NCBI GenBank assembly: GCA_947499725.1
Contig: CANMPK010000001.1
Location: 1,116,001 to 1,180,000 of the forward strand
Direction: 5' to 3'
Origin: an uncultured Paracoccaceae bacterium
GTDB lineage: Bacteria; Pseudomonadota; Alphaproteobacteria; Rhodobacterales; Rhodobacteraceae
Length of the DNA stretch: 64,000 bases
Both the position numbers and the translations under genes were made by a program. Position 1 is the first letter of the stretch. Every line of letters begins with the position of its first letter. Positions 1-64,000 of the stretch are shown one piece after another. The notes under the pieces are model-generated. The model saw nothing but the letters and a program-made list of their open reading frames with translations, had not been told where the DNA came from and ran no database searches.

Positions 1-103
1 CAGCTACCGCACCGTCGAAGAATACCGCGCGCGTCTGCTCAAAAAATTCGGTGCCCGCAAACTGGCCGAACTGGTGGCCAAGCTTTCCGGAATGCCGCTT
101 TAG
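1..103 (+). CDS. LuxR-type (FixJ-like) response regulator, C-terminal fragment
   Basis: Only the last 33 codons are in the window, ending at a TAG at 101-103. The peptide contains TVEEYRARLLKKFGARKLAEL, which resembles the recognition helix and following helix of a LuxR/FixJ-type helix-turn-helix (family pattern: TVE-hRA--KK-gArsl-ELV). It is therefore probably the DNA-binding end of a two-component response regulator. The receiver domain and start are outside the window, so the signal it answers cannot be read. A short hairpin at 154-170 lies downstream but has no clear T-run. The family call rests on a short stretch only. Confidence 0.6.
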   Translation, partial: SYRTVEEYRARLLKKFGARKLAELVAKLSGMPL

Positions 104-250
104 CACCTGTTTTCCCCTTGTTTCCGGCCCTCAAGCAGATATTTCTGCAACCCGAAAAGCCCCGCTTTTCCTTACGTGAATTATCGCCTATAAGCACCCT
201 CTAGGGGAAACAATCTAGACGCGCGTAATGTTGCGCAACAGAGGACAAAC

Positions 251-751
251 ATGAGCAAGAAAACCCACGAGTCTGATGTAGCCTTCATCCAGGCTTTGGC
301 AGAAATCCTGCAGCAAAACGACCTGACTGAAGTAGAAGTTATGCGCGAATACGGCGAAGACGACAGCATGAACGTGCGTGTCAGCCGTCAGCAAGAAGTG
401 GTTGCAGCCGCTGTTGCACCAGCTGCAATCGCAGCGGCACCAGCAGCCGTAGCAGCAGCGCCAGCCGCCGCAGCACCTGCAGCCGCACCAGCCGCAAGCG
501 AAGATCCTGCAAGCCATCCGGGCGCAGTGACCTCTCCGATGGTTGGTACCGTGTACCTGCAAACAGAACCAGGCGCGCCAACATTCATCACAGTGGGTGC
601 ATCCGTTTCTGAAGGTGACACACTGCTGATCGTTGAAGCGATGAAAACCATGAACCACATTCCTGCGCCAAAATCCGGCACAGTAAAACGCATTCTGGTC
701 GAAGACGGCGGAACTGTTGAATTCGGTGCACCACTGGTCATCATCGAGTAA
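251..751 (+). CDS. accB: Acetyl-CoA carboxylase biotin carboxyl carrier protein
   Basis: BCCP subunit of acetyl-CoA carboxylase, which carries the biotin moved between biotin carboxylase and carboxyltransferase in the first committed step of fatty acid synthesis. The 166-residue protein has the usual plan: an N-terminal segment (about 1-50), a flexible Ala/Pro-rich hinge (about 52-92) and a C-terminal biotinyl domain. The biotin site EAMKTMNH puts the acceptor lysine near residue 132. The ATG follows GAGGACAAAC. Its stop lies 9 bases before the accC start, so the two are almost certainly one transcript, matching their stoichiometric role. Confidence 0.97.
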
Positions 752-760
752 GGCACGGGT

Positions 761-2107
761 ATGTTTGACAAAATCCTAATTGCCAACCGTGGTGAGATCG
801 CCCTGCGCGTGATCCGCGCCTGCCGCGAGATGGGCATCCAATCGGTTGCGGTGCACTCCACCGCAGACGCCGATGCGATGCACGTTCGCATGGCAGATGA
901 GGCCATCTGCATCGGCCCGGCACCGGGCACCGAAAGCTATCTGAACATGGCGTCCTTGATTGCCGCCTGTGAAGTCACTGGCGCTCAAGCGATCCACCCA
1001 GGCTACGGCTTCCTGTCTGAAAACGCGAACTTCGTGCAGATCGTGGAAGACCATGACCTGACGTTTATCGGCCCAACAGCCGAGCACATCCGCGTCATGG
1101 GCGACAAGATCACCGCGAAAGACACCATGAAAGAACTGGGCGTTCCATGCGTTCCGGGCTCTGACGGTGGCGTTCCTGATCTGGCAACAGCCAAAAAGAT
1201 CGGCGAAGAAATCGGCTATCCAGTGATCATCAAAGCCACAGCCGGTGGCGGTGGTCGCGGCATGAAAGTGGCCCAGACAGCCGCGGACATGGAATCAGCC
1301 TTCATGACAGCGCGCGCCGAGGGTAAATCTAACTTCGGCAACGACGAAGTCTACATCGAGAAATACCTGACCACACCACGCCACATCGAAATTCAGGTGT
1401 TCGGCGACGGTAAAGGTAAAGCAGTTCATTTGGGTGAACGCGACTGTTCCTTGCAGCGTCGCCACCAGAAAGTGTTCGAAGAGGCCCCAGGCCCGACGAT
1501 CACCCCAGAAGAACGTGCGGCCATCGGTAAGGTCTGTGCGGATGCGGTTGCGAAAATCAACTACATCGGCGCGGGGACAATCGAATTCCTCTACGAAAAC
1601 GGCGAGTTCTATTTCATCGAAATGAACACCCGTCTTCAGGTGGAACACCCAGTCACCGAGGCCATCTTTGGCGTCGATCTGGTGCGCGAACAAATCCGCG
1701 TTGCCTCTGGCATGGATATGTCCTTCGGTCAGGATGATCTGGAAATCAACGGTCACTCTATCGAAGTGCGCATCAACGCCGAGCGTCTGCCAAACTTCGC
1801 CCCTTGCCCAGGCAAGATCACCGCGTATCACGCACCAGGTGGTCTGGGGGTTCGTATGGATTCCGCGCTCTACACCGGCTATTCCATCCCGCCTTACTAT
1901 GACAGCTTGATCGGCAAGCTGATCGTACATGGCCGCGACCGCGACGAGGCTCTGGCCCGTCTGCACCGCGCTCTGGGCGAGCTGATCGTGGACGGTATCG
2001 ATACAACGGTGCCTCTGTTCCACGCCCTGCTGGAAGAAGGTGATATTCACTCTGGTGAGTATAACATTCACTGGCTGGAAAAATGGCTGGAAGCCACATA
2101 CGGCTAA
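761..2107 (+). CDS. accC: Acetyl-CoA carboxylase biotin carboxylase subunit
   Basis: ATP-dependent biotin carboxylase (448 aa, normal family length) that carboxylates the biotin on AccB. The N-terminal domain starts [17 protein letters not shown], typical of biotin carboxylases. The ATP-grasp domain has the glycine-rich loop [12 protein letters not shown] (about residues 159-170) and the metal and substrate motifs [14 protein letters not shown] (about 288-301). It follows accB at 9 bases and is followed 19 bases later by aat on the same strand. Cytoplasmic. No unusual features seen. Confidence 0.98.
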
Positions 2108-2126
2108 GCATTAGGACGCGCATCAT

Positions 2127-2765
2127 ATGGCAGAGATCACACCTGCACTGTTGATGCGCGGCTACGCCATGGGGGTTTTCCCTATGTCAGAACATCGGGA
2201 CGATCCAGAAATCTTCTGGGTCGACCCAAAACGCCGCGGCGTCTTTCCCATCTCAGATTTCCATATCTCCCGCAGCCTCGCGCGCCGTATGCGCAAAGGC
2301 GGCTTTCGCGTGTCTTTGAATGAAGCCTTTGACCAAGTGCTTGATGGCTGCGCAGACCGTGAAGACACCTGGATCAACGAGAAAATTTACAGCCTTTACA
2401 TGAACTTGCATGAAACAGCGCAAGCGCATTCATTGGAAGTTTGGAACGAAGAAGATAAGCTGATCGGCGGCGTCTACGGCGTCACGCTTGGCGCGGCCTT
2501 CTTTGGCGAAAGCATGTTTTCGCGGGCCACAGACGCCAGCAAAATCGCTTTGGCCTTCCTCACCGCGCATCTGCACAACACAGGTTTCACCCTGTTTGAC
2601 ACGCAGTTCATCACGCCGCACCTTGCCTCGCTCGGGGCCATCGAAATCCCGCGCGCGCAATACCTAGATCAATTGTCAGAAGCGATCACAAAAGCGGCTG
2701 ACATTCAGTCAGCCCCCCTACCCAGCGTTCAAGACGTGGTGCAGCGCAGAACCCAAATATCATAA
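2127..2765 (+). CDS. aat: Leucyl/phenylalanyl-tRNA--protein transferase
   Basis: Aat adds Leu or Phe from charged tRNA to proteins with N-terminal Arg or Lys, marking them for ClpS/ClpAP degradation (N-end rule). The 212-aa product has the family signatures: an N-terminal YAMGVFPMSE and the central GGVYGVTLGAAFFGESMFSR block followed by SKIALAFL. It is 19 bases after accC. Its last 37 bases overlap the end of the DUF2155 gene on the opposite strand (2729-2765), so both C-termini are encoded by the same DNA. Confidence 0.96.
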   Translation: MAEITPALLMRGYAMGVFPMSEHRDDPEIFWVDPKRRGVFPISDFHISRSLARRMRKGGFRVSLNEAFDQVLDGCADREDTWINEKIYSLYMNLHETAQAHSLEVWNEEDKLIGGVYGVTLGAAFFGESMFSRATDASKIALAFLTAHLHNTGFTLFDTQFITPHLASLGAIEIPRAQYLDQLSEAITKAADIQSAPLPSVQDVVQRRTQIS

Positions 2766-3175
2766 CGCGCGTGATCCATAGCGCTCAACGCTGGAGAAGA
2801 TGCGATCATCCAGCCCTGAAACAAAGGATCGACCGCATCCGGCCCGTCATAGATCGTCAGAAAGGCATAGGCCTCACCCGTGGCGTTGTCATCTGGATAG
2901 CGGCATTCCGCCAAGTCGATCCGCAATTGGCCAAAGGTCACGCTAAACCCGTTTTGCAGCTCAACATCGGCAACATCACCCGTCACCTTGTCCAAACCAC
3001 GCAGAATTGCGCCCGTGCCAGCAACGGCCCGCGCTTCTTCGGTGATATGCTCAAAGATCGGTGCTTGAGTCAGGCTAATGCCCTCTTCCAACCCATTCAG
3101 CTCTTCCACAACAATTTGTTGCGCCGAAGCAGCCGTGCAAAAACACGCCAAAGCAATGCCACTCAGCCACTTCAT
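2729..3175 (-). CDS. DUF2155 domain-containing secreted protein
   Basis: A 148-aa protein with an N-terminal signal peptide (about residues 1-18, ending at ASA-QQ). The C-terminal signature CRYPDDN...QGWMIASSPALSAMDHARYDIWVLRC is that of DUF2155, small exported proteins of unknown function in Alphaproteobacteria. Two cysteines, in the CRYP and VLRC motifs, could form a disulfide. The start overlaps the stop of the upstream mlaD-like gene by 4 bases (ATGA), so they are probably translationally coupled. It converges on and overlaps the 3' end of aat. Function unknown; an envelope role is suggested only by the neighbours. Confidence 0.85.
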   Translation of the reverse strand: MKWLSGIALACFCTAASAQQIVVEELNGLEEGISLTQAPIFEHITEEARAVAGTGAILRGLDKVTGDVADVELQNGFSVTFGQLRIDLAECRYPDDNATGEAYAFLTIYDGPDAVDPLFQGWMIASSPALSAMDHARYDIWVLRCTTS

Positions 3176-3618
3176 TCGTCGCCACCAGAAACAAATTTCA
3201 ACAACAAGGAAATCAAGCTGACCGAGCCCTGCGTATCATAAATCTCTCCGCCGGGCTCCAGATTGAAGGGAGAGCCACCCGGAAGCAGTTCCACATAGTT
3301 CCCGCCCAACAGGCCCTCGGAAGAAATCACAATCGAAGAGTCATCCGGCAAAGACACGCCATCAATCACAGAAATTTCGGCATCGGCGCGAAAAGTCTCT
3401 GGGTTCAGGCTGATATCGGTGACAGAGCCAATCTTAACCCCAGCCAAACGCACATCCGTGCCAACAGTCACCCCTTCGATAGATCGAAAAGACGCCGTCA
3501 ACGGATAGCCGCCAGACTTGCCGCCAAAACCAGCGGTCTGGCCCATATACAAAACAAAGCCGACTGCGGCGGCCAAAACGATACCGCCGACTGCGATTTC
3601 TGTCTTCTGCGCTTCCAT
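3172..3618 (-). CDS. mlaD: MlaD-family (MCE domain) lipid-asymmetry transport protein
   Basis: Substrate-binding MCE protein anchored in the inner membrane, expected to work with an MlaFE ABC transporter in phospholipid movement between the membranes. The 148-aa form starts MEAQKTEIAVGGIVLAA. It has one N-terminal membrane helix (about 8-28) and an MCE domain with TDVRLAGVKIGSVTDISL and EGLLGGNYVELLPGG. I chose the ATG at 3618; a further upstream start would add a non-conserved basic stretch before this family-typical N-terminus. No mlaE or mlaF gene is in the window. It lies 10 bases after the NDUFA12 gene. Confidence 0.9.
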   Translation of the reverse strand: MEAQKTEIAVGGIVLAAAVGFVLYMGQTAGFGGKSGGYPLTASFRSIEGVTVGTDVRLAGVKIGSVTDISLNPETFRADAEISVIDGVSLPDDSSIVISSEGLLGGNYVELLPGGSPFNLEPGGEIYDTQGSVSLISLLLKFVSGGDE

Positions 3619-3628
3619 GATTAATCCG

Positions 3629-4012
3629 TTACTCTGGCTGCCAAGCTTCGTAATCCGCACGCGCCTCTGGCGTTTTCGCGCGAATAGACCCCGCTGGCGC
3701 ATAGGCCATTGCTGTGCCTGTCAGGTTTTCCTGATGCGGCTTTTCCCACACTTTGTGTTTCAGCGGCTTTTCAGAAGGCACTTCGTCAAAGGTGCGGTGC
3801 AGCCAACCATGCCAATCCGCGCCAATCCGGCTCGCCTCAACTTCACCGTTGTAAATCACCCAGCGTTTGCTGTCGTCGCGGTTGCGGTAATACATATTAC
3901 CCTGATCATCCTCGCCCACCTTTTCGCCTTTACGCCATGTATGCACACGTGTGTTCAGGGTTTGGCCGTTCCACCAGGTAACTGCGCTCAGTAGAGTGTT
4001 CAGAATGCCCAT
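3629..4012 (-). CDS. NADH:ubiquinone oxidoreductase subunit NDUFA12 family protein
   Basis: A 127-aa homologue of the complex I accessory subunit NDUFA12 (B17.2), shared between mitochondria and Alphaproteobacteria. Typical motifs are [24 protein letters not shown]-like [15 protein letters not shown] and [13 protein letters not shown]. It first in a minus-strand trio with mlaD and the DUF2155 gene, an order common in Rhodobacterales. It probably stabilises complex I at the inner membrane. The main nuo operon is not in the window. Confidence 0.93.
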
Positions 4013-4378
4013 ATTTGCCTCCGCAAGTTGCCAATTTGGTATGCCCCATCGAAAGGCAAAGGTCTAGTCTCTCAGCGCCCTTCTAAAGCATCCTATGCGC
4101 AATGGGTTAAATTCCGCCCAAACCACCAGAGTATCGCGTCAATCTGCCGCTCAAAACATCTTGAAAATGCAGATTTTTCACCCCAGCCCCAAAGAAACCG
4201 CATGTTTTCAGCACTCTATCTCAGCAAAATGCCCCCTCAAGTCAGAGAAATTTGTTTCCCATGCGGAAAAAACTTAGGGAAAATCGCCCTTAACTTCCCC
4301 ATTTTACCCTTAAAAGCCTAGCCTATGATGTAACAGCCGTGTAAACGCGGCGTACTGCAGCTATCAGGGAACAGACCG
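4013..4378. other. Intergenic region between NDUFA12 gene and nadA
   Basis: This 366-base gap separates divergently transcribed genes, so it should hold both promoters. It is richer in A+T than its neighbours, especially 4230-4330. Open frames inside it have no recognisable protein and no good ribosome site. A plausible but unproven nadA promoter lies near 4300-4330. I see no known riboswitch or clear operator. Confidence 0.5.
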
Positions 4379-5428
4379 TTGCTCGATCTTACCAACGTGC
4401 GCTCAACACTTTCAGAACACTATGATCTTGAACCAAACGCCGATCTCGCGGCGTCCATGCAAGACATTTATTCCAAAATGGACCGCGTGATCACACCCGC
4501 CGATTGGGTGACTTTCGCGCCATACGTCAAAGCCATCAACGAAGTGAAGGCCAAGCGCAACGCGGTCATTCTGGGTCACAACTACATGACCCCGGAAATC
4601 TTCCACGGCGTGTCTGACTTCGTGGGCGACAGCCTGCAATTGGCGATCAAAGCCACCGAAGTCGAAGCGGATGTGATCGTCCAATGTGGCGTCCACTTCA
4701 TGGCGGAAACCTCTAAAATTCTTAGCCCATCCAAAACCGTGCTGATGCCAGATATGGAAGCGGGCTGCTCTTTGGCAGAATCCATCACCGCCGAGGGCGT
4801 TGAAGAAATGCGCGCCAAATACCCAGGCGCCCCTGTTGTGTCCTATGTGAACACAACCGCCGAAGTAAAAGCCGCATCCGATATCTGCTGCACCAGCTCC
4901 AACGCTGTGGCCATCGTGAATGCGATGGAAAGCGATACGGTCATCATGACCCCGGACCAATATCTGGCGCAAAACGTCGCAAACGAAAGCCACAAAAACG
5001 TGGTTTACTGGCCGGGCTCTTGCATCGTGCACGAACAATACACCGCCAAAGATCTCCGCGACTTCCGCGAATGGAACCCAGGCACCCGCCTGATCGCCCA
5101 CCCGGAATGCCCGCCAGACGTTGTGGCCGAGGCTGATTTCTCCGGCTCCACAAGCGGCATCCTAAAATACGTGCATGACGAAAAGCCTGAAAAGGCCATG
5201 CTGATCACGGAATGTTCGATGGCGTCCAACATCGCTGACGAACTGCCAGAGGTGGATTTCGTCGGCCCATGTAACATGTGCCCATACATGAAGAAAATCA
5301 CGCTAGAGAAGGTCCTCTACGTGCTGCACACAATGGAAAATCAGGTCGAAGTTGACCCTGAGATGGCCGACAAAGCCCGCCTGTCCGTGCAACGCATGAT
5401 CGATCTATCCCGCCAGCTTGGTATCTAA
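4379..5428 (+). CDS. nadA: Quinolinate synthase A
   Basis: NadA condenses iminoaspartate (from NadB) with dihydroxyacetone phosphate to give quinolinate, using a [4Fe-4S] cluster. The 349-aa protein has the cluster-associated cysteines in VQCGVHFMAE, ICCTSSNA and GPCNMCPYMK, plus the NAVILGHNYMTPEI substrate loop. The start is a TTG at 4379, preceded by CAGGGAACAG. The family N-terminus (MLDL...) supports it over the internal ATG at 4457. It is first of nadA-nadB-nadC; nadB starts 9 bases after its stop. The rare start codon may limit translation. Confidence 0.97.
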   Translation: MLDLTNVRSTLSEHYDLEPNADLAASMQDIYSKMDRVITPADWVTFAPYVKAINEVKAKRNAVILGHNYMTPEIFHGVSDFVGDSLQLAIKATEVEADVIVQCGVHFMAETSKILSPSKTVLMPDMEAGCSLAESITAEGVEEMRAKYPGAPVVSYVNTTAEVKAASDICCTSSNAVAIVNAMESDTVIMTPDQYLAQNVANESHKNVVYWPGSCIVHEQYTAKDLRDFREWNPGTRLIAHPECPPDVVAEADFSGSTSGILKYVHDEKPEKAMLITECSMASNIADELPEVDFVGPCNMCPYMKKITLEKVLYVLHTMENQVEVDPEMADKARLSVQRMIDLSRQLGI

Positions 5429-5437
5429 AGGATAGAC

Positions 5438-7006
5438 ATGAAAACCGTCACAACCGATCGCATCGTCATTGTGGGCGCCGGTCTTGGCGCGCTCTATGCC
5501 GCGCTGAAACTCGCGCCGCGTCCGGTTGTGATGATCTCCCCTGAACCGCTTGGCAAAGGCGCAAGCTCTGCTTGGGCGCAAGGCGGCGTTGCAGCGGCGA
5601 TGGATTCCGGCGACAGCCCAGAAAGCCACGCGCGCGATACGCTCAATGCTGGCGCAGGCACGGTTAACGCAGATGTCGCCCAGATGGTCACACGCGAAGC
5701 GCGTGATCATATTCTCGACCTCACAACCATGGGCACGCCCTTTGATCGCACTGACGATGGCGAATACGTGCTGTCACGCGAAGCCGCCCACAGCTATGCC
5801 CGCGTGGTCCGCGTCAAAGGCGACCAAGCCGGCGCCGAAATCATGGCCGCGTTGATCGACCAAGTCGCCAAAACCCCAAGCATCCAAGTGCTCGAAGGCA
5901 CGATGGCTGTGTCTTTGGACACAGAAGATGGCAAAGTCACCGGCATCGCCATCCAAGACAGTAACGAGACCCGCTCCGCCCCCATCATGCTGCGCGGCGC
6001 AGGCTACTTGCTGGCAGGCGGCGGCTCTGGCGGGCTTTACGCTGTCACAACCAACCCACCCCGCATTCGCGGTCAGGTGATCGGCATGGCCGCCCGCGCA
6101 GGCGCTGTGATTGCTGACGCAGAATTCGTGCAATTCCACCCAACCGCGATGGACGTGGGCGAAGACCCAGCGCCTTTGGCCACCGAGGCCCTCCGCGGTG
6201 AAGGCGCAATCCTGATCAACAAGGATGGCGAACGCTTCATGCAAGCCCTGCACCCAGACGCCGAACTCGCCCCGCGCGATGTTGTGGCCCGTGGGATCTT
6301 CGCGCAGGTGCAAGCGGGCAAACGCCCAATGCTCGACACGCGCGACAGCATCGGCGCAGAAATCAAAGAGCTTTTCCCAAGCGTCGCAGAATACTGCGCC
6401 CGCAACGGCATCGACCCTGCGACAGACCCAATCCCTGTCGCTCCTGCCGCGCATTACCACATGGGCGGCATCAAAACAGACACCTCAGGCCAAGCCACCC
6501 TTGGCAACCTCTGGGTCTGCGGCGAAGCCTCTAGCACCGGCCTACACGGCGCAAACCGTCTGGCCAGCAACGGCCTGCTCGAAGCGCTGGTCTACGCACG
6601 CATCTGCGCCGAAGGCATCGAGGCGCAGATCCCTGCGCCTACCGGCACGAGCGCGGCAATTTCTCTGGATTTCCAAGGCGATGGCAACCCGCCAGACGCC
6701 GAAGCCGTCACCGCCCTGCGCCAAACCATGACCAACCACGTGGGCGTTGTGCGCAACGCCGAAGGGCTGATGCAAGCGCTGCACAACATCGCAGCGCTCG
6801 AACAGCGCGATCCGTCGCCAAGCTTTCAAAACATGTGCGCCACAGCCACGCTGATCACGCTCTGCGCTCTGCAGCGCGAGGAATCGCGCGGCGCCCATGA
6901 ACGCTCTGATTTCCCAGACACGCTCCCCGGCGCTGGGGAACGCTCTGAAATGACCTATGCCAACGCGCTGAACGCGCGCGATACGCTGCTAAAGGAAACC
7001 ACATGA
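5438..7006 (+). CDS. nadB: L-aspartate oxidase
   Basis: FAD-dependent oxidation of L-aspartate to iminoaspartate, feeding NadA. The 522-aa protein has the FAD-binding GAGLGALYAAL near the N-terminus, SSAWAQGGVAAAMD, and the late motif GEASSTGLHGANRLASNGLLEALV, all diagnostic of L-aspartate oxidases rather than succinate dehydrogenase flavoproteins. It is the middle gene of the NAD operon. Its final TGA overlaps the ATG of nadC by 4 bases (ATGA), indicating coupled translation. Confidence 0.97.
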   Translation: MKTVTTDRIVIVGAGLGALYAALKLAPRPVVMISPEPLGKGASSAWAQGGVAAAMDSGDSPESHARDTLNAGAGTVNADVAQMVTREARDHILDLTTMGTPFDRTDDGEYVLSREAAHSYARVVRVKGDQAGAEIMAALIDQVAKTPSIQVLEGTMAVSLDTEDGKVTGIAIQDSNETRSAPIMLRGAGYLLAGGGSGGLYAVTTNPPRIRGQVIGMAARAGAVIADAEFVQFHPTAMDVGEDPAPLATEALRGEGAILINKDGERFMQALHPDAELAPRDVVARGIFAQVQAGKRPMLDTRDSIGAEIKELFPSVAEYCARNGIDPATDPIPVAPAAHYHMGGIKTDTSGQATLGNLWVCGEASSTGLHGANRLASNGLLEALVYARICAEGIEAQIPAPTGTSAAISLDFQGDGNPPDAEAVTALRQTMTNHVGVVRNAEGLMQALHNIAALEQRDPSPSFQNMCATATLITLCALQREESRGAHERSDFPDTLPGAGERSEMTYANALNARDTLLKETT

Positions 7007-7851
7007 GTTTTGCCACCGTCCCTGATCTGATCCTAGAACCGATGATCAAAAACGCCCTGATGGAAGATCTGGGCAGCTACGGCGACGTGACAACCCGCGC
7101 GGTGATCCCTGCAGACGTCACCTACAATGCCAAACTGAACGCCCGCGAAGATGCGGTTGTCTCTGGCATGCAAGTGGCCGCACTGACCTTCCGCCTTGTG
7201 GACCCATCGCTGGAAATCACCACACATATTACCGATGGGCAGCCTTGCAAAAAAGGCGACGTGCTGATGGAAATCAAAGGCAAGGCATCATCTATCCTGT
7301 CTGGCGAGCGCGTGGCCCTAAACTACGCAGGCCGCCTGACTGGCATCGCCACCAAAACCGCAGGTTTCGTGGCCGAAGCCAAAGGCACCAAAGCGCGCGT
7401 CACATGTACCCGCAAAACCACGCCAAACATGCGCCTCGTGGAAAAACTCGCCGTTCTGCATGGTGGCGGTCACAACCACCGCTATTCGCTGTCTGATGCG
7501 ATCATGATCAAAGACAACCACATCGCAGCCGCTGGCGGCGTGCGTCAGGTTCTGGAAGCCACCAAACTACACGCCAGCCACATGATGGCGGTTGAGATCG
7601 AGGTGGACCGTCTGGACCAATTGACCGAGGTTCTCGAAGTCGGCGGCGCATCTGTTGTCCTGCTAGACAACATGGACAACGACGATCTGCGCAAAGCAGT
7701 CAAAATGGTCGATGGCCGCATCAAAACCGAGGCCAGCGGCAATGTGAAACTCGACCGCATCGCATCGATTGCGGCCACCGGTGTCGACTACATCTCTTCG
7801 GGCGCGTTGACCCATTCGGCACGCACAGTCGATCTGGGTCTAGACTTCTAA
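7003..7851 (+). CDS. nadC: Nicotinate-nucleotide pyrophosphorylase (carboxylating)
   Basis: Quinolinate phosphoribosyltransferase, converting quinolinate and PRPP to nicotinate mononucleotide, CO2 and PPi. It has 282 aa, with the signatures LMEDLGSYGDVTTRAV, TCTRKTTPNMRLVEKLAVLHGGG and ASGNVKLDRIASIAATGVDYISSGALTHS. It overlaps nadB by 4 bases. Its last 4 bases also overlap the 3' end of the SGNH hydrolase gene on the other strand, leaving no room for a terminator between the two. Confidence 0.97.
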   Translation: MSFATVPDLILEPMIKNALMEDLGSYGDVTTRAVIPADVTYNAKLNAREDAVVSGMQVAALTFRLVDPSLEITTHITDGQPCKKGDVLMEIKGKASSILSGERVALNYAGRLTGIATKTAGFVAEAKGTKARVTCTRKTTPNMRLVEKLAVLHGGGHNHRYSLSDAIMIKDNHIAAAGGVRQVLEATKLHASHMMAVEIEVDRLDQLTEVLEVGGASVVLLDNMDNDDLRKAVKMVDGRIKTEASGNVKLDRIASIAATGVDYISSGALTHSARTVDLGLDF

Positions 7852-8522
7852 GACCCCAAGATTTTCTGGGCCACCAAATCAGCAAACCCCACATGGGTCT
7901 CAGCCTCCCAGTGAATGGCATCCGCCTCACTGGCTTGCAAAGTCTTGTTTGGATCAAGAAAGGCGCAGCCTGCGTCTTCTGCCAGCTTTTGCAAACAGGC
8001 TGGCAGTAGCTGTGACACCTCCACCCCATCTGAAAAATCCAACAGCCGTTTCCGGCGTTCTTTTTCAGCCAGCGCCCCATCCAATCGCACAGTCAAAGGC
8101 GCAACCAAGATCAAGCGCGCAGAAGACCCCGCAACAACTTCACCAGATCGCAGGATCAACTGCACCAAATGGGCCAAACCGTTTGTGATATCAAACTCTG
8201 ACAAACCAAATCGGCGCTTAAAATCATTGGTTCCCAACATCAGCACAACATGATGCACCGGCTTATGACTGCGCAACGCAACCTGCAGATCATCATAGGC
8301 GCTATTCAGGCGCATCACAGGATCAGGACCAACCGCCGTACGCCCGCTTAACCCTTCTGACACCACGTCGTAGTCAGGGCCAAGCAATCCACCAAGCCGC
8401 CCCACCCATCGCACATCTCGCGGATATCGTTGACCTGTCACAGGAACCGAGCCCCAAGTGTTTGAATCGCCAAAACACAGAACCCGCTTTTCGCTCGGCT
8501 CTGTCAGCTTGTCATTTGTCAT
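7848..8522 (-). CDS. SGNH/GDSL-family hydrolase (arylesterase-like)
   Basis: Predicted serine esterase of the SGNH fold. Block I is CFGDSNTWGS near residue 17 (nucleophile Ser), block III is LGTNDFK, and a late DAIHWEAETHVG supplies Asp and His. These match the TesA/arylesterase-like group with GDSNTWG. I place the start at the ATG at 8522 (MTNDKLTEPS..., 224 aa), 8 bases after an AGGGGG ribosome site; a longer form from 8561 is possible. There is no signal peptide, so it is probably cytoplasmic. Substrate unknown. It converges on nadC with a 4-base overlap. Confidence 0.88.
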   Translation of the reverse strand: MTNDKLTEPSEKRVLCFGDSNTWGSVPVTGQRYPRDVRWVGRLGGLLGPDYDVVSEGLSGRTAVGPDPVMRLNSAYDDLQVALRSHKPVHHVVLMLGTNDFKRRFGLSEFDITNGLAHLVQLILRSGEVVAGSSARLILVAPLTVRLDGALAEKERRKRLLDFSDGVEVSQLLPACLQKLAEDAGCAFLDPNKTLQASEADAIHWEAETHVGFADLVAQKILGS

Positions 8523-8638
8523 TAAGTGCCCCCTTGTTCGGGGCAAACTACCCAAGTTCACAGCTTGGGTCTATGGAATGCCCCGCAAAACTTCGGGGCA
8601 CTCAAAGGCTAAAGCCACCGCAACGTGAAGGCTTGTTG

Positions 8639-8684
8639 TGAAATGTACATTTCAGCACCTGAAAGGGGCGAATTGTACATTTCA
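8639..8684 (+). repeat. Dispersed intergenic repeat, copy A
   Basis: Begins with the perfect 16-base palindrome TGAAATGTACATTTCA. GTACATTTC is followed after exactly 7 bases by GAAAGGGGCGAATTG, then a second GTACATTTCA. The same two blocks at the same spacing occur at 34238-34282 and, inverted, at 43882-43925. This copy lies just beyond the nusB stop. Two hairpin-forming stretches (about 8549-8572 and 8579-8601) lie between it and the SGNH gene. Confidence 0.75.
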
Positions 8685-8693
8685 GATGGGCGT

Positions 8694-9179
8694 TTAAAAC
8701 GCTTCCGGCTTGGCTTCGCGGGCCATGTGATCCAGCACAGCGTTCACAAACTGGCTCTCTTTTCCCTCAGGGAAGAAGCTCTGCGCGACCTGAACAAACT
8801 CCACAATCACCACTTTTGGCGGCGTATCATGCTGCGTCAGCTCTGCACCTGCAGCGCGGAACAGCGCACGCAAAGTGCTGTCGATGCGGCCCAATGGCCA
8901 TTTGGCCACCAACGCGCGATCTGTCATTTGGTCGATCAAAGCCTGATGGTTCACAGCCTCTTCCAGCAAGGAAGAAAAGAGTGAGGTATCGCCCTCAAGC
9001 ATCTCATAACCATCAAACTTTTCGCCAAAGCGGTGATCCAGAAACTGCACCCGAACCTGATCATAAGTCTGATCAGAATGTTCCATCTGATACAGCGCCT
9101 GCACCGCGAAAAAGCGGGCGGCGGATTTCATTTTGCGTTTCTGGTTCCCAGAAAGGTTTGAACGTGTCTCAGAGGTCAT
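8694..9179 (-). CDS. nusB: Transcription antitermination factor NusB
   Basis: NusB binds boxA RNA with S10 (NusE) in rRNA antitermination complexes. The 161-aa protein has the family features RFFAVQALYQMEHSD at the N-terminus and the C-terminal PPKVVIVEFVQVAQSFFPEGKESQFVNAVLD. It is last in a minus-strand run ribE, ribB, ribH, nusB; the ribH-nusB pairing is conserved in many bacteria. The gap from ribH is 15 bases. No terminator with a strong T-run follows; dispersed repeat copy A starts 10 bases beyond its stop. Confidence 0.95.
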   Translation of the reverse strand: MTSETRSNLSGNQKRKMKSAARFFAVQALYQMEHSDQTYDQVRVQFLDHRFGEKFDGYEMLEGDTSLFSSLLEEAVNHQALIDQMTDRALVAKWPLGRIDSTLRALFRAAGAELTQHDTPPKVVIVEFVQVAQSFFPEGKESQFVNAVLDHMAREAKPEAF

Positions 9180-9194
9180 GCGGCTCGTGTACCT

Positions 9195-9728
9195 TTAAAA
9201 ATCGCCCGCCAGTTTGATCTCATCCGAAGCAGGCATAAAACCGACTCCTTTACGCGGGCTGCCCCATTTGCGCGAAAGTGCGATCAGATGCAAGGCCGCA
9301 GCGGCCGCTCCACCACCTTTATTTTGATCTTTTGGGTTTGCACGCACTTCAGCCTGAGGTCTATTTTCAACGGTTAGAATGCCGTTGCCGATAGAAAGTC
9401 CTTGCAAACCAAGCAGTTGAATGGCGCGACTGCTGTCGTTGCACACGGTATCGTAATGCGTGGTCTCGCCGCGAATGACACAGCCCAAAGCCACGTATCC
9501 GTCAAAATTGCTCAGACGTTCTGCATGACCAATCGCCGTTGGGATCTCCAAAGCACCCGGAACCTCGACAATATCGTAAGTACCACCACAGGCTTCGATC
9601 TCTGCCACAGCGCCTGCAATCATATTATCTGCGATATCTTTGTAATACGGAGAGACCACGATCAGCAGTTTCACCGGCTTATCAAAACTTGGCCGTTCCA
9701 AGATGTAATGCTGTTCTGTTCCGGCCAT
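9195..9728 (-). CDS. ribH: 6,7-dimethyl-8-ribityllumazine synthase
   Basis: Lumazine synthase condenses 5-amino-6-ribitylaminouracil with 3,4-dihydroxy-2-butanone 4-phosphate, the penultimate step of riboflavin synthesis. The 177-aa protein has VEVPGALEIPTAIGHAERL, the phosphate-binding ALGCVIRGETTHYDTVCND and LSIGNGILTVENRPQAEVRA. It lies 3 bases after the ribB stop and 15 bases before nusB, so it is in the middle of the operon. Confidence 0.97.
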   Translation of the reverse strand: MAGTEQHYILERPSFDKPVKLLIVVSPYYKDIADNMIAGAVAEIEACGGTYDIVEVPGALEIPTAIGHAERLSNFDGYVALGCVIRGETTHYDTVCNDSSRAIQLLGLQGLSIGNGILTVENRPQAEVRANPKDQNKGGGAAAAALHLIALSRKWGSPRKGVGFMPASDEIKLAGDF

Positions 9729-9731
9729 GGG

Positions 9732-10850
9732 TTACTCCATCTCAATTGGGTGCGTGCCAACGATCGACAGACCGAAAGCGTCAAGCCCGACATACTTGGT
9801 TGAAGGCGAATTTGTCAGCAAAATCAGCTCATTCAACCCAATTTTATTCAAAATCTGCGCGCCAAGTCCAATCTGTTTGATCGTGCGTGGGCCTTCGTCT
9901 TCATTGGCAAACAAAGCGCTGCGCGGATTGCGGAACAAGCACACGATCCCGCGCCCTTCCTCTGCAACGATCTGCATCGCGCGGCTTAGCTCATCCGCAG
10001 GTTTTGGCCCCAAGCCCAACAAATCACTGGCTTCGTGCAGCGCATGTGTGCGCACCATCACAGGTTCTGGCGTTGTGATATCCCCTTTGATCATCACCAC
10101 ATGTTCAATCCCATGGGTTTGATCCGTGAAGATACGCATCTCCCAGTCCCCGCCGAATTCCGAAGTCACAACCTGACGGTCTGTTTCAACCACCAAATTA
10201 TCATTCTTCGCGCGGTAAGAGATCAGATCAGAGATCGTCCCGATCTTCAGACCATGCTTTTCCGCAAAGCTCACCAAATCCGGCAGACGAGACATGGTGC
10301 CATCTTCGTTCATAATCTCACAAATCACAGAAGACGGATAATGACCGGCAAGGCGGCTGATGTCACAACCCGCTTCCGTATGGCCTGCCCGCACCAGCAC
10401 CCCACCCCGACGCGCACGCAGAGGGAAGACATGCCCCGGAGTCGCGATATCCGCTGCAGAGCACGCCGGATCAATCGCGGTGGCCACAGTCAACGCACGA
10501 TCCGCCGCGGAAATCCCAGTGGTCACACCCTCACGCGCCTCAATCGACACGGTAAAGGCTGTTTCGTGACGCGAAGAATTGTGCATCGCCATCATCGGCA
10601 AGCCCAGCTCTTCAATCCGTTCCGCAGGCAGGGTCAGGCAAATCAAGCCACGCCCATGCGTTGCCATGAAGTTAATCGCATCCCCATTGGCCGCAGACGC
10701 AGGGATAATCAGATCCCCCTCATTCTCGCGGTCCTCATGATCCACCAGAATGTACATACGGCCTGCACGTGCTTCTTCGATGATCTCTTCAATCGGGCTG
10801 ATGGCCGTGCGCAGAGATGCTTCTACCGGTCCGGGGGTCTCAAAACTCAT
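9732..10850 (-). CDS. ribB: 3,4-dihydroxy-2-butanone 4-phosphate synthase with degenerate GTP cyclohydrolase II-like domain
   Basis: A 372-aa RibBA-shaped protein. The N-terminal half (about 15-215) is a full DHBP synthase, with [15 protein letters not shown], the acidic metal-binding loop and [10 protein letters not shown]. It makes the four-carbon donor from ribulose 5-phosphate. The C-terminal half aligns to GTP cyclohydrolase II but lacks its zinc-binding cysteines: where the family has a CLTGD...RCDCG block, this protein reads [21 protein letters not shown]. That matches the RibBX type known from Proteobacteria, so it probably does not open GTP; a separate ribA would be needed elsewhere. 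Flanked by ribH (3 bases) and ribE (108 bases). Confidence 0.92.
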
Positions 10851-10958
10851 AGCTGGCCTTTCCTGCCTTTACCCCTTGTAATCTAAGGGGCCACCAGGTG
10901 AATGACTAGTGTATCAATTCAAAATATTTGCACAAAAGGCGCAGCCACGCGCGCCCGC

Positions 10959-11552
10959 TTATGAAGGCGTCATCTCATTCAAACGCGCCACATAGCGCGC
11001 CAAAGTATCGATCTCGAGGTTGATCGCATCACCAACCTTCACATCACCCCATGTGGTATGGTCTTTGGTGTGCGGAATGAAGTTAATGCCAAAGTCACGG
11101 CCATCGACTTCGTTAACCGTCAATGAGGTCCCGTTCAAAGCAACAGAGCCCTTCGGCGCAATGAACTTCGCCAGCTCTTCTGGTGCGCGCAGCGTCACAC
11201 GGGTGCTATCCCCGTCGTCGACCATCGCAATCACCTCTGCCACGCCATCCACATGGCCAGACACGATATGCCCGCCCAGCTCGTCGCCGACTTTCAAGGC
11301 ACGTTCTAGGTTCACGCGCTTACCAACGACCCAACCACCAAGGTTCGACTTCGCAACAGATTCCGCTGAAATCTCAACGTCATACCAGTCGTCGCCCATT
11401 TCGATCACGGTTAAGCAAACCCCATCGCTTGCAATCGAAGCGCCCAGATCAATCGTAGACACATCATAGCTTGTGCCAATGCGCGCCAGCAAATCGCCGC
11501 GTTGCTCGAGTTTGCGAATTTCACCGATATCGGTGATGATGCCCGTGAACAT
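10959..11552 (-). CDS. ribE: Riboflavin synthase alpha chain
   Basis: Dismutation of two 6,7-dimethyl-8-ribityllumazine molecules to riboflavin. The 197-aa protein starts with the family hallmark MFTGIITDIGEI and has two lumazine-binding repeats, with SDGVCLTV in the first and KGSVALNGTSLTVNEV in the second, plus GGHIVSGHVDG. It is separated by 108 bases from ribB, in which I see no recognisable FMN riboswitch. Its upstream gap (11553-11690) is shared with divergent kpsS and should hold both promoters. Confidence 0.97.
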   Translation of the reverse strand: MFTGIITDIGEIRKLEQRGDLLARIGTSYDVSTIDLGASIASDGVCLTVIEMGDDWYDVEISAESVAKSNLGGWVVGKRVNLERALKVGDELGGHIVSGHVDGVAEVIAMVDDGDSTRVTLRAPEELAKFIAPKGSVALNGTSLTVNEVDGRDFGINFIPHTKDHTTWGDVKVGDAINLEIDTLARYVARLNEMTPS

Positions 11553-11690
11553 AAAGCTCTCCTAGATGACTATGCCAAACAGGTAACGCGACACCCCGAT
11601 TTAGACAAGGTGCCTTAATTTCGCCTTCTTGGTAAATTAACCCAAATAAAAAAGCGGCGTGATAAGCTGCAAAAAACTAGGCAGTTAAAG

Positions 11691-12983
11691 ATGACACAAG
11701 CAGGCGGCGCAGATCGCGTCTTTCTCTTTTTACAAGGGCCGCATGGCCCGTTCTTCCAAGGACTCGCCCAGATGCTTAGCCGCTCTGGCGCACAGGTTTG
11801 GCGCGTTGGCTTCAATGCGGGCGACGCCTTCTTCTGGAAAGACAAAGAGAAATTCATCCCATTTGATGGCGCTCTAGATGACTGGCCTGCAACCTTTGCC
11901 CAAATCCTAAAAGACAAAGGCATCACTGACATCGCCCTGTATGGCGACACCCGCGCCATTCACGCCGATGCCGTCAAGATCGCAAAAGACAACGGCATCG
12001 GCGTGCACATCTTCGAAGAAGGCTACCTGCGTCCTTTCTGGGTCACCTATGAACGGGGCGGCTCGAACGGCAATTCACGTTTGATGAATATGAACATCCC
12101 TCAGATGCAAAAGGCGCTTGAGGGATCAGATATGGAAACGCCCCTGCCCCCATCCCATTGGGGCGACATGCGGCACCATGTATTCTATGGCGCGCTGTAT
12201 CATTGGTTTGTGATGTTCGCGAACGGCAAGTTCAAAAGCTTCCGCCCGCACCGCAGCCTGACTGTCACCCAAGAATTCCGCTTATACCTGCGCCGTTTGC
12301 TGCGCATGCCGATCCACGCCATTGAACGTCGCGTTGCGACTCATCGCATTCGCTTTGGCGGCTTCCCCTACCATTTGGCGCTGTTGCAGTTGGAACATGA
12401 CTCCAGTTTCCAAGAACATTCGCCTTTCTCCACAATGACCGAGTTCCTTGATCTCGTGGCTGAAAACTTCGCCAAAGGCGCGCCGCAGCACCACCACTTG
12501 GTGTTCAAGGCGCACCCGTTGGAAGATGGCCGCGTGCCAGTGCGCCGCGAAATCCAACGTTTGGCGAAGAAATACGGCATTGAAGATCGCGTGCATTTCG
12601 TGCGCGGCGGTAAACTCGCCCAGCTTCTGAACGACGCGCGCAGCGCTGTCACAGTGAATTCCACCGCAGGCCAGCAGGTTCTGTGGCGCGGCATTCCGCT
12701 GAAGATCTTCGGCAAAGCCGTCTATGATCAGCCAGAATTTATTGCAAACCAATCTCTTAGCAGCTTCTTCTCAGGCGCGATCCGCCCTGACATGATCGCC
12801 TATCGCGAATACCGCCGCTTTTTGCTGGAAACCAGCCAAGTGGCAGGCGGCTTCTATTCCCGTCGTGGTCGCCGCCAATTGCTGCGCCAAGTAGTCGACA
12901 TGATGCTATCCGCAGACGATCCATATGAAGCGCTGGCCTCCGGAACAGCGGCCCCAAGGCAACAGTTGCGGTCTGTTAACTAA
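11691..12983 (+). CDS. kpsS: Capsule polysaccharide biosynthesis/export protein KpsS-like
   Basis: A 430-aa capsule synthesis protein. In E. coli KpsS adds the first beta-Kdo to lyso-phosphatidylglycerol to start the linker on which group 2 capsule is built. The N-terminus FLFLQGPHGPFFQGLAQML and FNAGDAFFWK are typical of KpsS proteins, as are the later VFKAHPLEDGR and VNSTAGQQVLWRGIPLKIFG. It is first of three plus-strand capsule genes inserted between ribE and ribD. The gap to the next gene is 96 bases, so that gene may have its own promoter. Confidence 0.92.
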   Translation: MTQAGGADRVFLFLQGPHGPFFQGLAQMLSRSGAQVWRVGFNAGDAFFWKDKEKFIPFDGALDDWPATFAQILKDKGITDIALYGDTRAIHADAVKIAKDNGIGVHIFEEGYLRPFWVTYERGGSNGNSRLMNMNIPQMQKALEGSDMETPLPPSHWGDMRHHVFYGALYHWFVMFANGKFKSFRPHRSLTVTQEFRLYLRRLLRMPIHAIERRVATHRIRFGGFPYHLALLQLEHDSSFQEHSPFSTMTEFLDLVAENFAKGAPQHHHLVFKAHPLEDGRVPVRREIQRLAKKYGIEDRVHFVRGGKLAQLLNDARSAVTVNSTAGQQVLWRGIPLKIFGKAVYDQPEFIANQSLSSFFSGAIRPDMIAYREYRRFLLETSQVAGGFYSRRGRRQLLRQVVDMMLSADDPYEALASGTAAPRQQLRSVN

Positions 12984-13079
12984 GACATACTAGGTCTAGC
13001 GGTAGATTTTCCCTCGCGATTCAGGTATGTTACCGCAAAAGACTGAGGCAGAATAATAATAGGTCGAGGAGACCGAGCA

Positions 13080-14216
13080 GTGAAACCCCAAACATCTCGT
13101 TGGGCGAAGTGCGTCGCAGTTGTGGCAGCTCTCGCCGTAGTATCATCTTGTGGCCTACCCCGTCCTGGCCCAAATAAACGCGAAATTTTCGCAGGCTCTG
13201 TACAGAAAAACGGCGATGCTTTCGTTGTCTCTGTAAACGACCGCGTGACCCAAGCCACCGCAGTGACCCCTGCCCTTGGCTTCTCTGATGCTTTCAAAAA
13301 CGCGGGCCAGCTTGGGTCTGACACCATCCGCCCAGGCGATGTGCTGTCCCTAACCATCTGGGAAAACGTTGATAAACCATTGCTCGGCCCAGAAGGCCAA
13401 GTCGCTGCGATCCTTGAAGAAGTTCAAGTCGATGGCGCGGGCTTTATCTTCGTGCCATACGCAGGCCGCATCCGCGCCGCGGGCAACACACCAGAAGCCA
13501 TCCGCCGCATCATCAGCTCTAAGCTGGAAGATCAAACACCAGACCCTCAGGTCGAAGTCCGCCGCGCAGCCGGTGATGGCGCAACGGTCTCTATCGTTGG
13601 CGCAATCGCAGCGCAGGGCGTCTACCCAATCGAGCGCCCAACACGCACCCTGTCAGCCATGCTGGCCCGTGCAGGTGGCGTCGCCATCGAACCTGAAATC
13701 GCGCTGGTGACCGTCTCCCGTAAAGGGCAAACAGGCAAAATCTGGTTCGAAGATCTGTATAGCAATCCACATCTCGACATTGCTCTGCGTGGCTCCGACC
13801 GTATTCTGGTTGAGGCTGACACACGTGCTTTCACAGCACTTGGCGCCACAGGCGCGCAAAGTCGCGTAACCTTTGAAACGCAAACCTTGTCTGCAATCGA
13901 AGCAATCGCACAAGTGGGCGGCCTGAACGCAGGCACAGCTGATCCAAAGGGCGTCTTCGTCTTCCGTAACGAACCTGCAGACATTGCCAACAATGTCATG
14001 GGCCGTTCCGATTTGGTAGGCGATCAGCGTCTTGTGTACGTTCTGGACCTGACCCAACCAAACGGCATGTTCCAAGCACGTGACTTCGCGATCCGCGATG
14101 GCGACACGCTGTATGTAACCGAAGCGCCATTCACCACGTGGGACAAGACAATCTCGTCCATCACCGGTTCTGCAGCTTCTGTAAGCTCGCTGACCACATT
14201 GGCCTCTGGCGGCTAA
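13080..14216 (+). CDS. Polysaccharide export outer-membrane lipoprotein (KpsD/Wza family)
   Basis: A 378-aa probable outer-membrane exporter. It starts with GTG at 13080 after CGAGGAGACC. A lipoprotein signal peptide ends at VVSSC (Cys near residue 24). The poly-export domain follows, with LGSDTIRPGDVLSLTIWEN (about 79-97) and VPYAGRIRAAGNTPEAIRR, then SLBB-like repeats (VSIVGAIAAQGVYPIE; ETQTLSAIEAIAQVGGL). With KpsS and KpsC nearby it probably forms the outer-membrane channel of the capsule pathway. The inner-membrane transporter (KpsM/T/E type) is not in the window. Its stop codon shares one base with the kpsC start (TAATG). Confidence 0.9.
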   Translation: MKPQTSRWAKCVAVVAALAVVSSCGLPRPGPNKREIFAGSVQKNGDAFVVSVNDRVTQATAVTPALGFSDAFKNAGQLGSDTIRPGDVLSLTIWENVDKPLLGPEGQVAAILEEVQVDGAGFIFVPYAGRIRAAGNTPEAIRRIISSKLEDQTPDPQVEVRRAAGDGATVSIVGAIAAQGVYPIERPTRTLSAMLARAGGVAIEPEIALVTVSRKGQTGKIWFEDLYSNPHLDIALRGSDRILVEADTRAFTALGATGAQSRVTFETQTLSAIEAIAQVGGLNAGTADPKGVFVFRNEPADIANNVMGRSDLVGDQRLVYVLDLTQPNGMFQARDFAIRDGDTLYVTEAPFTTWDKTISSITGSAASVSSLTTLASGG

Positions 14217-16216
14217 TGCTCGGTCCTGAGACCTATCAAGATCACACCGCCGAGGATCCAATTCCTCGGCGGCTTTTTGTTTATAACGGCGGCTTCCTGA
14301 ACCGCCGCATCCGCCGCATCCTTGCCCTATCTGGATACAACTGTACCACGGGCCGCCCAAAAGACGGCGATCGCGTCGGCATTTGGGGCGACAGCCCCAC
14401 CGCCTATCGCGGCAAAGCCATGGCCGAAAAACACGAGGCTCCATTGGTGCGCGTCGAAGACGCCTTTCTGCGCGGCCTCTTTCCGGGCCGCAAAGGCGAG
14501 CAACCTTTAGGCCTGTGCATCGATGAAAGCGGCATTCACTTCGACCCATCCACCAAATCCGATCTCGAACAGCTTCTGGCCGAAGGCGATCTGGACGACG
14601 CAGACCTCCTGCGCCGCGCCCGTGGTTGCATCGAACGCATCAAAGAATCCCACCTGACCAAATACGCCGCCACCCCGCTGGACATAGAACCGCCAGAGCC
14701 GGGTTATGTGCTAGTCATCGACCAAACCCGCGACGATGCCTCTGTGCGCGCCAGCGGCGCCAATGACGCTTTCTTTCAAGAAATGCTGGTCATGGCGCAA
14801 GAAGAACACCCCGGCGCGCGCGTGATCATCAAAACCCATCCCGAAACCCAACAGGGGTTTCGCAGCGGATATTATGGCGAGAAAGACGTAAACCACCGCG
14901 TATCGCTTTGGGACACGCCCATCAGCCCTTGGGTGCTGTTTGAGGGCGCTGTGGGTGTCTACACCCTCAGCTCACAGATGGGCTTTGAAGCCATCTACGC
15001 AGGCCACCGCCCGCGCGTCTTTGGCCAGCCCTTCTATGCCGGCTGGGGCCTCACCGACGATGAACGCCCTGTCTCCCGCCGCTACCGCAAACTCACCCGC
15101 GCGCAGCTTTTTGCAGCGGCCATGATGCTCTATCCGCGTTGGTACGATCCCGTCAGCGATCAACTTTGCGAGCTGGAAGACGTCATAGACAACCTCGAAG
15201 CCCAAGCCCGCGCATGGCGCGAAGATCACAAAGGCTGGAACGCCCACAGCATGCGCCTGTGGAAACGCAAGCACCTACAGCAATTCTATGGCCAACACGG
15301 CAAGCTGACCTTCGACAAACCCGCCAGCGACGCACCGCAAATGGTCTGGGGCGTCAAAGACGGCCCAACCGAAGCCACACGTATCGAGGACGGCTTTCTA
15401 CGGTCTCGCGGCCTAGGCGCTGCGCTTATCCCGCCCCTATCGCTGATCAGCGACACAAGCGGCATCTACTACGACCCAACCCAACCAAGCGATATGGAAA
15501 ACCTCATCGCCGCCCGCGCAGAGCTTCGCCCCGATCAAACCCGCCGCGCGCAACATCTGATCGACACGCTCAACAACTTGGGTCTTTCAAAATACAACCT
15601 CGGCGGCACGCAGATCGACCTGCCAAAGGGCCATCTGATCCTCGTCCCTGGCCAAGTGGAAGACGACGCGTCGATCCTGCGCGGCACCGATGACATCTCC
15701 ACGAACCGAGAGCTGCTGAAAGCCACCCGCGCCGCCAATCCTGATGCGGTGATCCTTTACAAACCCCACCCTGACGTGCTGGCAGGCCTACGCGAAGGCC
15801 ATGTGGCAGATGCGGGTGTTTTGGCAGATATGGTCATCACCGATGGCGACCTGCCCAGCCTGCTGACGCAAGTCCAAGAGGTTTGGACCATGACCTCGCT
15901 CACAGGGTTCGAAGCGCTATTACGCGGCAGCAAAGTCACCACACTCGGCGCGCCCTTCTATACCGGTTGGGGGCTGACAACAGACCTAGGCAAAGTGCCC
16001 CTGCGCCGCCAAGCCAAGCTGTCATTGGCCGGTTTGGTGCACGCAGCCTTGATCGATGCACCGCGATACTTTGATCCCAAAACCGGCAAGCCATGTTCGG
16101 TCGAAGTCGCTGTCGAGCGTCTGGCCCAAGGGGACATTCCTCACCCGGGTCTGCTAAATCGTTTGCTGTCCAAAGCGCAGGGCCTCTTGGCCAGCCACGC
16201 GAACCTCTGGCGCTAA
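14216..16216 (+). CDS. kpsC: Capsule polysaccharide biosynthesis protein KpsC-like (tandem Kdo transferase)
   Basis: A 666-aa protein built of two similar halves (about 20-330 and 345-660), as in KpsC, which extends the poly-Kdo capsule linker. Corresponding motifs repeat: VEDAFLRGLFPG and IEDGFLRSRGLG; VLVIDQTRDDASVR and ILVPGQVEDDASIL; VIIKTHPE and ILYKPHPD; TLSSQMGFEAIYAG and TMTSLTGFEALLRG. The start at 14216 overlaps the previous stop by one base. The family core RRLFVYNGGFL begins at codon 18, and no later in-frame start precedes it. A strong intrinsic terminator therefore lies inside codons 11-23. Confidence 0.93.
   Translation: MLGPETYQDHTAEDPIPRRLFVYNGGFLNRRIRRILALSGYNCTTGRPKDGDRVGIWGDSPTAYRGKAMAEKHEAPLVRVEDAFLRGLFPGRKGEQPLGLCIDESGIHFDPSTKSDLEQLLAEGDLDDADLLRRARGCIERIKESHLTKYAATPLDIEPPEPGYVLVIDQTRDDASVRASGANDAFFQEMLVMAQEEHPGARVIIKTHPETQQGFRSGYYGEKDVNHRVSLWDTPISPWVLFEGAVGVYTLSSQMGFEAIYAGHRPRVFGQPFYAGWGLTDDERPVSRRYRKLTRAQLFAAAMMLYPRWYDPVSDQLCELEDVIDNLEAQARAWREDHKGWNAHSMRLWKRKHLQQFYGQHGKLTFDKPASDAPQMVWGVKDGPTEATRIEDGFLRSRGLGAALIPPLSLISDTSGIYYDPTQPSDMENLIAARAELRPDQTRRAQHLIDTLNNLGLSKYNLGGTQIDLPKGHLILVPGQVEDDASILRGTDDISTNRELLKATRAANPDAVILYKPHPDVLAGLREGHVADAGVLADMVITDGDLPSLLTQVQEVWTMTSLTGFEALLRGSKVTTLGAPFYTGWGLTTDLGKVPLRRQAKLSLAGLVHAALIDAPRYFDPKTGKPCSVEVAVERLAQGDIPHPGLLNRLLSKAQGLLASHANLWR
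14247..14283 (+). terminator. Intrinsic terminator inside the 5' end of kpsC
   Basis: A perfect 10-bp stem (14247-14256 with 14263-14272, CCGCCGAGGA / TCCTCGGCGG), a 6-base loop, then CTTTTTGTTT. It starts 30 bases after the stop of the export lipoprotein gene, where a terminator would be expected, but within the kpsC reading frame. Ribosomes re-initiating at 14216 would melt the stem, so it may act as a translation-dependent attenuator. Confidence 0.75.
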
Positions 16217-16236
16217 GCACTTCATTTTAAAAGAAA

Positions 16237-17334
16237 TCAGGTTGGGCGCCGCCAAGTGGTCAGCACATCCGCGCCCACATGTTCTTGCGACTGCAAAGCA
16301 AACCGCGGCGCGGCAGACAAACGATCAATGCCCATTGCGCCCACACCGGGGAAACCCTCTGCGCCAATCGCCATTCCAGCCGAGAACACCACAAGCTCAT
16401 CCACCAAATCCGCCGCCAAAAGCGACGCCGCCAAAGCGCCGCCCCCTTCGCAGAAGACCCGCGTCAGACCCTTCGCGCCCAAGCCTTGCAGCAAAGACGC
16501 CGCAGACACCTGCCCGCTCTCAAGCTCGCACCCAATCAGATCTGCACCCAGCCCTTCCCAGGTCCGAGACAGCTCGCTATCCACATCCGGCCCATGGGCC
16601 AGCCAAACAGGCACCTCATTGGCCGTCCGCGCCAGCTTGCTCATCAATGGCAAATCCAACCGACGCGACACAACAACCCGCACCGGCTGATGGTCGATCC
16701 CCAGATCGCGCACCGTCAACGACGGATCATCCGCCCGCGCCGTACCACCACCAACAAGCACCGCATCATGACGCGCGCGCATCATATGCACACGCCGACG
16801 CGCCTCTGGGCCGGTGATCCACTGGCTTTCGCCCGTCGCCGTCGCAATACGCCCATCCAGCGTCAGCGCCAGTTTCAGCGTCACAAAGGGACGGCCTTGT
16901 TCCGTCTTTAGAAAGAACCCTTCCAGATCGCGCGCGGCTTGATCCGCCAAAACGCCAACATCCACCTGAATGCCCGCCTCGCGCAGCATCCTGAACCCAT
17001 TGCCAGACACACGCCCGTCGCTGTCCTCAACCGCTACAACAACCCGCGCAACGCCCGCCTCAATCAAGGCCAAGGCACAGGGCGGCGTTTTTCCATAATG
17101 CGAACAAGGCTCAAGCGTTACATAAGCCGTCGCCCCACGCGCCAGCTCTCCCGCCTGCGCCAAGGCTACGGGTTCCGCATGAGGGCGCCCACCCGGTTGC
17201 GTGTGACCACGCCCCACAATCCGGCCATCGCGCACAATCACGCAGCCCACGGCTGGGTTCGGCCAACACCGGCCAAGGCCGCGCCGCCCCAAAGACAGGG
17301 CCAGCGCCATATACCGATTGTCTGACTGGGTCAC
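16237..17334 (-). CDS. ribD: Bifunctional diaminohydroxyphosphoribosylaminopyrimidine deaminase / 5-amino-6-(5-phosphoribosylamino)uracil reductase
   Basis: RibD carries out the second and third steps of riboflavin synthesis. The N-terminal deaminase (about 1-145) has the zinc site [11 protein letters not shown] and [22 protein letters not shown]. The C-terminal reductase (about 150-365) has [21 protein letters not shown] and [23 protein letters not shown]. The protein has 365 aa, normal for the family. It overlaps nrdR by 4 bases upstream, and converges with kpsC at 20 bases. It is split from ribE by the three capsule genes. Confidence 0.96.
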
Positions 17335-17801
17335 TCGTCTTCTGGCTTGATATGCGGTCTTAGCTCTGAGACAAATTTATCAAAGTCATCTGCGGCTTGG
17401 AAATTCTTATAAACACTCGCAAAGCGCACATAGGCCACGGTATCAATCCGCGCCAAGGCTTCCATTACGATCTCACCAATGGTTTTGGATCCGATATCCG
17501 TATCCCCAAGGCTCTCCAAACGACGCACAATGCCGCTGATCATCTGGTCAATACGCTCTGGTTCGACCGGACGTTTCTGCAACGCGATACGGATCGAACG
17601 CTCCAGCTTGTCACGATCAAAGTCTTCACGGCGACCGGATGTTTTCACAACCACCAGATCACGCAATTGCACGCGCTCATATGTTGTGAACCGCCCACCA
17701 CAAGACGGACAAAAGCGACGACGTCGGATCGAAACATGGTCCTCAGCCGGACGCGAATCTTTCACCTGCGTATCGATATTTCCACAAAACGGACAGCGCA
17801 T
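17331..17801 (-). CDS. nrdR: Transcriptional repressor NrdR
   Basis: Zinc-ribbon/ATP-cone repressor of ribonucleotide reductase genes. It starts MRCPFCGN, with the second half of the ribbon at [18 protein letters not shown], then an ATP-cone domain ([20 protein letters not shown]). I chose the ATG at 17801, giving 156 aa and the family-typical N-terminus. The nrdR-ribD overlap (ATGA) is conserved in many bacteria. I found no NrdR boxes in the window. Confidence 0.97.
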
Positions 17802-17922
17802 CACAATCCCCCAGAAGAACAAATGCCATTGAAGATGGGGTTATCCCCCAAGTTATCCACAGCCACTATAGGACAGCCGCTACAGTTTGGGTAGAGGGGA
17901 AATGCACACGCAAGATAAAGGA

Positions 17923-18345
17923 TTAGCCTATAATCTGAGCAACAACCTGCCGATGATGCGGCGCATCGCGATGCTCGAATAAATAGATCCCTTGCCACGT
18001 GCCCAGCACCGGCGCACCGCCCGAAACCGGAATGTTCAAACTCACCGGCATCATCGCCGCTTTGATATGCGCAGGCATATCATCCGGCCCTTCATAGGTA
18101 TGGGTCAGATACGACATCGACGGATCCGTTGTTGGCGGCACCAAACGATTGAAAAAGTTACGCAAATCCACCTGCACCTCAGGGTCCGCATTCTCTTGGA
18201 TCAAAAGCGAACAAGACGTATGGCGCACAAACAGCGTCAGCAGCCCCTGATCCACGCCCCGCGCCGTCACCCAGCCCGTCACATCGCGGGTAAATTCATA
18301 CAGCCCCTGCCCTTGGGTCGAGAGGCGAAATACGGTCTGTGTCAT
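17923..18345 (-). CDS. YjbQ/UPF0047 family protein (secondary thiamine-phosphate synthase-like)
   Basis: A 140-aa protein of the UPF0047/YjbQ family, with LLTLFVRHTSCSLLIQENADPEVQVDLRNFFNRLVP and the C-terminal GTWQGIYLFEHRDAPHHRQVV. Conserved His, Glu and Asp residues suggest a metal site. Some members have weak thiamine phosphate synthase activity; the physiological role is unsettled. It is alone on the minus strand, 121 bases from nrdR. Confidence 0.9.
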   Translation of the reverse strand: MTQTVFRLSTQGQGLYEFTRDVTGWVTARGVDQGLLTLFVRHTSCSLLIQENADPEVQVDLRNFFNRLVPPTTDPSMSYLTHTYEGPDDMPAHIKAAMMPVSLNIPVSGGAPVLGTWQGIYLFEHRDAPHHRQVVAQIIG

Positions 18346-18452
18346 CGTTCTGTTTCTTTCTTCACGCCTTAGTGACAGCTGCCCCTATGGAAAATCGATT
18401 TTTTAGTGCTAGCCTCTTTGCAGTCATTAGAATCCAACCGAGGGAAAAGACG

Positions 18453-19352
18453 ATGGAACGCCTTACCGCAATAGATTTTCACCCAGCCATTTTAGAACTT
18501 TACGATTTCTATGCCCACGGCCAAATCACCAAACGCGAGTTTTTGAAGCGCGCTGGTAAATACACCGTTGCAGGCATGACAGCTCTGGCCGCGTTTGACC
18601 TGATGCAGCCAAACTATGCTTGGGCGGAACAAGTGAAATTCACCGATCCAGAGATCAAAGCAGAATACATCACCTACCCATCCCCGAACGGCCACGGCGA
18701 AGTGCGTGGCTATCTGGTGCGCCCTGCTGTGGATGGCGAAGTTGTCACCGAAAAAAGCGGCGCAGTCGTGGTTGTCCATGAAAACCGCGGCCTGAACCCA
18801 TATATCGAAGACGTCGCGCGCCGCGTTGCCAAGGCTGGCTTTGTTGCGCTTGCGCCAGACGGGCTGTCTTCTGTTGGTGGCTACCCAGGCAATGACGCCG
18901 AAGGCCGCGAGCTGCAGCGCACCGTGGATCGCACCAAGCTTCTCAACGACTTCTTCGCAGCGGTTGAGTTCCTGATGGACAACCCAATCACCACCGGCAA
19001 AACAGGGATCACCGGCTTCTGCTACGGCGGCGGCGTGGCCAATGCGGCGGCTGTGGCCTATCCAGAACTGGCAGCCTCGGCGCCATACTATGGCCGTCAG
19101 GCAGCCGTGGAAGATGTGCCAAAAATCCAAGCGCCTCTGCTGCTGCACTATGGCGAGCTAGACCAGCGTATCAACGAAGGCTGGCCAGCTTACGAAGAAG
19201 CCTTGAAAGCCAACGGCAAAACCTACGAGGGCCATATCTACCCAGGCGCGAACCACGGGTTCCACAACGATTCCACACCGCGCTATGACGAAGAAATGGC
19301 GACCCTGTCCTGGGATCGCACGATCGACTTCTTCAACAAACATCTGGCCTAA
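18453..19352 (+). CDS. Dienelactone hydrolase family protein
   Basis: A 299-aa alpha/beta hydrolase of the carboxymethylenebutenolidase family. The catalytic triad can be read as Cys190 (TGFCYGGG), Asp237 (GELDQRI) and His268 (GANHGFHND). The N-terminus has KREFLKRAGKYTVAGMTALAAF, resembling a Tat-type signal without the full twin-arginine, so export is possible but uncertain. I chose the ATG at 18453, preceded by GAGGGAAAAGACG; the frame is open further upstream without conservation. Substrate unknown. A strong terminator follows. Confidence 0.92.
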   Translation: MERLTAIDFHPAILELYDFYAHGQITKREFLKRAGKYTVAGMTALAAFDLMQPNYAWAEQVKFTDPEIKAEYITYPSPNGHGEVRGYLVRPAVDGEVVTEKSGAVVVVHENRGLNPYIEDVARRVAKAGFVALAPDGLSSVGGYPGNDAEGRELQRTVDRTKLLNDFFAAVEFLMDNPITTGKTGITGFCYGGGVANAAAVAYPELAASAPYYGRQAAVEDVPKIQAPLLLHYGELDQRINEGWPAYEEALKANGKTYEGHIYPGANHGFHNDSTPRYDEEMATLSWDRTIDFFNKHLA

Positions 19353-19371
19353 TCGCCCAGCCTAAAACACC

Positions 19372-19403
19372 AAAGGCCGCGCACCCAGCGCGGCCTTTTT
19401 TGT
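19372..19403 (+). terminator. Intrinsic terminator after dienelactone hydrolase gene
   Basis: Inverted repeat AAAGGCCGCGC / GCGCGGCCTTT with a 5-base loop, followed by a run of T. The A-run on the left means it could also serve the convergent SRPBCC gene. Confidence 0.85.
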
Positions 19404-19431
19404 AAGGACCATTTGTAATAGGTCGAAAACC

Positions 19432-19965
19432 TTAGCCTTCCACCAAAGCCTTCAAGCGGGTCAAACCAAGCTCGTAGTCAGGGCCAACAAAACCATCAAT
19501 CATCAAGCCGAACCAACGGCTCATCGGGTTCATGCCCAGATCCGTGGTAAAGCCCCACGTCACATTGGTAATCCCACCGTTTTCGGCAAATTCGAAATAC
19601 GCATCCGCCGTGCCCTGCTCACCAAAATCCAAAGCGGTCTCAATGCGCTGGTTCTCGATGCTCTTAGAGATCTCCATACTGCCAACACCCACCTGTGGAT
19701 GCTCAGAGGCCCAACTCATCGAAGCCCCCTCACCCTCGGTAATATCACTATAGGTCAGCACCACCTCAGGATCGCGGTCCAGCCAAGGCGACCACTCCTC
19801 ATTGGCTTTCAGATTATTCACATGTCCAAAAATGCTAGACGCAGGCGCATTGATATCAATGGATCGCGCCACAGAGGCCTCTCTTGGCAAGGCATAAGCA
19901 ATCGCCACCAGCGCCAATATCAAAACCACGAAAATCGCAAAAAGCCGTTTCAAAAATCGCATCAC
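19432..19965 (-). CDS. SRPBCC family (polyketide cyclase-like) membrane-anchored protein
   Basis: A 177-aa protein with an N-terminal membrane helix or uncleaved signal (about 5-25), then a START/SRPBCC-type domain: ARSIDINAPASSIFGHVNNLKANEEWSPWLDRDPEV, a typical opening of this fold. Members bind hydrophobic ligands; no function can be assigned. It faces the dienelactone hydrolase gene and precedes a DCC-family gene by about 110 bases. Confidence 0.8.
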   Translation of the reverse strand: MMRFLKRLFAIFVVLILALVAIAYALPREASVARSIDINAPASSIFGHVNNLKANEEWSPWLDRDPEVVLTYSDITEGEGASMSWASEHPQVGVGSMEISKSIENQRIETALDFGEQGTADAYFEFAENGGITNVTWGFTTDLGMNPMSRWFGLMIDGFVGPDYELGLTRLKALVEG

Positions 19966-20072
19966 AATCCCCTTTGTGAATTACCGTATAGGCGTTTGAC
20001 TTAACGTAACACGAGCGTGCAAAACACCTATCGAAAAATCAACACCTTTAAACCTCTGCGAAGGCTTGCCGG

Positions 20073-20498
20073 TCAGGGCAGCCCACGCGGCAAAAATCGG
20101 CTTATGATCTCTGGCGTTGGCACCAAACACTGCGCGCTACGGCCAAACACACGATACCGGTTTTGCGCCACGCGGTCATACAGCCAGCCCTTCACCCCAG
20201 CAGGCAAAACACGCAAAACCGCGGCGATGCGCCAGGGCCAACCGAGCTGCCCCAGCACCACACAAACCCCATCCAGCTTTTGAAACACTTGCCCGTCGCA
20301 GATCACCAAAAACGTATCAGCAGGGTCATCAGGCAAACCCTGCGCCGCATAAACCTCGCGCCCCAACGGGCTTTGCACAACAGCAAAGTGAAACCGCGCA
20401 GCACGGTCATAGCGCAAGACAAATCGAAAGAAACGCGCGCATAACACGCAATGCCCGTCAAAGATCACAGCATCAGGCAGATCGACATCGCCCGTCAT
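20073..20498 (-). CDS. DCC family thiol-disulfide oxidoreductase (DUF393)
   Basis: A 141-aa protein with the DCC signature FDGHCVLCARFFRFVLRYD, in which the two cysteines of the CxxC form the putative redox pair. It also has WPWRIAAVLRVLPAGVKGWLYDRVAQNRYRVFG, typical of DUF393 proteins. It is predicted to be a thioredoxin-like oxidoreductase of unknown partner. Upstream lies the HlyU-family gene, with a gap of 67 bases. Confidence 0.88.
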   Translation of the reverse strand: MTGDVDLPDAVIFDGHCVLCARFFRFVLRYDRAARFHFAVVQSPLGREVYAAQGLPDDPADTFLVICDGQVFQKLDGVCVVLGQLGWPWRIAAVLRVLPAGVKGWLYDRVAQNRYRVFGRSAQCLVPTPEIISRFLPRGLP

Positions 20499-20565
20499 GA
20501 CGCATCAATGCAGTCAAAGTCACCGGCAAAAGCAAGCGCACCCATCACCGGCGCTTGCCGCAAAG

Positions 20566-20832
20566 TCATTTGAAAATCCGGTCGCCCTGCTGATCCACCA
20601 GCAAACGCGCCTTGCGAATGGTCGCTTCCACAGCACTCTCTAACGAGCCAGCCGTATCCGCCCGCACGAAATCATGGGTCTTGGTCTCGCCGTCAAAATC
20701 CTTCTCGACCCGCCCAGCCACGCGATACTGCGAGCCTTCTTTTTGCGGTTCAGGATAGATGCGGTAATCGCCGTACAGATCCGGCTCAACCTCTTTCGGC
20801 TTGCCGCCAAACAGTTTGGACAAAAAGGACAT
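20566..20832 (-). CDS. HlyU family protein
   Basis: An 88-aa protein that starts MSFLSKLFGGKPKEVEP and contains DYRIYPEPQKEGSQYRVAGRV and HDFVRADTAGSLE, typical of HlyU (named for a Vibrio haemolysin regulator; alphaproteobacterial members are of unknown role). I chose the ATG at 20832, the conserved family start, rather than a longer frame. It is 76 bases downstream of rpoD with a terminator between them. Confidence 0.85.
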   Translation of the reverse strand: MSFLSKLFGGKPKEVEPDLYGDYRIYPEPQKEGSQYRVAGRVEKDFDGETKTHDFVRADTAGSLESAVEATIRKARLLVDQQGDRIFK

Positions 20833-20869
20833 GATCACTCCAGAACGATAAAGGCTTACGATCAAAGCA

Positions 20870-20897
20870 AAAAACAAGAGGGCGAAACCGCCCCCTT
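20870..20897 (-). terminator. Intrinsic terminator after rpoD
   Basis: Read on the minus strand: a GC-rich stem (GGGCG / CGCCC, 4-base loop) followed by CTTGTTTTTTG, just past the rpoD stop. Confidence 0.6.
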
Positions 20898-20908
20898 ATC
20901 TTACAGAA

Positions 20909-22888
20909 TTACTGATCCAAGAAGCTGCGCAGCTTGCGGCTGCGGCTTGGGTGCTTCAGCTTACGCAGCGCTTTCGCCTCAATCTGACGAATACGCTCAC
21001 GCGTAACGCTGAACTGCTGACCCACTTCTTCCAGCGTATGGTCGGTGTTCATACCAATCCCAAAACGCATACGCAGAACACGTTCCTCGCGCGGCGTCAG
21101 CGATGCCAGCACGCGGGTTGTGGTCTCTTTCAGGTTTTCCTGAATAGCGCTGTCCAAAGGCAGAACCGCGTTCTTGTCTTCGATGAAATCGCCCAGCTGC
21201 GAATCTTCTTCGTCGCCAATTGGCGTCTCCAAAGAAATCGGCTCTTTCGCGATCTTCATAACCTTGCGCACTTTTTCCAAAGGCATTTGCAGCTTTTCTG
21301 CCAATTCCTCTGGGGTTGGCTCGCGGCCAATCTCGTGCAGCATCTGACGACCTGTCCGCACCAGCTTGTTGATCGTTTCGATCATATGCACCGGAATACG
21401 GATTGTGCGTGCTTGGTCTGCAATCGAACGGGTGATCGCCTGACGGATCCACCATGTCGCATAAGTCGAGAACTTATAACCACGGCGATATTCAAACTTA
21501 TCAACCGCTTTCATCAGGCCGATGTTACCTTCCTGAATCAAATCAAGGAATTGCAGGCCACGGTTCGTGTATTTCTTGGCGATGGAAATAACCAGACGCA
21601 GGTTCGCCTCAACCATTTCCTTCTTCGCTTGGCGGGCTTCTTTTTCGCCCTTCTGAACCTGCTGCACAATGCGGCGGAATTCAGAGATATCCAAACCAAC
21701 GTAAGTACCAACCTGCGCCATATCATTGCGCAGCTCTTGTACCTTCTCAACAGAGCGTTCCATGAACATCTGCCAGCCACGACCAGACTTTTGCGCCATC
21801 TCGTCCAGCCACGTTGGGTCCAGCTCGCGACCACGATAGGCCTCGATGAACTCACGGCGGTTGATGCGGGCTTGGTCGGCCAGTTTCACCATAGAGCTGT
21901 CGATCGACATGATACGACGGTTGATGCCGTACAGCTGGTCAATCAGCGCTTCGATACGGTTGTTGTGCAGGTGAAGCTCGTTCACCAGTTCAACGATTTC
22001 CGCACGCAGGGTCTGATACTTCTCTTCCTGACCGGCAGAGAAAGTATCATCTTCATTCAATGTCGCAGAAATACGGCTGTCCTGCATTTCAGACAGCATC
22101 TCATAATCGTCAGCGATACGATCAAGCATCTCCAGAACCCGCGGCTTCAGCGCAGCTTCCATCGCGGCCAAAGACATGTTGGCCTGCTCGTCATCGTCAT
22201 CATCGTCGTCATCGTTGGCAATTGGGTTGCCATCAGCATCCAGCTCTTGCGCGGCTTCTTTCTTTTCAGGAGCAGCCACAGCACCAACGGCTGGCGTTTC
22301 TTCCTCTTCTTCGTCCCCCATCTGGTTGCCAAAGGTGGCCTCCAGATCGATCACGTCGCGCAGCAGAATGTCTTCAGACAAAAGTTCGTCGCGCCAAATC
22401 GTAATCGCTTGGAACGTCAGCGGGCTTTCACACAGCCCTGCGATCATCGTATTGCGGCCCGCCTCGATGCGTTTCGCAATCGCGATCTCGCCTTCACGGC
22501 TCAGCAGCTCAACAGAGCCCATCTCGCGCAGATACATGCGCACAGGGTCGTCGGTGCGATCCAGCTTTTCCTGATTGCCAGAACCAAGCGTAACTTCGCG
22601 GTTCGAAGAAGAGGTATCAACCAGCGCTGTGGTCTTCTGCTCTTCTTCTTCAACTTCTTCATCTTCGATGATGTTGATGCCCATTTCAGACAGCATCGAC
22701 ATCACGTCTTCAATTTGCTCAGAGCTCACCTGATCCGGTGGCAACACCTGGTTCAGTTGGTCGTAAGTGATGTAGCCACGTTCCCGCGCCTCGGCGATCA
22801 TCTTTTTGACCGCAGTTTGGCTCATATCCAGAGAGATTTCAGCGTCCTGATCGTCTGGTTTGCGGTCGTCGTTATCTTTGGCGGCCAT
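20909..22888 (-). CDS. rpoD: RNA polymerase primary sigma factor RpoD (sigma-70)
   Basis: Housekeeping sigma factor, 659 aa. Region 1.1 is at the N-terminus, followed by the sigma-70 non-conserved region containing an acidic run ([11 protein letters not shown], at about DNA 22180-22220). Region 2 has [47 protein letters not shown], and regions 3-4 end in a helix-turn-helix ([34 protein letters not shown]). I chose the ATG at 22888, preceded by AGGAGC. It follows dnaG with a 126-base gap; the dnaG-rpoD order is the classic macromolecular-synthesis arrangement. The gap has four GANTC sites and may hold a separate promoter. Confidence 0.98.
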
Positions 22889-22915
22889 GCGCTGCTCCTG
22901 CAAAAAGGGCGTGGG

Positions 22916-23010
22916 TGATTCGTCTAGAACGAATCAATAGCGTGATTCGGTGGTACGCACACCCATATACCCGATATTCTTTAGTAATTATTTACCACAT
23001 GAGGCGAATC
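22916..23010. promoter_or_regulatory. GANTC-rich segment with inverted repeat in the dnaG-rpoD gap
   Basis: Four GANTC sites (22917-22921, 22931-22935, 22944-22948, 23006-23010) fall within 95 bases. The first two form an inverted repeat, TGATTCGT - CTAGA - ACGAATCA (22916-22936). GANTC is the target of the alphaproteobacterial cell-cycle methyltransferase CcrM. Position suggests the rpoD promoter or leader; the regulatory role is inferred. Confidence 0.45.
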
Positions 23011-23014
23011 GCAC

Positions 23015-24973
23015 TCACTTGCCTTTGGTAAAACTAATATTCTCCATCAGGGCATCAAGGGCCCGTCTTTCATCTTTATCAATCGGGGCCCCATTGTCCC
23101 CCATTTCAAACTCTGCCGAGTCTTCCTCTGGCATCAATGGCGCCTTATGCAAAGCATCCGCCGCCTGCGCCAAACGCCAAGTCACGGTTTCATCTTCCAC
23201 ATCGCCAATCACCTCAATCGCCTCAGCCACTTCAGCTTGCTGACCGGCAAGGCTGCCCAGCTTTCGCAGGGACTCAGCAATGATCAATCGGGCGATCTCC
23301 TCATCCCCCGGCTTCATCACCGGCGGTGCAATGCGCACATGTGGATTGCCCATCAGAAAATCAAGAGCCTCCGGCCCCATCGCATCCTCGATCACAGACT
23401 TCAAATCTGTCACCCCACGATGGGCCTGCCGCAACAACAGATCGCGAATGAACCGCATATCCTCATTGGCGCAATGCAGGTTCTCCAGCCCCTCTTCAAA
23501 CTCATCCAGCACCGCAGGCGTCGACACAACCGAGGCCAAAATCACCGCTTCGCGCAAATACTGCTGTTGCGCCTCATCTGCCGACACCAAGGTCGAGGCC
23601 TTCGTACTCGCCTGTGCCTTCATCGGAGCGCCCGCACGGATAAATCGGCTCTTGCCGCCGGACTTCCCGCCGCTAAACCCTTGTTTCTGCGGTCGGAACA
23701 GCTCCCAGCGCATATCCTTGATCGCTTGACCATAATGCGAGCGGATACTCGGATCGCGGATCAGCTTGATCTTCTCACGCAGGGCTTTATCCAAAGCCGC
23801 CTTGCGCTCAGGGCTATCAAAGCTTTTGCCCTCAATCTCGCGTTGCCACAGCAGGTCCACCATCGGCTGCGCTTGATCCAGCACCGCTTGAACGGCGCCA
23901 GCGCCCTTGGCTTTGATCAAATCATCCGGGTCTTGCCCTTCAGGCATCATTGCAAAGCGCAGGCTTTTGCCTGCTTCCAACAGCGGCAAGGCCAAATCAA
24001 TCAACCGCTGCGCCGCCCGCACACCGGCCTTATCGCCATCCAAGGCAATGATCGGCTCGGGCGAAATACGCCACAACAGCGCCAATTGGTTTTCGGTGAT
24101 GGCTGTGCCCAAAGGCGCCACCGCGCCCTGAAACCCTGCCTCAGACAGAGCAATCACGTCCATATAGCCCTCGGCCACAATTAACGGCTTGCCCTTACCC
24201 GCTGCCTCGCGCGCGGGCTTCTGGTTGTAAAGGCTACGGCCCTTATCAAACAGTTCTGTTTCCGGAGAGTTCAGATATTTCGCATGGTCATTCGGATCCA
24301 TCGCCCGACCACCAAAAGCAATCGCCCGCCCACGCCCATCGCGAATGGGGAACATGATGCGATTGCGGAAGGTATCGTAAGGCTTCTTGCCCTTGTTAGA
24401 TGGCTTCGCCAGACCCGCCGCAAGGATCAGCTCATCCGGCACGCCCTTGCCCTTCAAAGCATCCCACAGGTTCTGCCAGCCATCCGGCGCAAAGCCGATC
24501 TCCCAGCGATCCCATTGCGCCCCAGACAGGCCACGCTTTTCAAGATAGTCCCGCGCATCCCGCCCAGCGCCGGTTTTCAGCGACATGCGGAAGAACTGCA
24601 CCGCCTGCTCCATCACATCGGTCAGCAGCGTGCGTTTATCCGACTTGGCTTGGGCTTGCGGATCGCGCTCTGGCACCTTCATCCCTACCTCTTCCGCAAG
24701 GATTTTCACCGCCTCCATAAAGGGCACATTTTCCGTTTCCTGAACGAAATTAATCATGTCCCCTTTGGCCTGACAGCCAAAGCAATAGTAATAGCCCTTT
24801 TGGTCATCTACATGAAAAGACGCGGATTTTTCATGGTGAAACGGGCATGGCGCCCACATGTCGCCCTTACCAGGGTTCGACTTGCGTTGATCCCACATGA
24901 CTTTGCGCCCCACCACCTGAACAAGGCTGGTGCGGCTGCGCAGTTCATCCATAAATCCAGGAGGCAGGCTCAT
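23015..24973 (-). CDS. dnaG: DNA primase
   Basis: DnaG makes RNA primers at replication forks. The 652-aa protein has the N-terminal CHC2 zinc finger (CPFHHEKSASFHVD...YYYCFGC, about residues 43-70) and the catalytic core with YLNSPETELFDKGRSLYNQ. The TOPRIM motif LIVAEGYMDVIAL is followed by ALDGDKAG with the metal-binding acidic residues. A C-terminal helicase-binding region follows. It starts MSLPPGFMDELRSRTSLV at 24973. It is upstream of rpoD on the same strand, gap 126 bases. Confidence 0.97.
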   Translation of the reverse strand: MSLPPGFMDELRSRTSLVQVVGRKVMWDQRKSNPGKGDMWAPCPFHHEKSASFHVDDQKGYYYCFGCQAKGDMINFVQETENVPFMEAVKILAEEVGMKVPERDPQAQAKSDKRTLLTDVMEQAVQFFRMSLKTGAGRDARDYLEKRGLSGAQWDRWEIGFAPDGWQNLWDALKGKGVPDELILAAGLAKPSNKGKKPYDTFRNRIMFPIRDGRGRAIAFGGRAMDPNDHAKYLNSPETELFDKGRSLYNQKPAREAAGKGKPLIVAEGYMDVIALSEAGFQGAVAPLGTAITENQLALLWRISPEPIIALDGDKAGVRAAQRLIDLALPLLEAGKSLRFAMMPEGQDPDDLIKAKGAGAVQAVLDQAQPMVDLLWQREIEGKSFDSPERKAALDKALREKIKLIRDPSIRSHYGQAIKDMRWELFRPQKQGFSGGKSGGKSRFIRAGAPMKAQASTKASTLVSADEAQQQYLREAVILASVVSTPAVLDEFEEGLENLHCANEDMRFIRDLLLRQAHRGVTDLKSVIEDAMGPEALDFLMGNPHVRIAPPVMKPGDEEIARLIIAESLRKLGSLAGQQAEVAEAIEVIGDVEDETVTWRLAQAADALHKAPLMPEEDSAEFEMGDNGAPIDKDERRALDALMENISFTKGK

Positions 24974-25037
24974 GCGTCACTATAGGAAGGGGCGCGCGGA
25001 AATGTCCAGCACGCGCGTGGTCATTCAGCAGAAAGGC

Positions 25038-25358
25038 TTACTGCGTTTTGCAGGTCTCAGCGTATTTGGCACCTGGCTCAAATGTCAGCTCGGCATCACT
25101 CAGCGAATACACCCAGCCAGACAGAAATTGCACCGCAGGGCGCAGGCTTTCTTCGACGTCTGACTTATCACCAGAAAGCATCCGAATAGCGCGGTTCTCG
25201 CGTTTGCCCTCTTGGCGCAGGGTCACAAGCTGATCCACAACACCGCCCAGCGCATCACATTGCGCGGCCTTCGCCGGATCCACATCTTCGGCCGCAGCCG
25301 CTGTTGTAAAGCCCATCTGAGCCATCAAGATCAAAGCAATCGGTGTTGCAACGCGCAT
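25038..25358 (-). CDS. Small secreted protein of unknown function
   Basis: A 106-aa protein with a signal peptide (about residues 1-22, ending near AAAAE). The mature part has two cysteines (AAQCDAL and AETCKTQ), which could form a disulfide, and WVYSLSDAELTFEPGAKYAE. I do not recognise the family. The start at 25358 is supported by GGAGGGTAGA immediately upstream. It lies between the gdh terminator and dnaG, 64 bases before dnaG on the same strand. An exported location is all that can be inferred. Confidence 0.7.
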   Translation of the reverse strand: MRVATPIALILMAQMGFTTAAAAEDVDPAKAAQCDALGGVVDQLVTLRQEGKRENRAIRMLSGDKSDVEESLRPAVQFLSGWVYSLSDAELTFEPGAKYAETCKTQ

Positions 25359-25424
25359 TCTACCCTCCATTGGTGCTTGCCATTGGTATTTGGCTTGAAT
25401 GTCAGTGTTGCAAATCACCCGCAA

Positions 25425-25454
25425 CAAAAAAAGCCCACATCAGTGGGCTTTTTC
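25425..25454 (-). terminator. Intrinsic terminator after glutamate dehydrogenase-family gene
   Basis: Stem AGCCCAC / GTGGGCT (arms inside flanking A and T runs), with a run of seven T on the minus strand. It is 34 bases beyond the dehydrogenase stop, and could work in both directions. Confidence 0.85.
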
Positions 25455-25487
25455 TGAGAGGTTTCCCCCTAAACTTTTGCGATGCCT

Positions 25488-26918
25488 TTACAGGCCTTTC
25501 GCGCGGTAGCTGGCTGCCACTTTATCAATCGACACAAGGTACGCCGCTGTGCGCAGGTCTTCGACGTCGTCACGGCCATGCCACACATCGCGCATCGCTT
25601 GGTAGGCAATCCGCATCGTGTCATCCAAACCAGAGCGCACCAGTTCAAGCTCATCCGCACCGCGCAGGTACTTTTCCTTGAACCCATCACCCAAAGACCA
25701 TTTCTCGCCCATGACGTCAGACAGGCCTTCCAGCTCATCCACCACCAATTGGTGACGCGCCTCTTCTTGGCGACGCTGCATCCGGCCAAAGCGAATGTGG
25801 CTCAGGTTTTTTACCCACTCAAAGTAAGACACGGTCACACCACCGGCGTTGGCATACATATCTGGAATGATCACAGTGCCCTTCTTGCGCAGGATCTCAT
25901 CCGCGCCCGCGGTCACAGGACCGTTCGCCGCTTCAATGATCAATGGCGCTTTCACACGCTCTGCGTTGCCAAGGTTGATCACAGCTTCCAAAGCCGCTGG
26001 GATCAGAATATCGCACTCTTCTTCCAGAACCTTGCTGCCATCTTCCACATAGGTGGCATCGGCATAGCCCTTCACACCACCATGTTCCGCAATCCAATTG
26101 CGCACGGCATCTACATCCAGACCCTTGGCATTCACCAAAGCCCCGTCACGTTCAATGATACCGGTGATGACGGAGCCATCTTCATCCTGCAAGAACTTGG
26201 CTGCGTGGTAACCCACGTTCCCCAGACCCTGCACAATCACGCGTTTGCCAGACAGCTTCCCTGTCAGGCCAGCTTTCTTCATGCCTTCCGGATCACGGAA
26301 GAACTCACGCAGCGCATATTGCACCCCGCGTCCTGTGGCCTCAACACGGCCGGCGATCCCGCCAGCGTTCAACGGCTTACCCGTCACACAGGCGCGCGCG
26401 TTAATGTCTGTGGTGTTCATCCGAGCGTATTGATCAGCAATCCATGCCATCTCACGCTCACCAGTACCCATGTCAGGCGCAGGCACGTTTTGCGATGGGT
26501 GGATCAGGTCACGCTTGGCCAGCTCGTAAGCAAAGCGGCGTGTGATCTTCTCAAGCTCATGTTCATCGTATTCGCGCGGATCGATGCACAAGCCACCTTT
26601 GGAACCACCAAACGGCGCCTCGACCAGTGAACACTTATAGGTCATCAGCGCCGCAAGCGCCTCAACCTCATCTTGGTTCACACCCAATGCGAAACGAATA
26701 CCACCTTTCACAGGCTCCATATGTTCGGAATGTACCGAACGATAGCCCGTGAATGTTTTAATACCCCCACGCAGTCGCACCCCGAAGCGGACTGTATAGG
26801 TTGCGTTGCAAACCCTAATCTTTTCTTCCAAACCAGGCGGCAGGTCCATCAGGGCCACCGCACGGCTAAACATCAAATCGACACTTTCACGGAAACTGGG
26901 TTCGTTTTGTGCGCTCAT
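25488..26918 (-). CDS. Glu/Leu/Phe/Val dehydrogenase (glutamate dehydrogenase family)
   Basis: A 476-aa amino-acid dehydrogenase, most like NAD-dependent glutamate dehydrogenases, interconverting glutamate and 2-oxoglutarate plus ammonia. The substrate domain has EPVKGGIRFALGVNQDEVEALAALMTYKC and APFGGSKGGLCIDPREY, which contains the catalytic lysine region. The Rossmann domain has VIVQGLGNVGYHAAKFL, followed by the late EAANGPVT. Substrate preference (Glu rather than Leu or Phe) is likely but not provable by eye. It is alone on its strand, with a terminator behind and a 357-base gap in front that holds an inverted repeat. Confidence 0.92.
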   Translation of the reverse strand: MSAQNEPSFRESVDLMFSRAVALMDLPPGLEEKIRVCNATYTVRFGVRLRGGIKTFTGYRSVHSEHMEPVKGGIRFALGVNQDEVEALAALMTYKCSLVEAPFGGSKGGLCIDPREYDEHELEKITRRFAYELAKRDLIHPSQNVPAPDMGTGEREMAWIADQYARMNTTDINARACVTGKPLNAGGIAGRVEATGRGVQYALREFFRDPEGMKKAGLTGKLSGKRVIVQGLGNVGYHAAKFLQDEDGSVITGIIERDGALVNAKGLDVDAVRNWIAEHGGVKGYADATYVEDGSKVLEEECDILIPAALEAVINLGNAERVKAPLIIEAANGPVTAGADEILRKKGTVIIPDMYANAGGVTVSYFEWVKNLSHIRFGRMQRRQEEARHQLVVDELEGLSDVMGEKWSLGDGFKEKYLRGADELELVRSGLDDTMRIAYQAMRDVWHGRDDVEDLRTAAYLVSIDKVAASYRAKGL

Positions 26919-27275
26919 CTTTTTCCTCCGGACAAGCTAAGGCGGCGCAAGGCCGCGACTATTCCCCTATAAGAGCGCGGAGCGTACAACTGGTATTCCA
27001 GTTTGCACATTTTTTGATCGTTTTTAGAATATTGTTTCCACGCACTTATGTGATTCTTCCTAACAGATCGCTGTTTCGAATGCGTTAACAATTTGCGCAG
27101 TTTGATAGAAACATTTCCTAATTAATCCTTATCGCCACGAATTCAGGCTTAAATTGACCAAAATCGGTCACATTTCGCCCCACTAAGGCCCAATTCACCC
27201 GTCATAAAGATCGTGAGTAAGAGTATCCGAAGTCCGCAACCCGTGGGCTTTGGGGGCGCAAATGAGGGACACGAA
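26919..27275. other. Divergent intergenic region, dehydrogenase gene / tadG-like gene
   Basis: This 357-base gap between divergent genes is A+T-rich from about 27000 to 27200, consistent with two promoters. It contains the inverted repeat at 26988-27003 and a second, TGACC-(6 bases)-GGTCA, near 27156-27171. Open frames here start without ribosome sites and match nothing I know. Confidence 0.5.
26988..27003. promoter_or_regulatory. Inverted repeat, possible operator of the dehydrogenase gene
   Basis: AACTGG-TATT-CCAGTT is a perfect 6-4-6 inverted repeat, 70 bases upstream of the dehydrogenase start on the minus strand. Its form resembles GntR/FadR-family operators (TGG...CCA), but no regulator gene is adjacent. 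Function is inferred from position only. Confidence 0.35.
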
Positions 27276-29042
27276 ATGGGACACCATTCTCGAAAGAAAA
27301 CAGTCGCTGAAACATTGCAGTTTCTCAGCCAGTTCCGCCGTGAAGAAGACGGTGCGATCACGTGGTTGGCCTGCTTTATCTTCCTGATGATCTTAATGGT
27401 CGGGGGGGTCAGCGTTGACACAATGATCGCAGAAATGCGCCGTGGCCAACTTCAAAGTACAATGGATAGCGCTGTTCTGGCAGCGGCCTCACTGGATCAA
27501 GAACTTGAGCCAACTGAAGTTGTAACCGACTACATCGAAAAATCCCCAATCGACATTGACCTAATCAATGCCTACGCCGTGGAATCTCTAGGCCGTCGTT
27601 ATGTCTATGCTGACGCCGAGACCTCCTCTGTGTCCCAGATCTTGCGGATCTTTAACAACACGCGGGATGAGGAAGGCAACTGGACGTTCCGTGGGCGCCC
27701 AACCATGACAATGTCGACAGAAACAGCCGCCGAAGAAGCCGTTGGCAGCTTGGAAATCGCTTTGGTGTTGGACGTGTCCGGCTCTATGAACAGCAACAGC
27801 CGCCTGACAAACCTGAAAACGGCGGCGAAAGACTTTGTTGATACGCTGACAGCCACAACAGAAGAAGGCAAACTCTCCTTCTCTATCGTGCCTTACGCAA
27901 CGCAGGTCTCCATGCCAGAAACTCTGGCAGCAGAATTTCCAAACCTGTCGGATGAGCACACATATTCTAACTGTATTAACTTTACAGAAGATGACTTTGT
28001 GTATCCCGAGATTGATCTGACCGATCAGTTCCAGCGCACCATGCATTTTGACCCGTGGAACAGCAACGACCGTCGTGACAACGACGACTTCGTGACAAGC
28101 CCAGTCTGCGTGGAAGCCACTGATAATACACGTGAAATGGTCGTTATGCAAAACGATCCAACCATGCTGAAAAACTTCATCGACACCCTTTGGGGCGGTG
28201 GCAACACCTCAATCGATGTGGGCATGAAATGGGGCACGTCCTTGCTGCTCCCATCCATTCGCCCAGCGATCGAGGAGATGTCCTACAATGGTCACGTGCC
28301 TGTGGCCTTTGAAAACCACCCACTGGATACAGACTCCGGCGAGTCCATGAAAATTGTGGTATTGATGACCGACGGTCAGAACACATCCCAATATTTCATC
28401 GAAGATGACTTCCGCACAGGTGAATCCAACATTTGGTGGAACGAGCAAGAAGAAGTCTATTCCGTCTACATCGGCCAAGACTATGGCGATGAAGACAATG
28501 ACGGCAACACAACAGAACCAATGTTCTACTGGCCGCATTCTGATGACTGGATGGACCACGCTTATGGTGAAGGTGTCTATGAAGAGACCGAAACCGATTA
28601 CGAGTGCTACTCCTACCGTCGCAACGGCTCTTGCCGCCGCTACCGTCAGGTTACAACCACTGTCACAGTCAACGAACCAGGCTCTGCCGAAGTTGTCAGC
28701 TATGCAGACCTTTGGGCGCGGACATCCATCAAGTACAACTTGTTTGAACACTACTACCCTTGGATGAACGACAGCCAAGCTGCAGACGACTGGTTCTACG
28801 ACGTGCGCAGCTATGTGGGCGGCACAACCAAAGATCTGCGCACCAAAGCAATCTGTGATGCTGCAAAAGAAGCAGGAATCGTTGTCTTCACAATCGGCTT
28901 CGAAGCGCCAACAAGCGGGCAAGAGGTCCTCGAGGACTGTGCCAGCTCTGTCAGCCACTACTTTGACGTAGATGGTCTTGAAATCACGGATGCATTCGCG
29001 GCCATCGCGTCCTCCATCCGCCAACTGAGGTTGATCCAATGA
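27276..29042 (+). CDS. TadG-like pilus assembly protein with von Willebrand factor A domain
   Basis: A 588-aa protein. It has the pseudopilin-like segment REEDGAITWLACFIFLMILM (TadE/TadG signature and membrane helix, about 24-47) and an extracytoplasmic part with a VWA domain whose MIDAS motif is DVSGSMNS (from about 166). A Cys/Tyr-rich stretch near YECYSYRRNGSCRRY follows, and the protein ends ITDAFAAIASSIRQLRLIQ, typical of VWA TadG proteins. I chose the ATG at 27276 after GAGGGACACGAA. Its stop overlaps the next gene (ATGA). It is probably part of an adhesive Flp/Tad-type surface structure. No tadA, tadB, tadC or flp gene is in the window. Confidence 0.88.
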   Translation: MGHHSRKKTVAETLQFLSQFRREEDGAITWLACFIFLMILMVGGVSVDTMIAEMRRGQLQSTMDSAVLAAASLDQELEPTEVVTDYIEKSPIDIDLINAYAVESLGRRYVYADAETSSVSQILRIFNNTRDEEGNWTFRGRPTMTMSTETAAEEAVGSLEIALVLDVSGSMNSNSRLTNLKTAAKDFVDTLTATTEEGKLSFSIVPYATQVSMPETLAAEFPNLSDEHTYSNCINFTEDDFVYPEIDLTDQFQRTMHFDPWNSNDRRDNDDFVTSPVCVEATDNTREMVVMQNDPTMLKNFIDTLWGGGNTSIDVGMKWGTSLLLPSIRPAIEEMSYNGHVPVAFENHPLDTDSGESMKIVVLMTDGQNTSQYFIEDDFRTGESNIWWNEQEEVYSVYIGQDYGDEDNDGNTTEPMFYWPHSDDWMDHAYGEGVYEETETDYECYSYRRNGSCRRYRQVTTTVTVNEPGSAEVVSYADLWARTSIKYNLFEHYYPWMNDSQAADDWFYDVRSYVGGTTKDLRTKAICDAAKEAGIVVFTIGFEAPTSGQEVLEDCASSVSHYFDVDGLEITDAFAAIASSIRQLRLIQ

Positions 29043-29572
29043 TGCAGTCAATCAAGCAAAAACTTGCGAACTTCCTGCGCAAAGAAGATGGTACCATCGC
29101 TGTTGCCTTTGTCTTCGCCTTCCCTTTCTTCGTGGGCTTCCTGCTCGCAGGGGTCGAGGTCGGCGTCACAACCATGCGCCACGTCGCTTTGGAACGCACC
29201 ATGGATGAAACCGTTCGTTTCATTCGCCTGAACACAGGTGCCAAACCATCGCACGCCAACCTGAAGAACGTCATCTGCTCTCGTAATCTGGTGGATGATT
29301 GTCATGCCAACTTGCAGCTCGAGATGGTCAAGCGCAACTTGCGTGAATGGGAAGATCTTCCAGATAACTTCTCGTGCCTCGACAATGGGTTTGTCGTCAC
29401 CGACATGTCTGATCTGAGCTTCGGCGAAGACAATGAAATGATCGTGATGCGTGCTTGCCTGGCATATAAACCAATCTTCAAAGGCTGGTTCATGCTGACA
29501 CCTCTAAGTCTTGATGAGGATGGCAATGCCTATCTGAAATACACAACAGCTTTCGTACAGGAGCCTCGGTAA
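29039..29572 (+). CDS. TadE-like pseudopilin family protein
   Basis: A 177-aa protein with a short basic N-terminus, the TadE-like motif RKEDGTIAVAFVFAFPFFVGFLLAG (membrane helix about 22-42) and an extracytoplasmic domain with cysteines at VICSRNLVDDCH, FSCLDN and MRACLAY. It overlaps the VWA gene by 4 bases and sits 4 bases before a second TadE-like gene, so the three are one operon. TadE-type minor pseudopilins are processed by a prepilin peptidase; that this one is, is inferred. Confidence 0.85.
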   Translation: MMQSIKQKLANFLRKEDGTIAVAFVFAFPFFVGFLLAGVEVGVTTMRHVALERTMDETVRFIRLNTGAKPSHANLKNVICSRNLVDDCHANLQLEMVKRNLREWEDLPDNFSCLDNGFVVTDMSDLSFGEDNEMIVMRACLAYKPIFKGWFMLTPLSLDEDGNAYLKYTTAFVQEPR

Positions 29573-29576
29573 GACC

Positions 29577-30203
29577 ATGCGCAATGTATTGAAATATATC
29601 AAAAACTTCACACGTCGCGAAGACGGTGTCATCGCAAGCGAAACGGCAATCATTCTGCCCCTGCTCTTCTGGGCTCTCGCAGCAATGGCCATCTACTTTG
29701 ATGCGGTCCGCACGAAATCAGCGGCGGTAAAAGCAACCCACACGATCAGCGATATGCTGTCGCGGGAAACCAATGCGATTACGCCTGAATATCTCGACGG
29801 TGCGATCCAACTGTACGACGATCTGGTGCTCGCACCTCAGGCGTCAACAGGGACCGTAGAAGATGAAGATGGGAATGAAGTGCTTCTGACCTATGCGTCT
29901 ATGCGCGTCACCGTTGTCACCTATGATGCGGACACGGATCATCTGATCCTCAACTGGTCCGAGGTACGCGGCGACGAATTCGGAGCGTTGAATGAAGCTC
30001 AGCTTAACAACTATGAGGACAGCCTACCTGTGATGGCCGATGCTGATACGTTGATCATCGTGGAAACCACGATGCCGTACTATCAACCGTTTGAATTTGG
30101 CGGTGATGAAAGCACGAAAATCGGCCTCGGCGGGACAGGCATTGGCACATATGTGTATGCCCGCCCACGCTATGCGCCTCAGCTGGTGTTCAGCGAAAGC
30201 TGA
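29577..30203 (+). CDS. TadE/TadF-like pseudopilin family protein
   Basis: A 208-aa protein, third in the Tad-like set. The N-terminus has TRREDGVIASETAIILPLLFWALAAMA (glycine plus the family's Glu, then a membrane helix, about 15-41). The Glu after the helix start, as in pilins, is retained here, unlike in the two previous genes. The exported part is acidic. Its stop is directly next to the stop of a convergent gene (30203/30204), with no terminator in between. Confidence 0.82.
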   Translation: MRNVLKYIKNFTRREDGVIASETAIILPLLFWALAAMAIYFDAVRTKSAAVKATHTISDMLSRETNAITPEYLDGAIQLYDDLVLAPQASTGTVEDEDGNEVLLTYASMRVTVVTYDADTDHLILNWSEVRGDEFGALNEAQLNNYEDSLPVMADADTLIIVETTMPYYQPFEFGGDESTKIGLGGTGIGTYVYARPRYAPQLVFSES

Positions 30204-30710
30204 TCATTCACCTGTGGGTTGGTTCTTCTCAAGTTCCTCTTGGAACTGAGCGATCAACAAAGACTCCAGGATCTGAGCCATAACCTTGGTTTGGCTTCCT
30301 GGGGCGGTCCCACCGATCCCAATACGGCGCCCAGCGCGCCACCAAAGGCCCGGCAGCCAACGCGCCGGGCTTTTCTCTTTCAAAATCAACGTAAACCCCT
30401 GCGAAGGTTTCGCCGCAAAGGCCCCACGCGAAATGGTTTTGATATTCTCGATCCGCGCAATCACCGCACCGGATGTATCGCGCAGCTCTTCTTTGGTCAG
30501 CTCCACAGCCACCAAACGCGCCGCATAGGTGCGCTCTGCCAGAAACAGACACAAGCCGCCCAGCACAATCAAAAACGCCTGCCAATGCAGCTCTGGTGGC
30601 TCTGTAAAGGCGATGTACAACACCATCGCACCCAAAGTGGTCTGCAAACCAACCGCCAACCACAAGCGCGGCACAGAAGCCTCTGCGCGAACCAAAACCT
30701 CATCTGACAT
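30204..30710 (-). CDS. Conserved membrane protein of unknown function
   Basis: A 168-aa protein with two predicted membrane helices (about 15-34 and 43-60), then a soluble domain: VAVELTKEELRDTSGAVIARIENIKTISRGAFAAKPSQGFTLILKEK, reminiscent of PH-like domains in small bacterial membrane proteins. I do not recognise a named family with certainty. Its stop abuts the stop of the Tad-like set. No operon partner. Confidence 0.7.
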   Translation of the reverse strand: MSDEVLVRAEASVPRLWLAVGLQTTLGAMVLYIAFTEPPELHWQAFLIVLGGLCLFLAERTYAARLVAVELTKEELRDTSGAVIARIENIKTISRGAFAAKPSQGFTLILKEKSPARWLPGLWWRAGRRIGIGGTAPGSQTKVMAQILESLLIAQFQEELEKNQPTGE

Positions 30711-30810
30711 GATGTTCTCCCCATAAAGTTGGGGCCTCCCCTAGCGTAAATCAGCGCATAAGGCGAGGCCCCAGTATTTGGTATGAATTTGGTAAAAAGC
30801 CGCGAAGCCC

Positions 30811-31854
30811 TTAGTACGGCATCGGATAGGCGCGATGAATTTTGTTCACCTCGGCCATCACTTCATCGCTCAGAACCAGATCTTTGCCCGCAATGATATG
30901 CTTCAGTTGCTCGACGTTGGTGGCCCCAAAAATCGCAGAGGCCATGAACGGTCGCTGCATACACCACGCCAACGCCATATGCACCGGATCAAGCCCAGCC
31001 CTTGCCGCCAAATCCAAATAGGCTTGCGTGGCCTCATAAGCACGCGGCGTATTACGCCCACCCAAGCTCTTACCAATCGACATGCGCGAGCCCTCTGGGA
31101 TCGCACCGCCCTGATACTTGCCCGTCAAATAGCCCGTACCCAAAGGCGAATAGGCCAACAGGCCGATGTCTTCGTTCAAACAAGTCTCTGCCAGATCCGT
31201 GTCAAACAGGCGGCACAGCATGGAATATTCATTCTGGATCGCCGCCACGCGCGGCAATCCCTTATCCTCAGACGCCCGCACCCATTGCGTCGTCCCCCAA
31301 GCGCTTTCATTGCTCAGACCAAAGGCACGGATCGTCCCGCGATCCACCTCTTTCTGCAAAGCCTCCAGACAATCCGCCATATTGGCCAAGGTCTCTTCCT
31401 TGTTCTGATGGCTCGGATCAAAATCCCAGTTCTTACGGAACATATAGCTGCCGCGGTTTGGCCAATGAAACTGGTACAGATCGATGTAATCGGTCTTCAG
31501 CCGCTTCAAACTGCCCTCAATGGCATCTGCAATCGTCTCAGACGAGGTCGGCGCCCCGCCCCGTACATGCATCAAGCCTTCACCGGAATGTTTCGTCGCC
31601 AAAACCACCTCACCACGGCGACCGGTCTTTTCAAACCATTCCCCCAAATACGCCTCAGAGGTACCCTGCGTCTGCGCTTTGACAGGGTTCACCGGATACA
31701 TTTCCGCCGTATCCCAAAGGTTTATCCCTGCCTCAAGCGACAGGTCCATCTGCTCCAATGCATCATCCAGCGGCGTTTGCGTGCCAAAAGTCATCGTCCC
31801 CAGAGACAAGGCAGACACCTCAATCCCCGTACGGCCCAGCGGGTTCATCTTCAT
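30811..31854 (-). CDS. Aldo/keto reductase (Tas-like)
   Basis: A 347-aa NADPH-dependent aldo/keto reductase. It starts MKMNPLGRTGIEVSALSLGTMTFG, with the catalytic Asp and Tyr in LWDTAEMYP, the Lys in VLATKH, and the cofactor end SIGKSLGGRNTP; TDYIDLYQFHWPNR is typical of the Tas/YajO group. Cytoplasmic. Substrate unknown. It is divergent from the 3-hydroxyisobutyrate dehydrogenase-like gene, sharing a 187-base control region. Confidence 0.93.
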   Translation of the reverse strand: MKMNPLGRTGIEVSALSLGTMTFGTQTPLDDALEQMDLSLEAGINLWDTAEMYPVNPVKAQTQGTSEAYLGEWFEKTGRRGEVVLATKHSGEGLMHVRGGAPTSSETIADAIEGSLKRLKTDYIDLYQFHWPNRGSYMFRKNWDFDPSHQNKEETLANMADCLEALQKEVDRGTIRAFGLSNESAWGTTQWVRASEDKGLPRVAAIQNEYSMLCRLFDTDLAETCLNEDIGLLAYSPLGTGYLTGKYQGGAIPEGSRMSIGKSLGGRNTPRAYEATQAYLDLAARAGLDPVHMALAWCMQRPFMASAIFGATNVEQLKHIIAGKDLVLSDEVMAEVNKIHRAYPMPY

Positions 31855-31956
31855 AGCTTGTCCTCATTCGTGCTTAGGCAAAACCTATGCCCCCCACCGC
31901 AGATCGCAAGAGGTAATGCTGAAATCTGCTCTCGTAGCGTAATTTTACATTTTTTT

Positions 31957-31975
31957 ACAAATTTGGAAAATTTGT
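31957..31975. promoter_or_regulatory. Palindrome, possible operator in divergent promoter region
   Basis: ACAAATTT-GGA-AAATTTGT, a perfect 8-3-8 inverted repeat in the A+T-rich gap between the aldo/keto reductase and dehydrogenase genes. TTATATACTGTAAC follows closely and could be a -10 region for the rightward gene. The binding protein is unknown. Confidence 0.4.
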
Positions 31976-32041
31976 TATATACTGTAACAATAGACTTCAA
32001 CGCAGTGGCCCAGTCGCCGCATTCAACAACGAGTTTTCACC

Positions 32042-32926
32042 ATGAGTAAACCTAAAATTGGCTTTATCGGTCTTGGTCTTATGGGCGCCGCAATGGTCGA
32101 GCGCCTGCAATCCTGTGGCTACGACCTCACCGTACTGGGCAACCGCTCCCGCACACGGATCGACGCTGCCATCGCCCGCGGCGCATCCGAAGCCACCGAT
32201 GCCAAATCACTGGCCGAAGCCGTCGACGTCATCATGCTCTGCGTCAGCACCTCTGATCAGGTCGAAGGCCGTCTGCGCGGCGACACCGGCGTGATCGCGG
32301 GTCTGAGTGCGGGCAAAGTGGTTATCGACTTTGGCACCTCCAAGCCAAACTCCACCATCACGCTGGGCGATGAAATCGCCGCCACCGGCGCCACCTTCCT
32401 AGACGCCCCTCTGGGCCGCACCCCAGCCAGCGCGCTAGAAGGCAAGCTGAACATCATGGGCGCAGGCGACAAAGACACCTTCGATCAGGTCCGCCCTATT
32501 TTGGATCAACTGGGCGAAAACGTCTTCCACCTTGGCCCATTGGGCGCAGGTCACAAGATGAAGCTGATCAACAATTACATGGCCATGTCCACCGCCGTCG
32601 CTATGGCCGAGGCTTTTGCCATGGCAGATACCGCCGGCGTGCCGCGCGAGACGGTTTATTCCATTCTTTCCTCTGGCCCATCTCATTCCATGATGATGGA
32701 CTTCGTGCGCAACTACGCCGTTGATGGCAACCCAGACATGGGCTTTTCCATTGGCAACGCAGGCAAAGACCTCAGCTATTACAACGCCATGGCCGAAGAC
32801 CTCGGCGCCCGCACATGGATCGCCAGCGCCACACTCGAAGCGCTATCCGGCGCGAAAGAAGACGGCTTTGGCGACAACATGGTACCCGAGGTTGTCGACT
32901 ACCTTAAGAAACACATGACCGCCTAA
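32042..32926 (+). CDS. NAD(P)-dependent oxidoreductase, 3-hydroxyisobutyrate dehydrogenase family
   Basis: A 294-aa beta-hydroxyacid dehydrogenase. The Rossmann motif is IGFIGLGLMGAAMVERL (residues 6-22). The substrate-binding FLDAPLGRTPASALEGKLNIMGAG and the catalytic lysine region GAGHKMKLINNYMAM are diagnostic of the 3-hydroxyisobutyrate dehydrogenase / tartronate semialdehyde reductase group. The true substrate cannot be chosen by eye. It has a palindromic control region upstream and a terminator downstream. Confidence 0.93.
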   Translation: MSKPKIGFIGLGLMGAAMVERLQSCGYDLTVLGNRSRTRIDAAIARGASEATDAKSLAEAVDVIMLCVSTSDQVEGRLRGDTGVIAGLSAGKVVIDFGTSKPNSTITLGDEIAATGATFLDAPLGRTPASALEGKLNIMGAGDKDTFDQVRPILDQLGENVFHLGPLGAGHKMKLINNYMAMSTAVAMAEAFAMADTAGVPRETVYSILSSGPSHSMMMDFVRNYAVDGNPDMGFSIGNAGKDLSYYNAMAEDLGARTWIASATLEALSGAKEDGFGDNMVPEVVDYLKKHMTA

Positions 32927-32954
32927 GCCGCGCGTTCAAACACTCCCCAGACCC

Positions 32955-32984
32955 AAAAGGCGTGCCACCATGGCGCGCCTTTTT
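32955..32984 (+). terminator. Intrinsic terminator after hydroxyacid dehydrogenase gene
   Basis: An 11-bp stem AAAGGCGTGCC / GGCGCGCCTTT with one G-U pair, followed by TTT. It is 30 bases after the stop. Confidence 0.75.
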
Positions 32985-33057
32985 CATATTCGGATCTTAT
33001 CAACTCTGAAGATCTCCCCCCCTTTTGGTGACTTCAATGATGGCCCCATTTGCAAAC

Positions 33058-34131
33058 TCATTGCACCGCATGAACGCGCTCCAGCTTTGAAAGCCCCTTT
33101 GGGCCCACATAGACATCCGGCAAATCATAAAACGCATCCTGCATGGCTTTATCCACACTCACGAATTGCCAGCCTTCTTGCGCATACCACCCAAGCAACT
33201 CTTCCAAGTAATCCGCATTTATCTTGTTCATATGCAGCAGCAAAATATGCGGCACCTCTCGCCCCAACACCTTCTGTGCCAAAGCATCAAAATGCGCCGT
33301 GCGCTCTTGCATATGGGCCAAATAGGCCGCGCCGATCTCCAGCGCCTTAACCGCATTCCCGTCCGCAAGGGCCTTCATGTATTGATCGTTATACACCCAA
33401 TCATCTGTATCGATGGTCACGGGAACATTGCGATAGCCCTGTTTCGCCAAAGCCTTTGCCCCAGCATCGCGCTGCGCCGCGCTTTTGCCTTCGCGCAGGT
33501 ACGGAAAGCGAAACCACTTTTGCCCAGCCGGCTTTTGCCCTGCCAGCTTTTTCTCTACCAGTTTTTGCCCAGCCGGCTTTTGCCCAGTCGGCTTTTTCAC
33601 TGTTAGTTTTTGCCCAGACGGCACTTTTTGCGCCTCCTGACTTCCAGCACCAATCTCGGCAGCGCCCGTTTCTTCAAACAGGCCACCCGAAGCCCCAAAA
33701 GCCCAGACATCGGCAGCCCCCAACTGATCAGCAGACCATTTCGACAGCTGTCGATCCGTGCGCAGCAACTCACGCCGAAAAGCCCAGGCCGATAGCTCAC
33801 CAAAGTCAGGATGGCTCCAACTATGGTTACCAAGCGGATGCCCCGCCCCAGCAAACACATTCAGCGCCTGCACCCCTGCGCCCTGCATGTTCTGCCCTAC
33901 TGCAAACCCCAAAGCGGGCGCATCATAAGCCGCCAAAGCAACTACAACCTGTTGCGTTATCAACGCCCCTTCTTCTGGCGAAACCCGCGATGGCATTACA
34001 TAAGGCAAATCATCAATCGTAATCGCAACCTGCTGCGCAGCCGCCATCCGCGCCAGCCCGATCTGCGCGAAACACACCGCCCAAAACAGCAGCAACATAC
34101 GCCAAATGAATTGCCGGAATTTCACAACCAA
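33058..34131 (-). CDS. Polysaccharide deacetylase family protein with internal pentapeptide repeats
   Basis: A 357-aa exported NodB-type protein with a signal peptide (about 1-32, ending AAAQQ). Motif 1 is AITIDDLPY (Asp40, Asp41), motif 2 is GNHSWSHPD (His103, His107), motif 3 is WFRFPYLREG (206-215), with a later TIDTDDWVY and ILLLHMNK. Between motifs 2 and 3, residues 171-205 are seven pentapeptides, mostly ending GQK, which interrupt the catalytic domain at a loop. It should deacetylate a sugar polymer in the envelope; the substrate is unknown. It is divergent from metG across a region with dispersed repeat copy B. Confidence 0.88.
   Translation of the reverse strand: MVVKFRQFIWRMLLLFWAVCFAQIGLARMAAAQQVAITIDDLPYVMPSRVSPEEGALITQQVVVALAAYDAPALGFAVGQNMQGAGVQALNVFAGAGHPLGNHSWSHPDFGELSAWAFRRELLRTDRQLSKWSADQLGAADVWAFGASGGLFEETGAAEIGAGSQEAQKVPSGQKLTVKKPTGQKPAGQKLVEKKLAGQKPAGQKWFRFPYLREGKSAAQRDAGAKALAKQGYRNVPVTIDTDDWVYNDQYMKALADGNAVKALEIGAAYLAHMQERTAHFDALAQKVLGREVPHILLLHMNKINADYLEELLGWYAQEGWQFVSVDKAMQDAFYDLPDVYVGPKGLSKLERVHAVQ
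33517..33621 (-). repeat. Seven 15-bp in-frame tandem repeats within deacetylase gene
   Basis: Codes for PSGQK, LTVKK, PTGQK, PAGQK, LVEKK, LAGQK, PAGQK (residues 171-205). Units are diverged by substitution but keep the 15-base period. Lys-, Gln- and Pro-rich, it should be a flexible, basic surface loop. Confidence 0.85.
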
Positions 34132-34237
34132 AATCTGATCCTGCCTTTACCCATGCATGTGATCTAATCAGCAAAACCTTACCATCAGGTTTCCAAACCG
34201 TCCGGTATTTTTCCATGCAATCCGCTCTATGAAATTC

Positions 34238-34282
34238 CAATTGTACATTTCGGCCGTCGAAAGGGGCGAATTGCCACCTTTC
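34238..34282 (+). repeat. Dispersed intergenic repeat, copy B
   Basis: TTGTACATTTC, 7 bases, then GAAAGGGGCGAATTG and CCACCTT. Same two blocks and spacing as copies A (8639-8684) and C (43882-43925). It lies in the gap between the divergent deacetylase and metG genes, about 85 bases before metG. Confidence 0.75.
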
Positions 34283-34368
34283 GCAAATATTAACCCACCG
34301 TTCACACCCTCTGGAACTGCGCCTCAGATTGGTCTAGAGGAAAGCAACGACGGACAAAGGAAACACCC

Positions 34369-36081
34369 ATGGCGCGCCACCTGATCACTTCGGCCATCCC
34401 ATATATCAATGGTATCAAGCACCTCGGCAATCTTGTGGGCAGCCAATTGCCAGCAGATTTGTTCGCCCGCTACCAACGAGGCCGCGGCAACGAAGTGCTG
34501 TTCCTTTGCGCCACCGACGAACACGGCACCCCCGCAGAATTGGCCGCCGCAAAAGCGGGCAAACCGGTCGAAGAATACTGCGCTGAAATGCACGAGGTTC
34601 AGGCCAAAATCGCCGAAGGGTTCCGCCTGTCCTTTGATCACTTTGGCCGCTCATCTTCCGAGCAAAACCAAGTACTTACACAGCATTTCGCAGGTAAGTT
34701 GGCCGAGAACGACTTGATCCGCGAAGTCAGCGAAACACAAATCTATTCCCACGCCGATGGCCGCTTTTTGCCAGACCGCTACATCGAAGGCACTTGCCCA
34801 AATTGCGGCTTCGAAAGCGCCCGTGGCGATCAGTGCGACAACTGCACAAAACAGCTTGATCCAACCGATCTGATCAACCCCTACTCCACGATTTCCGGCT
34901 CCACCGATCTGGAAGAGCGCGCGACCAAACACCTGTACCTGCGCCAGTCCGAAATGCGCGGCAAACTGGCAGAGTGGATCGACAGCAAATCCGATTGGCC
35001 GGTTCTGACGACATCCATTGCAAAAAAATGGCTGAACGACGGCGACGGCCTGCAAGACCGCGGCATCACGCGTGACCTTGATTGGGGCGTTCCTGTTAAA
35101 AAAGGTGAACAGGATTGGCCGGGCATGGAAGGCAAGGTCTTCTATGTATGGTTCGACGCTCCGATCGAATATATCGCAAGCGCTCAAGAATGGGTCGACG
35201 CAGACAAAGGCACCGATTGGGAGCGCTGGTGGCGCACTGACAAAGGCGCCGACGATGTGACCTACACCCAGTTCATGGGCAAGGACAACGTGCCCTTCCA
35301 CACACTCTCCTTCCCAGTGACCATCTTTGGCTCTGGGGAACCTTGGAAGCTGGTGGATTACATTAAATCTTTCAACTACTTGAACTATGACGGCGGCCAA
35401 TTCTCGACCTCTCGTGGTCGCGGCGTCTTCATGGATCAAGCGCTAGACTTGCTGCCAGCCGACTACTGGCGCTGGTGGCTTCTCAGCCATGCGCCAGAAA
35501 GTTCTGACAGCGAATTCACTTGGGAAAACTTCCAATCCTCTGTGAACAAAGACCTCGCAGATGTGCTTGGGAACTTCGTCTCTCGCGTCACAAAATTCTG
35601 CCGCAGCAAGTTTTCAGAGGCTGTTCCAGAAGGCGCAGAATACGGCGAAGAAGAACTCGCGTTAATAAATGAGTTAACAAGCCGTACGCGCGCTTACGAG
35701 CAGCACATGCAAGATATGGAAGTGCGTAAGTCCGCGCAGGAGCTGCGTGCAATTTGGGCGGCTGGCAACGAATATCTGCAAACTGTCGCCCCGTGGTCCA
35801 CTTTCAAAACAGACCCAGACAAGGCAGCCATTCAGATCCGCCTCGCGCTGAACCTGATCCCGTTCTACGCGGTCTTGTCTGCGCCATTCATTCCTGATGC
35901 CTCCGCGTCTTTGTTGGCTTCCATGAACGTCACTGACACAAGCTGGCCAGAAGACGTGGCTGCGCGCCTGTCCGCCCTGCAAGTTGGCCATGAGTTTACG
36001 GTTCCGGAAGTGACGTTCCGCAAGATCACGGACGACGAAGTAACTGAATGGCAGGAAACATTCGCGGGCACACGCGACTAA
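34369..36081 (+). CDS. metG: Methionyl-tRNA synthetase
   Basis: A 570-aa class I synthetase that charges tRNA-Met. The HIGH-equivalent signature is [10 protein letters not shown] (residues 12-21). The zinc knuckle is [17 protein letters not shown]. The KMSKS-equivalent is FSTSRGRGV, and the anticodon-binding helix bundle follows. The form is the shorter type without a C-terminal EMAP-like domain. The Lys-to-Thr difference in KMSKS (STSRG) occurs in this MetRS subtype. The start ATG follows AAAGGAAACACCC. A bidirectional terminator separates it from the tRNA-Leu gene on the other strand. Confidence 0.96.
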
Positions 36082-36102
36082 CTAAACCATTCAATACAAA
36101 TA

Positions 36103-36135
36103 AAAAACCGCTCTCCAGATCGGAGAGCGTTTTTT
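36103..36135. terminator. Bidirectional intrinsic terminator between metG and tRNA-Leu
   Basis: CGCTCTCC / GGAGAGCG with a 5-base loop, T-run to the right and A-run to the left, so it can end both metG (plus) and the tRNA transcript (minus). Confidence 0.85.
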
Positions 36136-36139
36136 GCTT

Positions 36140-36225
36140 TGGTACCCGCGGCCGGACTCGAACCGGCACGGCCATACGGCCAAGAGATTTTAAGTCTCCA
36201 GTGTCTACCATTCCACCACGCGGGC
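36140..36225 (-). tRNA. tRNA-Leu (anticodon UAA)
   Basis: Read on the minus strand: acceptor arms GCCCGCG and CGCGGGT with encoded CCA, a 5-bp anticodon stem around CTTAAAA (anticodon TAA), a long variable arm (class II tRNA) and the T-arm GTTCGAGTC. 86 bases. The 1-72 pair is G-U. It decodes UUA and UUG. Confidence 0.95.
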
Positions 36226-36301
36226 CCTTGCGGGTGCAAATCACCAAGCAAGTGCGCGCGACAATAGCGTGACCACCGAGGGTGTAAAGAGGTCGATTGC
36301 G

Positions 36302-36850
36302 TTAAAGATCACTTCCAGGCGCAGTAGGCGGATTTTCCAGAAGCGCACGCTCTGAAATCCAAGGGTTTAGCGCGACAGCGGCCACCAAATCATCCTGCGC
36401 TTCTGCCGTTCGCCCTAAGGCAAAATAGGTCAAAGCACGCCCCGTCAAAACGCCAACATGCCTTGGTTGCAAGGCTAAAGCACGATCTAGGTCTGGCAAG
36501 GCAGCCTCGAAATTTTGACTCAGATAATTCACAAAAGCGCGTTGATTATACCCCTCTGCATAATCCGGACAGTAGCCAACCAAAGCATCCAAATCCGACT
36601 TGGCCCCAAAGAAATCATAGGACTCCCGCTTACGCATTGCGCGGTTCAGCATCTCTTGCGCCACTTGATCAGGCGCAGCTGTCCAGATTTGCCACAGCTC
36701 TCGCCCCAGAGCCTGCCCCTCTGAAGGGCCTGAAGCTTTCTGAATGTTTTCAAAGAGTTCATCCAAGGCTTGGGTTTGATCCGGCAAAGCCGGACAAGCC
36801 AAAGCCGGCGCACCAATCACAAGACACAAAGCTGCAAAACTGAAACGCAT
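36302..36850 (-). CDS. Secreted tetratricopeptide repeat protein
   Basis: A 182-aa protein with a signal peptide (about 1-19, ending ALA-CPA; the Cys at that point leaves open a lipoprotein). It has at least two TPR-like units: [34 protein letters not shown] and [36 protein letters not shown] proteins mediate protein contacts; the partner is unknown. The start at 36850 is chosen for GGGAGGAGAGGGT directly in front. It is divergent from the rhomboid gene (56-base gap). Confidence 0.85.
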
Positions 36851-36906
36851 ACCCTCTCCTCCCAAAGCCGCTTGACGCCCGTTAGGATTAGGGCCAGCGT
36901 GGCAAT

Positions 36907-37647
36907 ATGTTTCCTATTCGAGATCATAACCCGTCAGGCCGCACGCCCATAATCACTTACGCGTTGATTGCGATTAACGTCTGTATCTTCCTGTATTCAT
37001 GGCCTCTGGAAAGCCAGCCAGCGCTGCTTTCTGCCTTCTATTCAGACTACGCTTTGTTCCCGACGCGGATCACGCAAGGCTATGATTACCAAGGGCTTTT
37101 CACCTCGATGTTCCTACACGGCGGGATCATGCACCTGCTGGGCAACATGCTGTTTCTCTGGATTTTCGGCGACAACCTTGAAGACGAGCTTGGCCATGTG
37201 GGCTTTACACTGTTTTACGTGGTCGGCGGTATTGGCGCGGGCTTGGCGCAAACCTTGGCAGACCCAAGCAGCGGCATTCCAACCGTTGGCGCCTCTGGCG
37301 CGATTGCGGCGGTGATGGGCGGCTATCTGTTGCTTTACCCGAAAGCACGGGTCGATATCCTGTTGATCTTAATCATTTTCTTCAAAGTCTTCACCGTACC
37401 AGCTTGGCTGATGCTTGGCCTTTGGTTTGGCCTTCAGATGGTGAACAGCCTTGCAGGCGCGGGCGGCGGCGTTGCCTATTGGGCGCACGCAGGCGGGTTT
37501 ATCATCGGCTTTGTGCTGATAATCCCGATCTGGCTGGGCCACGGAGGCCCGCGGTTCTGGCAGCGCACAGATTGGCACCCGCCCCACCCTGAAACGCAGT
37601 ACCGGTTTCAACGCACGAGTATTCCAAAGGTTCAGAGACGCAAATGA
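36907..37647 (+). CDS. Rhomboid family intramembrane serine protease
   Basis: A 246-aa multi-pass membrane protease (about six helices). The catalytic pair is Ser130 in TVGASGAIAAVMGGY and His194 in AHAGGFIIGF. MFLHGGIMHLLGNMLFLWIFGDNLED is the usual rhomboid block with the oxyanion-side His and Asn. It starts MFPIRDHNPSGRTP, as do many rhomboids of this group. Its stop overlaps the next gene by 4 bases. Substrates unknown. Confidence 0.93.
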   Translation: MFPIRDHNPSGRTPIITYALIAINVCIFLYSWPLESQPALLSAFYSDYALFPTRITQGYDYQGLFTSMFLHGGIMHLLGNMLFLWIFGDNLEDELGHVGFTLFYVVGGIGAGLAQTLADPSSGIPTVGASGAIAAVMGGYLLLYPKARVDILLILIIFFKVFTVPAWLMLGLWFGLQMVNSLAGAGGGVAYWAHAGGFIIGFVLIIPIWLGHGGPRFWQRTDWHPPHPETQYRFQRTSIPKVQRRK

Positions 37648-38006
37648 TTTATACTTCGAAATGCCATTGTGGCGCCGTTGAGTTGAAGGTCACCCTCGCA
37701 GAGGGGCTGTCGACGGCTCGCCGTTGCGATTGCTCTTATTGCGCCCGTCGTGGCGCGATTGCTGTAAGTGCCAATTTGGATGGGGTCGAGATCGTAAAAG
37801 GCGCTGAAAACCTAAGCCTGTATCAATGGGGCACGAAAACCGCGAAACACTACTTTTGCAGGACCTGCGGTGTCTATACGCACCATCAAAGACGATCGAA
37901 CCCAAACCAATATGGGATCAACGTTGCATGCCTTGAAGGCATCAATCCTCGTGACCTTGGAGATGTGCCTTGGGTGGATGGGAAAAACCACCCAAGCGAC
38001 AGATAA
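37644..38006 (+). CDS. GFA family (glutathione-dependent formaldehyde-activating enzyme-like) protein
   Basis: A 120-aa zinc-binding protein with the GFA cysteine pattern: KCHCGAVEL, CDCSYCARRGA and FCRTCGVYTHH. Despite the family name, most members do not have a proven formaldehyde role. The ATG lies inside the end of the rhomboid gene (ATGA), so the two are coupled. A GC-rich terminator follows. Confidence 0.92.
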   Translation: MIYTSKCHCGAVELKVTLAEGLSTARRCDCSYCARRGAIAVSANLDGVEIVKGAENLSLYQWGTKTAKHYFCRTCGVYTHHQRRSNPNQYGINVACLEGINPRDLGDVPWVDGKNHPSDR

Positions 38007-38011
38007 GAAAC

Positions 38012-38040
38012 AAAAAAGCGCCCCGCGGGGCGCTTTGTTT
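38012..38040. terminator. Bidirectional intrinsic terminator between GFA gene and suhB
   Basis: AAAGCGCCCC-GC-GGGGCGCTTT, flanked by A and T runs. It serves both converging genes; the T-run runs into the suhB stop codon. Confidence 0.85.
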
Positions 38041-38831
38041 TAGGTGTTGCGAATGACCTTCGCGAACTGATCAAAGATCGGCTCGTTCGAACACAGAACC
38101 GTGCCGCTTTCTAGCACATCATCTTCTGGGTCCATCGCCTGAACAAAACCGCCTGCTTCTTTGACGATGATAATACCAGCCGCCAAATCCCAAGCGTTCA
38201 AACCACGCTCCCAATAGCCTTCGTAACGGCCTGCCGCCACATAGGCCATATCCAGCGCAGCAGAGCCCCAACGGCGCACACCAGCAGTAGCAGGCATCAA
38301 GCGTGCAAGGTCTTGCAACGTGTCTGGCAGCTCTTTACGGCCACCAAATGGAACGCCTGTCGCAAACACGGATTCAATCATGCGATGGCGGGCAGACACA
38401 CGCAGACGGTTGCTGTCGTTCAGCCAGGCGCCCTCGCCTTTTTCGGCATAGAACATCTCGTCTTTCGCAGCATCATAGATCACGCCAGCAACGATATCGC
38501 CTTTGTGTTCCAGCGCGATAGAAATCGCCCAATGCGGCATGCCGTGTAGGAAGTTGGTTGTGCCATCCAGCGGGTCAACGATCCAACGGCGTGTTGGGTC
38601 TTGGCCGTCTTCGCCGCCACCTTCTTCACCCAACCAGCCATAGGTTGGGCGCGCGGTCATCAGCTCTTCTTTGATGATCTCTTCTGCAGCGATATCTGCG
38701 CGGCTGACAAAGTCGCCTGCGCCCTTTGTGGACACTTGCAGATTTTCGACTTCGCGGAAGTCTTTTACCAAGGAACGACCCGCTTTACGGGCGGCCTTCA
38801 TCATTACGTTAAGATTTGCGCTGACCGCCAT
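38040..38831 (-). CDS. suhB: Inositol monophosphatase family protein
   Basis: A 263-aa Mg-dependent phosphatase of the IMPase/SuhB family. Metal-site motifs are GEEGG (about 69-73), the hallmark WIVDPLDGTTNFLHGMPHWAIS and the second motif LNAWDLAAGIIIVKEAGG. It may hydrolyse myo-inositol 1-phosphate or a related sugar phosphate; in E. coli SuhB also binds RNA polymerase antitermination complexes. The symbol is by similarity of form. It is alone between two convergent or spaced genes. Confidence 0.92.
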   Translation of the reverse strand: MAVSANLNVMMKAARKAGRSLVKDFREVENLQVSTKGAGDFVSRADIAAEEIIKEELMTARPTYGWLGEEGGGEDGQDPTRRWIVDPLDGTTNFLHGMPHWAISIALEHKGDIVAGVIYDAAKDEMFYAEKGEGAWLNDSNRLRVSARHRMIESVFATGVPFGGRKELPDTLQDLARLMPATAGVRRWGSAALDMAYVAAGRYEGYWERGLNAWDLAAGIIIVKEAGGFVQAMDPEDDVLESGTVLCSNEPIFDQFAKVIRNT

Positions 38832-38925
38832 GGTTCGGCTCCTTTGACATCAGATCGCGCGTATACGCCCAGACCCCTCTTTTGCCAAGGGGCTAAGGTT
38901 GAAAATTCGCGGCTTTTGGCGCGGT

Positions 38926-39837
38926 TTAAACGCTTTGTAACCGTTTGGCCTCGATCCCTGCGAGTTCGATCAGATCGGTCATATAGGCTTTGTTCAAATC
39001 ATCTTCGCGCGTTGCGGCAAACAAGCCGCGCGTTAGGCCCTTTTTGGTCAACTGGCGCGTCACATAATCCGAGTTGTATTTCACCTCGCGCACCACCCAA
39101 TCCGGCAGAACCGAGACACCGCGGTTAGAAGCAACCAGCAACAAGATCACGGCAGTCAACTCCGCCTGACGCACGCGCTCTGGCTCGACCTTGGCAGGCA
39201 TTAAGAGCTGGCTGAAAATATCCAAACGGCTGCGTTCCACTGGATAGGTGATCAATGTTTGGCCGCGGAAATCTTCGGCATCGATGAAGTCCTTCTGCGC
39301 CAAGGGGTGCTGGCTAGAGGCCACAAAAACTGGCTTGTAGTCAAAGAGATGCGAGAAGGTGACGCCTTTCAAATCCTCTGGATCAGAGGAGACAACAAGA
39401 TCCACCTCTTCCTTCTGCAAAGCAGGCAGCGCGTCAAAGGCCAAACCCGGGCGAATATCCACATCCACGTCTGGCCATTTTTTACGGAACTGCTCTAGCA
39501 CTGGAAACAGCCACTCAAAGCAAGCATGACATTCAATCGCGATATGCAAACGCCCCGCATTGCCATCCCGAAGGCCGCTGAACTCTTCTTCCAGCGCTTG
39601 CACCTCTGGCAAAATGCGCTCTGCCAAACGCAAAAACCGCAAACCGGCAGCGGACAAACGCATGGGTTTTGAACGCCGCACAAAGAGCTCCACTCCGGCC
39701 TGCTCTTCCAAGCCTTTGATTTGATGCGACAAAGCGGACTGCGTTATATTCAACTGATCCGCTGCACGCGCCAATCCACCACATTCGTGAATCGCTTTCA
39801 CGGTGCGCAGGTGTCGGAATTCGATGTGCATCTTCAT
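38926..39837 (-). CDS. metR: LysR-family transcriptional regulator, MetR-like
   Basis: A 303-aa LysR regulator. The winged helix-turn-helix (about 5-65) is FRHLRTVKAIHECGGLARAADQLNITQSALSHQIKGLEEQAG. The effector domain has LHIAIECHACFEWLFPVLEQFR, which matches MetR closely. MetR activates methionine genes with homocysteine as co-inducer. Its divergent position to metF (86-base gap) supports the name. The ATG at 39837 (MKMHIEF) is followed by a second possible start six bases in. Confidence 0.9.
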   Translation of the reverse strand: MKMHIEFRHLRTVKAIHECGGLARAADQLNITQSALSHQIKGLEEQAGVELFVRRSKPMRLSAAGLRFLRLAERILPEVQALEEEFSGLRDGNAGRLHIAIECHACFEWLFPVLEQFRKKWPDVDVDIRPGLAFDALPALQKEEVDLVVSSDPEDLKGVTFSHLFDYKPVFVASSQHPLAQKDFIDAEDFRGQTLITYPVERSRLDIFSQLLMPAKVEPERVRQAELTAVILLLVASNRGVSVLPDWVVREVKYNSDYVTRQLTKKGLTRGLFAATREDDLNKAYMTDLIELAGIEAKRLQSV

Positions 39838-39865
39838 ATGAAACTCATGTTGTTATTGAGTATTA

Positions 39866-39878
39866 TGAACTTTTCTCA
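39866..39878. promoter_or_regulatory. Candidate MetR-binding site between metR and metF
   Basis: TGAA-CTTTT-CTCA differs by one base from the E. coli MetR consensus TGAA-N5-TTCA and lies 46 bases upstream of metF. Position between metR and its likely target supports it; a single match of this length is weak. Confidence 0.35.
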
Positions 39879-39923
39879 CATCCAGCTTTATGTCACAAGA
39901 GCGCAACTCGAAACTGGACCGAA

Positions 39924-40793
39924 ATGATGACGAACCCTACGATCTCGCTAGAATTCTTCCCACCTAAAAACCTTGAAGGTGCCTTCCGCCTTTGGGACAC
40001 GGTGCAAGTGCTGGCCCCGCTTAAGCCACGCTTTGTCTCTGTCACCTATGGTGCCGGCGGCACAACGCGCGAATTGACCCGCGATGCCGTTGCTGCGCTG
40101 CATAAAATCACCGGTATGAACGTGGCCGCGCACCTGACCTGCGTGGATGCCACCAAAGCCGAAACAATGGATATCGCTGAAAGCTTCTTTGAAGCGGGCG
40201 TTTCTGAAATCGTTGCGCTGCGTGGCGACCCACCAAAAGGCAGCGACAGCTTTGTGCCGCATGCCGAAGGTTTTGCAAGCAGTGTCGAGCTGATCGAAGC
40301 TTTGGCGGAAAAAGACAAGTTTCAAATCCGCGTTGGCGCCTACCCTGAAAAGCATCCAGAGGCTGCGGATCAACAGGCTGATATCAACTGGCTGAAAGCC
40401 AAAGTAGATGCGGGCGCGCACGAAGCGCTGACCCAGTTCTTCTTTGAACCAGAAGCGTTCCTACGGTTCCGCGATAACTGCGTCAAAGCAGGTATCAATG
40501 CGCCAATCACGCCTGGCATTTTGCCGATCGAAAACTGGAAAGGCGCGCGCAACTTTGCCAAACGTTGTGGCACGCAAATTCCGGCATGGCTGGATGAGGC
40601 CTTTGAAAAAGCAGGCGCAGAAGGTCGCCAAGATGCTTTGGCTGTAGAGCTCAGCACGAAGCTTTGCCAAGACCTGATGAAAGAAGGTGTAAACGATCTG
40701 CACTTCTACACGCTCAACCGCCCAGAACTGACGCGAGATGTATGTGCTGCGCTTGGTATTACGGCTGAAACACAGATCAGCAATGCGGCGTAA
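39924..40793 (+). CDS. metF: Methylenetetrahydrofolate reductase
   Basis: A 289-aa flavoprotein that reduces 5,10-methylene-THF to 5-methyl-THF for methionine synthesis. Characteristic motifs: ISLEFFPPKNLEGA at the N-terminus, VSVTYGAGGTTRE, HLTCVDATK, ALRGDPP and TQFFFEPEAFLRF. It starts with two ATG codons in a row (39924 or 39927). It is divergent from metR and ends with a terminator. Confidence 0.97.
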   Translation: MMTNPTISLEFFPPKNLEGAFRLWDTVQVLAPLKPRFVSVTYGAGGTTRELTRDAVAALHKITGMNVAAHLTCVDATKAETMDIAESFFEAGVSEIVALRGDPPKGSDSFVPHAEGFASSVELIEALAEKDKFQIRVGAYPEKHPEAADQQADINWLKAKVDAGAHEALTQFFFEPEAFLRFRDNCVKAGINAPITPGILPIENWKGARNFAKRCGTQIPAWLDEAFEKAGAEGRQDALAVELSTKLCQDLMKEGVNDLHFYTLNRPELTRDVCAALGITAETQISNAA

Positions 40794-40812
40794 GCCTGCA
40801 TAAACCTTAAAA

Positions 40813-40846
40813 GAAAGCCCCGAAGCTATGCTTTGGGGCTTTTTTG
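40813..40846. terminator. Intrinsic terminator after metF
   Basis: AAAGCCCCGAAG / CTTTGGGGCTTT (one G-U pair, 5-base loop) and TTTTTTG. The left A/T pattern lets it also face the convergent DUF2235 gene. Confidence 0.8.
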
Positions 40847-40848
40847 TT

Positions 40849-41910
40849 TCAAGCGCGCTTCTGGAAAAACTTAAATCGCGCTGGTGCTTTGTTTTCGACG
40901 CTGTCGTGAATATATTCTGATGGATCCTCGCCAATGCGACGTTTCGCACGTAGCAAAAAGATCTTTGCCCATCCGCGCCAATGCCCAACCGATGGTGCCG
41001 CGGCATCCTGTGGGAATCGCGACCGCCAATCACTCGGCAGAGGCATCCCGCAGTCTTCCGCCTTCTCCATCATCCACACCAATGGGATATTCGACAAGGG
41101 GCGCGCTGGTTCATAACCATCAAGGTGGCCACCGACATCGGTATGTGTGCCCTTAAACCAAGCCTGTTCAACATGGCCTGTCCAACCATTATCGCTGTCC
41201 CATAAGACGGGGGTATAAGCCAAACGGGTTTCATCCATCGCCAAGGCTTGGAAGCCATTTTTCACGGATTTACCCAGCGTATGATTGTGAAACTTGTGGT
41301 TTTCTTCGGACCAACGCCACAAAACCGGCAATCGCACTCCCAGTGCTTTAACCGTATCCCAAACTCCAATCATTTCGATTTCCACGTTGTCATGGCAGAA
41401 CGCTTGCCCGAAATCCTGCGCCGCGGCGCTGCCTGGGGCGATTTGGTAGTGGCGATAGGCCATCTGCACATTGCGTTCCGTGGCTTGGTTGGCTTGCAAC
41501 AAACCAATTCGATCAATCACACCTGCAAGCGAGCGCACGGCATAGGCCCCGCGCGAGTATCCCAACAGGAAAATCTTGTCACCCGGACGATAGCGTGAGG
41601 CCAAAAACCCATAGGCGCGGCGGATCTGGCGGTTGATCCCACGCCCCATCATCACGTCCGGAGCGTTCTTCCAATGGGTGAGCTGCACACCAGCTTCGTA
41701 GTACAAAGACACAGCTGGCGAAATCTCATCAATCAGGCGATAGGCCCGCCCCGCATTGGTTTCCATGCCCTGCGCAAGCGAAGACATGGTGCCATCCATG
41801 ATAACCACATGAATCTGAGGCTCGCGTCGGCGACGCAAAGCAGGTTCCGGCTCCGACATTTTGCGACGGAACAAGGTCTGCAACATCAATGATAAGCGGG
41901 ACCACTTCAT
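40849..41910 (-). CDS. DUF2235 domain hydrolase (Tle1-like phospholipase fold)
   Basis: A 353-aa alpha/beta hydrolase-like protein of the DUF2235 family, which includes type VI secretion phospholipase effectors of the Tle1 group. The nucleophile elbow is LLGYSRGAYAVRSLAG; an early IHVVIMDGT and a late WFKGTHTDVGGH supply other conserved positions. I chose the ATG at 41910 (MKWSRLS), after GAGGCAAAG; the frame is open further upstream into the small-RNA array, where the translated sequence is an artefact. No type VI gene is in the window, so a non-secreted role is equally likely. Confidence 0.85.
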   Translation of the reverse strand: MKWSRLSLMLQTLFRRKMSEPEPALRRRREPQIHVVIMDGTMSSLAQGMETNAGRAYRLIDEISPAVSLYYEAGVQLTHWKNAPDVMMGRGINRQIRRAYGFLASRYRPGDKIFLLGYSRGAYAVRSLAGVIDRIGLLQANQATERNVQMAYRHYQIAPGSAAAQDFGQAFCHDNVEIEMIGVWDTVKALGVRLPVLWRWSEENHKFHNHTLGKSVKNGFQALAMDETRLAYTPVLWDSDNGWTGHVEQAWFKGTHTDVGGHLDGYEPARPLSNIPLVWMMEKAEDCGMPLPSDWRSRFPQDAAAPSVGHWRGWAKIFLLRAKRRIGEDPSEYIHDSVENKAPARFKFFQKRA

Positions 41911-42088
41911 CTTTGCCTCATGTTTGCGGGCACTATTGCCCATTCTTCTTTTAACCCAGATCCGAACGCGTATCAGCCAACGAATATGCAACTTGGCGTT
42001 AGGAATTGTTTCAAGTCTTGGGAAGGTTCTAAAGCAAAACTGCGGCAGTTCCATGCCGTAAATCTGCAGTTTGATGGGCTTTAGACAT

Positions 42089-42166
42089 AAAAAAACGGTG
42101 GCGCCAGGGAGGAGGAAGGGCGCCACCGTTCTTTTCAGCATCCGGCCAGGGAGGAGGAGAGGCCTT
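42089..42166 (-). ncRNA. CcsR-type (cuckoo) small RNA 3, ending in a terminator
   Basis: Two hairpins each display CCUCCUCCC in the loop. The first (42144-42164) has a short GGCC stem. The second (42095-42129) has a perfect 11-bp stem, ACGGTGGCGCC with its complement, and is followed on the minus strand by a T-run, so it also ends the transcript. Third and last unit behind the DUF1127 gene. Confidence 0.8.
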
Positions 42167-42199
42167 CTGCATATCTGGATCATTCGATCCGTTGTTCAG

Positions 42200-42277
42200 G
42201 GCCGGCGATGCAGGGAGGAGGAGAGCATCGCCGGTCTTGCATCAGACGCCCCAAGGGAGGAGGAGGTAGCGCCTGAA
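42200..42277 (-). ncRNA. CcsR-type (cuckoo) small RNA 2
   Basis: Two hairpins with CCUCCUCCC loops: 42243-42275 (7-bp stem CAGGCGC/GCGTCTG with one G-U pair) and 42202-42234 (perfect 10-bp stem CCGGCGATGC with its complement). Loop sequences match the other units, while the stems are unrelated, which points to selection on the loops. Confidence 0.8.
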
Positions 42278-42299
42278 ATGTCTGGGCGTTTAGCCCGAA

Positions 42300-42376
42300 T
42301 AACTGCGGTGACATCAGGGAGGAGGAAGATGTCACCGCTATTCTCGAAAGACCAGGGAGGAGGAGAGGTCTTCCGA
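42300..42376 (-). ncRNA. CcsR-type (cuckoo) small RNA 1
   Basis: Nearest to the DUF1127 gene, starting within about 10 bases of its stop. Two hairpins with CCUCCUCCC loops: 42345-42375 (AAGACC/GGTCTT core, extended past a mismatch) and 42305-42338 (perfect 11-bp stem GCGGTGACATC with its complement). Known homologues in Rhodobacter sphaeroides are processed from a DUF1127 co-transcript and are stress-induced. Confidence 0.8.
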
Positions 42377-42383
42377 AACTGAA

Positions 42384-42584
42384 TTACTTGCCGTACACCG
42401 TTTCGATGGCGAGGCCTTTGATACCAGAGCGGGACAGGCCCAGATCAGCCAACTCACGGTTGGTCAGATCGCTCAGCTCAGATACTGTTTTGCGAAACTC
42501 TTTATACAGAGCGTATTTCGCTTTCAGGTCCGCAAAGAAGGAAACCTTTGGTGCGGAAACTGTGTACTGTGCTGCGTATGCCAT
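42384..42584 (-). CDS. DUF1127 small protein (CcaF1-like)
   Basis: A 66-aa protein with a C-terminal DUF1127 domain: FRKTVSELSDLTNRELADLGLSRSGI (about 29-54), an arginine-containing helix typical of the family. In Rhodobacter sphaeroides the equivalent gene (ccaF1, RSP_6037) lies directly before the CcsR RNAs, is co-transcribed with them from RpoH-type promoters and encodes an RNA-binding protein. Here too the CcsR hairpins start about 10 bases past the stop. A CCTATATC near 42615-42622 could be part of an RpoH-like -10 region; I see no convincing -35 box. Confidence 0.92.
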   Translation of the reverse strand: MAYAAQYTVSAPKVSFFADLKAKYALYKEFRKTVSELSDLTNRELADLGLSRSGIKGLAIETVYGK

Positions 42585-42806
42585 TTGTCTTCACTCTCGT
42601 CTTGTTGTGATAAAGATATAGGGAATTGCTGCATCCGCACAATCGCCACCTTTGCAATGCCGCTATGCAGAAAATGAATAGCAAAGACTGACCCAAAAAT
42701 TAACTTATTATCAACAACTTAGCCTTTTACGTTATCAAAATTGCCTAAATTTTGTTGCTTCTGGCGCTTTCTATGTCTTAGTGGCGCAACGTATTTGGAG
42801 GGCAAA

Positions 42807-43868
42807 ATGGCTGTTTCGGAACAACAAATTAAGGACGCGTTGGCGACTCTGGACTTGCCAGGTGGCGGCGATCTGATCAGTCGCGACATGATCCGCGCAT
42901 TAACGGTTGATGGGGATTCTGTGCGCTTTGTGATCGAAGCCCCCTCCCCTGAAGTGGCACGACAGATGGAAGGGTTGCGCCAAGTTACCGAGCAAATTGT
43001 TGCACAAATTCCGGGTGTCGCCAAAGTAACGGCTGCCCTAACAGCGCATGAACAGAAAGCGCCGCCGTCTTTGAAGATTGGCGGCCATCCAAAACCGCAA
43101 AATGGTCCGATGGAAATTGCAGGCGTGAAACGCATCATCGCAATTGGCTCTGGTAAAGGCGGTGTTGGGAAATCTACGGTTTCGAGCAACCTTGCTGTGG
43201 CGCTGGCGAAACAGGGTCGTAAGGTGGGTTTGCTGGACGCTGATATATATGGCCCGTCTCAGCCGCGCATGATGGGCATTCAAAAGCGCCCTGCGTCGCC
43301 GGATGGGAAAACCATTATTCCTCTTGAATCTCATGGTGTTACGCTGATGTCGATTGGCTTTATGCTGGACCCTGACAAGGCGGTGGTGTGGCGCGGGCCG
43401 ATGTTGATGGGCGCGTTGCAGCAGATGCTGGGACAGGTGCAATGGGGCGAGTTGGATGTGCTTCTGGTCGATCTGCCACCAGGCACGGGTGATGTGCAGC
43501 TGACACTTTGTCAGAAGGCAAACATCACCGGAGCGATCCTTGTGTCTACCCCGCAGGATGTGGCTTTGATCGATGCACGTAAGGCGATTGATATGTTTAA
43601 GTCCTTGAAAACGCCTGTACTTGGCATGATCGAGAACATGTCTTTCCACAAATGCAGCAATTGCGGCCATGAAGAGCATATCTTTGGCCATGGCGGCGTG
43701 GCAGACGAGGCCAAGAAGCTGGGCGTGCCGCTTTTGGGCGCTTTGCCAATTGATCTGGAGACCCGTTTGGCCGGCGATTCTGGAACGCCGATTGCTGCAG
43801 GTGACAGTGATATGGCCAAGGCCTATGCGCAGATGGCCAAGGGGTTGATCGACGGCGGAATCGCATAG
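42807..43868 (+). CDS. mrp: Mrp/ApbC family iron-sulfur cluster carrier ATPase
   Basis: A 353-aa P-loop ATPase that carries Fe-S clusters to apoproteins. The N-terminal domain (about 5-85) is MIP18/DUF59-like. The deviant Walker A is GSGKGGVGKSTVSSNLA, followed by GLLDADIYGPSQPRMMG and the switch DLPPGTGDVQL. The C-terminal cluster-binding CSNCG is the family's CxxC. I chose the ATG at 42807 with GGAGGGCAAA before it. It stands alone; dispersed repeat copy C follows its stop by 13 bases. Confidence 0.95.
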   Translation: MAVSEQQIKDALATLDLPGGGDLISRDMIRALTVDGDSVRFVIEAPSPEVARQMEGLRQVTEQIVAQIPGVAKVTAALTAHEQKAPPSLKIGGHPKPQNGPMEIAGVKRIIAIGSGKGGVGKSTVSSNLAVALAKQGRKVGLLDADIYGPSQPRMMGIQKRPASPDGKTIIPLESHGVTLMSIGFMLDPDKAVVWRGPMLMGALQQMLGQVQWGELDVLLVDLPPGTGDVQLTLCQKANITGAILVSTPQDVALIDARKAIDMFKSLKTPVLGMIENMSFHKCSNCGHEEHIFGHGGVADEAKKLGVPLLGALPIDLETRLAGDSGTPIAAGDSDMAKAYAQMAKGLIDGGIA

Positions 43869-43881
43869 GTCATCTTTTGTT

Positions 43882-43925
43882 AAGGTGGCAATTCGCCCCT
43901 TTCGACCTTTGAAATGTACAATTCA
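43882..43925 (-). repeat. Dispersed intergenic repeat, copy C
   Basis: On the minus strand: TTGTACATTTC, 7 bases, GAAAGGGGCGAATTG, CCACCTT. It begins as the near-palindrome TGAATTGTACATTTCA. Same layout as copies A (8639-8684) and B (34238-34282). It lies between mrp and its terminator. Confidence 0.75.
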
Positions 43926-43935
43926 AGAATCTGCC

Positions 43936-43964
43936 AAAAGCCGCCCAAAACGGGCGGCTTTTCT
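43936..43964 (+). terminator. Intrinsic terminator after mrp
   Basis: AAAAGCCGCCC / GGGCGGCTTTT, 5-base loop, T-rich tail. It is 68 bases beyond the mrp stop, with repeat copy C between. Confidence 0.8.
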
Positions 43965-44136
43965 TGACAGAACCTTCACCAAAATCGCATAAACAGCCGA
44001 TCCATTTTGCAAAAAAGTCACCGCTTTTTAGGGAATCACCACATCGCAGGAACGTGACTGGTGAAGACCTTCTGGGGACTTATATTGTTAACAATTGCTT
44101 TCCATAGCGATTCAGATGAACGCAAGGACGAATACT

Positions 44137-44877
44137 ATGTTGACCCGACGCCACTTTGTGATGACCAGCACAGCGCTGTTCTCTGCTCCGATTGCCAGCT
44201 TTGCACAAGACGCGGCTGAAGCCGTGGCAACAGAGGCCCCTGCCCCAGTCATTGATCCGGTGCCGACCTCTGCGCCGCGTCCGCCACGCCCAACATCCAG
44301 CCCATCGAACTGGGCCGCTTGGGATGCGCGTGTGACGCCAGCCAATTATGTGCCAGAAACATCTAACCCTTGGGGTTTGCACAAACGCTTTTTGCCGCGT
44401 TTGGTCGAAGCCAACGCTGGCCTGACACCGGGGGACATTCACGTGGATGCGGTAGCGCGTTATTTGTACCACATTCGCGAAGATGGCATGGCGATGCGCT
44501 ATGGCGTGGCGATTGCAAAGGGCAACCTGTACGAGCCAGGCACCTATACGATCAAACGCAAAGCGAAGTGGCCAACTTGGACACCCACGCCGGCGATGAT
44601 CAAACGCGAGCCGCAGAAATATAAGCAGCACGAATATGGTATGAACGGCGGTCCAAGCAATCCGCTCGGCTCTCGTGCGCTGTATTTGTATGAAGGCAAC
44701 CGCGATACATACTTGCGCATTCACGGCTCCCCGAGCCCGCGTTCCATTGGTGGCCGCGCCAGCTCTGGCTGTGTGCGCATGGTGATGGCGCATATTATCG
44801 ATCTGTACGACAACGTTGCAAAGGGCTCGACTGCGATCCTGTACCCAACGGAAAACACAGTGACTGCGCCTAGCTAA
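44137..44877 (+). CDS. L,D-transpeptidase (YkuD/ErfK family), Tat-exported
   Basis: A 246-aa periplasmic enzyme forming 3-3 crosslinks in peptidoglycan or attaching lipoproteins to it. It starts MLTRRHFVMTSTALFSAPIA, a twin-arginine signal (Arg4-Arg5) ending near SFA-QD, then a Pro-rich segment (about 33-60) and the YkuD domain. The active site LRIHGSPSPRSIGGRASSGCVRM puts catalytic Cys at about 212. I chose the ATG at 44137 because it begins the Tat signal. A terminator follows. Confidence 0.93.
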   Translation: MLTRRHFVMTSTALFSAPIASFAQDAAEAVATEAPAPVIDPVPTSAPRPPRPTSSPSNWAAWDARVTPANYVPETSNPWGLHKRFLPRLVEANAGLTPGDIHVDAVARYLYHIREDGMAMRYGVAIAKGNLYEPGTYTIKRKAKWPTWTPTPAMIKREPQKYKQHEYGMNGGPSNPLGSRALYLYEGNRDTYLRIHGSPSPRSIGGRASSGCVRMVMAHIIDLYDNVAKGSTAILYPTENTVTAPS

Positions 44878-44897
44878 GCAGAACAAGATATCAAAAG

Positions 44898-44927
44898 AAA
44901 ACGGGGGCTTGCGGGCCCCCGTTTTTG
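44898..44927 (+). terminator. Intrinsic terminator after L,D-transpeptidase gene
   Basis: AAACGGGGGC / GCCCCCGTTT with a 6-base loop, then TTGTTTT. 20 bases past the stop. Confidence 0.85.
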
Positions 44928-44958
44928 TTTTCTGCTTTTGTTTGTGCTGGCGAAAGCC

Positions 44959-45243
44959 TTAGGCTTTGGCCGGTGTCGCTGTTTCTTCAACCTGTGTGCA
45001 GATTGGGCGCCCTTGCTTGGTGCGCAGCGGCAGGAAGGTTGTTTCGACCGGGCCGATGTGGCGGTATTCGTAGCAGCCGTCTTCGGCGTTGATGCGCACA
45101 GCCTTCAAATCTTGGTTTGGCGCGGCGATTTCGATCACGCTTTCAGAGAGGGTTGCAAACCCGCTGGCGTTGCCGCCTTCAAATTCTTCACATGCTGTTA
45201 AAGCCAATGCCGCAGCGATCAATACACTTCCGGTTTTGTACAT
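44959..45243 (-). CDS. Small lipoprotein of unknown function
   Basis: A 94-aa protein with a lipoprotein signal peptide ending in the lipobox LTAC (Cys about residue 18). The mature part has two further cysteines (DGCYEYRHIGPVETTFLPLR and RPICTQVEE). I do not recognise the family. The start at 45243 is supported by GGGGTGCAG upstream and by the signal peptide. It converges with the L,D-transpeptidase gene. An envelope location is all that can be inferred. Confidence 0.75.
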   Translation of the reverse strand: MYKTGSVLIAAALALTACEEFEGGNASGFATLSESVIEIAAPNQDLKAVRINAEDGCYEYRHIGPVETTFLPLRTKQGRPICTQVEETATPAKA

Positions 45244-45338
45244 TTCTGCACCCCATTCTTCATTCGAAATTACTATGGTGGATTCGCCGTGTCGAAACCA
45301 GTCATTCACGTCGTGTTTTAATGGTTTTCCTAAGGGTG

Positions 45339-45851
45339 TTACCCGAGTGTCTCGCCCTGTGTTTCATGGCGGGGATCCCCGAGATAGCGGATGAGCTCTT
45401 TGAACAAGATCACCCGTTCCTCTTCGGATAGGAAGCTGCCCAGTTCAACGGTGCGCCCATTGCCGGTGAGGGTGATGTATTGAGGTACTGGCCCGCTGGA
45501 CGCATGGAGTTCTGCCTTGGCCCAATAGATATTGCACTGCCACGTGCTGGGTTTGCCGCGGGCGGGTTGGTGCATCAGCGTGAGCTCGTCGCCTTCACGG
45601 GTGAGCTGTTCGCGCACATGACCGTCTTTGTAGGAGCGTTTCAGCGCGAACCAGAGCATCCAGAGCCCCACGGCAAGGAAGGGGAGCATCCACCAGAGCT
45701 GCGCTGTGCCCAGCAGCCCAAGCAGCGGCAGCGCCATCATGCCTGCGGTGATCAGGATCATGTTGCGGAACCCTTGGGGCGAGAGCGAGCGGTGCGCCGT
45801 CAGGGACAGCACTACAGGGCCGCTGGGGGTATTTGACCACGCATAGGGCAC
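45339..45851 (-). CDS. DUF2244 domain-containing membrane protein
   Basis: A 170-aa protein with two membrane helices (about 30-70), preceded by the family opening LTAHRSLSPQGFRNMILI and followed by RSYKDGHVREQLTREGDEL and a C-terminal SFLSEEERVILFKEL. These are DUF2244 features. Function unknown; in Alphaproteobacteria such genes are often near respiratory oxidase genes, as here with ctaD. It lies 4 bases after the methyltransferase gene. Confidence 0.88.
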   Translation of the reverse strand: MPYAWSNTPSGPVVLSLTAHRSLSPQGFRNMILITAGMMALPLLGLLGTAQLWWMLPFLAVGLWMLWFALKRSYKDGHVREQLTREGDELTLMHQPARGKPSTWQCNIYWAKAELHASSGPVPQYITLTGNGRTVELGSFLSEEERVILFKELIRYLGDPRHETQGETLG

Positions 45852-45855
45852 AAGG

Positions 45856-46473
45856 TTACTCCGCTGGTTTGCTGGCCATGAGGATGATCCGCCCCACGCC
45901 AGAGGGTTCGTACATGGTGATAGATATATCGCCTAGGCCGTGGCTTTCTAGGATCTGGGTGTATTCCTCATGAGAGAGTGATCCGTGGTAAACAGTTTCG
46001 CCATAGACGTTGCCCGTGATTTGCCCTTCGCCATCGCCGATGGTGAGCAACAGGCGCCCGTTTGGGCGCAAGGCTGCGGCGAGTATGGGCAGGGTTTGGC
46101 GTTGTTCTTGTGGGGTGAGGTGAAAGAACCCATCCCAGCTGAGGATAGCGCTGTAGGTTTCTGTGAGGGACATGCTGGCCATATCGGCCACCTGCCATGT
46201 GGCTTGCGGGTAATTGGCTTTGGCGATGGCGATCATCTTGGGGCTGTTGTCTAGGCCCGTGAGGCTGTGCCCTGCCCCAAGGATGTAGTCAGCCATCGGT
46301 TTGCCCGTGCCGCAGCCCAGATCCAACACAGGGCTTTCTAGGGGAAGGTCTTTTAGGAGCTTGGCGATCCAGCCCGCTTCGCCTTCGCGCGCTTTGCGGC
46401 CTGTGTCCCAATCCTGGGCTTTACGATCATAGGCCGCTTGGGTGCCCTGCTTGATGTGAGCAAAGTCGGTCAT
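45856..46473 (-). CDS. Class I SAM-dependent methyltransferase
   Basis: A 205-aa methyltransferase with SAM motif I VLDLGCGTGKPMADYI, motif II region LTGLDNSPKMIAIAK and the motif of SWDGFFHLTPQEQRQTL. The substrate cannot be predicted. It is transcribed with the DUF2244 gene (4-base gap) and downstream of ctaD, separated by a hairpin. Confidence 0.88.
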   Translation of the reverse strand: MTDFAHIKQGTQAAYDRKAQDWDTGRKAREGEAGWIAKLLKDLPLESPVLDLGCGTGKPMADYILGAGHSLTGLDNSPKMIAIAKANYPQATWQVADMASMSLTETYSAILSWDGFFHLTPQEQRQTLPILAAALRPNGRLLLTIGDGEGQITGNVYGETVYHGSLSHEEYTQILESHGLGDISITMYEPSGVGRIILMASKPAE

Positions 46474-46499
46474 TGCACAAAGTCCTTGGGTGAAAAGCG

Positions 46500-46530
46500 A
46501 AAGGCCTCAGAGGGGTACTCTGAGGCCTTT
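46500..46530 (-). terminator. Hairpin, probable weak terminator after ctaD
   Basis: AAAGGCCTCAGA / TCTGAGGCCTTT, 12-bp perfect stem, 22 bases beyond the ctaD stop. The T-run on the minus strand is interrupted, so termination may be partial. Confidence 0.55.
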
Positions 46531-46552
46531 GCGGTGTCTGTGTCAGACGGGA

Positions 46553-48232
46553 TTAGTGCGCAGTGCCTTTGTCCCAGTCTTCCTGCTTTGGCAGGATTTC
46601 AAACGTATGCTCTGGTGGTGGGCACGGAAGTGTCCATTCCAGTGTGTCCGCATATTCGTTCCAGTAGTTGTTCTCGGTCACTTTCTTACCGCGGAAGGCC
46701 GCGTAGAACATGATGCCGAAGAACAGCAGGAAGGACGCAAAGGACAGGAACGCACCGTAGGAGCTGATCTTGTTCCAGTATGCGAACGCTTCTGGGTAGT
46801 CGATGTAACGACGTGGCATACCCTGACGACCCAAGAAGTGCTGTGGGAAGAAGGTCAGGTTGGCGCCGATGAAGAACATCCAGAAGTGAACGTGCGCTGC
46901 CACTTCAGGGTAATGACGGCCTGTCATTTTACCGAAGTAGAAGTAGATGCCCGCGAAGATCGCAAAGACCGCACCCAGAGACATCACGTAGTGGAAGTGT
47001 GCCACAACGTAGTATGTGTCGTGGTATGCACGGTCTACGCCCGCTTGGGACAGTACGATGCCGGTCACGCCGCCTGCTGTGAACAGGAACAGGAAACCGA
47101 ATGCGAACATCATAGGTGCTTTGAACTCGATAGAGCCGCCCCACATTGTCGCGATCCAAGAGAAGATCTTAACCCCAGTTGGGATCGCAATCGTCATGGT
47201 GGCCAGCATGAAGTATGTTTGCTGTGTCAGGGACATACCCGCTGTGTACATGTGGTGTGCCCAAACAACGAAGCCCAGACCACCAATCGCGATGATCGCC
47301 CAAACCATTGGCAGGTAGCCGAAGACTGGCTTGCGTGCGAATGTTGCAATCACGTGAGAGATGATGCCGAAGCCCGGCAGGATCACGATGTAAACTTCTG
47401 GGTGACCGAAGAACCACAGGATGTGCTGGTACAGGATCGGATCGCCGCCGCCGGCAGGATCGAAGAAGGTTGTACCGAAGTTACGGTCTGTCAGCAGCAT
47501 GGTGATCGCGCCAGCCAGAACTGGCAGGGCCAGAAGGATCAGCCAGCCTGTCACGAAGACGGACCATGCAAACAGAGGCACCTTGAACAGTGTCATGCCT
47601 GGGGCACGCATGTTCAGGAAGGTTGTGATGATGTTGATCGCACCCAAGATGGAAGAGGCACCAGAGACGTGTACCGCGAAGATCGCGAGGTCCATGGACA
47701 TGCCGCCTTCGCTGGTGGACAGCGGTGGGTACAGAACCCAGCCTACACCAGAACCGAGCTGACCGTTACCGCCTGGAGAGAACATGGACGCAACGCCCAA
47801 GGTCACACCAGCAACATACAGCCAGAAAGACAGGTTGTTCATACGTGGGAACGCCATATCCGGCGCGCCGATCTGCAATGGCATGAAGAAGTTACCAAAG
47901 CCGCCGAACAGCGCAGGGATAACCACGAAGAACATCATCAAGACACCGTGGTAGGTGATGAATACGTTCCAGAGGTGACCGTTTGGTGTACAGCCTTCTG
48001 TTGTGGCGTTCAGCTGCAGGAAGCGCTGACCCTCTTGGCACATGTATTGTACGCCTGGTTCCATCAACTCGAGGCGCATGCCTACAGTCAATGCAACGGC
48101 GATCAAGCCAACAAATGCTGATACGATAAGGTAGAGAAGACCGATGTCTTTATGGTTCGTGGACATAAACCAACGGGTAAAGAAACCGCGGTTGTCCTCG
48201 TGTTCGTGGCCGTGAATGGCTGCGTCTGCCAT
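46553..48232 (-). CDS. ctaD: Cytochrome c oxidase subunit I (aa3-type)
   Basis: Catalytic subunit of the proton-pumping haem-copper oxidase in the inner membrane, 559 aa with about 12 helices. The Cu-B His and crosslinked Tyr are in [15 protein letters not shown]; the paired Cu-B His in WAHHMYTAG; the K-pathway Lys in [15 protein letters not shown]; the haem a3 and a ligands in [12 protein letters not shown] chose the ATG at 48232, after AGGAGG. The other cox genes (ctaB, C, E, G) are not in the window, as in Rhodobacterales where ctaD stands apart. Confidence 0.98.
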
Positions 48233-48469
48233 GCCTCGCCTCCTGTTGAAGTGCATGAGTGGCGCAAGAGTCACCTCTTGCGCGGATTCCTGCACGTTTT
48301 AGTGTGCCAAACGCGGCGCGGCAATGACCGTATTTGACGCAGACAAAGAAAAAATGACGCGCCCCACTGAAAATTCGCTGAATTTACAAGAAAATTGGGA
48401 AAGCCCCCCTTTGTTTTCAGGGAGTTGCATCATTTTTTCCAAAGACAATTTGCCGCTTGGAAATTTCAT

Positions 48470-50068
48470 TTAAATTAATTCGACCTGTTTGAGCGACTTC
48501 ATCAGAGGCGCAAGCTGGGTCTCGTAGGTTTTCCACGCGGCATCACTGCCGCTGTAGATTGGTTGCGTGACCTGCCCCGCGCTGGAGGTGCGCACGTGGG
48601 TTTTTGCTTTTTCAGGGCTCATCAAATCATCATGCCAATCGATTCCGGCCCCTTTTGCCAAGGCGCGGGTGGCATTCGCTTGGTCGGTGACCAGATCCGC
48701 ATAGTTGAGATCAAACAGATAATCCGCGCAGATGCTGCGCCAATGGGTCATCAGCTCTCGGTGAAGCACCATATATTTGGCGATGCTGTCAAAGTCATAG
48801 ATGAAATCATGCATGCCTTTGCGGAAGGTATTGCGATAGAGCGACCACGCCACCGCCCGAAGATCGCGGTTCATGTGAATGATCCGCGCCTCTGGCAAGG
48901 CCGTCGCGATAAAGCCCATCCACGCGTAGTTCAGTGGCATTTTATCGATTTGAATGGTGCTGCCATCGCTGATGCTGGCGTAGTTTTCCAGAAGCTGCGC
49001 GCGCAGGATCTCGAAATCTTTCTGCGTCCAGATTTGCTGTTTGCGGGTCTGGATATCCATCAAGCGTTCGATGACTGCTTCACGTACAAAGACCTGCTCG
49101 CCGCAAGCTTGGGTGTCTGGCGCGCGGGATAGGATGCGTTCGGCCAAGGTGGTGCCAGAACGTGGCAGGCCGGTGATAAACACGAAGGGCGGTGCCGCTT
49201 GCGTGTCTGGGCGTGTGATGGGGTTGGGGAAAGTGGCCTTGGCAAACCCTGCCAATTCCAGATCAGCGCGCAGGTTATACGGGTGTTTCTGGGCTGAGAG
49301 CTTGTTGCCATGCGCCAAAAAGGCAAACGCCTCGTCGTGTTCCTTAAGGCTGTGCAGCGCTTCGAACATGCCAAAGTGGATTGGGGCGCTGTCTGGATTA
49401 TCTTTACCGATCGAGGCAATCGCCTGCCGCATCTGGGTGATATGTGGATCGTTTGGTTTATACGTGTGCACCGCTGCCATGTTCACGTGAATGGCGCCAT
49501 CTTTCGGGCGACTGCGCAGGCTTTCTTGAAAATGCTGTGCGGCTTTGGTTTTGTCACCTTGCGAGCGGGCCACAAGCCCGAGGTTGCGTTGCGCGATGGC
49601 GTTGTCTGGGGCTTGTTTGAGAACCTGTTCAGACACGGCTTTGGAGGCTTCGGCGTCGCCGATTTCGTGCAAAGCCCGCCCTTTCAGGTTCAGGCTTTCA
49701 ATGTCGTTTGAATTGCGCGCGATTAAGCTATCGGCGATGCCGAGGGCCGCATTGAAATCGGAGAGCTCGACCAAACAGGCGCCAAGGGCGTATTGGATTT
49801 GCGGGATATCCGGCGCGAGGGCGGCGGCGGCTTCGAGGTTGGCCCGGGCGGCGTGCCAGTCTTGGCTGCGCTCGGCCTCTTGGGCGGCTTCTAGCAGGCT
49901 TGGTGTGGCCTTGCTGCGCAGGTCTGCAAAGGTTTGCTGGGCGCGTTTGTTCTTGGGGAACTTATCCAGCACCCGTTGGCACAAGGATTGCGCCGCCAGC
50001 CAGTCTTGCTTTTTGACGGCCTGCCGCGCTTGGGTCAGAGTTTTATCCACTGAGAGAGCTGCGGCCAT
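48470..50068 (-). CDS. TPR repeat-containing sulfotransferase family protein
   Basis: A 532-aa protein. The N-terminal half has tetratricopeptide repeats (e.g. DWHAARANLEAAAALAPDIPQIQYALGACL). The C-terminal half is a sulfotransferase with the PAPS 5'-phosphosulfate loop VFITGLPRSGTTLAERILSR and a later RDLRAVAWSLYRNTF (3'-phosphate side). The substrate is unknown; such proteins occur in surface glycan contexts but this gene is isolated. I chose the ATG at 50068 (MAAALSV). Confidence 0.9.
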   Translation of the reverse strand: MAAALSVDKTLTQARQAVKKQDWLAAQSLCQRVLDKFPKNKRAQQTFADLRSKATPSLLEAAQEAERSQDWHAARANLEAAAALAPDIPQIQYALGACLVELSDFNAALGIADSLIARNSNDIESLNLKGRALHEIGDAEASKAVSEQVLKQAPDNAIAQRNLGLVARSQGDKTKAAQHFQESLRSRPKDGAIHVNMAAVHTYKPNDPHITQMRQAIASIGKDNPDSAPIHFGMFEALHSLKEHDEAFAFLAHGNKLSAQKHPYNLRADLELAGFAKATFPNPITRPDTQAAPPFVFITGLPRSGTTLAERILSRAPDTQACGEQVFVREAVIERLMDIQTRKQQIWTQKDFEILRAQLLENYASISDGSTIQIDKMPLNYAWMGFIATALPEARIIHMNRDLRAVAWSLYRNTFRKGMHDFIYDFDSIAKYMVLHRELMTHWRSICADYLFDLNYADLVTDQANATRALAKGAGIDWHDDLMSPEKAKTHVRTSSAGQVTQPIYSGSDAAWKTYETQLAPLMKSLKQVELI

Positions 50069-50164
50069 GGGGTATCCTTGCAAGGTATTATTGGATTTCT
50101 CCTAGAATAAATCAGCCCCCCGCCCCGTCAACAAAGATTGGTTAAACGCTAAGTTAAAGAAATA

Positions 50165-50202
50165 AAGAAAAACCCCATGCATTTGGGGGTGCATGGGGTT
50201 TG
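50165..50202 (-). terminator. Intrinsic terminator after cytochrome c gene
   Basis: AACCCCATGCA / TGCATGGGGTT with an 8-base loop and a T-rich tail on the minus strand. Confidence 0.8.
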
Positions 50203-50224
50203 TATTCTTGGTGTTTCAGCCGGT

Positions 50225-50668
50225 TTATTCGGTGGCTGTGGTCTCATCAGCCGCTTCAGGCGCGGCGGAGAATGTGGCCAAATAGGCTGCCACGTCTGCT
50301 CCGCCCTTGTTGAGCTTGAAGGTCATGCGGGTTTTGCCGTCGGTGCCTTGGGTTTTCAGATAGCCGCGTGGATCAGCGGCGAATTCGGCAATTTTGGCTT
50401 CATCCCAGACGAACCCTGCTTCGTTCAGCGCCATCAAAGATTTGGTGTAGCGGAAATCGGCGCTGCCGGCGGTTGCGCCTACGATGCCATATAGGTTCGG
50501 GCCCGTGCGTCCGCCTTTGACGATCACGTTTCCATCAGTATCTGCAATCGTGTGGCAAGAGCGGCATTTGCCAAAGACCTTGGCGCCCGCTTCGGCATCG
50601 CCTTCGGCGAAGGCTGGCAGGGCTGTGACGCAAAAGACTGTGGCGAGTGCTGTGCTAAGTCGTTTCAT
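50225..50668 (-). CDS. Cytochrome c family protein (c2/c550-like)
   Basis: A 147-aa periplasmic cytochrome with a signal peptide (about 1-21, ending AFA-EG). The haem site is CRSCH (Cys35, Cys38, His39), and the likely sixth ligand is Met115 in KTRMTFKL. The size and the insertions match class I c2/c550 cytochromes of Rhodobacter and Paracoccus, which carry electrons from bc1 to oxidases. I chose the ATG at 50668, as it begins the signal peptide. It has its own terminator. Confidence 0.92.
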   Translation of the reverse strand: MKRLSTALATVFCVTALPAFAEGDAEAGAKVFGKCRSCHTIADTDGNVIVKGGRTGPNLYGIVGATAGSADFRYTKSLMALNEAGFVWDEAKIAEFAADPRGYLKTQGTDGKTRMTFKLNKGGADVAAYLATFSAAPEAADETTATE

Positions 50669-50755
50669 AGTGTCCTCATGGATCAGCGCGTTCAAGGCAG
50701 AGGTAATGCAGTGCGCGCACGGTTCCAATGGACAAATTGGCGCGGGGCGATGACA

Positions 50756-51412
50756 TCAGAGTGATTGCCCAAAAACCTCGCCGAATGCCTTTTGTAGCGC
50801 CACATCAACGTCATCCATGGTGACCGGTAGGCCGAGATCAACCAATGAGGTCACCCCGTGTTCGGTGATGCCGCAGGGGACGATGCCGGTGAAATGTTCA
50901 AGATCCGGTTCGACGTTGATGGAAATGCCATGAAAACTGACCCACTTGCGCAGACGAATACCGATGGCCGCGACTTTGTCTTCGGCGTCTGCTCCGGTGA
51001 TGGTTTTCGGCTTGTCGTTGCGCACAACCCAAACGCCCACGCGACCATCGCGGATTTCGCCTTTGATGTTGAATTGGTCCAGCGTTTCAATCACCCATTT
51101 TTCCAGATCACGCACAAAGCAGCGCACGTCTTTGCCGCGTTTGGCCACATCGAGCATCACATAAGCGACGCGCTGGCCCGGGCCGTGGTAGGTGTACTGC
51201 CCGCCGCGTTTGGTATCGTAGACCGGAAAACGATCAGGGTCGGTCAGGTCTTCAACCTTGGCAGAGGTGCCAGCGGTGTAAAGCGGTGGGTGTTCAACCA
51301 GCCAGATGCATTCTTTGGCCTCGCCTGCGTGAATCGCGGCGGCGCGGGTCTCCATAAAAGAAACCGCTTCGTCATAGTCGGTCAGCCCGTTGCTGATGAT
51401 CCATTCAACCAT
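50756..51412 (-). CDS. lipB: Octanoyl-[acyl carrier protein]:protein octanoyltransferase
   Basis: LipB moves octanoyl groups from acyl carrier protein to lipoyl domains, the first step of lipoate cofactor synthesis. The 218-aa protein has the family blocks [35 protein letters not shown], the catalytic Lys in [17 protein letters not shown], and the Cys in [14 protein letters not shown] chose the ATG at 51412, which begins MVEWIIS as in homologues. It starts 2 bases after the LytTR regulator stop, so the two are probably co-transcribed. Confidence 0.96.
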
Positions 51413-51414
51413 AT

Positions 51415-52197
51415 TTATCCGGGGAGGACCCCCGCCTCTTTCAGAGCTGGTACATAGGTTCGGCTGGCAGGAATGTCCTGTCCAGAGCTGAGGGTCAAGA
51501 TGGCTTTTGCCCCGTCGCGTTTGGCGGCGGTGATGTGATCGAGCGCCACCCAATGCGAGCGATGCACCTGCATGCCCTTTGTGTCGCCCACTTCGTCCAT
51601 CGCATCAGATAGGCGCATCAGCAGCAGTTCTTGGCCGTTGGTGGTGGTCACCTGCACATAGTGATCGCTGACAGACATCGCCACAAGCGCCCCGCGCTTT
51701 TCGAGGGGCAAGCGGCGCAGGATGGCGGGTGGTTGCGGTGCGGCTTCTTCGGTTTTGCCACCTGCGTGGCGTTTGAAATAGACAATGCCGCAGGTGATGA
51801 TCGTAGAGATCACAACCACATTCACCCCAAGGCCCAACATGCCTTTGATCGCTTCTGGCGGTAGATCAAAGAGCGCGATGTTGATCAGCATCAGAGCTGC
51901 GAAGATCGAAAGCCCCGTGCACAGCCCTGCCCCAATGGTGGCGGGCCATTCTGGCAAGCCCAGACGCGACAGCAGGGCATTTACGAAGGTCGCCACAAAG
52001 CTGCCAAGGAAATAAAAGAGCGCACAAAGCGCCGCCCAATAGATGACGCGCGGCACAGTCTGCATGACTTCTGACGTTTGGAACGGACCAGACAGGCCAA
52101 GCACCACACCAATCCCCAAAAGCCCAATGAGTTTGGTTTTATTGGCAAAACTCTGTTGCACTTCGCGCTTCGCAAGCTGCAGGGGCGTGTCGTTCAC
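51415..52197 (-). CDS. Membrane-anchored LytTR-domain transcriptional regulator
   Basis: A 260-aa protein with four predicted membrane helices (about 24-140) and a C-terminal LytTR DNA-binding domain (about 165-258): [33 protein letters not shown]...[12 protein letters not shown]. Membrane LytTR proteins usually form small regulatory units, often with a membrane inhibitor; none is adjacent. It lies 2 bases before lipB. Its targets are unknown. Confidence 0.88.
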
Positions 52198-52304
52198 GTA
52201 GACCTCCGACCATTTACGTCATTGTACTAGAGACGGGTCTGACAGCGGTGCAGATGTTTTTCAACGATTAATTGAACGCTTCTTTGCAGACCGGAGACAG
52301 ACCT

Positions 52305-52832
52305 ATGGATAGCCTAGCCACCCTCGCCCAAGCCGACTTTGCCGTACAGTTGCATGTTGTCTGTGCCTTGGTCTCGATTGGAATGCTGCCTTTTGTGATG
52401 TGGCGCAAAACGCGGGATCGGATGCATAAGATCATGGGCTATACATGGGCGGTTGCGATGGCAGGCACAGCGCTGTCGTCTTTTGCGATATCCAATTTCG
52501 GCATGGTTGGCCCGTTTAGCCCGCTGCATGCTTTGGCTGTTCTGACTTTGTGGACGCTGTACAGCACGATCCGCGCTGCGATCCGCCGCGATATCAAGCG
52601 CCATAAGACGGGGCTGCGGAATTTGGCGACTTACGGTTTAGGCATTCCGATGGTGCTGAATTTCCTGCCAGAGCGCCTGTTCACCCGCGCTTTCTTTGAG
52701 GGCAACGGTTGGCCGGCGCTTTGGGCCTCGGCGGTGATTGTGGCGCTGATTGTCTTGTGGCGGCTTTGGGTGCGTGAGGATCGCCCTATGCAGAAAGTTC
52801 TGGCGCGGTTGCCGGTGTTGCGCAGCGTTTAA
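52305..52832 (+). CDS. DUF2306 domain-containing membrane protein
   Basis: A 175-aa membrane protein with four or more helices. The His residues in LHVVCALVSIGMLPFVMW, RMHKIMGYTWAVAMA and PLHALAVLTLW, and RRDIKRHKTGLRNLATYGLG, match DUF2306. The His placement resembles cytochrome b561-type folds, but haem binding is not shown. I chose the ATG at 52305; the frame is open upstream to 52272. It is divergent from the LytTR gene and ends in a terminator. Confidence 0.82.
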   Translation: MDSLATLAQADFAVQLHVVCALVSIGMLPFVMWRKTRDRMHKIMGYTWAVAMAGTALSSFAISNFGMVGPFSPLHALAVLTLWTLYSTIRAAIRRDIKRHKTGLRNLATYGLGIPMVLNFLPERLFTRAFFEGNGWPALWASAVIVALIVLWRLWVREDRPMQKVLARLPVLRSV

Positions 52833-52853
52833 ACGGTTGGCTTAGAACTTTCG

Positions 52854-52891
52854 AAAGCGGCGCTTGGTTTTTCCAAGCGTCGTTTCATTTT
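52854..52891 (+). terminator. Intrinsic terminator after DUF2306 gene
   Basis: A 13-bp stem with two G-U pairs (AAGCGGCGCTTGG / CCAAGCGTCGTTT), TTTTT loop, T-rich tail. Confidence 0.75.
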
Positions 52892-52942
52892 ATACTTTTC
52901 ATCCGTTTTGCGGTTCGCTATAGACCGCTTCACCAGTCATGT

Positions 52943-53029
52943 GCGGTCGTGGCGGAATTGGTAGACGCGCAACGTTGAGGTCGTTGTTCTTTAACCGGAG
53001 TGGAAGTTCGAGTCTTCTCGACCGCACCA
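52943..53029 (+). tRNA. tRNA-Leu (anticodon GAG)
   Basis: Acceptor arms GCGGTCG / CGACCGC, discriminator A and encoded CCA. D-arm GGCGGAATTGGTAGACGC, anticodon stem CAACG/CGTTG around TTGAGGT (anticodon GAG), long variable arm and T-arm GTTCGAGTC. 87 bases. Reads CUC and CUU. Confidence 0.95.
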
Positions 53030-53116
53030 TTTACCCCCCTGAAAATTTGTTCTGCGGCTTGCGGCTTTAATGCCGCTTTTGGCGTTCAACTATGGGCGGC
53101 AACCCGTTGATCAGAC

Positions 53117-53150
53117 ACAAAAAAGCCGAGCCCTTTCTGGCCCGGCTTTT
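53117..53150 (-). terminator. Intrinsic terminator after transaldolase gene
   Basis: AAAAGCCG / CGGCTTTT stem with an inner GCC/GGC pair set and a T-run on the minus strand. Confidence 0.75.
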
Positions 53151-53170
53151 GAGATTTCTTGAGCGAAGAT

Positions 53171-54118
53171 TTAGCCCGCCATACGTTCCTGAACCATGCG
53201 GATCAGGGTTTGGTGATCTTTGTCGAAGTTACGGATGCCTTCGGCCAGCTTCTCTGTCGCCATTGGGTTGGCGTTCAGCTGCCAGCGGAATGTGGCCTCG
53301 TCCATTGTCACTGGAGCAACGCCAGTTGCGTTGTCAGCAGACAGAACGCGGGGCAGTTCGGCCTCTTCAGCTTGCAGGGCTTCCAGCAGTTTTGGCGCGA
53401 TGGTCAGGTTATCGCAGCCCGCCAAGGCTTTGATCTGGTCTGTGCTGCGGAAGGATGCGCCCATGACGATCGTGTCGATCTTGTTGGACTTGTAGTAGTC
53501 GTAGATGCCGCGCACGGATAGAACGCCTGGATCTTCGTCTGGGGCGTAGTGATCGCGGCCCTCGGCCTTTTTGTACCAATCAGTGATACGACCCACGAAT
53601 GGGGAGATCAGGTAAGCGCCCGCATCAGCACAGGCCACGGCTTGTGCGTGTTCAAAGAGCAGCGTCAGGTTACAGTCGATCCCCTCGCCTTGCAGGATTT
53701 CTGCGGCGCGGATGCCTTCCCATGTGGAGGCCAGTTTGATCAGAACGCGGTTCTTGTCGATGCCGCGCTCTGCGTAATCAGCGATGATGGCACGGGCCAG
53801 ATCGACGGATGCCGCAGTGTTGAAGGACAGGTTTGCATCCACTTCTGTGGAGATACGACCCGGGATCAAGCCTGCCAGACGTGCGCCGACGGCCACGGTG
53901 AGTGTATCCACAACACCTTTGGCATCTTTGCCGGACTTCTTGCCTGCCTCGATTTCAGCTTGCACCAGCTCTTCGGAAGCTTCGTCTTTCAGGGCGGCCA
54001 ACACCAAAGATGGGTTGGTTGTGCAATCCACAGGGTTCCAGGCCTTTACGGCATCAACGTCACCAGTGTCAGCGACCACGGTGGTCATTTCGCGGAGTTG
54101 TTCGAGAACGGTGCTCAT
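53171..54118 (-). CDS. tal: Transaldolase
   Basis: Transfers a dihydroxyacetone unit between sugar phosphates in the non-oxidative pentose phosphate pathway. The 315-aa, TalB-type protein has the catalytic Asp31 in the family motif DCTTNPSLV (usual form DATTNPSL), the Schiff-base Lys128 in [14 protein letters not shown], and [20 protein letters not shown] chose the ATG at 54118 (MSTVLEQL), the family start. It stands alone with a terminator, next to the surface polysaccharide cluster. Confidence 0.96.
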
Positions 54119-54246
54119 CAGATCGAAGTCCTTTTGTTCAACGCGCATATCCAGAGCTGCGCGGTGTGCATCTTTTCTGTGCCCTTCCTAGGCGATTCCC
54201 ACAGGTAGGTATAGAGAGTGCGTTCCACAGCCTGCGCCGTGCCTCT

Positions 54247-55803
54247 TTACGTGGAGGGTTTGGGTTTCGAGACCTGTTGTTTGGATTGGCACTCCAAGAC
54301 TGTGGTTTGTTTTTCTAAGAAAAGAGGTTTGCGCGGGGCAAAGGAGGCCACGATTTTGCAGCGCATGGCGAGATCGTTGTAAAAGCTGCGCTCTTCTGGG
54401 GTTGGGGCGGCGGCGCGCAGATCAGACAGGCCAGAGATCACAAAGAGGGTCACGCCCTCGGCTTGCCATTCCGCCAGAGGTTTTGCGGCAAGCTTTTCTG
54501 AGGGCAAGACCCGTACCACGCCTTCTGCATTGTTTACCTGCTGCAATTGTATGTTGCTGACAGCGCTTTGGCCCTGTTGTTGGGTTTGCAAATACAGCGG
54601 CACATCAAAGGACAGCGGCCGCGCCGTGGTTTGCTGCCAGATGCCAACGCAACCAATCAGCGCAAAAAGCAAGCTGCCCAAAGTGAATACGGCCCCAACT
54701 GGACGCAAAAAACGCGTGAGTGCCACGAGGCTTAGGGCGCTTAGGAGTTGGACGCTTACAAAGTAGCCAGCCCAGAGGCTTTCTGATTGGTCCCCTGCGA
54801 CCCCGAGCGCCAGAAAGAACATCCCTAAAACCAACCCGCCCCACAATGCCATCAACACGGCGGGTTGCTTGAAGCTGAAGACCAAAAGCGGAAACAGAAC
54901 AAAGGCCACAGGCGTGAGAATTCCAAGACCTGTTTGCCAATGGACAAGGCGCAGCCCTAACTGGTGGATGACATGATCATATTGCACGGCGGGCAGCGTT
55001 AGATCTGCCCAGAGTTCTGCCACAAGCGTGGGCAATACCGGCAAGAGGGTTTGGATGCCTTGAAAGGCGCTGAAGTTGAAGAGACCCCAAAAGGCAAGAC
55101 AGGCCAGTACGCTGCGCAGCATTGCGCCAGCAAAGCGGCGGAGGCCGAGCTGTGGGAGCAGCACCAATACATGTGCCAAAATCAGCGGAACGGTTAGAAA
55201 TGCAAAGGCTGTGTTGATGCTAAGCCCTAGGCCGAGCGCCATGCCCAGAACCCAGTCGGGGCGTTTTCGATCGGGCGCTTGGGACTTACGTAAACTGAGG
55301 TAAGCCAACCACATCGCGATCGCCGCGAAGGGCAAGTCTGCGCCGTAAACATATGACAGGACTATAGAAATCGGGGCAAGCGCCACAAGCAATGCCACAG
55401 CGACAGCTTCGTTTCTGCTGAGACCTAAAGCGTTTGCAAAGCCAAAGCTTAGCGGGGTCATCACGGCGGCGGTGGCTGCGATGAGCGCGCGCCTGGTGAG
55501 ACGGAGGAGCTCTGGATTGTTGGCCGAATGCGCTTGAAATGCCTCAAGACTGTCCCACCAGTTTAAGGCCATGCCGGTGCCGTATACCCCCCCGAAGGAC
55601 AATGCAGTCATATAGGTGAGCAAAGACGAGGTGCCACCTTTGAGCTGGCCTAGCGGATCCTGCAAGATCAGCATCGCTTCTTGAAGGCCGGTTTCGCCAA
55701 GGTGCGCCCCGTGATCGATGCCGATCAAGCGAATGCTGAAAGCAAAGACAAACAGCAAGCACATGATGATCCATGTTTTGCTAGGTTTGTTTTGAGCGTA
55801 CAT
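54247..55803 (-). CDS. Polytopic membrane protein, probable GT39/ArnT-like glycosyltransferase
   Basis: A 518-aa protein with about 11-12 membrane helices and a C-terminal soluble domain. The first loop carries IRLIGIDHGAHLGETGLQEAM, with an acidic pair like the catalytic Asp/Glu of lipid-linked-sugar transferases of the ArnT/PMT type. The late DVPLYLQTQQQGQ...SNIQLQQVNN portion is outside the membrane. The family call rests on topology and the first loop, so substrate and enzymatic role are uncertain. I chose the ATG at 55803 (MYAQNKPSK). It is last in the minus-strand polysaccharide run. Confidence 0.6.
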   Translation of the reverse strand: MYAQNKPSKTWIIMCLLFVFAFSIRLIGIDHGAHLGETGLQEAMLILQDPLGQLKGGTSSLLTYMTALSFGGVYGTGMALNWWDSLEAFQAHSANNPELLRLTRRALIAATAAVMTPLSFGFANALGLSRNEAVAVALLVALAPISIVLSYVYGADLPFAAIAMWLAYLSLRKSQAPDRKRPDWVLGMALGLGLSINTAFAFLTVPLILAHVLVLLPQLGLRRFAGAMLRSVLACLAFWGLFNFSAFQGIQTLLPVLPTLVAELWADLTLPAVQYDHVIHQLGLRLVHWQTGLGILTPVAFVLFPLLVFSFKQPAVLMALWGGLVLGMFFLALGVAGDQSESLWAGYFVSVQLLSALSLVALTRFLRPVGAVFTLGSLLFALIGCVGIWQQTTARPLSFDVPLYLQTQQQGQSAVSNIQLQQVNNAEGVVRVLPSEKLAAKPLAEWQAEGVTLFVISGLSDLRAAAPTPEERSFYNDLAMRCKIVASFAPRKPLFLEKQTTVLECQSKQQVSKPKPST

Positions 55804-56050
55804 GGGAACCCCGGTTACGATGTGGATGCTGGGACAGGTGGATTTTAGGGCCAGCTTTGCCGTCTGAGTAGACGCTATCGGATAAGGGGTAGCTCTGTAA
55901 TGGTAAAAATTGGGGAAAAATCTATGTGGCTGCCCCGAAACTTTGGCGCTGGATTTGGCCGTGGGGCAGTTCACTAGCGTTGCAGTCGCAAATGCAAAGA
56001 GGTTCGGGAGCATTGGCCACCGAACCTTTCAAACTTAAGCTATTGAAATA

Positions 56051-56806
56051 TTAAGAGAACAGGCTTTCTGCTTTGTTCAGAACGACGCCCAACAGTTGGG
56101 TGCGATCCCCAAGTGCTTGTTCGGCCCGTTGAATTTCTTCAGGCGTGGACTGACCGCCGCCCACGACGAGCAGCACGCCGTCTACGTTTGGCAGGAAGCC
56201 CAAAACATCATCGCTGTCTAGAACGGACGGCAGATCGAAGATCACCATATCCGGCGCAAGAAGATCCTGCATTTCGGACAAAACATCTGAGGTCATCATC
56301 TGCTGGATCAGCTCAGAAGAGTTCGTCACCTTGGTGTCATTCAGGCCCAGTGCCAGCGATTGGCCTGCGCGGATCAGGTATTCTTCGGGGGCGATATGGC
56401 CTGCGAGATAGTCTGACAAACGACCTGGGTTTTGCACCCCTAGGATTTCAGCCAGTTGCGGATTGGTGAAATGCATATCGAACAGGATGGTGCGCACGCT
56501 TTGCATACGCGCCACGGACATCGCCAAATTGGCCGCGATAAAGCTTGCCCCGCAGCCTTCGCTGACGCCGCAAACGGCAACGCGGGTCCAACCATTGTCG
56601 CGCATGGCCAACAAAAGACGTGTGCGCAGCATGTCAAAACGCTTGTGCGCTGGATCGGTTTTCTGCGCTGTCACGATGCGCTTGCGCATCAGATAGGCGT
56701 TGTCCAGCTGGATTTGGTGCATTTCGTCCCACAGGACCTGCGCCTCATCCCCCAATGTCATGTAGACATCGGACTTCTGCGGTTCTGGTAGCTGTTTCTT
56801 CGGCAT
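56051..56806 (-). CDS. CpsD/CapB (BY-kinase)-like P-loop protein with defective Walker A
   Basis: A 251-aa cytoplasmic protein with the layout of bacterial tyrosine kinases that control polysaccharide chain length. Walker A is GVSEGCGAS (80-88), where the family has Gly-Glu-Gly-Lys-Ser/Thr: position 87 is Ala instead of the ATP-binding Lys. Walker A' is ILFDMHF (Asp110), with the second Asp missing. Walker B is VIFDLPSVLDSDD (Asp191). There is no C-terminal tyrosine cluster. It probably does not act as a normal kinase, but may still bind partners. A hairpin (56000-56027) follows its stop. Confidence 0.8.
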   Translation of the reverse strand: MPKKQLPEPQKSDVYMTLGDEAQVLWDEMHQIQLDNAYLMRKRIVTAQKTDPAHKRFDMLRTRLLLAMRDNGWTRVAVCGVSEGCGASFIAANLAMSVARMQSVRTILFDMHFTNPQLAEILGVQNPGRLSDYLAGHIAPEEYLIRAGQSLALGLNDTKVTNSSELIQQMMTSDVLSEMQDLLAPDMVIFDLPSVLDSDDVLGFLPNVDGVLLVVGGGQSTPEEIQRAEQALGDRTQLLGVVLNKAESLFS

Positions 56807-56869
56807 GGGCTTTCCTAATCGGTTCGCGCTTGCTTCGCATAAGAATGCGGGGAAATTATGGCGGCGGCG

Positions 56870-58972
56870 TTAAAAACCAAGCAAATTGGCCTTGTCGATG
56901 GCTTCGTCGATGAAGGCGGCTTTGCTGCTTTCTGGCTGCCAGTTCAGCACCTCTTTGGGCAGGCTGTTGTCAAAGGGCGAAAGGTGCGCGCGGGATTTCC
57001 AATCGGCCAGCGAGGGGCGGATCGCGCCGTGGCGACGCAGGGCGTGCTTCTTAAGCAGGTATTTCACTGCATCCACCATCCAGAAGGCGGTGAGATTGCC
57101 CGAGGCCACATCGATTTTGGCGCCAAGGCGTTTGTGGATCGCCCCGAAGTAATCGCGCGCGGACATCATTGAATCCGCCACGAGGTTGAAGCTTTGGCCA
57201 ATTGCCGCTTCGTTTTCCATCATCAGAACAAGGCCTTCGGCCACGTCTTCGATCAGAACAAACGGCAGAATATTTGTGCCATTGCCCCAGATGCGTACTG
57301 CGCCGGCGCCGTGCCAGCGGCCAATGCCCCAGTGTTGCAATGGCCCCCCTGCCCCAACGACGATACCCGGACGGGCAATCACCAGCGGCAGGCCGCGGGA
57401 ATGGTGCATCATTTCAAGCTCATGCTCGCATTTCGCTTTGGAGCGGGCATAAAGGTTGCGATCTTCCATATCCTCGGCAAAACCCGTGTCTTCGGTGATG
57501 GTTTGCTGCGGATCGCTCATGTCGTAGCTGGCGATGGTGCCAGTGTAGATGAAGCGTTTCACACCAGCCATCAGCGCAGCTTCGGCGATGCCAACTGTGA
57601 CGCCGACGTCGTTTTGAAGGCAGGCTTCCCATGTGGTGTCGAGCGATTTGCCAAGGTGGTATACGGCTTCGATGCCGTCCATGGCTTCGACCAGCGCGTC
57701 TTGGTTGGTCAGTGGCGCGGAATAGAGTTCGACGTGATCTGCGATGTCATCAAACGGGCCGGTTTGCCCGCGTGACAGCACGCGCACATCTTTGCCGCGG
57801 GCGACCAGTTTGCGTGTGAGCGCGCGGCCGATGAAGCCTGTGCCGCCGATGACCAGAACCGATGGTTTTGGTTTCTTTTTGGTCTTCGGCTTAGGTTTTG
57901 CGCCCTGTTTGGGTAGCATTTTCAACGTGTCATCAATGGCTTGCATGACGTTTACCGCTGCATCGCCGTCAAAGCGTGCATCCAGTGGCTGGCCGGTTTG
58001 CAAGGAGTCGTAGAAGGCCGCGAAAGCGCCTTGGAAGCTGATGCCATAGGCGGATTTGCGATTGAGCGATGAGACCTGACGGGCCGCATTCACCACGCCT
58101 TCGCGTAGGTTTTGACCCGCAAGGGAAAGCTGTTTGCGCAGTGGGTTTACCACGATATCCGAGGCGTTCTCAGCCTCGATAACCAACGTATCATGCGCGT
58201 AGTTCAAGCGGGCCTGTGCGGTGGAGCCGCGCACGGTGACAGAGCGATCGTCCATGGTTTCGACCATGGAGATATTAAAGGTCACATCCACATCCCCTGC
58301 CCGCGCCAGAATGCGCCAGCTTTGCGGGCGGTCAGTATCGGCTGGCAAGGCGATGGCTTTGCCAAGGCTGAGGTATTCAATGTCGAGCGGGCCAAACAGA
58401 TCAACCGCAAAGGCGTAAAGATGCGGACCGAGTTCGAGCAGCAGGTTCTTTGGCTCGCGCAGCAACCAAAGCCCAAAGGGGCCAGAGCGCAGGGGCGCGA
58501 GGGGGAAGTGCCAGTTGATTTCGGCAGATGTGATACGGCCCAGATCGCCGCTCGCTTTGGCGGCTTTCAGGCGTTGGTAACTGGGCAGGCCCATGAAGTT
58601 GTGACCGGCGGCAAAGGTCTTACCGGTGGTTTTTGCTGTATCAACAATGGCTTGTGTCTCTTCGGCGGACAGCGCCACAGGTTTTTCGACAAAGCAATGC
58701 AGCCCCGCGTTGAGGCATTTCTGCGCCAATGCTGCGTGGGAATTGGGCGGGGTCAGAATGTGAACCACGTCGCAGATATCTGCTGCGATCAACTCATCCA
58801 AATCGGTGAAAGCCTGTGCGCCATGGGCTTCGGCAAAAGCATTGGCTGCGCTTTGCGACAGGTCGCAAACCGCCGTAAGGGTTGCGCCTTTGGTGGATTT
58901 CAGCGCTTCGGCGTGCCAGTCGGCGATATAGCCTGCGCCAATGATTGCGGTGCGGAGAGGCGTTTGGGTCAT
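56870..58972 (-). CDS. Fusion: Gfo/Idh/MocA oxidoreductase + NAD-dependent epimerase/dehydratase (SDR)
   Basis: A 700-aa two-domain enzyme. The first part (about 1-355) is a Gfo/Idh/MocA oxidoreductase: TAIIGAGYIADWHAEAL, HILTPPNSH and FVEKPVALS, the last with the catalytic Lys of EKP. A Lys/Pro-rich linker (about 355-370) follows. The second part (about 371-700) is an extended SDR: VLVIGGTGFIGRALTRKL and the Tyr-x3-Lys in NLYARSKAKCE. The two could do successive oxidation and epimerisation steps on one nucleotide sugar. I chose the ATG at 58972, which sits just after the upstream stop; a TTG at 58987 is possible. Confidence 0.9.
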   Translation of the reverse strand: MTQTPLRTAIIGAGYIADWHAEALKSTKGATLTAVCDLSQSAANAFAEAHGAQAFTDLDELIAADICDVVHILTPPNSHAALAQKCLNAGLHCFVEKPVALSAEETQAIVDTAKTTGKTFAAGHNFMGLPSYQRLKAAKASGDLGRITSAEINWHFPLAPLRSGPFGLWLLREPKNLLLELGPHLYAFAVDLFGPLDIEYLSLGKAIALPADTDRPQSWRILARAGDVDVTFNISMVETMDDRSVTVRGSTAQARLNYAHDTLVIEAENASDIVVNPLRKQLSLAGQNLREGVVNAARQVSSLNRKSAYGISFQGAFAAFYDSLQTGQPLDARFDGDAAVNVMQAIDDTLKMLPKQGAKPKPKTKKKPKPSVLVIGGTGFIGRALTRKLVARGKDVRVLSRGQTGPFDDIADHVELYSAPLTNQDALVEAMDGIEAVYHLGKSLDTTWEACLQNDVGVTVGIAEAALMAGVKRFIYTGTIASYDMSDPQQTITEDTGFAEDMEDRNLYARSKAKCEHELEMMHHSRGLPLVIARPGIVVGAGGPLQHWGIGRWHGAGAVRIWGNGTNILPFVLIEDVAEGLVLMMENEAAIGQSFNLVADSMMSARDYFGAIHKRLGAKIDVASGNLTAFWMVDAVKYLLKKHALRRHGAIRPSLADWKSRAHLSPFDNSLPKEVLNWQPESSKAAFIDEAIDKANLLGF

Positions 58973-58973
58973 G

Positions 58974-59942
58974 TCACTTATACTCAATAATTTGCATGCG
59001 GCGTCCTTTCAGACGACGCCAATGAAAGATGGCCATGCCGATGGCATTGGGGATTTTTGATAGGGTCAGAAGGCGGCTGTGGCGGTAGGCGCGGCTGCGC
59101 TCCATGCCGTTTTGGGTAAGGCCTTTGGCGGTGCGCAGGTAATTCACAGCATAGATGCCAAGTGGCAGGATCAGCAGCCATTTACAGGTTAGCAAAGCGA
59201 TCAGCGCAAGGGCTGGCACGGCAACGCCATAGGCCAGCACGCGCTTTTGTTCTGTGGCGAAATATGGTGGGTGCATATGGCCCACTTGTGCAAAGCCGTG
59301 GCCTGAGCGAATGGCGCGTTGCCACCATTGGCCAAAGCGCAACATAGCTGCGTCGTGGCGGGTCATTTCATGTGGCAGGCGGCGCATTTTCCAGCCCTGC
59401 GCACGCACGCGCACGCAGAATTCATCGTCTTCGGCGGCGATGACTGTGTTGTCAAAGTTACCTGCTTCTTCAAGAGCTTGCGGGCGAACCATCATGTCGC
59501 CACCGCAGGTGTCGATCTCGCCTTCTGGGCGATCCCATTCAGCGTGGCAGAGGTCGTTATAAAGGCTGGCCTCGGGATAGATTTCACGGCGCCAACCGGT
59601 GACGATGCCTAGTTGTGGGTCTGCTTCGAGGGCTTGAACGGCAGCCTCGAGCCAGCCATCCACAACCATGCAGTCGCCATCAACAAATTGCACGTAGTCG
59701 GTTGTGCCGAGGGTTTGCAGATGCTCGTAGCCTTCGCGGCGTGCGCGGGCGGCGGTGAAGGGGCGGTCTGCTTTTAGTTCAACCACCTCTGCCCCCATGG
59801 CGCGGGCGTTGGCGACAGAATTATCAACCGAGCCGCTATCGACGTAGATCACGCGATCCGCTTTGCCTTGCAGCGACGCAAGACAAGCCTGAAGGCGCGC
59901 GCCTTCGTTGCGGCCGATGGCGATGACAGCGAGGGTTGTCAT
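58974..59942 (-). CDS. Glycosyltransferase family 2 protein
   Basis: A 322-aa GT2. The nucleotide-sugar fold has IAIGRNEGARLQACLASL, YVDSGSVDNSVANARAMGAEVV, the DxD-type VQFVDGDCMVV and the acceptor-side TAEDDEFCVR-like VIAAEDDEFCVRVRAQGWKM. C-terminal membrane helices (about 238-280) anchor it. It starts MTTLAVIAIGRNEG, overlaps the upstream GT4 gene by 4 bases and touches the fusion gene. It should add one sugar of the exopolysaccharide repeat. Confidence 0.92.
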   Translation of the reverse strand: MTTLAVIAIGRNEGARLQACLASLQGKADRVIYVDSGSVDNSVANARAMGAEVVELKADRPFTAARARREGYEHLQTLGTTDYVQFVDGDCMVVDGWLEAAVQALEADPQLGIVTGWRREIYPEASLYNDLCHAEWDRPEGEIDTCGGDMMVRPQALEEAGNFDNTVIAAEDDEFCVRVRAQGWKMRRLPHEMTRHDAAMLRFGQWWQRAIRSGHGFAQVGHMHPPYFATEQKRVLAYGVAVPALALIALLTCKWLLILPLGIYAVNYLRTAKGLTQNGMERSRAYRHSRLLTLSKIPNAIGMAIFHWRRLKGRRMQIIEYK

Positions 59943-61189
59943 GGCGTTGGTCCTTTCGGGCGCAGGGTGTTGGGTGGGGTGTCTTGGGTGTAGCCTTCAA
60001 ACAGGTTTGAGAGCCATTCCGCTTCATGGGCGATGTTAAATTCCGCCTGCACTTTGGCGCGGCCCGCCTGCCCCATTTCAGCTTGCAAAGCTTTGTTTGT
60101 GTTTAGGTTTTCGATGGCTTCGCCAAGCGCGATTTGATCGCTCGGCGGCACAAGACTGCCAGACACGCCGTCTTCGACCAGTTCAGGCACGCCTGCGATG
60201 CGGGTTGTGATGACCGGGCGCGCGGCGGCCATGGCTTCCATCAGCACAACAGGCACGCCTTCGGCGAAGCTGGGCAGGATGAAGATATCGTGTTGGGTCA
60301 GAAGGTCTGCGACGTCTGATTGGGATTTATAGCCCACGAAATCAACGCGATCTGTCAGGCCGAGGTCTTTGGCTTGGTTTTCCAAAGCGGCGCGGTCTGG
60401 GCCGTCGCCAACCACTGTTAGCGAGACTTCGGGTTGATCTGCCAAGGCGTTAAGTAGAACTGGCAAGCCTTTGACGGCGGCCAAACGGCCCACGAACAAA
60501 AGCTGGGCTTTGCTGTTTTGAGTGCATGCGCTGGCATATCGGTCGGGCTGCACGCCGCAATGCACGATGTGCAATTTGGACCAGTGATCCGGCGCGCTGA
60601 AGCTCATGGCTTGGGAGCGGCAGAAATGGCTGATGCAGGCCACAAAGCGTGCTTTCTCGATCTTTTTATCGAGCCGCCAATGGTCTGGCGCGAAGAAGAT
60701 ATCGGGGCCATGCAGGGTGAAGCTGAAGGGAATGCCCGTCATTTCAGATGTCAGCATAGCCACCGTGCAAGAGGATTTGGCGATATGGTTGTGCAGATGC
60801 GTGACATTTTGGCTGCGCAGATGATCACCTAAAACGGCTGCTTCTAGGAAATAGAACAGCTGATACAGCGTGGATTTCACGCCGCCCGGATTGGTTTGCA
60901 GCGCAAGGCGCAAGGCTTTGCCATAGCGGCGTGGATTTTCGCGCAGGAAACGCCAGTGGCATTTCAAAAGATGCAACGGCGATTTCGCGGCTTTGAGCAC
61001 ATGAAAGGTGCGTGCCGCTTCGGCGCGTTGTTCTTCGCCGACCAGATGTTCAGCCCCTGTTTCGCGGATCGAGCAGGTGGAAACGTCATGACCCAAGTCG
61101 CGCAGGGCTGCGACCTCGCGCTGGATAAAGGTATCCGTGGCGCGGGGGTATTCCCCTGTCAGGTATGCGATATGTGTCAGCGCGCCCAT
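59939..61189 (-). CDS. Glycosyltransferase family 4 protein
   Basis: A 416-aa GT-B enzyme. The N-terminal half has YPRATDTFIQREVAALRDLGHDVSTCSIR, common in exopolysaccharide GT4s. The donor-binding half has LLFVGRLAAVKGLPVLLNAL, LTVVGDGPDR and FILPSFAEGVPVVLMEAMAAARPVITTRIAGVPELV with the conserved Glu pair. It overlaps the upstream Gfo/Idh gene by 13 bases and the GT2 gene by 4. Sugar unknown. Confidence 0.93.
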   Translation of the reverse strand: MGALTHIAYLTGEYPRATDTFIQREVAALRDLGHDVSTCSIRETGAEHLVGEEQRAEAARTFHVLKAAKSPLHLLKCHWRFLRENPRRYGKALRLALQTNPGGVKSTLYQLFYFLEAAVLGDHLRSQNVTHLHNHIAKSSCTVAMLTSEMTGIPFSFTLHGPDIFFAPDHWRLDKKIEKARFVACISHFCRSQAMSFSAPDHWSKLHIVHCGVQPDRYASACTQNSKAQLLFVGRLAAVKGLPVLLNALADQPEVSLTVVGDGPDRAALENQAKDLGLTDRVDFVGYKSQSDVADLLTQHDIFILPSFAEGVPVVLMEAMAAARPVITTRIAGVPELVEDGVSGSLVPPSDQIALGEAIENLNTNKALQAEMGQAGRAKVQAEFNIAHEAEWLSNLFEGYTQDTPPNTLRPKGPTP

Positions 61190-62301
61190 GGCATTGGCTC
61201 CATTGGGTCACAGCGGGTTGTCATGTCTTGCGCGCCGGTGTTGTCGCCTGCGTTTTGAATGGCCAAAGTGACCTCATTCAGGTGCAGAGCGAAATCACCT
61301 GATAGGCGGCTTTGTGTATTTTTTTCAATGGCTTGCAGCATTTCGACAGGTCCAAGCGCGAAGTTCATGCTGGCCGCGCCCCAGCGCCCGACTTTTGGGT
61401 GGGTCTGCTTGCCAAGTTTGATTTTGCGGCCCAGCGGGCTTTCCAGCAAACGGCGGCGGATGCGCAGGCGGCGGTAGAATTTCACAGGGGCGCTGTTATC
61501 CCATGCTTTTTTGACGGTCAGCACGCCCTCATCGCCAATGATGCGGATTTGGTGATCATGCGGCGCGACGATGGAACAAGTCAGACGCACAACGGGGCCG
61601 TTTTCGAAGAACAGCGTTGCGATTGATACATCTGGTGTGCCCTGCCCGCTTGGGTCTTTGTCGGGCAGCACCTCGGCAGAGGCGGCAACGACGCGGCGCA
61701 CAGAGCCGAACCAGGCGATCAGCCAGCTGAGGTAATAGCCTGCATGTTCGAGGGTGCAGCCCACTTGGAATTCATCTTCGGCCGGCCAAGGCGCGCCGCT
61801 TTCGCTGCGCCAGTCTTGGAATGGGGCTTGCGGAATAAAGCCATCGTCGAGTTCTGCATAGATCAGACGCGGTGTGCCAGCGACTTGGTCGCGCAGGGCT
61901 TTGCCGAGGGTTTGGGCGGCTTCGCCCAAGGCGCTGCAGGGTGCGGAGGCCATCATGAGGCCTTTGTCGCCCGCAAGATCGTGCAAGGCTTTGGCGTGAT
62001 CCATCGATACGGCCAGAGGCTTTTCAGAATAAACATGGTGGCCAGCGTTCAGGCAGGCGGCGTTGATTTCATAGTGGCTGGACGGATTGGTCAGGTTCAG
62101 GATCAGGCTGCCTTTTGGGGCATTGTCCAAAAGCTCTTGCAGGGTGCCACATTGCGGCACATCCCAATAGTCGCAGAAGGTTTGAAGGCGGGTTTTGTCT
62201 TGATCGTAAACGCCCGCGATTTGAACATGCGGAAAGGTCGCGAAAGACCTTAGGTAAAGGTCCGCGACGAAACCGCAGCCGATGATCGACACAGAACTCA
62301 T
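61177..62301 (-). CDS. Gfo/Idh/MocA family oxidoreductase
   Basis: A 374-aa NAD(P)-dependent oxidoreductase: SIIGCGFVADLYLRSF, LNLTNPSSHYEINAACLNAGHHVYSEKPLAVSMDHA (with the catalytic EKP Lys) and GCTLEHAGYYLSWLIAWFG with the usual His. It is a separate protein from the fusion at 56870 but of the same family, so the cluster has two such activities. It is first of the minus-strand run, divergent from the WecB/TagA gene. Confidence 0.92.
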   Translation of the reverse strand: MSSVSIIGCGFVADLYLRSFATFPHVQIAGVYDQDKTRLQTFCDYWDVPQCGTLQELLDNAPKGSLILNLTNPSSHYEINAACLNAGHHVYSEKPLAVSMDHAKALHDLAGDKGLMMASAPCSALGEAAQTLGKALRDQVAGTPRLIYAELDDGFIPQAPFQDWRSESGAPWPAEDEFQVGCTLEHAGYYLSWLIAWFGSVRRVVAASAEVLPDKDPSGQGTPDVSIATLFFENGPVVRLTCSIVAPHDHQIRIIGDEGVLTVKKAWDNSAPVKFYRRLRIRRRLLESPLGRKIKLGKQTHPKVGRWGAASMNFALGPVEMLQAIEKNTQSRLSGDFALHLNEVTLAIQNAGDNTGAQDMTTRCDPMEPMPWAR

Positions 62302-62489
62302 GTCTTTGCCTGCTCGCTTTCAATTCTTTTCAGGCGAAATTGCCTGTCTTTGCGCCCGTCTTACAAAGCAAAATGGACAAGAATAAGACGACGCCCCCAC
62401 ATTTGAGACTAAGTGAAAAAAGATCTAAGATGCCACAAAAACACCCAGATCCCATCGTAGATCATCCGAAAGACTATCTGGAGCACTTT

Positions 62490-63251
62490 ATGTATTTCGA
62501 AACCGGACATGGCCAAATTGCTGTGAACGTGCCCAATTTAGATCAATTGAAGGCCCGCGTGAGCGATCATTTCAACGCGCGCGATGGCTTTGCTTTGGCG
62601 ACGATCAATCTGGACCACCTTGTGAAACTGGATCGTGATACAGCGTTTTATGGGGCCTATGCCTCGCAGGATTTGGTTGTGGCGGATGGCAATCCGATTG
62701 TCTGGCTGTCTAAGATTGCAGGCAAACCGGTTGAGCTTTTGCCCGGGTCAGAGCTTGTGGTGCCTTTGGCAGAATGGGCGACGGATGCAAAATGTACGAT
62801 CGCGCTGTTTGGCAGCACGCAAGAAGCCCTGATGGACTCGTCTGAAGCGCTGCGCCAAGCGGTGCCCGGTGCGCAGATCGTTTGCATGATTGCGCCTGAA
62901 TTTGGGTTTGATCCCACGGGCCCTGCGGCCAAGGACGCTTTGGAAACCATCGAAGCATCTGGAGCGTCTCTGTGTTTTCTGGCGTTGGGTGCGCCGAAAC
63001 AAGAACGCTTTGCTGCTTATGGTCGCGAGATCGCGCCAAGTGTTGGCTTTGCCAGCATTGGGGCTGGATTGGATTTTCTTGCAGGTGCGCAAACGCGCGC
63101 GCCTTTGATTGTGCGTAAAGTCGCAATGGAATGGCTTTGGCGCATGATGGGCAATCCAAAACGATTGGCGAAACGCTATTTTGATTGCGCGACCATCATG
63201 CCAAGCCAAATGCGTGCGGCCTTCCGGTTGCGCCAGAAAGATGCTTTATGA
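62490..63251 (+). CDS. WecB/TagA/CpsF family glycosyltransferase (GT26)
   Basis: A 253-aa glycosyltransferase of the GT26 family that adds the second sugar to a lipid-linked intermediate. Motifs: ATINLDHLVKLDRD, LVVADGNPIVWLSK, ALFGSTQEAL and CFLALGAPKQERFA with the conserved base Asp in VADG. I chose the ATG at 62490 because GGAG lies 6 bases upstream and homologues start near here; starts at 62430 or 62340 would add a polar, non-conserved stretch. It overlaps the next gene by 4 bases. Confidence 0.9.
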   Translation: MYFETGHGQIAVNVPNLDQLKARVSDHFNARDGFALATINLDHLVKLDRDTAFYGAYASQDLVVADGNPIVWLSKIAGKPVELLPGSELVVPLAEWATDAKCTIALFGSTQEALMDSSEALRQAVPGAQIVCMIAPEFGFDPTGPAAKDALETIEASGASLCFLALGAPKQERFAAYGREIAPSVGFASIGAGLDFLAGAQTRAPLIVRKVAMEWLWRMMGNPKRLAKRYFDCATIMPSQMRAAFRLRQKDAL

Positions 63252-63781
63252 GCGGGACACCCCTCCCCCATTACGAAAAGGTTTCTGCTGACACGCCAGA
63301 TTTGTCGCGTGAGCGCATTCGTCGGTTTTGGGATCCTGGTCCAAAATTGATCCGCTCTGTGCGGCGCTATCAAGCGGCTCAAGAAAAGGGCGGTGTTGTC
63401 GGCAAACTCTGCGCAAAATATTGGGTGCTGGTGCATCGGTTTTGGTCTGTTGTCACGCAAACAGAAATTCACCAGCATATGGACGTGGCTGGCGGTTTAC
63501 AGCTGCCCCACCCGACTGGGATTATTGTGCATCAGGACTGTAAGATCGGTCCGAACTGCATGATTTTTCAACAAGTGACCCTTGCGAGCGCTGTGATCCT
63601 TGAAGGGCACGTTGATATCGGTGCTGGGGCTAAAATCCTTGGCCCATTGACCATTGGCAAACATGCTCGCATTGGCGCGAATGCTGTTGTGACCAAAGAT
63701 GTCGGTGCCTATGAGACCGTTGCTGGCATTCCGGCAAAGGTGATCCGGACTGATGCGCCGCCAGAGGCAACACAGAGCTAA
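63248..63781 (+). CDS. Serine acetyltransferase-like left-handed beta-helix protein
   Basis: A 177-aa acetyltransferase with hexapeptide repeats: LPHPTGIIVHQDCKIGPNCMIFQQVTLA and VDIGAGAKILGPLTIGKHARIGANAVVTKDV. The His in IIVH and the ending PAKVIRTD match serine O-acetyltransferases (CysE-like). It lacks the long CysE N-terminal domain, and stands in a polysaccharide cluster, so acetylation of a sugar is more likely than cysteine synthesis. The ATG at 63248 overlaps the WecB/TagA stop (ATGA). Confidence 0.88.
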   Translation: MSGTPLPHYEKVSADTPDLSRERIRRFWDPGPKLIRSVRRYQAAQEKGGVVGKLCAKYWVLVHRFWSVVTQTEIHQHMDVAGGLQLPHPTGIIVHQDCKIGPNCMIFQQVTLASAVILEGHVDIGAGAKILGPLTIGKHARIGANAVVTKDVGAYETVAGIPAKVIRTDAPPEATQS

Positions 63782-63782
63782 A

Positions 63783-64000
63783 TCACATTGGGTTCGTTAA
63801 GATACCGCCACGCGCCAAACGCGCTTTGGCGGTTTCTTCTGCGTTGCGTGCTTTGACACGTTCCGCATAGCCCAGCAATGCCCCAGCGAGGACCCACGTC
63901 AGCGCTGTCAGCGTTGCGTTTGGCAATAGATCAACCACATTCACGGCAAGGATCAAGCACATGCCTGCTGCAATCGGGCTTGGGTGGTAGGCCGCGTTGT
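63783..64000 (-). CDS. C-terminal fragment of a polytopic membrane protein, probable O-antigen ligase
   Basis: The frame runs from the right edge to a TGA at 63783-63785 (72 codons). The sequence NAAYHPSPIAAGMCLILAVN and LTALTWVLAGALLGYAER gives two hydrophobic segments and a basic tail. This form resembles the end of O-antigen ligase/polymerase (Wzy/WaaL-type) proteins, and the cluster is of that kind. The rest is outside the window, so the call is provisional. Confidence 0.5.
   Translation of the reverse strand, partial: NAAYHPSPIAAGMCLILAVNVVDLLPNATLTALTWVLAGALLGYAERVKARNAEETAKARLARGGILTNPM

Follow-up and report, generated by a model that had tools for sequence, protein, structure and literature searches.

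The 64-kb stretch of DNA analysed here (the window) carries on its minus strand a tandem array of six hairpins that is very probably a CcsR/cuckoo (CIN1) locus of the genus Cognatishimia, and in this RNA part of our explanation we have high confidence. A known RNA family is extended by it to another genus. The arrangement of a DUF1127 gene with CcsR-like RNAs is named a CIN1 locus in passages of PMC10253847, and two traits of cuckoo/CIN1 loci are present: all six hairpin loops carry CCUCCUCCC on variable stems, and a short DUF1127 gene (PF06568) lies beside the RNAs. As to the host, a tree built from 81 Mrp proteins places the locus among Cognatishimia species, and the neighbouring Mrp is closest to that genus.

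Within the window, the motif CCTCCTCCC occurs six times, always on the minus strand inside the array and nowhere else on either strand. Dinucleotide shuffles of the window hold 0.44 such motifs on average and never six or more (0/100), and six of the 11 copies in the whole genome are those of the array. In transcript order, the motifs are spaced by 38, 62, 42, 64 and 42, an alternation that groups them into three units of two hairpins each. This had been proposed in a first-pass annotation made from the letters alone, and the six motifs lie where it had placed them, each inside a hairpin loop. The 295-nt array region folds at -129.2 kcal/mol (z = -8.0), a value equalled by none of 200 shuffles. 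Seven T residues directly follow the sixth hairpin, which can therefore act as a terminator, in line with the double role already ascribed to it.

Table 1. Features of the array locus in transcript order (window positions).
Feature	Position	Strand	Basis
Upstream TGC dyad CTGCATAGCGGCATTG, PhaR-like operator 1 (predicted)	42655..42670	-	letters checked; matrix score
Second TGC dyad TTGTGCGGATGCAGCA, PhaR-like but with 4-nt centre; opens with -35-like TTG	42627..42642	-	letters checked
-10-like CTATAT, 18 nt after TTG	42616..42621	-	sequence
DUF1127 protein, 66 aa, CcaF1-like	42384..42584	-	PF06568, 39.8 bits vs cut-off 23.3
Unit 1 hairpin 1, CCUCCUCCC loop	42342..42378	-	12-bp stem; both-side changes in 7/10 counted pairs, nine genomes
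Unit 1 hairpin 2, CCUCCUCCC loop	42305..42338	-	11-bp stem; both-side changes in 5/11 pairs, every cell paired
Inter-unit hairpin GGGC-loop-GCCC, motif-free	42284..42296	-	minimum-energy fold; absent from covariation count
Unit 2 hairpin 1, CCUCCUCCC loop	42242..42276	-	9-bp uninterrupted stem; absent from covariation count
Unit 2 hairpin 2, CCUCCUCCC loop	42202..42234	-	10-bp stem; both-side changes in 5/10 pairs, every cell paired
Inter-unit hairpin GGATC-loop-GATCC, motif-free	42177..42190	-	both-side changes in 2/5 pairs; 93.3% of cells paired
Unit 3 hairpin 1, CCUCCUCCC loop	42138..42170	-	4-bp core + 3 outer pairs; absent from covariation count
Unit 3 hairpin 2, CCUCCUCCC loop, intrinsic terminator with T7 tail	42089..42135	-	17 bp incl. 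A/U flank; both-side changes in 4/14 pairs, 96% of cells paired

Stem lengths follow the earlier description in part. A short first stem had been given as the rule for every unit; with uninterrupted first stems of 12, 9 and 4 bp in units 1 to 3, it holds clearly for unit 3 only. Second stems of 10-11 bp are found in units 1 and 2 (11 and 10 bp, respectively), whereas that of unit 3 comes to 17 bp, a figure that includes its A/U ends. Between the units lie two hairpins free of the motif (42284-42296 and 42177-42190). The first of these folds in some other members of the genus and not in all, and the second covaries; both could mark processing sites. The array is followed downstream by a gene (40852-42075, minus strand) for a protein with a Tle1-like phospholipase domain (PF09994, 212 bits), of a family that takes its name from type VI secretion effectors.

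Aligned to the Rfam model CcsR1 (RF02791), the three units scored 50.9, 45.0 and 36.1 bits (E = 2.5e-11, 1.4e-9 and 6.1e-7), each over the full length of the model (positions 1-83 of 83). Together with the DUF1127 gene in front, these alignments support the proposed match in layout to the Rhodobacter sphaeroides CcsR RNAs with CcaF1. All three units remain below the gathering score of 65.3 bits and therefore fall short of formal Rfam membership; at default threshold, Rfam gave no match at the array and two tRNAs elsewhere as its only hits. The cuckoo-model search that the first-pass annotation had suggested as a check thus succeeded in alignment length and E value, but not by the formal cut-off. 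The ar14 model (RF02344) matched the array twice (49.2 and 48.7 bits), likewise below its gathering score (58.8). For Rhizobiales RNAs of the same kind, passages of PMC3927594 describe a covariance model as inadequate because the stem sequences are highly diverged.

Matches of this sub-threshold kind are widespread in the family: 243 of 295 family genomes contained a CcsR1 match at E <= 0.001 and 10 of 295 one above the gathering score, compared with a single one of 14 control genomes at E <= 0.001. The number per genome ranged from 1 to 11 among the family genomes listed. In a second sample, CcsR1 was matched in 9/9 genomes of the genus, 10/15 others of the family and 2/16 others of the class. 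Comparison of copy number, also suggested beforehand, returned exactly three matches in each of the nine Cognatishimia genomes searched, our own included. Weak CcsR1 matches elsewhere in this genome (E 0.03 to 6) are to be read against the 12 of 14 control genomes matched at the same threshold.

Folding of the nine aligned Cognatishimia arrays with RNAalifold yielded 71 pairs, 31 of which show changes on both sides. Covariation was counted over 50 pairs in a structure drawn from the consensus of this same nine-array alignment, comprising the four motif hairpins that align well and the second inter-unit hairpin. Three hairpins that align poorly stayed out of this count: hairpin 1 of unit 2, hairpin 1 of unit 3 and the GGGC-loop-GCCC inter-unit hairpin. 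Stem and loop lengths differ between relatives in the first of these, and the GGCC/GGCC core of the second is the same in seven of the nine genus members and re-registered in two. Across the nine genomes, whose cells are not independent events because the genomes are related and two of them (G295 and G301) are near-copies at the array, 98.0% of cells pair, against a shuffled mean of 89.0. Both-side changes affect 23 of the 50 pairs (shuffled mean 11.5), and the covariation score is 0.394 (shuffled 0.206); for each of the three measures, none of 500 shuffles was equal. The count of further pair types in the 50-pair structure was ordinary, with 155/500 shuffles as high, and sliding the partners by 1 to 3 columns lowered pairing to 31-54%. 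The array thus offers clean covariation evidence, with loops kept and stems drifting.

It had been stated beforehand that related genomes whose stems and loops decay to the same extent would speak against the RNA. Run on the genus, this comparison gave a different picture: the loops, near-identical within the array as the first-pass annotation had stated, are also nearly fixed across the nine genomes, and the stems covary. Mechanical ORFs do overlap the array on both strands, but compensatory changes, fixed loops and the threefold match in every genus member make it scarcely credible that the array lacks an RNA function and is instead a repeat in decay or a piece of a long ORF.

The stems of different units had been called unrelated to one another. 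This stands for the first-position stems of our own genome, which are inconspicuous (at least 13% of shuffles as good), but not for the second-position stems: those of units 1 and 3 are alike to a degree reached by 0.2% of 500 shuffles, with 4% for units 1 and 2 and 11% for units 2 and 3. Averaged over the nine genus members, the first-position stems of units 1 and 3 rise above shuffles as well, those of units 1 and 2 hardly and those of units 2 and 3 not. The resemblance of second-position stems across units suggests that a two-hairpin unit was duplicated and then drifted under the constraint of pairing.

The DUF1127 gene noted ahead of the array is real by its Pfam match, and its ORF ends 20 nt ahead of the first motif. 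Using an iterated profile, we searched for such genes in 81 mrp-anchored loci (our own and 80 named ones), with the label of an array given to at least two motif-like sites; the outcome supersedes an earlier count of 62/72, in view of diverged genes in L110, L114, L123 and L136. Of the 80 named loci, 72 have an array no more than 3 kb from mrp, which makes 73 of 81 with our own. In 67 of these 73, own included, the DUF1127 gene is directly ahead of the array, and in the other six it is not. Three of the six, all from Sulfitobacter (L098, L099 and L155), have the reversed gene order, with a short CcsR-like array of two or three motif-like sites first and the DUF1127 gene after it. In the remaining three (L088, Cognatishimia; L111, Yoonia litorea; L131, Pseudoruegeria), which occupy three separate places in the Mrp tree, the gene is found neither ahead nor behind, L131 comprising only 1181 bases beyond mrp, such that a DUF1127 gene farther behind its array is possible. 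Both promoter dyads (Table 1) are present in all six loci.

Within the genus, the Cognatishimia genomes G295 and G301 (L056 and L057; L088 and G301 are the same record) have no DUF1127 gene at the locus and retain the promoter dyads together with all three units. Elsewhere in their genomes there are six and five DUF1127 matches, respectively, and CcaF1 activity could therefore act in trans. Eight of the 81 loci lack an array by pattern, seven of them clustered in a single branch of the tree, rooted at its midpoint (7/8 rows there), and the eighth being L162. This label depends on the pattern, as the pattern-negative loci L147, L148 and L162 show hairpins whose loops are shortened and CTCCTCCC- or CCCTCCC-like, followed in L147 and L148 by a DUF1127-like ORF.

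Since the DUF1127 gene is not ahead of six arrays in 73, the array RNA is no mere appendix of the DUF1127 mRNA. Strong 3' hairpins protect mRNAs, and with the gene directly ahead of 67 arrays one could read the array as a 3'-UTR device that protects or times the DUF1127 mRNA in cis and has no trans targets. We hold a cis-only element to be quite improbable because arrays occur without a protein gene in front: the gene comes after the array in the three Sulfitobacter loci, is on neither side in L088, L111 and L131 (the last within its 1181 bases), and is missing from the locus in two Cognatishimia genomes that keep every unit. Moreover, such a device would have no need of a fixed CCUCCUCCC loop. 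We have not seen the separability of protein gene and array in the literature examined; loci without a DUF1127 gene in front represent natural experiments on what CcaF1 contributes.

Loop motifs of the CCUCCUCCC type are read as anti-Shine-Dalgarno sequences in passages of PMC3927594. Among 43 window ORFs (called mechanically, >=180 aa, ATG start), eight can pair with the loop over at least 5 nt in the 20 nt before the ATG, compared with 1.0% of 860 control pieces from inside the same ORFs; pairing of at least 6 nt was found for 2/43 and 0/860, respectively. Candidate ribosome sites pairable with the loops are thus present, and their proposed masking fits the published reading of the motif.

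For transcription, processing and targets at the array we infer the following course, part of it by analogy with R. sphaeroides. One stress-type promoter would drive the DUF1127 gene and the three two-hairpin units, with transcription ending at the sixth-hairpin terminator. In R. sphaeroides, CcsR1-4 are cotranscribed with ccaF1 (passages of PMC10253847), undergo RNase E processing and depend on Hfq (passages of PMC7866481 and PMC8625941); their decay by PNPase is known (PMC7866481, PMC8307010, in part), and flhR mRNA is reported as a target (PMC8307010, in part). By analogy, RNase E would cut between the units to give RNAs of ~80 nt, and CcaF1 may influence their maturation. The single-stranded CCUCCUCCC loops would pair with Shine-Dalgarno sequences of targets and lower their translation or stability, while the stems would merely present the loops and so may drift as long as pairing stays.

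Rather than pairing with mRNA, the loops might act as a sponge for a C-rich-binding protein, be it CcaF1, Hfq or a different one. A transcript with many identical loops would suit titration, and according to passages of PMC10253847 and PMC7866481, CcaF1 is an RNA binder and CcsR RNAs depend on Hfq. We regard this as unlikely, given that CcsR1-4 have the reported flhR target (PMC8307010, in part) and that arrays persist without a DUF1127 gene in front, although the two Cognatishimia genomes checked retain other DUF1127 genes. Masking of ribosome sites by the loops is the reading we prefer.

The promoter region contains two TGC dyads followed by a -10-like element (Table 1). By eye we derived a pattern for each dyad, CTGCATRGCRGCAWTG and TTGTGCNNNYGCAGCA, and sought these between mrp and the array with up to 3 and 2 mismatches, respectively. 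Both were found in 67/81 loci, 28 nt apart in 56, 29 nt in 10 and 20 nt in one, and the reversed patterns used as control in none of the 81. A second set of 57 loci (L016-L072), which had no control and in which eight loci are repeat views of genomes already included, comprised 49 with both dyads, six with an array and without both dyads, and two with no array by pattern. In the upstream dyad, CTGCN3GCAG is exact in seven of nine genus promoters (7/8 in the second set), and our own upstream dyad differs by one change (GCGG). As a widespread element, the upstream dyad was discarded: its exact pattern with one mismatch allowed had two genome matches only. The looser TGCTGCNNNGCAGCA, again with one mismatch, occurs at 36 places in the genome versus 6 for its reversed control, and the second-dyad pattern with one mismatch at 27 versus 6.

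With respect to the core promoter, TTG-N18-CTA is present in 31 of the 68 loci that have TTGTGC (68 of 81). The column profile after the dyad reads about CMTAYAT over 67 loci, and CCCATGTT takes the -10 place in many loci of the second set. This CCCATGTT resembles the -10 of RpoH. An RpoH-type sigma factor would turn this promoter on; R. sphaeroides CcsR1-4 are listed among the sRNAs under RpoE, RpoHI and RpoHII in passages of PMC8307010.

The dyads themselves resemble sites of PhaR, a repressor that senses polyhydroxybutyrate (PHB) and in R. sphaeroides binds CTGCNNNGCAG; in the phaP1 and phaP2 promoters of S. meliloti, two palindromes flank the -35 element (passages of PMC12542648). We scored the window with a matrix derived from 16 S. 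meliloti sites, all in promoters listed as binding PhaR efficiently (PMC12542648, Table 3, in part). The 21-mer 42655-42675 ranks second among all positions. The top score (40088-40108, 18.7 bits) falls inside a methylenetetrahydrofolate reductase gene; this match is probably due to chance, and the matrix therefore makes false calls. In 57 of the 80 loci, the best matrix site lies within 300 nt 5' of mrp, where ~3.5 would be expected by length with intergenic base composition ignored, and in 66/80 this interval holds one of the three best sites.

The genome encodes PhaR (TIGR01848, 156.1 bits vs 109.45) and a class I synthase. Between phaR and the synthase lies a phasin-like gene (24.2, just below the Pfam cut-off of 24.9), whose promoter (L205, 2609-2740) contains CTGCN3GCAG twice in exact form, at a distance of 29 nt. 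The array promoter has a similar pair, its two TGC cores starting 30 nt apart, but the second dyad has a 4-nt centre versus the 3 nt of the listed S. meliloti sites.

From these matches, control of the array promoter by PhaR appears to us evenly balanced between right and wrong. PhaR would repress through two operators around the -35 until storage granules titrate it away; in our proposal, the array would answer to both PhaR and stress sigma factors. For Rhodobacteraceae at large, the scheme may be put as follows: PHB granules would release or capture PhaR, which would act atop RpoH on a phasin-type double operator at the ccaF1-ccsR promoter, such that the carbon store sets the level of an RNA that masks translation broadly, with the array essential and the DUF1127 gene replaceable. 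To this wider scheme we assign the same chance of holding as of failing.

Possibly, though on the doubtful side, the dyads serve another regulator or sigma-factor recognition in place of PhaR. The -35-like TTG falls within the second dyad, whose centre measures 4 nt in the 67 loci counted (the pattern fixed this length, and loci with other centres would have escaped it), and of the 14 sampled genomes without dyads at the locus, 12 encode PhaR. The upstream dyad, however, lies outside the core promoter and is scored by the S. meliloti matrix, and the published R. sphaeroides PhaR site is exact in the seven genus members mentioned. Presence of the regulator in 22/22 sampled genomes with dyads (chosen from 66 other dyad loci), as compared with 12/14 without (all such loci), or 34/36 overall, means that co-occurrence does not discriminate.

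Open-licence papers yielded no link of PhaR with CcaF1 or the CcsR RNAs, and where PhaR and DUF1127 appear in one open-licence publication, the passages concerned do not connect them. Publications in which PhaR occurs once together with the word CcsR deal, judging by their titles, with different topics. The promoter dyads were likewise not seen in the literature examined, and their PhaR reading stands as a hypothesis. If true, PhaR control would join two known systems, the stress-induced CcsR RNAs and a storage regulator. It could then also help account for the effects of CcsR RNAs on C1 metabolism and pyruvate dehydrogenase in R. sphaeroides (passages of PMC8625941).

Among known systems, CcsR1-4/ccaF1 of R. 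sphaeroides (RF02791) is alike in its two-hairpin units, its CCUCCUCCC loops and its tandem arrangement behind a DUF1127 gene; it has four units where the present array has three, and the array, hosted by Cognatishimia, scores below the gathering score of that family. The Rhizobiales cuckoo RNAs SmelA075, SmelA099 and ar14 (RF02344) share the loop motif and the variable stems (passages of PMC3927594). SmelA075 and SmelA099, however, have three and four hairpins per RNA, whereas here hairpin pairs are parted by a motif-free hairpin, and the array stays under the ar14 gathering score. At the level of the promoter, mmgR, a S. meliloti sRNA repressed by PhaR/AniA, is comparable through its PhaR site CAATTGTGCACCGCAGCATTA, which strongly resembles the second dyad (passages of PMC12542648). 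It is a different sRNA, with one listed site of 3-nt centre as against two dyads here, and PhaR control, experimental for mmgR in those passages, is predicted for the array.
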